A stretch of 38,499 nucleotides of DNA. Origin: Planctomycetota bacterium. Its GTDB lineage: Bacteria > Planctomycetota > Phycisphaerae > Sedimentisphaerales > Anaerobacaceae. The notes under the pieces are model-generated. The model searched no databases and was not told where the DNA came from. It saw only the letters and a program-made list of their open reading frames with translations. The stretch is taken from positions 1 to 38,499 of the forward strand of contig JACNGQ010000411.1 of the NCBI GenBank assembly GCA_014384025.1. Direction: 5' to 3'. The translations under genes and the position numbers were made by a program. Positions 1 to 38,499 of this stretch are shown here, one piece after another; the stretch's first letter is position 1, and each line of letters opens with the position of its first letter.

Positions 1-566
1 GGGATAGCGGCTGCATATTGACTTTTTGGGTCCTGTTGCGGGCCAAAGACATTGAAATACCGAAGTGAAATAGTCTCAAGGCCGAATACCTGATAAAAGA
101 CCGAGCAGTAATATTCGCCAACGAGTTTTGCAACCGCATAAGGTGAAAGCGGCATAGGCTTCATAGTCTCTACCTTCGGTAAAGTCGGAGTATCACCGTA
201 AGCGGAGGAGCTTGCGGCATAGACAAACCGCTTTACACCTGCATCACGGGCGGCCACAAGAAGCGTGAAGGTCGCATCGACACAGTGCCTGTGCGTTGGG
301 ACAGGATTATCAACACTAAGCGGGACAGATGGCAATGCGCCCTGATGCAAAACCACATCGATATCTTTCATGACAGATTGGGCGACCTCTTCATCACCCA
401 TGTCGGCCTGGATAAAATCAACTTTGTCTATTATGGAGGCAAGGTTGCTTTTTTTGCCCGTGAGCAGATTATCAACAACTCTTACAAAGCAGCCCTGCGA
501 GATGAGTTCTCTGCAAATATTCGAACCGATAAAACCTGCTCCCCCGGTTACTAAATATTTTGTCAT
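1..566 (-). CDS. NAD-dependent sugar-nucleotide epimerase/dehydratase, 3' end cut by window
   Basis: About 188 N-terminal residues of an extended short-chain dehydrogenase lie in the window and the rest is beyond base 1. The protein opens with a Rossmann NAD-binding motif, VTGGAGFIGSN, at residues 6-16. An acidic residue (VDN) follows at the end of the second strand, then the catalytic serine region AASSSAYGD and the YxxxK pair in SPYAVAKLVGEYY, then RYFNVFGPQQDP, which is typical of UDP-glucose/UDP-GlcNAc 4-epimerases and related UDP-sugar enzymes. The start is the ATG at 566, with AAGAGG about 8 bases upstream. It is the last visible gene of the minus-strand exopolysaccharide cluster, 117 bases after the Wzc-like gene, so it probably supplies an activated sugar for the polymer. 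Family assignment is firm; the exact substrate cannot be read from a fragment. Confidence 0.9.
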   Translation of the reverse strand, partial: MTKYLVTGGAGFIGSNICRELISQGCFVRVVDNLLTGKKSNLASIIDKVDFIQADMGDEEVAQSVMKDIDVVLHQGALPSVPLSVDNPVPTHRHCVDATFTLLVAARDAGVKRFVYAASSSAYGDTPTLPKVETMKPMPLSPYAVAKLVGEYYCSVFYQVFGLETISLRYFNVFGPQQDPKSQYAAAI

Positions 567-683
567 CAAATAAGCCTCTTAAAAAACCTGCATATTAGTT
601 TAAGGACACGCCACGTTTCGAAATGATAACATAAAGCTCAATGATTGTCACTATTGAATTGAATCTTCAATATTTTTTAAGGC

Positions 684-2948
684 TTAAGTTAAGCCGGCGG
701 CAAGTGCCGCCTTTCTGGCCTTTTTGGCTTTTTTCTCATATTTCCGGTATGACTTGAACTGCTCGTTAAAGTACCCGCCTTTCATAGACCTTGCGGCAAA
801 GAGCACACAGCCGATTATTTTGGCATTTACTTCTTTGAATTCACGGATAGTTCTCTGGGCAGCGCCTCTGCTCGTAGCGGCGGCATTAATTACCAGAACA
901 GTCGTATCAACAAGCCGAGCCAATGCTTTTGCGTCGCTCACCAGCAGGACAGGCGGCCCATCAATTATAATGTGGTCGTAGTTGTTCCGCTGGCGGCCAA
1001 GCAGCTCTTCCATTCTCGGACTGCCGAGCAGCTCCGCCGGATTAGCAGGTAAAGGGCCGCAATCGATTATGTCAAGACCCTCTATGCCGCCGGGCCTTAT
1101 AGCTTCCTGGAAACCGCATTGCTTCATCAGCACGCTGCTCAATCCAAAATCAAAACCTTCAACTCCAAGCTTATCTTCGAGTATATCGGTTTGTATTTTT
1201 GGAAACAGTCTCTCTAATTTGGGTTGTCTGAAATTGGCATCTATCAATAGGACTTTTTTATCCGCGGCAACAAAAGTTGCTGCAAGATTGACCGCCACGG
1301 AAGTGTTCCCGTCCCCCGCCATACCGCTGCTTACAAGCAAAGACTTCAAGGACTCGGCCGTGCCGGATAGCTTTAAGTTCGTCCGGCATCGCCTGTAAGA
1401 CTCGCTTGTAACAGAGTAAGGCGCCAGACGAACAGCATGACAAAGCTCAATGCGGCGAACCTGACTATCTTCGGACGCATCAGGAATAACACCCAAAAGG
1501 GGAATATGTAAATACCTGGCGACGTCACTGGGTGTACGCACCAGGTCATTAACCATTTCAATAAGGAAGGCAAGGCCCACACCAAACATGAGACCCAACA
1601 TCGTCCCGCCGGGGAACCATAGGTACCACTGACGAGAGAAGGACATTTCCAGCGGTATCGGAGCTTCCCCGATTCCCTGGACTTTTGGTGTGTCCGGAGA
1701 ATCATGCAGCATCTTCAATTTCTCGACCTGCTCTTTGATTAAGTCGAGCATTACGATTCTCTCATCTCTTATCTTCAGCCGCTGATCATACTGAACCCGC
1801 GCCGAGTCAAGATCTTTTTTCTGCGCTACCGCCTCCTGCCGCTTTTTTTCCAACAGCTCAAACCTTTCCTGCAAAACATGCAAGCCATCACGGGCATTTG
1901 CGAGATTCGCCCTGCGGGTCAGCTCTCCGATCTCGACCTTTCTTAATTCTCTTCTTTTTTTGATTTCTTCTATCTGCTCCCTCATTTGGAGCACATCTCT
2001 GTGATTTTCACCAAACTTTGTGAGTTTGGCGGAAAGCTGTGCTTCCTGAAAAGCAAGCTGCTGAGCAAGTGTAACCATAACGGCATCTCTTTCTATCGCA
2101 TATTGAACCTGCTCAGTAATAGGGCCTGTCGCCAGGTCCTTAAGATTTGCTATGTCAGCACTAAGCTGCCTTATTCCCAGCTCAAGTGTATTTTTTTCGA
2201 GTTCCAATTCATTCAGCTTCAAAGTGATTGTATGCTGGAAATTACGCCCTGCAGGCATAGCAAGGTCGGTGATGTCCCATCTCACGCGGACATCATCCAG
2301 CCCTTTGTCGGCTGCATCCAGCTCTGCTTTAACTCGGGCCTGCCGCTCTTCAAGAATAACAAGCTCGGCGCTTACCTCTCCTCTTTTCACACTTCCCTGC
2401 TTTGCAATAAACAAACGCACCATTTCGTCAACTATTTCCTTGGCTTCTCTTGCATCACGGCAGGTCATTGAGACTTCAACAAACTCAGCGTCTCTGTGGG
2501 CATAAGCACTTAAATATCTATTCAAATACTTCACTGCTTTTCTCGTGCTCCTGCCTCTGCGTTCAAACCACTGGGTCTCTTTAACTACGTCGCTATTAAG
2601 CAAAGCCTCCAGGCTGCTCTGCTGCTTGATAAGATTAGCTATTGATTGACGGTAGCCGTAAATAATATCCTTTTGTGTCTGAGGCGCAACTATGTCCATA
2701 GGGTCTTTTTCTACAGGTGGAAGAACCTTGATATAAGTTGTAGAGGTATATCTCGGAAAATATTTCTGTAACAGATACCAACCGGCACAGCCGGCCACGA
2801 CGCCCAACATAGTCAGAAAAAATATCAGAAATATGTGCCTGCGCAATATCCCCATAGCCTCTTTCGATGTCATCGAGGCCGCCACCGGGAATCCCTGTCC
2901 AGGCGGTCCTGGTATTCTTTTTGATGCTATTGGTCTTTCTTCGGCCAT
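684..2948 (-). CDS. Wzc-like polysaccharide co-polymerase / BY-kinase with altered P-loop
   Basis: 754 residues with the Wzz/Wzc layout. There is a cytosolic N-terminus, a first membrane helix at about 39-60, a long charged periplasmic coiled coil (about 190-400), a second helix at about 440-462, and a cytosolic tyrosine-kinase-like ATPase domain to the end. Walker A' (VLLIDANFRQP) and Walker B (HIIIDGPPVLLVSDA) are intact. The P-loop reads SGMAGDGNTS: the usual GK(S/T) lysine is Asn548 (codon AAC at 1305-1307). Several tyrosines lie in the last 30 residues, as in the autophosphorylated tail of BY-kinases. The family controls chain length and assembly of exported polysaccharide together with a Wza-type channel, which is encoded at the head of this cluster. 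ATP hydrolysis or kinase activity is doubtful here because of the lost lysine; a structural co-polymerase role is still possible. No clear Shine-Dalgarno was seen before the ATG. Confidence 0.9.
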   Translation of the reverse strand: MAEERPIASKRIPGPPGQGFPVAASMTSKEAMGILRRHIFLIFFLTMLGVVAGCAGWYLLQKYFPRYTSTTYIKVLPPVEKDPMDIVAPQTQKDIIYGYRQSIANLIKQQSSLEALLNSDVVKETQWFERRGRSTRKAVKYLNRYLSAYAHRDAEFVEVSMTCRDAREAKEIVDEMVRLFIAKQGSVKRGEVSAELVILEERQARVKAELDAADKGLDDVRVRWDITDLAMPAGRNFQHTITLKLNELELEKNTLELGIRQLSADIANLKDLATGPITEQVQYAIERDAVMVTLAQQLAFQEAQLSAKLTKFGENHRDVLQMREQIEEIKKRRELRKVEIGELTRRANLANARDGLHVLQERFELLEKKRQEAVAQKKDLDSARVQYDQRLKIRDERIVMLDLIKEQVEKLKMLHDSPDTPKVQGIGEAPIPLEMSFSRQWYLWFPGGTMLGLMFGVGLAFLIEMVNDLVRTPSDVARYLHIPLLGVIPDASEDSQVRRIELCHAVRLAPYSVTSESYRRCRTNLKLSGTAESLKSLLVSSGMAGDGNTSVAVNLAATFVAADKKVLLIDANFRQPKLERLFPKIQTDILEDKLGVEGFDFGLSSVLMKQCGFQEAIRPGGIEGLDIIDCGPLPANPAELLGSPRMEELLGRQRNNYDHIIIDGPPVLLVSDAKALARLVDTTVLVINAAATSRGAAQRTIREFKEVNAKIIGCVLFAARSMKGGYFNEQFKSYRKYEKKAKKARKAALAAGLT

Positions 2949-3019
2949 TCTGCTATCTACTCGGAACCAACCAATAAAACAATCCTCATACTACGCACAG
3001 CGATATTTTATACAAGGCA

Positions 3020-6000
3020 TTACGGCGAAAGCCGCTCGATAGCCTCATTGATTCGCTGCCTGATTTTCTGCGATAATCCGTCTTCTCCTGCACCCAATGC
3101 CTGTCTATAAGCAGCAATCGCTTCATTTTTCGCACCAAGTGCTTCTTTAATCAAACCCTTATGCTCGTACACTTCCGCCGGTACGAGAACATTATTCTGT
3201 TGATATTGCTGCAACGAGGCCGCCACAAATTCAAATGCCTGCGAATTGTCACCTTTTTTATGCAGCACATAAGCATAAGTATCCAGGTAGCCGGGATTAT
3301 TCGGCTGTTCATCAAGCGCGCGCCTGGCGTATTGAAGAGCTTCCGGAAGCCTTTCATTATTTTCAGCAAGAAAATACGCTAAATCGTTTAGAATAATGGT
3401 ATTACTCGGCATTTTAGTTAGCAGACTTTTGTAAACTGTGATAGCAGCCGAGAGATAATTTTTATCGGAACTTGTCTCATATGCGAGGGTTAAAACGTCC
3501 GCTTTCTTCATTGTGTATTCGACCCTGCGGGAGCTGTCGGGATCAGTCAGGTTTATGCATTTTTCAATATAATCTATTGCTTTATCGAACTCATTGTTAA
3601 TCTTTGTCAAATTAAACATAGCAAAATTGGCGGCAATCGAATCCGGATTGGTTTCGAGCTTTTGCCTGCAATAATTCAAAACTTCATCAGGCCCAAGCAT
3701 AAGGAGCATTCTCAGCAAAGTTTCAGAAGCAAGTGTTTCATCTTCACCCGCTTTATCAACAGCTTTGTGACAATATTCGACAGCAGTTATTTTATCGCCG
3801 AGCTTCAGCTTGGCTTGAGCCATTCGCAAATACGCTATGGAGGCAAAGCTGCCATCAGGATATTTTCCGCACTCCTGTAAAACCTCGTCCAGCTTCCGAG
3901 GATTCCAATTTCCCGTATTCTGTTCTCCCGCTCCGAGGATAAGGGCATTCATATATCCGTCGAACGCCGCAGCATACATCGCATCGGGTACCTCGTTTGA
4001 GCCATTACCGGCAAGATGTGCCTGGCTCCTGAGCAAATAAGCTTTCTTATACAATTGCTCGGCTTTGTCGAAATCACCCGTTTTAACGGCAAATGCACCG
4101 GCTCGATTAAGCCACTGTACACTGTCAGGGAATTTTTCAAGCGTCTCTTCATAGAATTTCTTCAAGGCCGGTTTTCTGTCAAGCCGTGAATAAATGTTTT
4201 CAAGCAATAATCCGGCTTCGGAGTGAATGCCGGGAGTGTTAATCGTAACTTTAAGCTCGGTTATGGCATCCTCGTATCGCTCGGCGCCCATATAAGCCTT
4301 AGCCAGAGAAATTCGAGTAGCAGGCTCATCGAACAATAATTTGCTTTCTCTAAGGTCACTGATTGCCTTATTATAATCTGCAAGAAAGAAATTAATTTCA
4401 CCTCTTAATCGCCATGCCACCGGGTTGTTTCTGTTGGTCTGGAGATTTCTGTTAGTCAGCTCCAACGCCTTCTGCAGTTGTCCCTGTCTCATCAGCAGCC
4501 AGCCTTCAAGCAAAAGTATTCTGCGTTCACTTGGATACTTTTCCTTAAAACTCTGTACTTTGTATTCAGCTTCCCTGATAAGACCGGCTCTAAGAAAAGC
4601 CTCAATTTGAACAAGATTATTTTCTACAGTATCTTTGAACGCTATAAGCTCACTGGAATAATTCTTTACAGCCTCCCTGTCGTTGGTTTTCTCGGCAACA
4701 AGCAAAAGACCTCTGAGAACTGCCGCATCCTTAGTGCCGCCTTCGTATAATTGATCCAGCACCCTCTTTGCATCGTTGTATCGGCCTTGCTGAAAATAAT
4801 GGTCCCAAAGCAATTTCTGCTCCTGAGATTCCTCCAGCAGAGCCGTTGCCTTTTCATCCTGACCAATTGCCCGAAAATATTCAGCATAGTAATAAAGCAT
4901 CTGCTTGTCCTGAGGATTTATTTTTCTCGCCTGCTCGAAAGACGAAGCAGCAATACCAAATATCGCATCCTTGAGCTTCGAATTGGTTTCTTTGACAGCC
5001 ACTTGAGTTGCCAATTGACCGAGAAGTAAAACATTTTCCATATTTGGAGCTGCGCTTTGCAGGTCCTGGCGAATTGCAATCGCCCTCATGGGTTCTGTCG
5101 GTGCTATATACTCCGCATACAGGCTCAGCAAAGACAAATCGCCGCGATTCAGCGCTATTGCCCTTTCCAGGGCAGTTCTGACTTCAACCACTTGCGCAGA
5201 AGAGACGCTATCACTAAGCTTTTGATTTCGATTATATAAAACGTTGGCCGATGCTTTTGCAATAATTCCATCCAGAGGATTTAAAGATGCGGCTTTGCGA
5301 ATGTCCTCCATAGATGCATGCTCATTTCCAAGAGCAGCGTTGATTTCGCTTCTGAGCATATAAGCGTATGAAAATACGGGTCTTTGTTTCAAACTTTTGT
5401 TGATTGTCGCCAAAGCATCTTCGAATTTACCTTGAGCCATTGCCAAGCGGGTTGCAAAAATCTGCCCCTGACAATTATCGAGGTTTTCACGGCTTGATGT
5501 CTGTGTAATTTGCTTCGCCAGCTCCCAGTCTTTTGTGGTAAGCGCTATATCCAAAAGATGGCTCGCGGCAATTTGCACATATTCAAAAGCAGGCCCCTCG
5601 GCTACAAGCTGCTGCGAAGTTCCTGTTTCTACAATCCTGTTTAAATGGAGAATCGCTTTTTCAGTTTCGCCGTTCCTGCGATAAAATATTCCAAGCTGCG
5701 TTGCGCGGAGAACAGGGTCAGTGATACTCGAAAGCACCTGCTCTTCTATTTCTTTGAGTCTTTGCTGCGAAATATTTGACGGGTCAGGTTCGGAGAGTAT
5801 CTGTTTATAAACCTGCACTATTATATTATCCGGAAAATGTCCTAAATACTTATCGACCAAATTTTCAGCTCGACTTGCCTGGCCTTGCGCTATGTAATTT
5901 CTGCAAATACCAACAATAGAATTTTGTCCAACAGAATTCGGCTCTACCAGTAGCAGTTTTTCCAACAGTTCCGCCTCATGCCGCCAGTAGCCTTTCAATT

Positions 6001-8026
6001 CTTCTGTCATTACACCGATGTCGGCCGTGAATCCGACAGGCTCTTTTTCTTCAGGTTCTGTTTGCAAGGGGATAATGTCTGAGCTTTCACGCATTTCCTT
6101 TTGCGCCATATTCAGTTGCATTTGCCTGATTCTGGTCTGCGTCAGCGCCAGTCTTAGCTTAATCGTATCCGGCTCATCCTGCATCCTGGCCGACAATTCT
6201 TTCTCAGCCTCGTCAAACTGCTTTGCTCCGATATAACTTTTGATACGAAGTATCCGGCTTCTCTCATTCGGCCCATAATACTCTTCAAAAGCATTTATAT
6301 TGTGTATGGCGTCCGACCAGTTACCGAACTTCATAATCACATCTACATAATCCAAACGCGCTTCAGGTTTAATCTCACTAATTCCTGAAAAGAGCGCACT
6401 TACCAGAAATTCAGCGACCACACCAATCTCGGGACTGTCCTTGAAAATCTTCGCCAGAGTGTAAGAAAGTTGTGAAAATTCGTCGTCTTTAGGCCAGGAG
6501 GATGGCTCAGGCGGTTTAAGTGCCTTAAACTTTTCGAAAGCTGTATATAAGTCTTTAATAGCGGCTGCTTTATTTCCCTTCGCAAGCTCAAGCATTCCTT
6601 TCCACTTAATAATGAAAGGCTCTTCGCCGCTGCCAAAAATCTGCTCTATTTCGTGTACGGCCTGCTCAGCACCTGTCATCCAAACAGCAATTTGCGATGG
6701 ACTATCAGGTTCACCCGGTTCAAGTATCTGCTCGATGTAGCAATTTGCGAGAAAAGCATACAGCATAAATCTGTTGGTTATATTAGCGCGATGTCGAGGG
6801 CCGGGTTTATCCTGGGCATCGGGTAGAGTAAGTGCATTCCTGGCCGTCTCTATGGCTTTATATACCTGGTTTTTTCGACTATAAAGAGAAAATTTTCGGT
6901 AGTATAAATTGGCCGCACTTATCGAATAAATCACATTTTGCCCATCCAGCCTCATCGCCTGTTCAACAGCCTCTATAGCCTTATCAAGCTTCTCCGGGCC
7001 CAGCCGCGGACCTGTAAAGGACGAATAAGCCGAATAAAATTGAGACATTGCAGCAAATGCCTCTGCGCTGGAATCGAAATTACTTACAAGCGACAAATAC
7101 TCCGGTTCAAGTGCTTCAACCTGTTCCTTCTGCTGGGCAGGATCGCTGTTTTTAGAAAGCATAAGCTTCATTGCCAGAAGATTAATATGTGCTCTCGGCT
7201 CAGTCCGGGCTACCTGAACCGCCTGCTCTAAAATTGCCGTTGCCTGTTTTACAGCTTTTTCTCTTTCTTCAGGGCCGCCTCGTGAAGCCAACAGTTCCCC
7301 TTTTGTCATTGTAACCATAGCCAGATACCAATAGGCATCTATATTACCTGGCTCATACTCCTGGACTTTCTTCAAATCATCGACTGCCAGATCAAGCGAT
7401 TTGTCCCTGTCGGTGACCGCCCCCATAGATGCCATCTCCAATGCTGCCCTGCCTCTTAGTAGATACAAGTACGGCCCCAGCCGTTGCTGGCTCGCACTTT
7501 TTTCGTTTTCAAAGACATCCCACTTGGCCGTATCCTCTCCAAGCAGGTCTGCATCTTCCGCCACTTTCAAAAATTCCGACGCCTGCTTGTGCACCTCCTG
7601 CCAGGGACCGCCTATGCTGCTGTCAGACAGTATGTGAAAATATTTTAACCGCCCAAATCGTGCTTTCGGATTATTGGGATTTATTCTTATTATTTCGTCC
7701 CAACACCCCAATACAAAGGGCCATTCCTTATCCTCAACTTCGAGGTACATATCCACCATTTTAAACAGTACCTCTTCTCTGAGATCTTCGGTTTTTGCCC
7801 TCGCATATGCTCCGCGAAAACTGCTTTCAGCCCTGTCATAGTTTTGCTGCTTTATTTGTTCATCGGTTGCCTGTCGTGCTGCTTGCAGAGCATCCTCAGC
7901 ATCTTTGATCAATTCTTGGGGATCTCCGCTTAACTGAAACATTACGAAAATGGCCCCCAGGGCAAGAACTACAAAAATCACTGAGCCGATAAGTGCAACT
8001 TTTTTATTTAACCTCCTGTTTGCCAT
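3020..8026 (-). CDS. Giant membrane-anchored TPR-repeat protein of exopolysaccharide/exosortase cluster
   Basis: 1668 residues. A basic N-terminus (ANRRLNKK) and one hydrophobic helix at about 10-31 (VALIGSVIFVVLALGAIFVM) form a signal anchor. There is no lipobox, so the body should face the periplasm. The remainder is almost wholly alpha-helical and made of degenerate tetratricopeptide repeats from about residue 35 to the C-terminus, recognisable by recurring W/Y-A-G-Y-F-A-P spacing such as NNPKARFGRLKYF and DAYWYLAMVTM, and ending with NEAIAAYRQALGAGEDG. The start has AAGGAG 8 bases upstream. It lies 81 bases after the EpsI-type gene and 71 bases before the Wzc-like gene. Large TPR proteins often accompany exosortase loci (the PrsT type is a lipoprotein) and polysaccharide exporters such as PelB and BcsC, where they act as periplasmic scaffolds. 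No outer-membrane barrel is evident here. The scaffold role is inferred. Confidence 0.85.
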   Translation of the reverse strand: MANRRLNKKVALIGSVIFVVLALGAIFVMFQLSGDPQELIKDAEDALQAARQATDEQIKQQNYDRAESSFRGAYARAKTEDLREEVLFKMVDMYLEVEDKEWPFVLGCWDEIIRINPNNPKARFGRLKYFHILSDSSIGGPWQEVHKQASEFLKVAEDADLLGEDTAKWDVFENEKSASQQRLGPYLYLLRGRAALEMASMGAVTDRDKSLDLAVDDLKKVQEYEPGNIDAYWYLAMVTMTKGELLASRGGPEEREKAVKQATAILEQAVQVARTEPRAHINLLAMKLMLSKNSDPAQQKEQVEALEPEYLSLVSNFDSSAEAFAAMSQFYSAYSSFTGPRLGPEKLDKAIEAVEQAMRLDGQNVIYSISAANLYYRKFSLYSRKNQVYKAIETARNALTLPDAQDKPGPRHRANITNRFMLYAFLANCYIEQILEPGEPDSPSQIAVWMTGAEQAVHEIEQIFGSGEEPFIIKWKGMLELAKGNKAAAIKDLYTAFEKFKALKPPEPSSWPKDDEFSQLSYTLAKIFKDSPEIGVVAEFLVSALFSGISEIKPEARLDYVDVIMKFGNWSDAIHNINAFEEYYGPNERSRILRIKSYIGAKQFDEAEKELSARMQDEPDTIKLRLALTQTRIRQMQLNMAQKEMRESSDIIPLQTEPEEKEPVGFTADIGVMTEELKGYWRHEAELLEKLLLVEPNSVGQNSIVGICRNYIAQGQASRAENLVDKYLGHFPDNIIVQVYKQILSEPDPSNISQQRLKEIEEQVLSSITDPVLRATQLGIFYRRNGETEKAILHLNRIVETGTSQQLVAEGPAFEYVQIAASHLLDIALTTKDWELAKQITQTSSRENLDNCQGQIFATRLAMAQGKFEDALATINKSLKQRPVFSYAYMLRSEINAALGNEHASMEDIRKAASLNPLDGIIAKASANVLYNRNQKLSDSVSSAQVVEVRTALERAIALNRGDLSLLSLYAEYIAPTEPMRAIAIRQDLQSAAPNMENVLLLGQLATQVAVKETNSKLKDAIFGIAASSFEQARKINPQDKQMLYYYAEYFRAIGQDEKATALLEESQEQKLLWDHYFQQGRYNDAKRVLDQLYEGGTKDAAVLRGLLLVAEKTNDREAVKNYSSELIAFKDTVENNLVQIEAFLRAGLIREAEYKVQSFKEKYPSERRILLLEGWLLMRQGQLQKALELTNRNLQTNRNNPVAWRLRGEINFFLADYNKAISDLRESKLLFDEPATRISLAKAYMGAERYEDAITELKVTINTPGIHSEAGLLLENIYSRLDRKPALKKFYEETLEKFPDSVQWLNRAGAFAVKTGDFDKAEQLYKKAYLLRSQAHLAGNGSNEVPDAMYAAAFDGYMNALILGAGEQNTGNWNPRKLDEVLQECGKYPDGSFASIAYLRMAQAKLKLGDKITAVEYCHKAVDKAGEDETLASETLLRMLLMLGPDEVLNYCRQKLETNPDSIAANFAMFNLTKINNEFDKAIDYIEKCINLTDPDSSRRVEYTMKKADVLTLAYETSSDKNYLSAAITVYKSLLTKMPSNTIILNDLAYFLAENNERLPEALQYARRALDEQPNNPGYLDTYAYVLHKKGDNSQAFEFVAASLQQYQQNNVLVPAEVYEHKGLIKEALGAKNEAIAAYRQALGAGEDGLSQKIRQRINEAIERLSP

Positions 8027-8107
8027 GAATTAAACTCCTTATTGGATATTTTGGATTTTCCTTTATATCATACTGCTACGTCTTTGGTCTTCACCGAGAC
8101 GAGCGAT

Positions 8108-8863
8108 TCACTTTTCCCAGTCAGGCCAGTGTTTTGTTTCTAAAACAGGCAAAATCACGGACAGGAGCTTTTCACTTGCTTTAACTGCCTGCTCTTTGCT
8201 GGGTGGAATCAGCGTCTGGTTAAAAATCAGCTCAACCTTGCAAAAATACGAAGATTTCCGGAAAAGGTTCTTATTCAAAGCTATCCGGGCTTCTTCTCTG
8301 GAAGCCGCATATTCTCCATTGACCTTAAATAAGTACAAAACCGGGAATTTTTCTCCTCTTTGCCAGAGGTTGGCTTTCGTACTGCCAAAAACAAGATGTT
8401 TTCCTCGCAATTTTCTCTCAAATCCGGCATTGTTGTTTATTTCCAGCGTTACACTGTCGGATGCCAATTTTTGAAAACCCCCACCGGCATAGCACTCTTC
8501 CGGTACATGCGGCACTCTGTCGGGAAGCTGGTAATAAGTAATAAACATCATACATTTTTCAGCCGCACTATTATCTTCCGCTTCGGTGTCTTCCAGAATC
8601 CACTGGATGTAATCTTCGGTCCCTAATGCAGCGATTATTTCCTCGTTCTCTATTTTTAATTTTGATATTACTCTGTAAGAAGCTAAATCACTTTCATCCA
8701 GAAGGTCAAAAGATTTCTTCAACGGCAGCGGTTCCTTTTTCAAGTACACTCCGAAGCTTTTTACAGCTATCGACATACCGGCCCCGGCTGTTGTCAGCAC
8801 TGCAACACATATCAAAAAAGCCGGCTGAAAATATACTCGTATATTGTTTCTAATATCCCGCAT
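8108..8863 (-). CDS. Exosortase-associated EpsI-family protein
   Basis: About 251 residues. An N-terminal membrane helix at about 15-36 (FLICVAVLTTAGAGMSIAV) is followed by a periplasmic domain. The diagnostic stretch is VPHVPEECYAGGGF, matching the H-x-PE-x-C-x-x-G-x-G-(W/F) signature of EpsI (DUF3485) proteins that pair with or are fused to exosortases. Its ATG overlaps the exosortase stop by one base (TGATG), a sign of translational coupling; a GTG three bases upstream is an alternative start. The role of EpsI is not settled; it is thought to help the exosortase process or hand over its substrates. The basis for the name is this motif plus its position, so a weaker similarity search could place it just outside the core family. 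Confidence 0.8.
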   Translation of the reverse strand: MRDIRNNIRVYFQPAFLICVAVLTTAGAGMSIAVKSFGVYLKKEPLPLKKSFDLLDESDLASYRVISKLKIENEEIIAALGTEDYIQWILEDTEAEDNSAAEKCMMFITYYQLPDRVPHVPEECYAGGGFQKLASDSVTLEINNNAGFERKLRGKHLVFGSTKANLWQRGEKFPVLYLFKVNGEYAASREEARIALNKNLFRKSSYFCKVELIFNQTLIPPSKEQAVKASEKLLSVILPVLETKHWPDWEK

Positions 8864-9918
8864 CACTTATTACGCCTATCAGGCTGCGTCGGACTTCGCC
8901 TCGACGAGCGAACCACAATATCTTCATTAACGATGTCACTGCCTTCAATAAACAAACTCGACATAAACCACGCCAGAAAACCATACAAACCGAATGCCAA
9001 AGGTAACATCATGAATCCCAGACTGTCGTGATAAATTCCCTGTGTGTATTTCGGATGTATCAGCACATAAATAAAGCCAGTTATTGTAACCCGCACAATA
9101 TTACAGAATATCGCTATAGGTATCGTACAGGCTAAAAGAACTAATCGCTGCCATAAAGGTCTATGGTGTAAATATGCCATCGCAACGCCCAAAGCCAAAA
9201 AGGCCATCAACAGACGCATCCCGCTGCAGGCCTCAGCGACATTAAGTGAAGGCTCCAGTTGCCGTCCCTTATATATCACATCTATAACAACACCGTTGAC
9301 AGTGGCTTCCATCCCGCCTACCAGATTCAGTAATGCAGTTGCTACAGAAGCGGCAAGATGCCGCATCGGCATAGTAAGGCTAACATAGTATCTACGAGGC
9401 AATGGCACAGCAAAAATTAAATAAACTATCGGCAGCCACGTATATTTCACCAGGCGCCATCCACCTAAAAACAACACAATCGCACCAAGCGTTGCTATCA
9501 TACCAATAGGTCTTAGGTATCCGTACTGAAGCTGAACAATATTGAAAGGATAAAACAAAACCCCGCATATCAGGAAAAACAGGCCAATATAGTTTGGTTT
9601 TAACTCATTATTCCGAACAGAGCGGAGAACCTCTTCTTTGTGCTGGTTAATAAAATATAAACTGAACATTGGGATTAGAAAGCCGTGCGACCAACTGCTG
9701 TCCGTAAGCCATCTGTGGATAATGGTCCGAATCTCATCGCGAAAAAGATAACAGAATAGTATTCCTATGATAAGAATTTTAATGTAATTATGCAGCCCGA
9801 GCCGGCTCCAGTGCTGCTTTTGAAGCGGTGCACTTGTTTGTTGTATTTGATAATTCATTGTACAACTCTTAGCATAATCAGGCCTATTTACAACAGAAGA
9901 GATGATATCGTACACCAT
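8863..9918 (-). CDS. Exosortase (membrane cysteine transpeptidase-like)
   Basis: 351 residues from the first in-frame ATG. A second ATG at 9858 (331 residues) has AAGAG seven bases upstream and is the likelier start, since 9918 has no ribosome site. About eight membrane helices are visible. The catalytic triad of the family is present: Cys231 in AEACSGMRLLMAF, Arg276 in CNIVRVTITGF and His297 in GIYHDSLGFMMLP (numbering from 9918). Exosortases cleave C-terminal sorting signals of PEP-CTERM type and attach proteins to the surface, usually in genomes that make exopolysaccharide. It overlaps the EpsI-type partner and follows the Wza-like gene after 78 bases that contain a strong terminator hairpin. 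The exosortase subtype is not assigned. No gene in this window carries a recognisable PEP-CTERM tail. Confidence 0.92.
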   Translation of the reverse strand: MVYDIISSVVNRPDYAKSCTMNYQIQQTSAPLQKQHWSRLGLHNYIKILIIGILFCYLFRDEIRTIIHRWLTDSSWSHGFLIPMFSLYFINQHKEEVLRSVRNNELKPNYIGLFFLICGVLFYPFNIVQLQYGYLRPIGMIATLGAIVLFLGGWRLVKYTWLPIVYLIFAVPLPRRYYVSLTMPMRHLAASVATALLNLVGGMEATVNGVVIDVIYKGRQLEPSLNVAEACSGMRLLMAFLALGVAMAYLHHRPLWQRLVLLACTIPIAIFCNIVRVTITGFIYVLIHPKYTQGIYHDSLGFMMLPLAFGLYGFLAWFMSSLFIEGSDIVNEDIVVRSSRRSPTQPDRRNK

Positions 9919-9941
9919 CGTGAAAACTAACAGCTAATTAT

Positions 9942-9974
9942 AAAAAAACAGAACTGTCGAGCTCGGCAGTTCTG
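9942..9974 (-). terminator. Intrinsic terminator between export lipoprotein and exosortase genes
   Basis: The stem halves are 9949-9956 and 9967-9974 (CAGAACTG / CAGTTCTG), and the loop between them is itself self-complementary (CGAGCTCG). On the minus strand the hairpin is followed directly by seven T residues (9948-9942). This is a textbook Rho-independent terminator lying inside a set of co-oriented genes, so it probably ends or attenuates transcription of the upstream gene before the exosortase. Confidence 0.88.
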
Positions 9975-9996
9975 CACTTTTTACTCTATACTTTTC

Positions 9997-12204
9997 TTAG
10001 AACCAACCCGGAAAAGGTCTGCTGGTGCCAAAATCTCTATCTGAAAAATTACGGTCATAAACAAAGCCGAATCCGTAAGTAGCTCTAAAGGCATTTCGCA
10101 GAATTGCCCGCCATCTGGAGGTTGGATGCGTTCCGACATTGATTAAATCATTTGGCTTTATAAAGATATCCGGCAGCTCACCGCTGGCAATCTTATCCAA
10201 ATCCAGCATTACTATTTCTTCACGATCTCTACCTATTCTTCTAACCACCTCGACGCGTTTAGGCCAGGCCAAAGGTCCCAATCCGCCCGCAGCAGCTATA
10301 GCCATTTTCAAAGTCATTGGTCGTCCTGTCATATTAAAATAACCCGGACGGTTTACATGACCCATTATGCAAAACTCACCAACAATATTAACCGGCACAT
10401 GAATAGTATCGCCGGGCTTTATCACGATATTATATCTGGAATCACCGGCAAGTAACTTTGTAGCCGGAATTCTTATAAGGCGCGTTCCGGTACCGGATTC
10501 ACGTTTCATACTAGGCATCTCATATGTGCCGGTCGGTTGTTCGCCAGGTTCAATCTTTATAAGAGGCCTTACAGGCTCAATGGTTCCTGGCGAAGTCGGT
10601 GTACCCTTTTGAATAGGAACCCACTGGCCGTCCTTGAATTTCCACTCAATATGCCCGGGTTGTTCTTTCTCTTGCATTGGAGTTGGAGCTGGTGCTGGAG
10701 TTGGAGTCGGAGGTGGTGCCTGTGAGCCACTTGGAACAGCAATCCACTTGCCGTTCTGAAATTTCCACTCGATGTTTCCGAGTTCTTTCGAAGCCAACGG
10801 TTCATTTATCACTTTGGGAGCAACCGGCGCCGATGATGCCAGTGCTTGCGGATGATTTATTCGCTGATTTGTCCAATTGTCGGAACGAGCCAGCTCCTGA
10901 AAAGACTCCCGCGCATTTTCAACATCTACTCCCCCATTCAACCATTTTTGTTGATTGCGAGAACGCTCTTGCAGAGTCTTTAGAATGTCTCTAACACTTA
11001 CAGGCTCTTCCATTGCCTTCGGAGCAGCCGGCGCAGGAGTGAATACCATTGAATCCCTGCGACTTGCTACTCGTTCATCTAACCTATTTTCGGAACGAGC
11101 CAGCATTCGGAACGACTCTATTGCGTTCTCGACATCAACCGGCCCGTTTAACCACATTTGTTCACGGCGAGAGCGTTCCTCTAAAGTATTCAATATGTCA
11201 TTGACACCTATCGGCTCTTGCGCAGATGGCTGCAATTCAGTCTGGGTGTCCACCCGACCGGGATTTCGATTACTCGGCCATTCAAAGGCTTTCGGCATTC
11301 CAGCCGCTTCCCAATCATCTGTTGCCATTTCAGATGAGGTTATCACTACTTTGCTTTCAGGCCATTGATACCCATATTGTCCGCGAGGCGATACAGTCTG
11401 TTCCATCCGGTGCGATGGGGCGGCAGTTTCAGGTTCAATCATTTTTAGCTCAAGCTCATCGTATCCCGGCTTAAGAAGTTCATGTCCTGCTGCCTTATTG
11501 CCATCGGTAAAGCGCGAAACAAAAATATAGCTCACGTTAAACTGCCTTGGCCCTCCTGCCGTCGCAAGCGCATCGGTCAGCCTGAAATTATACCGCGGAA
11601 TCGGGTATCTGCCCGGACCGGGAATACCATCGCCTAATATTGAAAAAGCGCGCTGCTGAGACCCGGATAAAGTTACAATAACCGATGGATTCTTCAATAT
11701 GCCTGGTGAAAGGACCTGTTTTATCTGTTCTTCAAGCTGTGTTTCACTCAATCCCGCAACTTCAATTACTCCAACTTCCGGTATGGATATTTTACCAGTT
11801 TCAGTAACGACATAATTGCTAACAAATTGAATGCCCTCTTGAAGCAGCTCAAAGATAGCCACAGTGATAACATCACCAGCCCTGAAAACATAATCAGACT
11901 CAACTGCAACAGTATCTATGGGCATTGGCTCTTCGGCCTGTTCCCAGGCTACCGTTGTTTCCTCGGCCACACCTAATGAATCCAATATGACATTGACGGC
12001 AGGAACAGGGCGAAACCTTCCCACCTGTGTTGGGTCAAAAAACTTATTGCCGCAACCAGATGAAAGTGTAATAAATAGTAAAAAGGAAGCAATGAACAAA
12101 AGGCGGCCGGTTTTACCAATTTTTTCGATTCTCAAACGCGATTTATCACGTCGAAAAGCCGGCCTGTTACCCTTGCCTTCACTTGCCTTGTGTATCCCGT
12201 CCAT
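9997..12204 (-). CDS. Wza-like polysaccharide export lipoprotein with SLBB domains and a large repeat-bearing insert
   Basis: 735 residues from the ATG at 12204, chosen because GGAAG lies about 11 bases upstream; a longer frame reaches 12276 without a ribosome site. After a basic stretch comes a lipoprotein signal with lipobox LSSGC (Cys51). Next is a polysaccharide export domain (VFRAGDVITVAIFE ... SIPEVGVIEVAGLSE) and a first SLBB-like segment (AFSILGDGIPGPGRY). An unusual insert of over 250 residues follows, then a second SLBB unit (FCIMGHVNRPGYFNM ... MAIAAAGGLGPLAWP) and a short C-terminal region. The insert holds two copies of an approximately 45-residue unit (ERSR..QxWLNG.VDVEN) and two WKF..G.W units separated by a proline-rich linker. 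The family forms the outer-membrane channel for polysaccharide. As the first gene of the cluster it would be made in excess of the downstream genes because of the terminator behind it. Confidence 0.9.
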   Translation of the reverse strand: MDGIHKASEGKGNRPAFRRDKSRLRIEKIGKTGRLLFIASFLLFITLSSGCGNKFFDPTQVGRFRPVPAVNVILDSLGVAEETTVAWEQAEEPMPIDTVAVESDYVFRAGDVITVAIFELLQEGIQFVSNYVVTETGKISIPEVGVIEVAGLSETQLEEQIKQVLSPGILKNPSVIVTLSGSQQRAFSILGDGIPGPGRYPIPRYNFRLTDALATAGGPRQFNVSYIFVSRFTDGNKAAGHELLKPGYDELELKMIEPETAAPSHRMEQTVSPRGQYGYQWPESKVVITSSEMATDDWEAAGMPKAFEWPSNRNPGRVDTQTELQPSAQEPIGVNDILNTLEERSRREQMWLNGPVDVENAIESFRMLARSENRLDERVASRRDSMVFTPAPAAPKAMEEPVSVRDILKTLQERSRNQQKWLNGGVDVENARESFQELARSDNWTNQRINHPQALASSAPVAPKVINEPLASKELGNIEWKFQNGKWIAVPSGSQAPPPTPTPAPAPTPMQEKEQPGHIEWKFKDGQWVPIQKGTPTSPGTIEPVRPLIKIEPGEQPTGTYEMPSMKRESGTGTRLIRIPATKLLAGDSRYNIVIKPGDTIHVPVNIVGEFCIMGHVNRPGYFNMTGRPMTLKMAIAAAGGLGPLAWPKRVEVVRRIGRDREEIVMLDLDKIASGELPDIFIKPNDLINVGTHPTSRWRAILRNAFRATYGFGFVYDRNFSDRDFGTSRPFPGWF

Positions 12205-12928
12205 AGCAATAAACTTCCAAAAACAACGAGCTTTACTCTGTCCAAAACACCTGGACCGCTTAAAAACACACCTCAACTCGGAAATTTATCGGTTTAATGC
12301 TTTGCTCGCTTAACTTTATTTGACGCCTATAAAGCCAATCTAACAAGGTAAGAAAAGAAAATTACTATCAATATTCATATATCTGTAAAAACGCCGATTT
12401 CCTATGACTTATACGCAAAAAAACAGAATCTCCAAATAAGAATTTCGCCCCTTTAGTTATCACAACTATCAATCCATAAAGCACTTACGAATCCATATGC
12501 TTCTATGGCATAATCCCAAGCGAATTGTCCGCCTGTTATAAAATCTTCATTAATTCATCCATATCCCGGGAATGCATAGTTTGTTCTCAGACACCTCTTA
12601 ATCCGGGGCCGATAATCACCGCAATACCAATATAGGCACAAAGTCCATTTGATGGGAATATTTTGTGAATACCGATAAAAAATTATTAATCACTAAAAGA
12701 AAAATGTCACGCAAGGACAGGATAGATGTTTCTCAGTTTAGTTTCTTAAATAGAAGAGCATTTTGCGCCGATGAATTGACTGAACTCTCATGATTAACGA
12801 ATTCGAATGTAAGAAATTTTTTAGATTTCTTATAACTTTCCGATGGAGGAAACGTTTTCTATAGTAAGATTCAGTCTAAGATTGTTAATAAACATACTTG
12901 TCGGTCTTAATTTTTGGAGGTCCAAAGA
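12205..12928. other. Long intergenic region between divergent genes
   Basis: About 720 AT-rich bases separate the divergent Wza-like gene and the secreted-protein gene. Both promoters should lie here, but no -35/-10 pair is good enough to call on either strand. A small inverted repeat, CCATA-TGCTTC-TATGG, lies near 12493-12508, and a palindrome CGAATTCG near 12798-12805. One short open frame, listed separately, lies at 12665-12793. Nothing else was recognised. Confidence 0.5.
12665..12793 (+). CDS. Possible small ORF of unknown function
   Basis: A 42-codon frame beginning with GTG at 12665, with an internal ATG at 12704 that would give 29 residues, ending with TGA at 12791-12793. The predicted peptide is mixed and charged (SRKDRIDVSQFSFLNRRA) rather than low-complexity, which is why it is listed. 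A weak GGGA lies about 9 bases before the GTG and only AAAAGAAAA precedes the ATG. It could be a degraded gene remnant, a genuine small protein, or chance in the long spacer. No family is recognised. Confidence 0.2.
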   Translation: MNTDKKLLITKRKMSRKDRIDVSQFSFLNRRAFCADELTELS

Positions 12929-14815
12929 ATGTTGAAGTCAAAATATGTCAGAAGTACGTTTGTGACAGGATTACTGGTAATGCTCGTCCTTGCTACAGGA
13001 CTGCAGGCGGCAAGTGTAGTACAACCAGCAGATGATCCACTGCTCAAAATGCTCCCGGCGGAGAGCCTGTTTTGCATACGAGTAAATCATTTTGAACACA
13101 CAGTAAATCAAACAGATCAGTTTTTAGCCGGCATCTCACCTATACCTTTGGGGCTCTCGATGATGGTACGCATGCAGTTAGCAAATGTGCTGGGCAGTCC
13201 GGAATTGAACGGGGTTAATATGAACGGTAGTCTTGCAGTATTTGGCGTAATGCTGCCCGGAGAACAAACATCAAATAATCCGGCTTCAAATATATTCATC
13301 GGCGGATTTGTTCCTGTTACAGATTATAGACAATTTATCAGCAATCCCAACTGCAGCCAACCGGATGACAACGGTATTTCTAAAATCACAAGCAATGGGA
13401 CTCCCATATTACTGACTACAAAGATTGGCAATCATGCATTGATAGGCTGGGCAAATGATTATGACAAGCTTCTCAGAATGGCAAAAGTGATTTCAACCGC
13501 CAGGACAACGAAGCTTGCGAGTTCCATTGATGCCGCCGAGGCTAAACTGGCTATACTTGAACCGGTGTGGGCCTATGGTAATATCCAACAGGCATCCAAA
13601 ACTTTTGGGCCTTTGTTATTGGGCAAAATTGAAGAGATAAAAACGATAATTAAAAGCACCGGACCTGACAGCCCTGGGGCGCCGCCGAAAAACATGCAGA
13701 ATTTCACACAGAATGTAATGAATATGTACGCAGACATTCTTCAGAAGCTAATGAAGGAAGCCCGGTACTTCAGCATAGCTATCAAACCGAAGCCCAATGT
13801 TCTTAATATCACCAAAACCGTCTCCGCCGTTCACGGTACGGATATGGCAAATATGTTCGTCTCAGATGCTTCAGCGGACAGAAAGAACAATCTTCTTAAT
13901 TATCTGGAAGACGGGGCGATGATGAATTTCGGAGTTACAGTAAATAAATATTTATGGAAAGAATGCAACCTCAAGGGTATAGATTTGCTTGCCATTATGG
14001 CCGGTGAGAGTATGAACGCCGAGGATATCGATAAGATGAAAGCTCTGATAGAAGATGGAATTGACTGTCTCGGCGGCCCAATTGCATGTTCAGCTTCGAT
14101 AGACGCCAAAAACAAACCGCCCTTTATTGCGAAGTATGTTATAGCTGTCAAAGATAAGAATAAATTCAACCAGCTAATAGAAAATTCAATGCAGCTTTTC
14201 AACACCAGTGGAATTTTGGATTTTTATAAGAACATGGGGATAGAAACCAGCTTTGAAATACAACGCGGTGTTGACAGCTATAAAAATGTCTCGATAGATT
14301 CGGCCAAACTCACGATGAAATCAATAGATGCCGCCTCGCCGCAGGGACAAATGATAAATTCTATGTACGGCGGAGGATTTGATTACAGATGGGGCATTGT
14401 TAATGGGCTCTGTGTTTTAACTATCGGCAGTAATGCGGATTCGTCGATACGTGAGCTGATTGACCAGGTAAAAGCCGGCAGAACGCAAATGGGCTCCGAG
14501 GTAAAGGCGGCTCTGGAACTACTCCCTGAGGCAGAAAAAGCTGACTTCGTGGTGACATATAATGTGCTGCGCTGGTTAAAGATAGCCGGTTCAATAACGG
14601 TTATGCCGATACCAATGCCGATGCTGCAGACGGATATTCCAACAAAAAGCAATATTGCATTGGCAGGTAAAGCCGGAAATGGCAAAATGGTTGTGGATAT
14701 TGCTCTGCCAAAAGAGCATCTCAAAGAGATGATGACAGCCGTTCTAATGATGCAACAGCAAATGAAGATGATGATGCAGCAGAATTCCAATCCCTCTGGT
14801 AATAAAATGAATTAG
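12929..14815 (+). CDS. Secreted protein of unknown function
   Basis: 628 residues. The start is the ATG at 12929, which has a perfect GGAGG eight bases upstream; a TTG at 12914 in the same frame lies before that site and is unlikely. A signal peptide is clear (KYVRSTFVTGLLVMLVLATG, cleavage probably after LQA). The mature part begins with a segment typical of planctomycete and cyanobacterial envelope proteins (DDPLLKMLPAESLFCIRVNH), somewhat like DUF3352-type proteins that start with a P-A-D/E-[ST]-x-x-x-x-x-V pattern, but the link is tentative. There are no membrane helices after the signal. The last ~35 residues are rich in Met and Gln (MMQQQMKMMMQQ). It stands alone, with a terminator 50 bases downstream and convergent genes beyond. 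A role in the envelope or periplasm is inferred from the signal peptide only. Confidence 0.8.
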   Translation: MLKSKYVRSTFVTGLLVMLVLATGLQAASVVQPADDPLLKMLPAESLFCIRVNHFEHTVNQTDQFLAGISPIPLGLSMMVRMQLANVLGSPELNGVNMNGSLAVFGVMLPGEQTSNNPASNIFIGGFVPVTDYRQFISNPNCSQPDDNGISKITSNGTPILLTTKIGNHALIGWANDYDKLLRMAKVISTARTTKLASSIDAAEAKLAILEPVWAYGNIQQASKTFGPLLLGKIEEIKTIIKSTGPDSPGAPPKNMQNFTQNVMNMYADILQKLMKEARYFSIAIKPKPNVLNITKTVSAVHGTDMANMFVSDASADRKNNLLNYLEDGAMMNFGVTVNKYLWKECNLKGIDLLAIMAGESMNAEDIDKMKALIEDGIDCLGGPIACSASIDAKNKPPFIAKYVIAVKDKNKFNQLIENSMQLFNTSGILDFYKNMGIETSFEIQRGVDSYKNVSIDSAKLTMKSIDAASPQGQMINSMYGGGFDYRWGIVNGLCVLTIGSNADSSIRELIDQVKAGRTQMGSEVKAALELLPEAEKADFVVTYNVLRWLKIAGSITVMPIPMPMLQTDIPTKSNIALAGKAGNGKMVVDIALPKEHLKEMMTAVLMMQQQMKMMMQQNSNPSGNKMN

Positions 14816-14865
14816 AACATGAGGTCACACCGAAAAGACAAATTCTAAACGAAACCCAAACGGAC

Positions 14866-14896
14866 AAAGGTCGGGCCAAACAACCCGACCTTTTTT
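14866..14896 (+). terminator. Intrinsic terminator after secreted-protein gene
   Basis: A ten-base-pair stem AAAGGTCGGG / CCCGACCTTT (14866-14875 and 14884-14893) with loop CCAAACAA, followed by T residues to 14896. It ends the plus-strand gene. On the minus strand no T-run follows the stem, so it serves the facing lipoprotein gene less well. Confidence 0.88.
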
Positions 14897-14902
14897 GTGA
14901 TT

Positions 14903-15730
14903 CTACTTTGAGCGTTTGAAAGTGTGATTATCTATTTTAACAAGTCGTTCCTGCAAATTGCCCCGTGCGTCGGCTTTAAATATCTCTATACTGGCAGGAA
15001 CACGAACACCGTCTTTTTCGACCGCTGTATAGTCATAACCGCGAACCGCAAAATTACTATCTCCGCTCATAAAGTCAAATACAAGCATGTCTATTAAAGA
15101 ACCGTCCCTGTCCTGATATAAAACCGCCTTAGACAAAACAAAAGCAGGTTCGGAATCAAGCTCGCCTCCGACAACCGGTATGCTTAGTCTGCTAATCGGG
15201 TAATACCATTGTCCCTGGATTTTGAGCCCTGTGGTTTCTTTGGAAAACTCAGCCGATTCATCAAAAAAACGTGCCGGCACTGTTATAATACTCAATATCA
15301 TTTCAGCAAAATGATTACTGCCTATTACGACCGGCAGTGCATCACTTTGTCCGCCTTCCTTCAATACATCGAACTTGCCTTTCGATAACTGCCAGACAAA
15401 TCTGCCCTGCGGCTCCCGAGCTGAAATCTGAATAGAATTCGACCAGGGATAAACCACATGATGCTGCTCAGTCAGGTGGAAACTACCGTCCGGTTGATAA
15501 AAAGTAACTACACAATCGAGCTGCAGCTCTTTTGTTCGGGTCCATGCGTTCCAGCCGCCAACCGCTTCAATCGCTTTAACCACATAATCAGGCGGAACAG
15601 AAGTCATTTCAATCTCCGGTCCGGAATCTAAAACATCTACTGCTTCTTCCTTATATTTCCGCTGACACCCTGTGAAGATGAAAGCAACGACAAGAACCAT
15701 CCAAATTATCTTTGAGAACCTATTGTCCAT
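14903..15730 (-). CDS. Small lipoprotein, unknown function
   Basis: 275 residues from the ATG at 15730, which has AAGGGA about six bases upstream. A longer frame to 15799 would overlap the preceding gene and place the signal peptide internally, so it is rejected. The signal ends in a lipobox (WMVLVVAFIFTGC), giving a lipid-anchored protein. The mature part (about 250 residues) has alternating strands, e.g. VVKAIEAVGGWNAWTRTKEL near residue 50, then LQLDCVVTFYQPDGSFH, a pattern resembling outer-membrane lipoprotein-carrier (LolA/LolB-like) folds. That fold assignment is only a guess. It starts 50 bases after the pyruvate:ferredoxin oxidoreductase gene on the same strand and may be cotranscribed, with no evident functional tie. 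Confidence 0.75.
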   Translation of the reverse strand: MDNRFSKIIWMVLVVAFIFTGCQRKYKEEAVDVLDSGPEIEMTSVPPDYVVKAIEAVGGWNAWTRTKELQLDCVVTFYQPDGSFHLTEQHHVVYPWSNSIQISAREPQGRFVWQLSKGKFDVLKEGGQSDALPVVIGSNHFAEMILSIITVPARFFDESAEFSKETTGLKIQGQWYYPISRLSIPVVGGELDSEPAFVLSKAVLYQDRDGSLIDMLVFDFMSGDSNFAVRGYDYTAVEKDGVRVPASIEIFKADARGNLQERLVKIDNHTFKRSK

Positions 15731-15780
15731 TTGTTTTCCCTTAGCCTCCCATTTCCTATTTTGCATTTTAGTCCTTACGC

Positions 15781-18700
15781 TTAACATTTTCCATCGCACG
15801 CCAGATTTGCAAGCTGCTCCATCAGAGCATACCTTCGAGTAACATCACTACCGGCAAGTTTGATTAACTGCGCCGCCACTTCGGGTTTGGATTGCTTTAG
15901 CGTTCGATAACGATTTTCTCCGTAAGCATAATCTTCGAAGCTTTCCGTTGGAGCTTTCGAATCGAGTTGTAACGGATTTTTACCCTGCTCTGTCAGCCGC
16001 GGATCGAATCTATATAACGGCCAATGACCACACGCTACTGCCTTTTTTTGCTCCAGATAACCCGCCGTCATATCAATACCGTGGGCGATACAATGGGAAT
16101 AGGCAATTATAAGCGAAGGTCCAGGGTAAGCTTCGGCCTCGACAAAGGCCTTTACTGTTTGGTTGGTATTTGCACCCATCGCTACCTTTGCTACATAAAT
16201 GTTTCCATAGGTCATAGCCAGAAGCCCGAGGTCTTTCTTGGGCATCATTTTTCCAGCAGCGGCAAACTTGGCAACTGCGGCCCGTGGTGTGGATTTCGAC
16301 ATCTGTCCGCCGGTATTCGAATATACTTCCGTATCCAAAACAAGCACATTAACATTGGCACCGCTTGCCAAAACGTGGTCCAATCCGCCATACCCGATAT
16401 CATAGGCCCATCCGTCGCCACCAAGAGCCCAAACTGATTTCCGAACAAGATAATCAGCAACATCCAATAGCTGCCTGCAATAAGAACAATCGCTTTTTTT
16501 GCACTGAGTTTTTAGCTCATCCACCCGAGTCCGCTGTTGTTCGATAGCACTCTGGTCGGGATTATCTTCCAATGTCGCCGTCCGAATTTCCTGTTGCAGT
16601 TTCGAATCAATACAGTCTTTCTCTGCCGCCCTATCCATCAGTACAAGTGCGTTTTCCCGGAATTTGTCAACTGTAAGCCGCATACCCATCGCAAATTCGG
16701 CGCAATCCTCGAACAAACTATTGCTCCAGGTCGGTCCTCTGCCGTCAAATCTTTTCGTATAAGGCGTCGTAGGTAGATTCCCACCGTAAATCGATGAACA
16801 GCCTGTCGCATTGCCGATCAAAGCCCTGTCTCCGAACAATTGTGACATTAGTTTAACGTAAGCCGTCTCTCCGCAGCCGGCACATGCACCGGAATATTCA
16901 AACAACGGTTCAATCAACTGACTACCCTTTACGCTGCCTGATTTAAAGAGCTCTCGGTCTGTATTCGGAATGGCCAGGAAATATGTATAATTCTCCCGTT
17001 GAGTATCGCGAACAGGCTCCTGCAGAACCATATTGATTGCCTTTCGGCCTGTTGGCTGCTTGGACTCATCTTTTTCCTGTGCAGGACAAGCTACAACACA
17101 GGCACCACAACCGGTACAGTCTTCCGGAGCAGGTTGAACGGTGAATTTCATATCTTTAAAGTCTTTACCTTTGGCATCAGCACTTTTGAATGATGCCGGA
17201 GCATCTTTTAGATACTTCTGATCGTAAGCCTTTATCCTTATAGCCGCATGCGGACAAACAAAAGAGCACGTACCGCACTGAATGCAAACATCAGGCTCCC
17301 ATTCTGGAATATCGACGGCAATATTGCGTTTTTCATATTTTGTCGTACCGGTTAGAAACTTGCCGTCAACCGGCATTTTGCTTACAGGCACTTTATCACC
17401 CCGAAGCGCTATTAGCTCTGCCGTAACCTCTTTAACAAAATCAGGAGCATCGTCCGGAACCACCGGTGGCATTTTTTTCTTACTCGTAACCTTGGCCGGT
17501 ACTGTAACTTCAAAGATTTTATCAAGAGCGCCGTCAACCGCTGCATTGTTCATATCAACAATTTTCTGGCCCTTCTTGCCGTAAGTCTTTTGGATAGCGT
17601 CTTTGATTGCTTCGACTGCCGAATCAAGCGGGATAATATTACTAATTTTGAAAAAAGCGGTCTGCATAATTACATTGATTCGACCACCTAAGCCAAGCTC
17701 ACCGGCAAGCGCAATCGCATCAATAATGTAGAACTTCAGCTTCTTATCGATTATTTGCTTCTGCACCTCCTGTGGCAAAGTGTCCCACACCTCATCCTTG
17801 TCATGGCTGCTGGTCAGCAGAAACGGGGCTCCCTCGCGTGCAGAGGAAAGCATATCGTATTTTTCCAGGAAACTCGGGTTATGACACGCAATAAAATCGG
17901 CCTTGCTTACAAGGTAAGGCCTTCGAATAAGTTTATCGCCAAACCGCAGATGCGATACGGTTACAGCACCGGCCTTTTTCGAATCATAAACAAAATAAGC
18001 CTGGGCGTAATTATCCGTCAGCTCGCCGATAATTTTAATGGAGTTTCTGTTCGCACCAACAGTGCCGTCCGAACCGAGCCCAAAGAACATCGCAGAATAA
18101 AAACCCTCGCTGGGAATATCAAAAGATTCGTCAACATCCAGACTGACATTGGTTACATCGTCAACGATGCCTACAGTAAAACCTCTTTGGGGCTTTTCCT
18201 TATCGAGATTATCAAAGACGGCCTTTACCATAGCGGGCGTAAATTCCTTCGAGCCCAACCCATATCGTCCGCCAACAATAAGCGGATACGTATTGAACGG
18301 TCCTTGTTTTGCTTCCATTGCTTCGCCAATTGCAGTGCGAACGTCCACATACAACGGCTCTCCAATAGAACCGGGCTCTTTTGTTCTGTCCAATACCGCT
18401 ATTTTCTTAACGGTTTTCGGCAAGGCGGCAATAAAGTGCTCGATGCTGAACGGCCTGTAAAGACGCACCTTGAGCACACCCGCTTTTTCACCTTGAGATG
18501 CCATAAACTCAGCGGTTTCATGGGCGGTATCTGCGCCTGAGCCCATAATAATAATAACCTTCTCGGCGTCTTGGGGTCCGACATAATCGAACAAATGATA
18601 TTGCCTTCCAACCAGTTTGGCGAACTTATCCATTGTATCCTGAACAATCTTCGGTACAGCTAAATAATACTTGTTCACCGTCTCTCTGCCCTGGAAGTAC

Positions 18701-19374
18701 ACATCCGGATTTTGTGCCGTTCCTGAAATCATCGGCCGGTCTGGACAAAGCGCCCTGGCCTTATGCTGTGTAACTAACTCGTCATCAATCATCTCTCGGA
18801 TATCATCGAACGTAAATTCCTCGACCTTTTGAAGCTCATGACTGGTTCTGAAACCGTCAAAGAAATGCAGGAAAGGGACTCGCGAAGCCAATGTTACCTG
18901 CTGAGCAATAAGAGCCATATCCATAACTTCCTGAACACTATCCGAGCAAAGCATTCCAAAGCCCGTCTCACGACAAGTCATCACATCAGAATGGTCGCCG
19001 AATATCGAAAGTGCCTGACAAGCCAATGAACGAGCTGAGATGTGAAAAACGGTAGGAAGCAGCTCGCCGGCAATTTTGTACATATTGGGAATCATCAGCA
19101 AAAGCCCTTGTGAGGCGGTGAAAGTGGTTGTCAAAGCACCGCTCGCCAATGCTCCATGCACAGCACCAGCCGCACCGGCTTCCGACTGCATCTCCGTTAC
19201 CGAAGGAATTGTTCCCCATATATTAGGCTGACCTTTGGCTGTTTTGGCATCAGCCATTTCACCCATAGGTGAGCTTGGAGTAATCGGATATATTGCAATA
19301 ACTTCATTCGTAGCGTGGGCCACATATGCCGCTGCTGTATTACCGTCAATCGTAACCATTTTGCGTTTCTTCAT
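15781..19374 (-). CDS. nifJ: Pyruvate:ferredoxin (flavodoxin) oxidoreductase
   Basis: 1197 residues, the usual length for the single-chain enzyme, which oxidises pyruvate plus CoA to acetyl-CoA and CO2 and reduces ferredoxin or flavodoxin in the cytoplasm. Domain I begins with GNTAAAYVAHATNEVIAIYP and ITPSSPMGE. The CoA/linker domains follow, and a 2[4Fe-4S] ferredoxin domain has CIQCGTCSFVCP near residue 700 and CTGCGACVVACP near 755. A proximal cluster/TPP domain follows, with CAGCGETAYVKL, TGCSSIYGG and the thiamine-diphosphate site GDGWAYDIGYGG near 990, then TEVYSNTGGQ. All expected cofactor residues are visible. The start has GGAG six bases upstream. It implies anaerobic or fermentative carbon metabolism. 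The 434-base spacer upstream should contain its promoter, but none was clear on the minus strand. Confidence 0.97.
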   Translation of the reverse strand: MKKRKMVTIDGNTAAAYVAHATNEVIAIYPITPSSPMGEMADAKTAKGQPNIWGTIPSVTEMQSEAGAAGAVHGALASGALTTTFTASQGLLLMIPNMYKIAGELLPTVFHISARSLACQALSIFGDHSDVMTCRETGFGMLCSDSVQEVMDMALIAQQVTLASRVPFLHFFDGFRTSHELQKVEEFTFDDIREMIDDELVTQHKARALCPDRPMISGTAQNPDVYFQGRETVNKYYLAVPKIVQDTMDKFAKLVGRQYHLFDYVGPQDAEKVIIIMGSGADTAHETAEFMASQGEKAGVLKVRLYRPFSIEHFIAALPKTVKKIAVLDRTKEPGSIGEPLYVDVRTAIGEAMEAKQGPFNTYPLIVGGRYGLGSKEFTPAMVKAVFDNLDKEKPQRGFTVGIVDDVTNVSLDVDESFDIPSEGFYSAMFFGLGSDGTVGANRNSIKIIGELTDNYAQAYFVYDSKKAGAVTVSHLRFGDKLIRRPYLVSKADFIACHNPSFLEKYDMLSSAREGAPFLLTSSHDKDEVWDTLPQEVQKQIIDKKLKFYIIDAIALAGELGLGGRINVIMQTAFFKISNIIPLDSAVEAIKDAIQKTYGKKGQKIVDMNNAAVDGALDKIFEVTVPAKVTSKKKMPPVVPDDAPDFVKEVTAELIALRGDKVPVSKMPVDGKFLTGTTKYEKRNIAVDIPEWEPDVCIQCGTCSFVCPHAAIRIKAYDQKYLKDAPASFKSADAKGKDFKDMKFTVQPAPEDCTGCGACVVACPAQEKDESKQPTGRKAINMVLQEPVRDTQRENYTYFLAIPNTDRELFKSGSVKGSQLIEPLFEYSGACAGCGETAYVKLMSQLFGDRALIGNATGCSSIYGGNLPTTPYTKRFDGRGPTWSNSLFEDCAEFAMGMRLTVDKFRENALVLMDRAAEKDCIDSKLQQEIRTATLEDNPDQSAIEQQRTRVDELKTQCKKSDCSYCRQLLDVADYLVRKSVWALGGDGWAYDIGYGGLDHVLASGANVNVLVLDTEVYSNTGGQMSKSTPRAAVAKFAAAGKMMPKKDLGLLAMTYGNIYVAKVAMGANTNQTVKAFVEAEAYPGPSLIIAYSHCIAHGIDMTAGYLEQKKAVACGHWPLYRFDPRLTEQGKNPLQLDSKAPTESFEDYAYGENRYRTLKQSKPEVAAQLIKLAGSDVTRRYALMEQLANLACDGKC

Positions 19375-19808
19375 GTTTTCTCCATCTTTGTAAAATAATA
19401 TCCATAAACGAACTTGCTCATTCTTCGCTCTGTCAGTGAGACCATCTCAGCACTCCTTTGAGCTTCCCACTCAGCCCGTCAAACTGTCAGATACAGGCAA
19501 AAAAAACAAATAATATCGGCCTATACCAGTATTCAGTACACCGGGAAATCATCCTTTATACACCTTTTTAGTGAATTAAGCAATACAAAATTCTGTAATG
19601 ATTCAACTGCATTCACCGTAAATCGAACAATGAACGTCCGATTTGCAATTTGCCGAAAAATTAGCCCTTATACACCCCCTCCTGAAACTGCTAAAATAGC
19701 CAGTATTTTGCAGATTTCTCTTGATTTAACCGCAGTATTTTTATATAATGTACTATAAGATATTTTATGAAATTCTAATACTGTAAAAATGCCTTTTGGG
19801 AGGAGCGG
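19375..19808. other. Intergenic region between divergent nifJ and subtilisin genes
   Basis: 434 AT-rich bases. The right end holds the promoter listed separately for the plus-strand subtilisin gene. The minus-strand promoter of the oxidoreductase gene must also lie here but could not be placed. No RNA gene, repeat or further ORF was recognised. Confidence 0.5.
19721..19749 (+). promoter_or_regulatory. Sigma-70-type promoter of subtilisin gene
   Basis: TTGATT (19721-19726), a 17-base spacer and TATAAT (19744-19749) form a near-consensus housekeeping promoter. Transcription would begin near 19756, about 50 bases before the start codon, whose ribosome site is GGGAGGAG. Confidence 0.7.
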
Positions 19809-22343
19809 ATGATGAAAAAGCTGTATTCAGGTGCGCTGATCTTTTTTATACTTGGTTCAGTCTTAATCCAGGGAAGTATATCTGGGAGCCAAATCTTTGA
19901 AGAGGATCTGCCCCGTATGGGGCAAAAGTACGTTGCGGGTGAGTTTCTTGTAAAATTCAAGCCCAACGTTTCAGAACAAACCATAAACGCCTTAAATTCA
20001 TCTCATGGTGTTTCCTCTATCTATACGAGCCCATATACTGGCTTTAGAAGATTGAGGATGCCGGAGGGCAAGACAGTCGCCGACATGGTCGATATTTATC
20101 AGGCAAATACCAACGTCGTGCATGCCGAGGCAAACTATATTGCTTATGCCCTAAAGGCGCCAAGCGATGAACTGTATCCCCTTCAATGGCATCTGCAAAA
20201 TCCCCGCTATGGTGGCATTAGGGCCGAATCGGCCTGGACTATTTCCACCGGCTCAGGGGCAGTTGTTGCAATCCTTGATACCGGTATTGCCTACGAAAAT
20301 TACGGCGAAAAAAATCCCGCAGTCTCCGAAAGAAGCTATCAGCAGGCCCCGGATTTAGCCGGCACCTTTTTTGTGGCCGGTTATGATTTTGTTAATAATG
20401 ATGGACACCCCAATGATGATTCGTTCTCCGGACACGGCACCCACATAGCCGGAACTATTGCTCAAAATACTCACAACGGCATCGGGACGGCCGGAGTGGC
20501 CTTCAATGCCTATCTGATGCCGGTGAAGGTACTGGATGCTTACGGGACCGGAACATATTCCGAGATAGCCGAAGGTATTATTTGGGCAACGGAGAACGGT
20601 GCTCATGTGATTAACCTGGGGCTTGGAGGAAGTGAACCCTCAACGGTTTTAGAGGAGGCGATAGCTTACTCTTATAATCGTGGAGTAACAATAATAGCCG
20701 CAGCCGGTAATGATGGCATAGGCGGCGTCTGTTACCCTGCCGTTTACGATGATTACGTTATTGCTGTCGGCGCTACCCGTTACGATGAAACTTTGGCTTA
20801 TTACTCCAACCACGGACTCAGTCTGGATTTGGTTGCTCCCGGTGGTGACCTTAATGTTGACCAGAATGGAGATGATTACGGGGACGGGATTTTACAGCAG
20901 GCTTATAAGATAAGTGGATACGGCACAACATCGTGGGGTTACGGCTTTATGGAAGGCACTTCAATGGCTGCTGCACATGTCTCCGGGGTCGCTGCCTTAC
21001 TAATAGCCAACGGAAATGCCACCTCGCCGGCAGAAGTCAGGCAGGCATTAGAATTCACCGCCGAAGACAAGGGCGCAGCAGGCTGGGATATAAGATACGG
21101 CTGGGGAATAGTAGATGCTTATGCCGCCCTTCAATGGGTAGCCACACAACCAGGGCCGGGGCCAAGTCCGGGACCAGGACCCGGACCGGGGCCAAAGCCG
21201 CCGGGACCTCAATCCCTTAAAGCAGAGTTTACAGGGGAACCAACAATCGCCCCTAAAAACACGGCGGTACAATTTAACAGTCAAGCCACAGGAAGTATAA
21301 CCAGTTGGCTGTGGAATTTCGGTGATGGAACAACATCAATCGATCCGAATCCGTCTCATACATATACAGACGCACGTACATACAATGTGAGCCTGACGGT
21401 AACAGGGCCAGACGGCTCGGATACAGAAACCAAGAGCAGGTTTATCCAACTGTTTACACCTTCAGTTCCTACTGCAGACTTTACAAGAGAGCCCATAAGC
21501 ATCAATTCACCCATGACTGTACAATTCACTGACACGTCCACTTGTCCGGCGTCTCTTATCAATCATGAAAACGGCGCGATTTACACCACTTCGATAGAAT
21601 CAGCATCCTATGGAGGTATTACAACCTGGACGTGGGACTTCGGCGATGGAACAACATCAAATGATCGGAACCCAGTTCATACGTACCAGGGTACCGGTGT
21701 TTACACGGTGAGTTTGAGAGTAGTTGGCCCGAGAGGAAATGATTCCATAACAAGGATGGATTACATTCAACTGACAATGCCTTCGGTTCCTATAGCGAAC
21801 TTTACGGCAAAGCCAAGAAGCGGCAACGGTCCTCTGGTCGTGCAATTCAACGACACTTCCTCAGGGCATGTCTCCAGCCGGCATTGGGACTTCGGCGACG
21901 GGACAACTTCAACCGAGCAAAATCCGGTCCACATATATACGTACAAGAACACCCCAGATTATACCGTCAGCTTAAGTGTAACAGGCATGGGTGGCTCAGA
22001 CACTGAAACCAAGACGAACTACATCCATCTGAACACCCCGCCAATACGGGTAAATATCGCCATGTCTAAGAATGCCGTTTTCCGGAACTGGTACGAAGTA
22101 ACCGCAGGGCTCACAATTACACAGAACGACCCGACAGGACTGCCCATCGGCGGAGCAACCGTAGAGGGAACATGGAGCGGAGGTCACAGTGGAGCTGTCT
22201 CCGGCGTCACAAATGCAAATGGCGGAATCAGCTTCAAAACACCATGGGTAAGCAGTACGGTTACGTTCACAATCAATAAAGTGATTATAGGCAGTAAAGA
22301 GCATGACTTTGCCGGAACAAGAAGTACTTCAATAGGAATTTAA
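19809..22343 (+). CDS. Secreted subtilisin-family (S8) protease with three PKD domains
   Basis: 844 residues. GGAGG lies 5 bases before the ATG at 19809 and 8 before the next codon, also ATG, so either may be used. A signal peptide is followed by an S8 propeptide (AGEFLVKFKPNVSEQ ... NVVHAEANYIAYAL, about 43-120). The protease domain has the full triad: Asp157 (VAILDTGIA), His209 (SGHGTHIAGT) and Ser385 (GTSMAAAHVSGVAAL), plus the oxyanion Asn in AAAGNDG. A Pro-Gly linker (GPGPSPGPGPGPGPKPPGP) leads to three PKD domains at about 470-545, 550-655 and 660-740, each with W.FGDGTTS and NP.H.Y motifs. An approximately 100-residue beta-rich C-terminal domain follows. The protein should be active outside the cell, with the PKD units as spacers or binding modules. 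No dockerin or PEP-CTERM tail is present. Confidence 0.95.
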   Translation: MMKKLYSGALIFFILGSVLIQGSISGSQIFEEDLPRMGQKYVAGEFLVKFKPNVSEQTINALNSSHGVSSIYTSPYTGFRRLRMPEGKTVADMVDIYQANTNVVHAEANYIAYALKAPSDELYPLQWHLQNPRYGGIRAESAWTISTGSGAVVAILDTGIAYENYGEKNPAVSERSYQQAPDLAGTFFVAGYDFVNNDGHPNDDSFSGHGTHIAGTIAQNTHNGIGTAGVAFNAYLMPVKVLDAYGTGTYSEIAEGIIWATENGAHVINLGLGGSEPSTVLEEAIAYSYNRGVTIIAAAGNDGIGGVCYPAVYDDYVIAVGATRYDETLAYYSNHGLSLDLVAPGGDLNVDQNGDDYGDGILQQAYKISGYGTTSWGYGFMEGTSMAAAHVSGVAALLIANGNATSPAEVRQALEFTAEDKGAAGWDIRYGWGIVDAYAALQWVATQPGPGPSPGPGPGPGPKPPGPQSLKAEFTGEPTIAPKNTAVQFNSQATGSITSWLWNFGDGTTSIDPNPSHTYTDARTYNVSLTVTGPDGSDTETKSRFIQLFTPSVPTADFTREPISINSPMTVQFTDTSTCPASLINHENGAIYTTSIESASYGGITTWTWDFGDGTTSNDRNPVHTYQGTGVYTVSLRVVGPRGNDSITRMDYIQLTMPSVPIANFTAKPRSGNGPLVVQFNDTSSGHVSSRHWDFGDGTTSTEQNPVHIYTYKNTPDYTVSLSVTGMGGSDTETKTNYIHLNTPPIRVNIAMSKNAVFRNWYEVTAGLTITQNDPTGLPIGGATVEGTWSGGHSGAVSGVTNANGGISFKTPWVSSTVTFTINKVIIGSKEHDFAGTRSTSIGI

Positions 22344-22369
22344 AAAGACAAGAGATATCGTACAAAAAT

Positions 22370-22420
22370 AATCCCTCGATAATGGAGCATAAAACTCCGG
22401 TTTATCGAGGGATTTTATTT
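22370..22420. terminator. Bidirectional intrinsic terminator
   Basis: A thirteen-base-pair stem (22370-22382 with 22402-22414, core ATCCCTCGAT / ATCGAGGGAT) enclosing a smaller GGAG/CTCC hairpin. T-rich tracts follow on both strands (TTTATTTT on plus, TATTTTTG on minus). It sits between the convergent subtilisin and zinc-ribbon genes and can end both transcripts. Confidence 0.88.
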
Positions 22421-22587
22421 TATACAGTACTGTCAGATGATATTTCTGGGATCTTTACGCCTGTCGGAATTACGTCTATGGTGAATATCTATATTCAGAA
22501 CTAAATATAGACTCCAATCACAACTTTAAACCAAATTCCAGCTTTCGCAACAAAACCGGAACGAATGGATTATTTTGCCACAGGAAA

Positions 22588-23115
22588 CTAAAAAGCTCCC
22601 CAATCCTGCTTTCCCGGAATGTAGTAGCTCGGACAAATAAAGCGGAACATATTTGAAATCTTCAGCAACTTATTGAGCTTAGCCTTGTCTTCTGCTTCCA
22701 TCGCGGCCAATTCGCCACCAAAGACTTCCGAGAAATATTCTTCGGCCGCTTTGTGTCTTTCCTCTTCCGTATTGAAAAGGCTGCGAATTTTATTCAACTC
22801 ACCGGCATCCAGCCAAAAACCTGCACAGCCAGGGCACTCATCAACCTCGACTTTCTTTTTAACACTGAAGAAGTGCCGCATCATTACAATATCATCACAG
22901 GACGGACACTTCAATCTTTTTGTATGGTCGATAACAATACTTTCATCCTGCTCTATATCTAATAGAGCCTCACCAGCGGACTCGTGTGGTTCATCGAATT
23001 TCTGTATCTCAAAATTATCAAACCAGATGCCGCCACAGCCGCCCTGGCATACATCAACCACCACATCCGCTACGGTCTTTTCCTGTAATATATTTCCACA
23101 AGCAGGACAGTTCAT
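22588..23115 (-). CDS. Double zinc-ribbon protein (zf-TFIIB type)
   Basis: 175 residues from the ATG at 23115 (ten bases after GGAGG); an ATG two codons upstream is only four bases from that site. Two TFIIB-type zinc ribbons are visible. The first has CPACG near the N-terminus with CQGGCGGIWFDNFEI about 20 residues later. The second has CPSCD with CPGCAGFWLDAGEL. The GxWxDxxEL ending is the hallmark of the zf-TFIIB family of small bacterial proteins of unknown function. A helical, charged C-terminal part follows, with IRSLFNTEEERHKAAEEYF and a short aromatic tail. It is last in the minus-strand pyrimidine operon, 67 bases after the NYN gene. A regulatory or nucleic-acid-binding role is possible but not shown. 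Confidence 0.85.
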   Translation of the reverse strand: MNCPACGNILQEKTVADVVVDVCQGGCGGIWFDNFEIQKFDEPHESAGEALLDIEQDESIVIDHTKRLKCPSCDDIVMMRHFFSVKKKVEVDECPGCAGFWLDAGELNKIRSLFNTEEERHKAAEEYFSEVFGGELAAMEAEDKAKLNKLLKISNMFRFICPSYYIPGKQDWGAF

Positions 23116-23188
23116 AATCATTTATCCTCCCAAAAAGGGTAATAATACACTTTCACAATGTTCATCGGCATATATCGTCAAACAAACG

Positions 23189-23665
23189 CTATTGCTCAAG
23201 ACCAAAAATCTCAAGCCATTGCCCGGTTTCGCTCTCGCTTAATCCTCGGCGTTTAGCTGCCGGCTCTTTTGTCATTTTTTTTCGACTCAATTGTTTCTGC
23301 ATATTATTCCAGAAAACCTCCGACTTTATCGAAGTTGCTTTTCTGGCCCGGGCTGCTTTTCGCAATCTCCGGTCGCTGCTGACAATTTTCAACCTTCTTG
23401 GTGCTGTGTTTATGCTTATTTTGTCCTCGATTACAGTATCAGTATCGGTACCTAAGCCTGCAAAAAAGACCTCCAGATTACTAATATCTTCGAATCCGCT
23501 TTTATCAGGGGGCCCGATACCGTCAAAAATAATTTCACCGCTTTGGCCCGTAAGCTTCAAATAACTACCGATAATATGACACAACTGAACATCACTTATT
23601 GGTCCGGAACCCGGTCCATCTTTTTGAACTGAGTGCAACAGATTATGACCATCAATAAAAAACAT
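23189..23665 (-). CDS. NYN (PIN-like) domain protein, YacP-like putative RNase
   Basis: 158 residues. It starts with FFIDGHNLLHSVQ, the NYN/PIN entry motif with the metal-binding Asp and the GHN turn. EIIFDG follows near 45, and a late acidic motif, VSSDRRLRKAARA, near 95-105. This is the layout of YacP/Rae1-type nucleases, which are Mg-dependent endoribonucleases acting on mRNA or at the ribosome. The C-terminal third is basic and has no further domain. The ATG at 23665 lacks an obvious ribosome site and lies 38 bases after pyrC on the same strand, so it is probably cotranscribed with the pyrimidine genes. Activity is inferred from family. Confidence 0.82.
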   Translation of the reverse strand: MFFIDGHNLLHSVQKDGPGSGPISDVQLCHIIGSYLKLTGQSGEIIFDGIGPPDKSGFEDISNLEVFFAGLGTDTDTVIEDKISINTAPRRLKIVSSDRRLRKAARARKATSIKSEVFWNNMQKQLSRKKMTKEPAAKRRGLSESETGQWLEIFGLEQ

Positions 23666-23703
23666 GATTCAAAATGCGTGTACTTTGAACTCTCAACTAC
23701 TAA

Positions 23704-24990
23704 CTATCGGCTCTTGGATTCAAACCTTATCTCACCGCCGACGATTGTTGTCTCAACCTTGCCTTTGACTTTCCAGCCGTGATATGGGCAGTTCCTGCTC
23801 TTGGAACGGAATGTGTTTACGTCAATCTCATACTCAGCATTCGGGTCGATAATAGTAACATCTGCCTGTTTGCCCCTACCAAGTGTACCCTTATCTACAC
23901 CGATTATCTTTGCCGGCTTTTCCGCCATCAAACGAATCAATCCGGGCCAGTCCAGAATACCCGGCTCAATCAGTGCTTTAACGTAAAGACCTAATGCACA
24001 TTCCAGAGACGCTATACCGAAAGGAGCAGTCAAAAATTCCAGTTCCTTTTCACTTTGCAGGTGCGGTGCATGGTCGGTTGCCAGTGCATCTATAAGGCCT
24101 TCGGCAATAGCCTGCTTCAGGGCTTCAACATCTTTTTCCGTCCGCAGAGGCGGGTTTACCTTATAGTTGGTATCATACTCGGCACAACATTGCTCAGTTA
24201 AAAGTAAATGATGCGGTGCTACCTCACAGGTAATCGGCAGAGAATCTTTTTTGGCGGCTCTTATCAGTTCGACCGACCCGGCTGTCGATATATGCTGAAC
24301 GTGGTAACGAACCTCGGCCTTTTTAATAAGCTGAATATCGCGCCAGAGTATCATCTCTTCCGCCAATGGGTCTATCCCAGGTAAACCCAGTATAGTCGAA
24401 TAGTAGCCGGAGTTCATTACACCATTGCCTGTAAAATTTTCAGCCTGACAATGCTGGGCCACAACCACATCGAACATAGCAGCATATTTCAAAGCCCGCA
24501 GCATAACAGCCGCGTCCTGCACCCCCCTGCCGTCATCGGTAAATCCAACCGCCCCTGCCTCTGCCATAAATCCCATCTCGGCAAGTTCAACACCCTGCAG
24601 TCCTTTTGTTATGGCTCCCATTGTATAGACATGGGTTTTTCTGGTTTGCCTGCCCTTTCGATGGATGTATTCGACATCGGTTTCATTTTCGATAACAGGA
24701 TTGGTGTTCGGCATACAGACTACCGAAGTGAAACCTGCCGCTAAAGCCGCTGCTGAACCACTTGCTATTGTTTCTTCCTCTTCATCGCCCGGTTCACGAA
24801 AATGAACGTGGATATCAATCAAACCTGGTACGACTAACTTGCCGGCCGCATCGATAACCGTCTGTACAGGTTTATCGACTTTGCCCACCTCTGCAATCTT
24901 TTCATCGACGATAAGCACATCACATTTTTTATCGATGCCGTTCGCAGGGTCTATTACCCGCCCATTTTTTATCAATAATTCGGAACTCAT
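23704..24990 (-). CDS. pyrC: Dihydroorotase
   Basis: 428 residues from the ATG at 24990; the frame also allows a TTG at 25011, but that would add a non-conserved leader. The enzyme closes carbamoyl aspartate to dihydroorotate in de novo pyrimidine synthesis. Zinc ligands are visible in DIHVHFREPGDE, and the type I signature GAVGFTDDGRGVQD follows. Further metal and active-site regions are QHCQAE, EVAPHHLLLTE and the conserved LATDHAPH with its catalytic Asp. APFGIASLECALGLYVKAL follows, as in class I enzymes. It directly follows pyrB (24 bases) in the order pyrR-pyrB-pyrC, common in Gram-positives and some other phyla. No Shine-Dalgarno is apparent, suggesting coupling to pyrB translation. 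Confidence 0.95.
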   Translation of the reverse strand: MSSELLIKNGRVIDPANGIDKKCDVLIVDEKIAEVGKVDKPVQTVIDAAGKLVVPGLIDIHVHFREPGDEEEETIASGSAAALAAGFTSVVCMPNTNPVIENETDVEYIHRKGRQTRKTHVYTMGAITKGLQGVELAEMGFMAEAGAVGFTDDGRGVQDAAVMLRALKYAAMFDVVVAQHCQAENFTGNGVMNSGYYSTILGLPGIDPLAEEMILWRDIQLIKKAEVRYHVQHISTAGSVELIRAAKKDSLPITCEVAPHHLLLTEQCCAEYDTNYKVNPPLRTEKDVEALKQAIAEGLIDALATDHAPHLQSEKELEFLTAPFGIASLECALGLYVKALIEPGILDWPGLIRLMAEKPAKIIGVDKGTLGRGKQADVTIIDPNAEYEIDVNTFRSKSRNCPYHGWKVKGKVETTIVGGEIRFESKSR

Positions 24991-25014
24991 ATTAATATAA
25001 TAACTTATCAATAA

Positions 25015-25974
25015 TCATTTTTGTTGTGCTGCCGCCTGGTTGACCAGGAACAAAACTGCCATTCTTACAGCCAGACCGTTGGTAACCTGCTCTAAAATAA
25101 CACTATTGCGGCCGTCAGCTACTTCGCTTTCTATCTCCAGTCCTCTGTTAATCGGCCCGGGATGCATAACTAAAATATCAGGTTTGGCCCTTTTCATACG
25201 TTCAACAGTCAGTCCGAAATAATGCGAATATTCTCGTATCGAAGGAAAAGGATTTCCTCCCAGACGCTCAAACTGAATCCGCAGCATATTTATTACATCG
25301 ACCTTTTCAATAACCTCATCAAGGCTGTAGCTTACTTTAACAGGCAATTGTCTTACCTGTGGGGGCATAAGTGTCGGCGGGCCAACAAATATAATCTCTG
25401 CACCGAGTTTTGTCATCGCCCACATATCACTGCGGGCCACCCGCGAGTGCGCTATGTCACCGACAATCGCTATCTTCAATCCTTCAAGAGTGCCCTTTAT
25501 TTTGCGGATAGTATAGGTATCCAAAAGACCTTGTGTAGGATGCTCACAGAATCCGTCGCCGGCATTTACCACGCAGGCATTGATATTCCTGCTTAAAAAT
25601 TTCGGCGCGCCGCCGGCATTATGACGAACCACAACTATGTCAATCCCCAGCGCCTCCAGGTTTCTGGCCGTATCCAAAAGAGACTCGCCCTTACTGACAG
25701 AACTTGTCTTCTTGGTGAATTCGATAATATCTGCACTTAACCGATTTGCGGCCAGGGAAAAGCTGTTCCGTGTCCGCGTACTGTCTTCAAAAAAAAGGTT
25801 TACAACAACTTTGCCGCGTAAAGGCGGGGCCTTTTTGACCGCTCGGGTACTTATCTGCTCAAAACCTTCGGCTGTATCAAGAATGTAAGTAATCTCCTCG
25901 GCACTAAGCTCCCGCAGGCCAAGTAAGTGTTTGCGATGCCACTTGATTTCTTTACTTTTTCTTTTCAACGCCAT
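25015..25974 (-). CDS. pyrB: Aspartate carbamoyltransferase catalytic subunit
   Basis: 319 residues, full length for the catalytic chain, which joins carbamoyl phosphate and aspartate in the first committed pyrimidine step. The carbamoyl-phosphate site FFEDSTRTRNSF is near residue 60. KGESLLDTARNLEAL follows, then HPTQGLLDTYTI near 145, GDIAHSRVARSD near 172 and the C-terminal HPGPINRGLEI that binds both substrates. No regulatory chain (pyrI) is encoded nearby, in keeping with a pyrR-type operon. It is 79 bases downstream of pyrR, with no terminator hairpin between them. Confidence 0.96.
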   Translation of the reverse strand: MALKRKSKEIKWHRKHLLGLRELSAEEITYILDTAEGFEQISTRAVKKAPPLRGKVVVNLFFEDSTRTRNSFSLAANRLSADIIEFTKKTSSVSKGESLLDTARNLEALGIDIVVVRHNAGGAPKFLSRNINACVVNAGDGFCEHPTQGLLDTYTIRKIKGTLEGLKIAIVGDIAHSRVARSDMWAMTKLGAEIIFVGPPTLMPPQVRQLPVKVSYSLDEVIEKVDVINMLRIQFERLGGNPFPSIREYSHYFGLTVERMKRAKPDILVMHPGPINRGLEIESEVADGRNSVILEQVTNGLAVRMAVLFLVNQAAAQQK

Positions 25975-26053
25975 AGTTTTGTATATGTATATCTGAGTAT
26001 ATGAATTAATGCGAAACTTATCTTATAATTTTCTCAGTAATGCACACAATCAT

Positions 26054-26581
26054 TTACTCAATAACTACTTCATCTTTTCCGTCTGACTCAACAAGATTGA
26101 CCTGAACTAATGTACCCGGTGAGGTATCGGCCTTGTAGCCTGCGTAATCAGCCTGTATCGGAAACTCCCTGCCGGCCCTTTCAACAAGAACAGCCAGTCT
26201 TATCGCCTTTGGCCTGCCCAAATCTATAAGGGCATCCATCGCCGCCCTCGCTGAGCGACCCGTATATAAAACATCATCAACCAGAATAATGATTTTATCG
26301 TCAACGTCAAATCCGATTTCTGTAGTGCGAACCAGCGGTTGGGTGGTAACATGAGGCGAGTTTAGGTCATCACGATAAAGAGTTATATCCAGAGTTCCGC
26401 ACGGAACATCCTTGCCGAGCTTTTGCGATAGTTGGCCCGATAACCTTTGAGCAAGGACCTCTCCCCTGCTGCGGATGCCGATTACTGCAATATCCTGCTC
26501 AACCGGCGTTTCAGAAAGAATACGATCCCTAAGCTCATTGAGAACCTGCTCGATTTGTCCCGAATCTAAAATTACTTTCAT
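26054..26581 (-). CDS. pyrR: PyrR-type pyrimidine regulator / uracil phosphoribosyltransferase
   Basis: 175 residues, typical for PyrR. The PRPP-binding motif IILVDDVLYTGRSARAA lies near 100-115, preceded by GIRSRGEVLAQRL and the hallmark DITLYRDDL near 65-72. AVLVERAGREFPIQADYAG follows. In Bacillus the protein binds UMP and folds pyr mRNA to end transcription early, and it also has uracil phosphoribosyltransferase activity. Here it heads pyrR-pyrB-pyrC. No attenuator hairpin with T-run was seen either in the short upstream leader or between pyrR and pyrB, so RNA-based control is not supported by the sequence; enzymatic or other regulation is possible. Confidence 0.92.
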   Translation of the reverse strand: MKVILDSGQIEQVLNELRDRILSETPVEQDIAVIGIRSRGEVLAQRLSGQLSQKLGKDVPCGTLDITLYRDDLNSPHVTTQPLVRTTEIGFDVDDKIIILVDDVLYTGRSARAAMDALIDLGRPKAIRLAVLVERAGREFPIQADYAGYKADTSPGTLVQVNLVESDGKDEVVIE

Positions 26582-26628
26582 AATTAAAAGGAACCACTAA
26601 TCTAAGACCAATCTTCAATATCGCATCG

Positions 26629-26657
26629 AGTATAGCAATTGCAACAGATAAAGGCAA
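26629..26657 (-). promoter_or_regulatory. Probable promoter of the pyr operon
   Basis: On the minus strand, TTGCCT (26657-26652), a 17-base spacer and TATACT (26634-26629) form a fair sigma-70-type promoter. Transcription would begin near 26622, leaving a leader of only about 40 bases before pyrR. Confidence 0.45.
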
Positions 26658-26736
26658 GACTTCTCAATAAGTTTTCCTGAACCGCCCTTTTAATGCTAAA
26701 AACCATAATATTACTGGAACATCACAGATAATTTGC

Positions 26737-26765
26737 TTGAAAACAAATACGTTTTATGGTATTAT
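26737..26765 (+). promoter_or_regulatory. Promoter of the dockerin/subtilisin-fold gene
   Basis: TTGAAA (26737-26742), a 17-base spacer and TATTAT (26760-26765) give a strong sigma-70-like promoter. Transcription would begin near 26772, leaving a leader of about 100 bases that contains the structured element described next. It is back-to-back with the pyr promoter. Confidence 0.65.
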
Positions 26766-26804
26766 AAAAAGAGTTTGCAACATGCAGACAGATAAATAGC
26801 AACT

Positions 26805-26865
26805 ATGGAGGTTGGCAATCGGGGGAGCATTTATGTTCCTGTTGGTTTTTTAGCGCCACCTCTGG
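26805..26865 (+). promoter_or_regulatory. Structured 5' leader with a six-codon mini-ORF
   Basis: GAGGTTGGC (26808-26816) can pair with GCCACCTC (26855-26862), leaving one bulged T. Inside this closing stem GGAGCA (26824-26829) pairs with TGTTCC (26834-26839) around a TTTA loop. A six-codon frame (MFLLVF, 26833-26853) starts within the inner hairpin behind GGGGGAG, a far better ribosome site than that of the main gene at 26875. This could be a regulatory leader or a leader peptide. It matches no riboswitch class that I recognise. Confidence 0.35.
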
Positions 26866-26874
26866 AATTAAGAA

Positions 26875-28644
26875 ATGATATATACACCTAAAAGAACGCT
26901 TTTGTTAAGTGTGATAACCTGTATAGCAGCGTTGTACAGTGCCGCCGGCTCTACAGCCATAGCTCAGGAAACGCAGAATACCAAAATCCTCCAACCACAG
27001 GGATTAGAACATGCCGGTATCTACTCATTAAAACGGATAGAGCCAAATTTGACCGGCGAAGGTGTTCGATTCGCCGTTATCTGTCGAAGTATTACCTATA
27101 TCGATGATGAACCGCAAAACGATTACCATCCTGACGTCGAGCATAACAGCTTAAATTCCAGCCGACTCTTTCTACACGATAAGGGCCAACCTCTTGCGGG
27201 CATTTCACCACATTCGACTGCCATCTGCTCAATACTGCTCGGTGAGGACCCTAACGCATTTTTCCCGCAAATAGGTCAATTTTACTACCAGGGCATAGCA
27301 CCTCAGGCTCAGGCTGACATCTACGAATTCTGGCATTTCTTAACCAATAACATCTTCGAGCACTTACCGCCGGACGCAGATATTATTACAATCGACAACG
27401 GCATTCAATTTGAAGATTGGTGGACTAATGGTATCGAATCAATGGCCGAACATTATGGTCTCACTGTCGTCGCCGCAATAGGTAACGGAACCAATGCTCA
27501 TGACCCTGTCCTGTATCCGGGAGCCGGGGCCAACATCATCGGAGTCGGCGTCATTGACTCTGTAGATACTAAAGATATTGCTACCAACCTGGAACATTTT
27601 GCATTGGCCTATCCGGAGCATTCGACTTTCGGTCCGACACCCGATGAGCGGTGTAAACCTGACATCGTCGCTCCCGGCAATTGCCTGGCCGCAATCGAAA
27701 ACAAACCCAACGTCTATGAACCAACCGGTAACTGGTCAAGCTTCTCGACGCAAATAGTAGCTGGAACAATCGGCTTGCTCGTTCAAAAAGCCAAACAGGA
27801 TCCAAACTTAAGTCCCGCTATCTCGCCGGATGCCGGAAACTGCGTTATCAAAGCAATACTATTAAATTCAGCAGACAAACTGCCCTTCTGGCATAAGGGC
27901 CAACTCCAAACCGACGATGACCACACCGTCCCTCTTGACTACATTCAAGGGGCAGGATTGTTAAATGCAGTAGGAGCCTACAGGCATTTAACATCCGGGC
28001 AAAATGAGCCCGGCGATGTTTCAACAACCGGATGGGACTCAAACCAACTCTATAGCAGCCCAGGGCTGGAAAATGTTTACAAAATCACATTAGCCGAACC
28101 TGCCGGCAAATTTATCACAACCACTCTCGTCTGGAACAAACACTTTGACAGAACCTATCCATTCGGACCGGCTCCTGAAAAAGACAGCAACTTTCGCCTC
28201 GAACTCTGGGCAGTTGACCCGAACAATCCCGGCAACGACTTTCTACTCGACTATAGTGACAGCAATGTTGATAATGTTGAGCACATCTATATTCCTGCAG
28301 ACCCCAACTATTCAGACTACGAAATTATTTTGTCTTTGAACGAAAATGACTACCCAAGAGAAATAGCCATAGCACAAAGTTATGGCCTGGCCTGGAACAT
28401 AAGTGATAAACAAGACAACGACAGCATCTTTTGGTATGACCTGAATGCCGACGGTATTATTAACGAATCAGACTTTGCCATCCTGCTCAATAACATCTTT
28501 AACAGCACAAAATCTCCGGACAGCTATTTACTCGGTGACATCAATTCTGACGGCGCAATCGATATCAAAGATTTCAATCTCCTCATAGAACACAATGAGC
28601 GTCAGGCCGATTGGTATATAAGACCAGACGATAAGCCAAAATAA
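26875..28644 (+). CDS. Secreted subtilisin-fold protein lacking the catalytic Asp, with C-terminal dockerin
   Basis: 589 residues with a signal peptide (LLLSVITCIAALYSAAGS, cleavage near residue 30). The body follows the S8 peptidase plan. The strand normally ending in the catalytic Asp reads RFAVICRSI with Cys70 in that place. The His motif is PHSTAICSI (His113), the oxyanion loop is VVAAIGNGTN, and KPDIVAPGN is typical of S8. The serine loop is NWSSFSTQIVAG, with Ser289 at the catalytic position. With Asp replaced it is probably inactive or unusual. A beta-rich region follows, then a type I dockerin pair at the C-terminus (DLNADGIINESDFAILLN and DINSDGAIDIKDFNLLIE), two EF-hand-like calcium repeats. 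Dockerins bind cohesins; none is encoded here. Only a weak GGA precedes the start. A binding or structural role is inferred. Confidence 0.82.
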   Translation: MIYTPKRTLLLSVITCIAALYSAAGSTAIAQETQNTKILQPQGLEHAGIYSLKRIEPNLTGEGVRFAVICRSITYIDDEPQNDYHPDVEHNSLNSSRLFLHDKGQPLAGISPHSTAICSILLGEDPNAFFPQIGQFYYQGIAPQAQADIYEFWHFLTNNIFEHLPPDADIITIDNGIQFEDWWTNGIESMAEHYGLTVVAAIGNGTNAHDPVLYPGAGANIIGVGVIDSVDTKDIATNLEHFALAYPEHSTFGPTPDERCKPDIVAPGNCLAAIENKPNVYEPTGNWSSFSTQIVAGTIGLLVQKAKQDPNLSPAISPDAGNCVIKAILLNSADKLPFWHKGQLQTDDDHTVPLDYIQGAGLLNAVGAYRHLTSGQNEPGDVSTTGWDSNQLYSSPGLENVYKITLAEPAGKFITTTLVWNKHFDRTYPFGPAPEKDSNFRLELWAVDPNNPGNDFLLDYSDSNVDNVEHIYIPADPNYSDYEIILSLNENDYPREIAIAQSYGLAWNISDKQDNDSIFWYDLNADGIINESDFAILLNNIFNSTKSPDSYLLGDINSDGAIDIKDFNLLIEHNERQADWYIRPDDKPK

Positions 28645-28661
28645 CTAACGTACAACAAACA

Positions 28662-30128
28662 ATGACATTCAACTTTGACACGGGAGTATTTGTTAAGGAG
28701 GGATGGAAAATCAAGAAAGCATTTTCAGTCATATATATTATTGCCGTTCTTTTTCTGGCAGCATTTTCATCGACAGGTCTTGCTCAGGTGTCCTGGAAAT
28801 TTATTGTTACCTGCGACAGCCGCGGTTCTGACTATGGAATCAATCAGATTATCCTTAGTGAGCTTGTTACCGAGATTAAAAGCCAGGGAGTCGATTTTGT
28901 TATGTTTTCCGGAGACCTTGTTTCCGGCAACTTAGTAAGAGACCCGAACATCTTCGAATCTCAGCTCAGAGTCTGGGTAGAAATGATGACTCCTCTCTAC
29001 GATGCTAACATCCCGGTATATGTCTGTCGCGGCAATCATGAACTCGGTGATGTCTGGAGTAACTACCCTAGTCCAGGTACAAGTCCCGATCCAAATGATA
29101 ATAACATGCTGCGCTGGCTCAACGTCTTCGGTAATGACTCTTATCCCAAACAAAAGCTGCCCGAGAACGGCCCTGCAGATGAGAAATTTATGACTTACTC
29201 GGTTACGCACAAAAATGCTTTTATTGTCATGCTTGATAACTATGCCGGTACCCGTCATGATTTTCACCATAAGGTCAAACAGGAGTGGCTGGACAACCAA
29301 TTAGCGGCAAATACCAAACCGCATATCTTCTTTGCCGGCCACGAACAGGCTTTTAGGGCGTTGCATACCGATTGTCTCGACTATTTTCCTTACCAGCGTG
29401 ATGCGTTTTGGACCGCCATAAAAAACGCAGGCGGACGAACATACTTTTGTGGTCACGACCACTTTTATGACCATGCACGAGTTGATGACGGTGATGGTAA
29501 TCCGAATAACGATATTCACCAATTTATCATTGGGACCGCAGGTGCGCCGCCATATACATGGTCGCCGCCCTATGCCGGCAATAATACCATTTATACTGTC
29601 GAACAATGGAACCATGCCAAAGGCTATGGTTATGTTCTGGTCGAGATTGACGGGCCTAATGTCAAACTGATCTGGACAGAACGCCATTCCAAAAATTTGA
29701 ACATTCCGGGCATCTACGAGCCGAACGAAGTATGGGGTTACACCGTTACTCCGAAACCGATTGTGCTCTCGCCGAATAGCGGCGAAAATCTCTCAGCAGC
29801 AGGTAACTACACAATAAGCTGGAAAACAATCGAAGGCACTATAACTGATTCCGTGATAATCGAATATTCACTCGATTATGGCTTAACCTGGCAGGAGATA
29901 GGCTCCTCGCCGAATACCGGCTGGTACGAATGGGACTCGCTCCCGCGCATCAACTCAAATGAGTGTCTGATTCGCATTAGTGACTTAAATAATACGCTCA
30001 TAAGTGACACAAGCGACAATGTCTTTTCGATATCCAAATGCCGGACAAAACTCAAAGCCGACCTGAATGGCGATTGCACTGTTGACATTCTTGATTTTGC
30101 CATTTTAGCCGATTACTGGCTCAAATAA
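28662..30128 (+). CDS. Secreted calcineurin-like metallophosphoesterase with C-terminal dockerin repeat
   Basis: 488 residues from the first in-frame ATG, but the signal peptide (KKAFSVIYIIAVLFLAAFSS) begins at residue 18. The best ribosome site, AAGGAGG at 28695-28701, points to an ATC codon at 28710 immediately before it, while the nearby ATG at 28703 is out of frame. The catalytic metal motifs are TCDSRG (in place of the usual DxH), FSGDLV, RGNHE, AGHEQA and CGHDHFYDH, in the standard order for phosphoesterases of this superfamily. An Ig-like region (PNSGENLSAAGNYTISW ... YSLDYGLTW) follows near 370-460. A single dockerin-like calcium repeat, DLNGDCTVDILDFAILADYW, ends the protein. It lies 17 bases after the subtilisin-fold dockerin gene and is probably cotranscribed. 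The substrate is unknown. Confidence 0.85.
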   Translation: MTFNFDTGVFVKEGWKIKKAFSVIYIIAVLFLAAFSSTGLAQVSWKFIVTCDSRGSDYGINQIILSELVTEIKSQGVDFVMFSGDLVSGNLVRDPNIFESQLRVWVEMMTPLYDANIPVYVCRGNHELGDVWSNYPSPGTSPDPNDNNMLRWLNVFGNDSYPKQKLPENGPADEKFMTYSVTHKNAFIVMLDNYAGTRHDFHHKVKQEWLDNQLAANTKPHIFFAGHEQAFRALHTDCLDYFPYQRDAFWTAIKNAGGRTYFCGHDHFYDHARVDDGDGNPNNDIHQFIIGTAGAPPYTWSPPYAGNNTIYTVEQWNHAKGYGYVLVEIDGPNVKLIWTERHSKNLNIPGIYEPNEVWGYTVTPKPIVLSPNSGENLSAAGNYTISWKTIEGTITDSVIIEYSLDYGLTWQEIGSSPNTGWYEWDSLPRINSNECLIRISDLNNTLISDTSDNVFSISKCRTKLKADLNGDCTVDILDFAILADYWLK

Positions 30129-30210
30129 GCAAATCCGTTCTTAAAATCTTCTTTTAATTTTCCAGCATTTCTGATAAAAAAGTGCTAAATCTAATACCAA
30201 GAACAATATT

Positions 30211-31494
30211 ATGAAATTGATTGTAAAAAAATCACGGCTAAAAGGAACGGTGCTGATTCCGGGCTCCAAGTCGCACACTATACGTGCCGTCGCGATAGCC
30301 TCTTTAGCAGCAGGTGAAAGTCTTATCCATAATCCTCTGGATTCAAGCGATACACAGGCAGCGGTGGCGTGCTATCGAGCCTTAGGCGCTGAGATTAACA
30401 TATCTGATCCCAAACTCTGGAAGGTAAAAGGCACTGGTGGTACAATTACACCGCCGCCGGAAATCATCGATGTGGGCAATTCCGGCACAACTCTGCGTAT
30501 AGCAATGGGTTCGGCTTCGCTGGCCCAGGCCGGCCAAACCATATCTTTCACCGGCGATGAACAAATTCAGACCCGTCCTGTCGGGCCGCTAATGGATGCT
30601 CTCGCTGAACTCGGCGCTAAATGCACAAGCCTTAAAAGCAACGGCAAAGCTCCTGTTGAGATAATGGGAAAACTGACAGGTGGAAAAACCGCCATTGCCG
30701 CGACGACAAGTCAATATCTCTCCAGCTTGCTCTTGTGCGCACCATTAGCTTCCAAAGATACCTTGATAGATGTAACTTTGCTAAACGAACCGGGTTATGT
30801 ACAAATGACACTCGACTGGCTCGACAAACAGCAGATTGAATACGATAACCAACAGATGCGTACATTCAAAATCAAAGGCAATCAAAGCTACAAAGCTTTC
30901 GATGCCAAAATCCCCGCCGACTTTTCCAGTGCCACGTTCTTTCTTTGCGCTGCCGCCATATCCGCAGAGCAAGTAACTTTGCTCGGGCTGGATTTTACAG
31001 ATAGTCAGCCCGACAAAGCAGTCGTTGATTACCTAAAAGCAATGGGGGCCGATATTTATATTGGCCCGAATTCAGTAACAGTTAAAGCAGCAACGCTCAA
31101 AGGCACGGAGTTTGATATGAACAAGACCCCCGATGCACTGCCCGCTATGGCTGTTACCGCTGCTTTTGCCAAAGGAACAACCAAACTGCTGAACGTCCCC
31201 CAGGCTCGCAATAAAGAGACCGACCGAATCAAATGCATGGCCGAAGAGTTGGAAAAAATGGACATAGATGTTGAAGAATTACCGGATGGCCTTATAATAA
31301 ACGGCGGTAAGCCCAAACCCGCTGAATTACACGGCTGGGCTGACCACCGAATCGTAATGGCATTGTCTATGATGGGCCTGAATATGAATACTCAATGCAC
31401 CATAGATACCGCCGAGGCAATCAGCGTTACGTTTCCCGGTTACGTGGAATTGATGAAGGCTCTCGGTGCAAATATGGAAATACTTGAATGTTAA
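30211..31494 (+). CDS. aroA: 3-phosphoshikimate 1-carboxyvinyltransferase (EPSP synthase)
   Basis: 427 residues, standard length. It transfers enolpyruvyl from PEP to shikimate 3-phosphate, the sixth step of the shikimate pathway, in the cytoplasm. Substrate-binding motifs are all visible: PGSKSHTIRA near 18-27, GNSGTTLRIAMG near 89, TRPVGPLMDAL near 117, TSQYLSSLLL near 165, DFSSATFFLCAAA, PDALPAMAVTAAFAKGTT near 305, ARNKETDRI near 331 and ADHRIVMALSMMGL near 380. The C-terminus (SVTFPGYVELMKALGANME) lacks the Lys of the E. coli form, as do class II enzymes such as the CP4 type. It lies 73 bases before the chorismate-synthase-like gene, which would carry the next step. No strong ribosome site is visible. 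Confidence 0.95.
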   Translation: MKLIVKKSRLKGTVLIPGSKSHTIRAVAIASLAAGESLIHNPLDSSDTQAAVACYRALGAEINISDPKLWKVKGTGGTITPPPEIIDVGNSGTTLRIAMGSASLAQAGQTISFTGDEQIQTRPVGPLMDALAELGAKCTSLKSNGKAPVEIMGKLTGGKTAIAATTSQYLSSLLLCAPLASKDTLIDVTLLNEPGYVQMTLDWLDKQQIEYDNQQMRTFKIKGNQSYKAFDAKIPADFSSATFFLCAAAISAEQVTLLGLDFTDSQPDKAVVDYLKAMGADIYIGPNSVTVKAATLKGTEFDMNKTPDALPAMAVTAAFAKGTTKLLNVPQARNKETDRIKCMAEELEKMDIDVEELPDGLIINGGKPKPAELHGWADHRIVMALSMMGLNMNTQCTIDTAEAISVTFPGYVELMKALGANMEILEC

Positions 31495-31567
31495 TATTGA
31501 ACCGTAATCCGAATAAATATCAAAATATCAACTACATAATGGTTAATATTTAGGAGAATTAGTAAAA

Positions 31568-32890
31568 ATGATTGGTTGTCACATTGGACGTTGTTTTCAG
31601 GTTACAGTGGCCGGAGGTTCTTACCAGGAAGGCCTGAGCTCTCTCATACATGGTGTACCACCCGGCATGTTACTGACCGAACAGGAAATATATGGTGACC
31701 TGCTTCTTAGAAAGCCCGGAGCCGATGAGTTGAGTAGTCCGCGAAAAGAGCCGGACCTCCCGATTATCTACTCCGGCATAAATGTAGCGGACACTATCGA
31801 GGGGGCCGGAAATAACAATCACACCAACGGTACACCTCTGGCAATTCTTATTCCCAACCTGGACCGCCATTTCATTCACATCAAGCAATACCAGGACACT
31901 AATCGCACACCACGCCCGGGTCATGCTTCCTATGCTTCCTTCAAAAAGTATGGCCCCGATGACGATGCCATTGGCGCGGGCATTTTCAGTGGACGTTACA
32001 CTTCGACCATCGTGGCCGCCGGATACGTCGCTAAAAAAGTCCTTAAGAAATGCGGTATCGAAGTCTTTTCCTATGTAAAGGAAATAGCCGGCGTCCGATG
32101 CCCCGACGTCGCCGCCGATAAGGCCTTTCAGTACACCAATGATTACAAAACAATGCGCCATGACCTCGACCCGTTTTATCAGGAGATTTATGTTAAAGGC
32201 CGCATAAATATGGACATGAGATTTCTGGAAAAAACCAGAATATTAGCAGAGATTGAGCAGGAAATCGATGCTATTCGCGACAAGGCTCCGAAGCTCTCTG
32301 CCAAATCCGTACGGGACAAATACAACGTGCATCCGATAGTAAACTGCCCTGATACCGATGCCGCTCAGGCAATGGTTGATGCCTGTAACCGCATCGCAGC
32401 CACAGGTGATTCTGCAGGCGGAGTGGTCGAAGTGGTTGTTACCGGTGTCCCGGCAGGTCTCGGAGAACCGGTTTTTAATAAACTCGACGCCGAACTGGGC
32501 AGAATGCTCGGCATTGGTGCCGTTAAAGGTGTCGAGATTGGAGCCGGCTTTGCAGTCAAAGACATGACCGGCTATGAGAATAACGACCAGATGAGATCTG
32601 AAAACGGCAAGGTTATTTTTGAATCAAACAACGCCGGCGGCATTACTGGAGGCCTTTCTACAGGCCAGCCGATTGTGGTTAAACTGGCGGTTAAGCCTAC
32701 ACCCACTATTGACAAGCCCCAGAAGACAATTGACAAATATACACTGGAAAACACAGACCTGGCTGCTATTACCAGGCGTGACCCAACGATTGTAGCTCGA
32801 ATATGGCCGGTCGCAGAAAACTATACCTCTATGGTGATACTCGATCACTTGTTTGCACACTACGGCTACCAAATGTTAAAGGAAAAATGA
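31568..32890 (+). CDS. Divergent chorismate synthase-like protein
   Basis: 440 residues, longer than the usual 350-400. The overall fold is clear from IGRCFQVTVAG, HGVPPGMLLTE, TNGTPLAILIPN, RPGHASYASFKKYG (His119), VPAGLGEPVFNKLDAEL, SNNAGGITGGLSTGQPI and the closing WPVAENYTSMVILDHL. Signature residues differ, however. The near-invariant GESHG near the N-terminus reads GGSYQ, so the catalytic His is Tyr19. GRSSARET is replaced by SGRYTSTIV, and the late RHDPC motif is RRDPT. It follows aroA and has AGGAG 11 bases upstream and a terminator downstream, so it is expressed with the shikimate gene. It may be a functional but unusual chorismate synthase or a paralogue with another activity. The symbol is withheld because of these changes. 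Confidence 0.82.
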   Translation: MIGCHIGRCFQVTVAGGSYQEGLSSLIHGVPPGMLLTEQEIYGDLLLRKPGADELSSPRKEPDLPIIYSGINVADTIEGAGNNNHTNGTPLAILIPNLDRHFIHIKQYQDTNRTPRPGHASYASFKKYGPDDDAIGAGIFSGRYTSTIVAAGYVAKKVLKKCGIEVFSYVKEIAGVRCPDVAADKAFQYTNDYKTMRHDLDPFYQEIYVKGRINMDMRFLEKTRILAEIEQEIDAIRDKAPKLSAKSVRDKYNVHPIVNCPDTDAAQAMVDACNRIAATGDSAGGVVEVVVTGVPAGLGEPVFNKLDAELGRMLGIGAVKGVEIGAGFAVKDMTGYENNDQMRSENGKVIFESNNAGGITGGLSTGQPIVVKLAVKPTPTIDKPQKTIDKYTLENTDLAAITRRDPTIVARIWPVAENYTSMVILDHLFAHYGYQMLKEK

Positions 32891-32934
32891 GAGTATCAAC
32901 CTGACAAGCAGGTTTTGAAGAGAAAATGAAAAAC

Positions 32935-32968
32935 CGCACGCTGATAAATCAGCGAGCGTTTTTTTTTA
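32935..32968. terminator. Bidirectional terminator after aroA-aroC-like block
   Basis: The stem CGCTGA / TCAGCG is extended by CGC/GCG across one A-A mismatch (about 32935-32958), with loop TAAA. A run of nine or more T follows on plus and TTTTT on minus. It lies between the convergent aroC-like and giant beta-helix genes. Confidence 0.87.
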
Positions 32969-32998
32969 TTCTAAATTCTATGGTATATCAGCTTCTAC

Positions 32999-35900
32999 TT
33001 ACGGATCAGCCCTTTCTTCTGTTGACCAGGCCGTCTCATTGCGGAACTGATCGCGTGCCTTGACTCGGAAATGGTGGCCTTGTCCGCTTCTTCCTAACTG
33101 GACTATATATATCTCACTTGCTTGCCAGCCGCTGCTAAAGCCAGAGTTGGTCGTACACTGGAAGAAATACTCAACAGGTCCGCCACCGGCATCAGTAGCC
33201 ACAGAAGCTGTCATCTGAGCAAAATATTCCCAGATACCCAAGTTACCATCGCCATCAGCATCTATCTGAACCTCTCGGGGTGTCCCGTCGAAGCCATTCG
33301 GGTCCTGAGTCGGATCCCACGTCATAGGATCGGGCGTTGGGGCAATCAGGTCCACTGAAACCAGGGTTCTAACAGTAACTGTCGCCGACCATTCGGTTTC
33401 GTTCCGATAAACGGATTTATCTCTGGCCTTGACCCTGTATGAGTATTCTGTGTTGGGGTCAAGATCAGCATCTGTATAATTCGGATCATCCTGCCAGCCG
33501 CTATCGTGCCCGCCGGTAGATGTGCTCTCGAAATAATACTCCACTTCACTGTCATCAATGGCAATCGATGATGTCATCGAAACCGAAGTCTCCGAAGCAG
33601 CAAAGATGGTTTCAATGTAAGGAGCAGGTGCCGGAGGTATGCTGTCTAAACCTGCATAGCGGACTTCAGCCCACTCTGTTTCATTACCCACTCCATCTCG
33701 TGCTTTTACCCTGTAGCCATATTCTACGCCGGATGTAAGGCCTCTGTCGGTATATGTCGGGCTCCTCTGCCAGCCGCTGTCATGGCCGCCATCGACACTG
33801 ATACTTTCGAAGTAATATTCAACATCCCAGCCCCAGGCATCGGTAGCTGTCTCAGCAGTCATCGTGATTGATCCTGCAGAGCTTAAATACGGCTCTGTTT
33901 CCCATCTGGTCGGATCATGTATCGGAGCAACCGTGTCTTCGACGAGCCAGCAGTCAGCCAGGAAAGCTATATCCCTCATATCAACATACATATCTGATGT
34001 CAAATCTGCTCCATCGCACCAGTTATTCGCCTTTGAACAACTATCCTCAAGCCATCTATCAGCAAGTACCGCAAAATCACGGAAGTTAATCACACCATCC
34101 AGCACAAGGTCACACAATCTGCATGGTTCCGCTCCCGGATGATGGTAGCCAATATCAACACGACCTGCATCGGATTGTCCGTCGGTTCGGGTCGTATGTC
34201 CCAACATACCAACATAGCTTGAGTAATCACTGCCGGCATCAACATAGGGGCTGTTCTGGCCTTGACCGGCAACGACCTGGCTTAAATAGTACCTACCAAG
34301 CGGGCCTTCGACAAATAATGGATCTTTATCTTTATTTCCGCTGCCCCAGTTGACAGTACAACCATCATCAACCCAAATAGCAGATCGCCCATCTTTAACA
34401 CCACTATGTGAAATGGAAAGTGTTGCACACCGCTCGTCAAACTCGAAACCGCCTCCCACTGCAATCCCGTTCCCTTTCAAGGCAAAATTGTTCCAGAAGA
34501 TGCTGTCGGTAATTACGCAGTTGCTCTCGTAAGAAACGTAAAGCCCGCCACCGAAACCGGTATTACCAGGTTCACCGAGAAAGCCCGAAGTGGCATTACC
34601 GGCGAATGTGCAGTTGGATATAATCGAATTAGTAAACCAGTTGGCCGAAACACCACCACCATCTCTGCTGGCTCCATTGTTTATAATCAGGTTATTGACC
34701 AATGATGCAGTATTTACATCACGCAGATACACACCACCACCTGAATAATCGGCTATATTGCCGCTGATGTTGCAATCCTGGATGTTGATTCCTCCCTGCC
34801 AGCAGTATAAACCGGCACCGTCAGCGAGAATATTATCATCATTGGGATCGTTAACATCGCCAATCGCCCTGTTATTGGTAACGCGGCTGCTTATGATATT
34901 GATTAAACCATCAACGCTAATGAAACCGCCGCCACGAAGTGCTTCATTGGATGTAATATTGCAGTCTACGATTGTCACAGTTGTATCATCGGTATATATT
35001 CCACCACCGGAATCGGCTCGATTGTCAACAAAATTGCAGTCAACAAACACTACTGCAGCGCTGCTCTGAGAACATACACCGCCTCCATATCCGAGATATG
35101 GATCAAGACTATGATTAGGATCAGTTACTCCCGCCGGAAGTCCCGAAGCAATATTATCTTCAAATGTGCAACCCGTGAAAGTTACTATAGACTCAGCCGC
35201 ACAATAAACACCGGCTCCGTAAGTTGGGATCTCAAAGGAAACCAGCGGATCAAGATTCCTGGCGGTTCCACTCACTGTACCGCCAATACCGCTCATTCCA
35301 CCCTCTGTGCGGTTCCCTCTGATTTCGCAGTTTACAAAAGTAACATTACTGCCTATGTCACAAAATGCGCCTCCTCCATATCCGGAGTACCATCGATAGT
35401 CACCGAAGTAAGAAGTCAGGTTAGGTTCATCATAAATAATCCCGTAGGAAGGTGCAAAGTCCCATTCCCAGGCTTCCCATAAGGGACCCATTATTGGCGT
35501 GATCAAAAGACTATTAGGATCAATATCAGCCGCCTGAGACTTGCTGTAGTTTCCTCCGTAGTTGCCTTCGCCGGTACCATCACCATCCCCGCCGTTGCCA
35601 CCGTTGCCGCCGCGGGCTGTGTTGTTCTCGATTATACAGTTTATAAACTTGGGACTACTGTCCGGTCCGCACCATATAGCTCCACCGTGTGCCCAGCCGC
35701 CCCAGCCGCCCCGGCCTGCATTAAATCCATTCGCCCCGTCTGCTCCTACGCCGTTGCCGCCATTACCGCCTTCGACTAAATTGTCTCTTATTATACAGTT
35801 TTTGATAATGGGGCTGGCTCCGTTTAGGATGCGTATTGCAGCACCTTCGAAACTGCCGCCGTCCTCACCGTTGGGATGATTTGCGTTCCTGTCACCGTCA

Positions 35901-38499
35901 GCGCCATCTTCAATATGTCCACCGCAGTTCTGTATTGTAATGCCATTGAGGACTGTTCTGGAATCTGTCTCAGACGTAAATAAAACACCAATATTGGTCC
36001 AGTTATTAATACCTATATACCCATCAATAATCGTCGCAGCTACAGTGCTGGGATCGTCGGGATTTCTCGATGTGATAGTAACAGCCTTGGTCACCAAAAG
36101 CGAGACTCCTACAGACCCACCGAAATAAGTCCCGGGATCAACTACAATTATATCTCCATCATTGGCAGCATTAACCGCCTCCTGGATTGTCGGGAAGTTG
36201 CCCGGTACGGTAACAGTCCTGCCGACATACTTCACGAACTCAACGGTAATAGTCTTGTTCGAATCCATTGTCACGGTATTATTAAGAGCAACAGAGCTAT
36301 CGTTATCGGTGCCTACCCATTTTACCCGATAGCCCGGATCCACTGTCGCATTCAGTTTAACTACAGTGAACTTATCGTACGTCCCACCTTTAGGTCGGAT
36401 TGTACCGTTCTTACCTACTGTATTTACAACCAAGCGATATTTTTCTGCGCCGATGGTATAATGCAAGCCTATATCGACCTGTCCCATATCGGGGACACCA
36501 TCTGAGCGGGTTGTGAACTCTTCGAGGCCAAGAGAAATAACCGAACCACTACCTGCATCGACGCAGGGACTATCTACGCTCTGCCCGGCCGCAATTTGGC
36601 TCAGGCTGTGGTGCGATGCAACAAAGAGCGGATCGGCGTCAATATTACCTCCAAGCCAGTTGAGGATGCGTCCCGGCTCAATATAGATTGCTGCAGGACT
36701 CCGCCCTCCCTGGATATCACAATAAGAAACTGTAAGAGCGGCGGGCCTGTCTAAATAGATCGGCTCATCATCGCTGCCGATCGATATCTGGTTGCCGTGA
36801 GTGCCGACGTTGTCCCACAAGATACTATTAGTAAGAGTCGTTTGGCTTCGATAAGAGCAGGACAATCCGCCACCTCTTCCGTGTTTATTATTAGCCGGGT
36901 CATTCGCCCTGTTATTAACAATTGTACAATTGGAGATCGTTGGTGTAGTAAGCCAGTAAGAGATGATACCACCACCGTCCAGGACGGCCGAGTTCCCTTT
37001 AACTAAACAGTTTTTAAGAATTGGCACGCTTGGGTCACCGCCGAAATACACACCGCCGCCGGAGCCGGCAGACGAATTGCCGGTGATAAAGCAATTTTCA
37101 ATTATTGCTTCAGAAGACCAGCAGAACATTCCGCCACCACCGCCGAAAGGCTTGTTAGTACCGAAGGAACTAAGATCAGGCTGGATCCGGCGTGCTTTGG
37201 CTCTATTACCCATAACACTACAGCCCGTTATAATCGGTGTCCCGCTGCTCCAGTACATACCTCCACCATGTTCAGCAACATTATTAATGATAACCGAGTC
37301 TAAAATTGATATCTCTGCACTATCACCGTACCAGTACAGAGCGCCTCCGAATGCCGATTCATTATTACTAAAGTAACTATTATCGATTGTTACCTCATTG
37401 CCATTGTACCACTCACCGTTGTCTATGTCCCATATTCCACCACCGTATATTGCACCTCCGGAGCTGAAAGTACCAATAGTCGAATTGCCTATGAAATCGC
37501 TGTCGCTAATCTTGATAGCGATATCGGACAACAAGAACAATCCACCACCATCACCACTGGAAGAGTTATCGACATAGCTACAATCATTAATCTCAACCGA
37601 ACATAAATCTTCAAAGTACTGAGCCCCTCCATTTCCACTGGCCCCGGCAAGGTTACCTATGTATTGACAGTTATTAAGCAGGACCTCGCATCCACTCTCA
37701 TAATATTCGCCGCCGCCGTCCTGGCCGCTGCCGTTATATTGCCTTGAAGCATTATTGCTTATCGTGCAGTTAGTAAGCCTGACCACACAATCGATCTCGT
37801 AGTAATTGGCGCCTCCGTAGCTTGGGGTGAAGCTGGTCATTACTAAACCAGGCAGACCTCCTGCACCTGCTCCGCCACCTGCGCCTGGGGCGCCGCCTGC
37901 GCCTGCGCTGCCGGGACCTAATGTATTAGGATCATTCGGATCTCCTGCCCCGGCGGGGCCGCCTGCTCCACCATTACCGCCTACGCCGCCGTCACCACCA
38001 GTGCCATCCCCGTCAGGGTCACCACCAGCGCCGCCGTCGCCGCCGTCGCCGCCGCCATAAGTATATGTCGGAACAATCGTTTCAGCACTACTATCACTAA
38101 TAATAGTATCTGTTATTTCAACCTCGCAGCCCTCTGCGTAGTATATGGCACCTGCCCACGACCTTATGCCGTTTACACCCATATTGTTACCATTACCACC
38201 GTCACCACCAGTACCGCCGCCGCTGCTGCCACCGTCTGCACCGTCTGCGCCTGCGGGTTCACCATCACCGCCGCCGCCGCCGGCGTCACCTGGTGCGCCG
38301 AGGCCGCCGCTACCGCCATTACCGCCATCACCGCTGTAATTACCCACTCCCTGCTTGGTAGAACAGTTCAGAATTTCACAGAATCGTATTACAGGCTTAC
38401 AACCAGGGCCGAAATACATAGCACCACCCAAGGCTTCTCCACCGTCGCCGCCTATACCACCGTCGCCGCCTCTTCCGCCGTTGCCGCCTGGGCCGCCGT
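32999..38499 (-). CDS. Giant glycine-rich parallel beta-helix surface protein with dockerin and Fn3-like repeats, 5' end cut by window
   Basis: At least 1832 residues. The frame is open to the right edge, so the N-terminus and signal peptide are missing. Two similar right-handed beta-helix modules (about 38499-36440 and 36215-34140) are built of Pmp-like repeats ending in N-S/N-x-A/G-GG-G-x-Y/F. Both end with the same cap (DPLFV...LSQ.AGQ...SP.VDAGS ... TR.DG..D.G.VDIG.H). Loops carry collagen-like Gly-rich inserts (GGDGGAGGDPDGDGTGGDGG). An InlB-type repeat (VVNTVGKNGTIRPKGG) links the modules. An internal type I dockerin (about 34135-33930; LDGVINFRDFAVLADRW, SDMYVDMRDIAFLADCW) and three Fn3-like repeats sharing GW.(R/D)(S/D)P.YTD and YRVKARD end it. 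Such proteins are thought to be surface adhesins or polysaccharide-binding proteins. No PEP-CTERM tail is present. Confidence 0.88.
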   Translation of the reverse strand, partial: GGPGGNGGRGGDGGIGGDGGEALGGAMYFGPGCKPVIRFCEILNCSTKQGVGNYSGDGGNGGSGGLGAPGDAGGGGGDGEPAGADGADGGSSGGGTGGDGGNGNNMGVNGIRSWAGAIYYAEGCEVEITDTIISDSSAETIVPTYTYGGGDGGDGGAGGDPDGDGTGGDGGVGGNGGAGGPAGAGDPNDPNTLGPGSAGAGGAPGAGGGAGAGGLPGLVMTSFTPSYGGANYYEIDCVVRLTNCTISNNASRQYNGSGQDGGGEYYESGCEVLLNNCQYIGNLAGASGNGGAQYFEDLCSVEINDCSYVDNSSSGDGGGLFLLSDIAIKISDSDFIGNSTIGTFSSGGAIYGGGIWDIDNGEWYNGNEVTIDNSYFSNNESAFGGALYWYGDSAEISILDSVIINNVAEHGGGMYWSSGTPIITGCSVMGNRAKARRIQPDLSSFGTNKPFGGGGGMFCWSSEAIIENCFITGNSSAGSGGGVYFGGDPSVPILKNCLVKGNSAVLDGGGIISYWLTTPTISNCTIVNNRANDPANNKHGRGGGLSCSYRSQTTLTNSILWDNVGTHGNQISIGSDDEPIYLDRPAALTVSYCDIQGGRSPAAIYIEPGRILNWLGGNIDADPLFVASHHSLSQIAAGQSVDSPCVDAGSGSVISLGLEEFTTRSDGVPDMGQVDIGLHYTIGAEKYRLVVNTVGKNGTIRPKGGTYDKFTVVKLNATVDPGYRVKWVGTDNDSSVALNNTVTMDSNKTITVEFVKYVGRTVTVPGNFPTIQEAVNAANDGDIIVVDPGTYFGGSVGVSLLVTKAVTITSRNPDDPSTVAATIIDGYIGINNWTNIGVLFTSETDSRTVLNGITIQNCGGHIEDGADGDRNANHPNGEDGGSFEGAAIRILNGASPIIKNCIIRDNLVEGGNGGNGVGADGANGFNAGRGGWGGWAHGGAIWCGPDSSPKFINCIIENNTARGGNGGNGGDGDGTGEGNYGGNYSKSQAADIDPNSLLITPIMGPLWEAWEWDFAPSYGIIYDEPNLTSYFGDYRWYSGYGGGAFCDIGSNVTFVNCEIRGNRTEGGMSGIGGTVSGTARNLDPLVSFEIPTYGAGVYCAAESIVTFTGCTFEDNIASGLPAGVTDPNHSLDPYLGYGGGVCSQSSAAVVFVDCNFVDNRADSGGGIYTDDTTVTIVDCNITSNEALRGGGFISVDGLINIISSRVTNNRAIGDVNDPNDDNILADGAGLYCWQGGINIQDCNISGNIADYSGGGVYLRDVNTASLVNNLIINNGASRDGGGVSANWFTNSIISNCTFAGNATSGFLGEPGNTGFGGGLYVSYESNCVITDSIFWNNFALKGNGIAVGGGFEFDERCATLSISHSGVKDGRSAIWVDDGCTVNWGSGNKDKDPLFVEGPLGRYYLSQVVAGQGQNSPYVDAGSDYSSYVGMLGHTTRTDGQSDAGRVDIGYHHPGAEPCRLCDLVLDGVINFRDFAVLADRWLEDSCSKANNWCDGADLTSDMYVDMRDIAFLADCWLVEDTVAPIHDPTRWETEPYLSSAGSITMTAETATDAWGWDVEYYFESISVDGGHDSGWQRSPTYTDRGLTSGVEYGYRVKARDGVGNETEWAEVRYAGLDSIPPAPAPYIETIFAASETSVSMTSSIAIDDSEVEYYFESTSTGGHDSGWQDDPNYTDADLDPNTEYSYRVKARDKSVYRNETEWSATVTVRTLVSVDLIAPTPDPMTWDPTQDPNGFDGTPREVQIDADGDGNLGIWEYFAQMTASVATDAGGGPVEYFFQCTTNSGFSSGWQASEIYIVQLGRSGQGHHFRVKARDQFRNETAWSTEERADP

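What the first reader, a model, noticed from the sequence alone, without database searches (positions are those of the whole stretch)
31568..32890. Chorismate-synthase-like protein with altered catalytic signature next to aroA
The aligned core motifs of chorismate synthase are all present in order, but GESHG reads GGSYQ (catalytic His to Tyr, Glu to Gly), GRSSARET is lost and RHDPC is RRDPT. The second conserved His (RPGHA) is kept. The gene is intact, 440 codons long, and adjacent to a normal aroA, so it is not simple decay. It could be a chorismate synthase with reworked FMN chemistry, or a paralogue acting on another enolpyruvyl substrate. Which one applies cannot be read from sequence alone.
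Basis: partly seen in the sequence, partly recalled or inferred. Interest (0 to 1): 0.62.

Follow-up and report, generated by a model that had tools for sequence, protein, structure and literature searches.

The report
Chorismate synthase lacking its catalytic histidine
A whole branch of aquatic and sediment bacteria (Planctomycetota) appears to make chorismate, the parent of the aromatic amino acids, with a version of chorismate synthase in which the histidine described as conserved in every known species has been replaced by tyrosine, so that histidine is probably not essential to this enzyme.

Summary
Window 31568-32890 encodes an intact 440-aa chorismate synthase (CS) homologue with GGSYQ where GESHG belongs. 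It is no oddity of one genome: GGSYQ is fixed in 105 related sequences (GASYQ in one more), while every other Planctomycetota CS read at that place keeps His. The clade carries a helical insert of about 73 aa and often lies behind aroA. Two shorter sister proteins read GESYG and lack the insert, so His->Tyr came first, once. In near-complete relatives either this type or a His-type CS (usually an AroK-AroC fusion) mostly occurs alone. The window's genome has this as its only CS homologue, with aroB, aroDE, aroA, prephenate dehydratase and two chorismate-using enzymes. dN/dS is 0.04-0.09; the model (pLDDT 92) matches solved CSs at Z up to 42. Ser18, His119, Ser141, Arg143, Arg403 and Asp405 are kept. 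Best reading: a working CS on EPSP in which Tyr19 replaces the phosphate-side histidine. 'Other substrate' and 'relic' are disfavoured; the GRSSARET and RHDPC changes matter less than claimed. Activity was not testable here. Separately, the genome and many relatives lack any recognisable shikimate kinase. New variant of a known enzyme.

The parts
31568..32890 (+). Tyr-type chorismate synthase homologue ('V type'), 440 aa
   Evidence: ORF; PF01264 and TIGR00033 above cut-offs; model pLDDT 92, Z up to 42 to solved CSs
31613..31627 (+). GGSYQ (residues 16-20), replaces GESHG; Tyr19 codon TAC at 31622-31624
   Evidence: sequence; gapless alignment to solved CSs; fixed in 105 sequences
31922..31924 (+). 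His119 of RPGHA, equivalent of N. crassa His106 / S. pneumoniae His110, kept
   Evidence: invariant in 59 CSs; role from PMC3509576
31979..32002 (+). GIFSGRYT (residues 138-145) in place of GRSSARET; Ser141, Arg143 and Thr145 kept
   Evidence: alignment A3
32120..32338 (+). Clade-specific insert of about 73 aa (residues about 185-257), predicted as confident helices, with invariant K194, R197, Y204, Y208, R212, R237 and Y252
   Evidence: absent from canonical CS and from the GESYG sister proteins; helices in the model; invariant columns
32774..32788 (+). RRDPT (residues 403-407) in place of RHDPC; Arg403 and Asp405 kept
   Evidence: role of the Asp from PMC3509576 and PMC2386126
31552..31556 (+). 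AGGAG, ribosome-binding-site-like
   Evidence: sequence read; consensus only
30211..31494 (+). aroA (EPSP synthase), directly upstream on the same strand, 73 bases before the CS start
   Evidence: PF00275 and TIGR01356 401.8 bits, cut-off 287; aroA upstream of the V gene in 51 of 86 loci
32939..32954 (+). terminator-like hairpin with T run behind the CS gene
   Evidence: pattern scan only; number of such sites in the region is not clearly above shuffles

Best explanation
This is the chorismate synthase of its host, a divergent Tyr-type. It converts EPSP to chorismate and phosphate with reduced FMN, as other CSs do. His119 would protonate flavin N1; Asp405, through water, would prime N5 to take the C6-proR hydrogen; Ser18, Ser141, Arg48, Arg116, Arg143 and Arg403 would hold EPSP and FMN. 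The phosphate-side histidine (N. crassa His17), proposed to protonate the leaving phosphate, is replaced by Tyr19. Tyr19 either donates that proton itself or only fills the site while the arginines stabilise the phosphate. Shown here: homology and predicted fold, retention of the other catalytic residues, fixation of Tyr, one origin of the Tyr clade, sole-copy status, occurrence in place of canonical CS across genomes, purifying selection. Inferred: CS activity, EPSP as substrate, the role of Tyr19, and any role of the insert.
For: Only PF01264 match in its genome (95.4% complete), E 2.6e-96. All 30 genomes at >=90% completeness and <=5% contamination have a CS homologue; of 22 genomes at >=95% completeness (own included), 12 have only the Tyr type (11 read in full, G019 judged by score), 7 only a His type, 3 both. 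The genome also has aroB, an aroDE fusion, aroA, prephenate dehydratase and two chorismate-binding enzymes, so chorismate is presumably made. aroA lies upstream on the same strand in 51 of 86 loci; order aroA-aroKC-V occurs in L031, L045, L112 and L113, and the window shows the same order without aroKC. dN/dS 0.036-0.094. GGSYQ in 105 sequences. S18, R48, R116, H119, S141, R143, R403, D405 invariant across V, intermediate and canonical CSs. Model pLDDT 92.2, Z 41.9 to 7rca and 37.6 to 1qxo, the FMN-EPSP complex. Sister proteins GESYG/RRDPT without the insert join the clade at 99/96 with the motif columns left out.
Against: The His changed here is described as present in all known CSs (PMC2386126). 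No activity data. Some genomes hold both types, in four loci side by side, which a fully redundant enzyme does not explain. The window's genome has no recognisable shikimate kinase, so how EPSP is supplied is unexplained. The stem branch of the V clade is long, as can follow a change of function.
Confidence: 0.82

Rival explanations
1. A paralogue that eliminates a leaving group from another enolpyruvyl or cyclohexene substrate, with chorismate made by something else.
For: Active-site changes, clade-specific insert and long stem branch; coexistence with canonical AroKC in G029, G036, G044, G045 and loci L112, L113.
Against: 12 near-complete genomes have no other CS homologue yet carry chorismate-using enzymes; AroA next door is of one type whether the genome has V or canonical CS; no non-homologous CS is known (own knowledge).
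Confidence: 0.08
2. A Tyr-type CS whose chemistry is re-wired, acting on an EPSP analogue without the 3-phosphate or with another leaving group, in lineages that lack shikimate kinase.
For: The residue lost is the one proposed to protonate the leaving phosphate (PMC2386126, PMC7144000); no shikimate kinase found in the window's genome and in many V-only genomes.
Against: About ten V-only genomes do have a shikimate kinase; EPSP-binding arginines are kept; AroA residues do not differ between kinase-bearing and kinase-less genomes apart from family f2.
Confidence: 0.05
3. A catalytically dead or regulatory homologue kept as a partner of another enzyme (for example AroA or AroKC), with an unseen CS elsewhere.
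For: Loss of a conserved histidine; gene next to aroA and sometimes aroKC.
Against: Other catalytic residues are invariant; AroKC is absent from most genomes that carry V.
Confidence: 0.04
4. A decaying relic or a sequencing or assembly artefact.
For: None beyond the motif change itself.
Against: dN/dS 0.04-0.09; 105 distinct sequences with the same motif; intact frame and aroA linkage.
Confidence: 0.01

Closest known systems
Canonical chorismate synthase, AroC/AroF, EC 4.2.3.5 (PF01264, TIGR00033; solved 1qxo, 1um0, 2o12, 1r52, 7rca, 4lj2)
   Same: Predicted fold (Z 37-42 for the three best matches), full-length homology, conserved Ser18, His119, Ser141, Arg143, Arg403, Asp405, frequent linkage to aroA, place in the pathway
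   Different: Tyr19 for the histidine of GESHG, Gly17 and Gln20 for its Glu and last Gly, Ile139-Phe140 and Tyr144 in the GRSSARET stretch, RRDPT, a helical insert of about 73 aa and a shorter insert at about residues 72-81
GESYG intermediates L148 (G370) and L149 (G216), Planctomycetota
   Same: Tyr in place of His, ITRRDPT, three extra residues ahead of the RPGH stretch; sister to the V clade at 99/96; L149 is also preceded by aroA
   Different: Keep Glu, Gly and GRASGRET, have no long insert, about 380-390 aa
AroK-AroC fusions of Sedimentisphaerales (about 545 aa)
   Same: Canonical CS found in the same order of bacteria and sometimes beside the V gene
   Different: GESHG, RHDPC, fused shikimate kinase domain
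CSs with GxGxFSGRLT and GESHG (L013, L188)
   Same: FSGR in place of SSAR, as in the V type
   Different: Keep the histidine; no long insert

Membership tests
Chorismate synthase family (PF01264 / TIGR00033) | Full-length profile match above curated cut-off | tested here: met
   PF01264 323.9 bits (cut-off 27), TIGR00033 323.9 (cut-off 212.2)
Chorismate synthase family (PF01264 / TIGR00033) | Chorismate synthase fold | tested here: met
   predicted model, pLDDT 92.2; Z 41.9, 1.8 A over 348 residues to 7rca; Z 37.6, 2.5 A over 354 to 1qxo
Canonical chorismate synthase (EC 4.2.3.5 active-site signature) | Histidine of GESHG (N. crassa His17, M. tuberculosis His11) | tested here: not met
   Tyr19, fixed in the clade; so it is not filed as a canonical CS but as a divergent variant of the family
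Canonical chorismate synthase (EC 4.2.3.5 active-site signature) | Second histidine, RPGH (His106/His110) | tested here: met
   H119 invariant
Canonical chorismate synthase (EC 4.2.3.5 active-site signature) | Aspartate of R-x-D (Asp367/Asp339) | tested here: met
   D405 invariant; effect of its loss from PMC3509576
Canonical chorismate synthase (EC 4.2.3.5 active-site signature) | Active-site serines (N. crassa Ser16 and Ser127; roles from own knowledge) | tested here: met
   S18 and S141 invariant in the 59-row alignment
Canonical chorismate synthase (EC 4.2.3.5 active-site signature) | Conversion of EPSP to chorismate with reduced FMN | not testable with these tools
   needs enzyme assay or complementation
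Chorismate synthase by genome context | Sole CS homologue in genomes that hold the pathway and use chorismate | tested here: met
   one step, shikimate kinase, has no recognisable gene
Bifunctional CS (own flavin reductase) | NAD(P)H-dependent FMN reduction | not testable with these tools
   PMC2386126 states it cannot be predicted from sequence

The most novel reading that the evidence does not exclude
A mechanistically distinct class of chorismate synthase in which tyrosine, next to the substrate's leaving phosphate and close to a flavin thought to pass through a radical state, replaces the histidine as proton donor (or takes part in the radical step), with the helical insert adding a function such as flavin reduction or tight FMN retention. 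It would show that a residue treated as universal in CS mechanisms is dispensable.
Probability: 0.3. Interest if true: 0.68.

Novelty: new variant of a known kind. Interest (0 to 1): 0.56.

Why it matters
Chorismate synthase is called the most conserved enzyme of the shikimate pathway (PMC9137983), and the histidine changed here is described as present across all known species (PMC2386126). A clade that lives without it, with natural step-wise intermediates, is a ready-made test of what that histidine does in an unusual flavin reaction whose proton steps are still argued over. It also shows that annotation resting on the GESHG motif would miss a whole lineage.

Tried and rejected
Search for a hidden canonical aroC in the genome: none. 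A coupled change in AroA that would point to a different substrate: none; AroA substrate-site residues are of one type in V-only, canonical-only and mixed genomes of the order, apart from two f2 genomes and G039. Replacement of shikimate kinase by the archaeal GHMP type: only weak generic GHMP matches, none over the cut-off; the 552-aa GHMP protein near a chorismate-binding gene sits beside an N-acetylglucosamine-6-phosphate-deacetylase-like gene and was dropped as a sugar kinase (by reading only). First structure model from V sequences alone was poor (pLDDT 66) and was not used. Matches outside CS in the fold comparison stood only at Z about 2. Papers on a CS without this histidine, or on CS in Phycisphaerae: none found in the held library. 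Coordinates of the model could not be read here, so the distance of Tyr19 to EPSP was not measured. A first extraction script assumed one strand and gave wrong translations; it was replaced.

Full report
What is there. The ORF at 31568-32890 (+) is intact, 440 aa. Pfam and NCBIfam call it chorismate synthase well above cut-off. Its N-terminal motif aligns without gaps to solved chorismate synthases (CSs) and reads GGSYQ for GESHG (codons). The neighbour at 30211-31494 is a normal-scoring aroA.

Is it an isolated oddity? No. In the window's genome it is the only PF01264 match. Among 60 relatives the full-length matches fall into two score classes, about 300-323 bits and about 440-461 bits, with one at 373. 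phmmer with one query of each type separates the fetched sequences cleanly: V type (like the window) and C type (canonical). In the column table of V sequences, G16, G17, S18, Y19 and Q20 are invariant in 38 of 38. A scan of genomes of 84,980 species found 216 stretches encoding relatives; the 80 kept are nearly all titled Planctomycetota, and those with a class mostly Phycisphaerae. A few bear other phylum names, which I take to be submitters' labels but did not check. GGSYQ was read in 105 distinct sequences and GASYQ in one. All other Planctomycetota CSs that I read at this position have His: GESHG, or GQSHS in two. V sequences cut off at contig ends could not be read there.

How it arose. 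Two proteins, L148 (G370) and L149 (G216), read GESYG, keep GRASGRET and a near-normal length, and already have ITRRDPT. A maximum-likelihood tree built without the motif and insert columns joins them with the V clade at 99/96, V itself at 100/100 (the bootstrap had not fully settled). So the simplest history is one His->Tyr change, with the RRDPT change, followed by Glu->Gly, Gly->Gln, the FSGRYT stretch and the insert. Both intermediates come from incomplete genomes (61% and 73%).

Which changes matter. RHDPC is not universal: 1qxo reads RSDPT, M. tuberculosis RSDVC, Aquifex RTDIV. FSGR in place of SSAR occurs in CSs that keep GESHG (L013, L188). Across 59 CSs of all types, S18, R48, R59, R116, H119, S141, R143, T145, R403 and D405 are invariant. 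In the literature the equivalent of H119 protonates flavin N1 (20-fold loss on change to Ala) and the equivalent of D405 activates N5 (300-600-fold loss) (PMC3509576). The equivalent of residue 19, His17, is proposed to protonate the leaving phosphate (PMC2386126; PMC7144000). From memory, the N. crassa His17Ala enzyme kept activity within about an order of magnitude; I could not check this in the held library. So the change falls on an active-site residue whose loss may be tolerable.

Does it work as CS? Indirect evidence is strong. Every one of the 30 genomes at >=90% completeness and <=5% contamination has a CS homologue. Of 22 at >=95% completeness (the window's genome included), 12 have only V, 7 only a His-type CS, 3 both (G019 counted as V by score alone). 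All 61 genomes have chorismate-binding enzymes and 58 have prephenate dehydratase. The window's genome has aroB, an ORF that reads as an aroDE fusion, and aroA. The V gene lies behind aroA on the same strand in 51 of 86 loci, mostly within 200 bases. In four loci the order is aroA-aroKC-V, of which the window shows the same order without aroKC. dN/dS against relatives is 0.036-0.094. The model built on V, intermediate and C sequences has pLDDT 92.2 and matches 7rca at Z 41.9 (1.8 A over 348 residues) and 1qxo at Z 37.6 (2.5 A over 354).

Same substrate? AroA residues that bind shikimate-3-phosphate and PEP in E. coli show the same pattern in V-only, canonical-only and mixed genomes of the order; two V-only genomes of family f2 and the canonical-only G039 vary a little. 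This argues against a change of substrate in step with the V type. The E. coli roles of those residues are from my own knowledge.

What stays open. No activity was measured. The function of the insert (helices between 183 and 252 in the model, several invariant Lys, Arg and Tyr) is unknown; it is absent from the intermediates. Why a few genomes keep both types is unexplained. Shikimate kinase (PF01202) is not found in the window's genome nor in many V-only relatives, although other V-only relatives have it. The archaeal type is not found above cut-off either. In C-type genomes the kinase is partly supplied by the AroK-AroC fusion, so loss of that fusion would remove both steps; what phosphorylates shikimate afterwards is a pathway hole. 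It does not change the verdict, since kinase-bearing V-only genomes exist.

Verdict. A homologue of CS that fails one defining feature of the canonical signature (the GESHG histidine) but keeps the rest and very probably does the job: a new variant of a known enzyme, of real interest to enzymologists, with straightforward tests.

Noticed in passing
whole genome of the window (G000) and about 30 relatives: No shikimate kinase of the AroK type (PF01202) and no archaeal-type kinase above cut-off, although the rest of the shikimate pathway is present; an unknown kinase probably fills the step.
   Followed up: partly
L002, L005, L007, L009, L011 and others: Canonical CS of Sedimentisphaerales is an AroK-AroC fusion of about 545 aa.
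   Followed up: partly
L031, L045, L112, L113: Gene order aroA-aroKC-V, with both CS types side by side on one strand.
   Followed up: partly
L148:1480-2616 (-), L149:1018-2193 (+): Natural intermediates with GESYG, no insert, RRDPT.
   Followed up: yes
window 30211-31494 and other AroA of the order: AroA has Glu at or next to the position of E. coli Ser197 and mostly Val or Ile for Lys411 in E. coli numbering; same in canonical-CS genomes.
   Followed up: partly
L013 / L043 (G039): A different CS, GESHG with GSGHFSGRLT and RHDAC, close to prephenate dehydratase, aroA and shikimate kinase on the chromosome: possibly acquired from another lineage.
   Followed up: no
window 23704-26581 (-): pyrR-pyrB-pyrC pyrimidine cluster.
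   Followed up: no
window 32999-38431 (-): ORF of 1810 aa rich in Gly/Asp repeats with dockerin-like stretches by reading; a member of its sequence cluster lies beside the V gene in about 33 of 88 loci, but the clustering is loose.
   Followed up: no
window 26875-28644 (+): Subtilase with a C-terminal dockerin type I domain.
   Followed up: no
L205:4071-5015 (-): Aldolase-like (DRE-TIM type, by reading) gene directly behind aroB in the window's genome.
   Followed up: no
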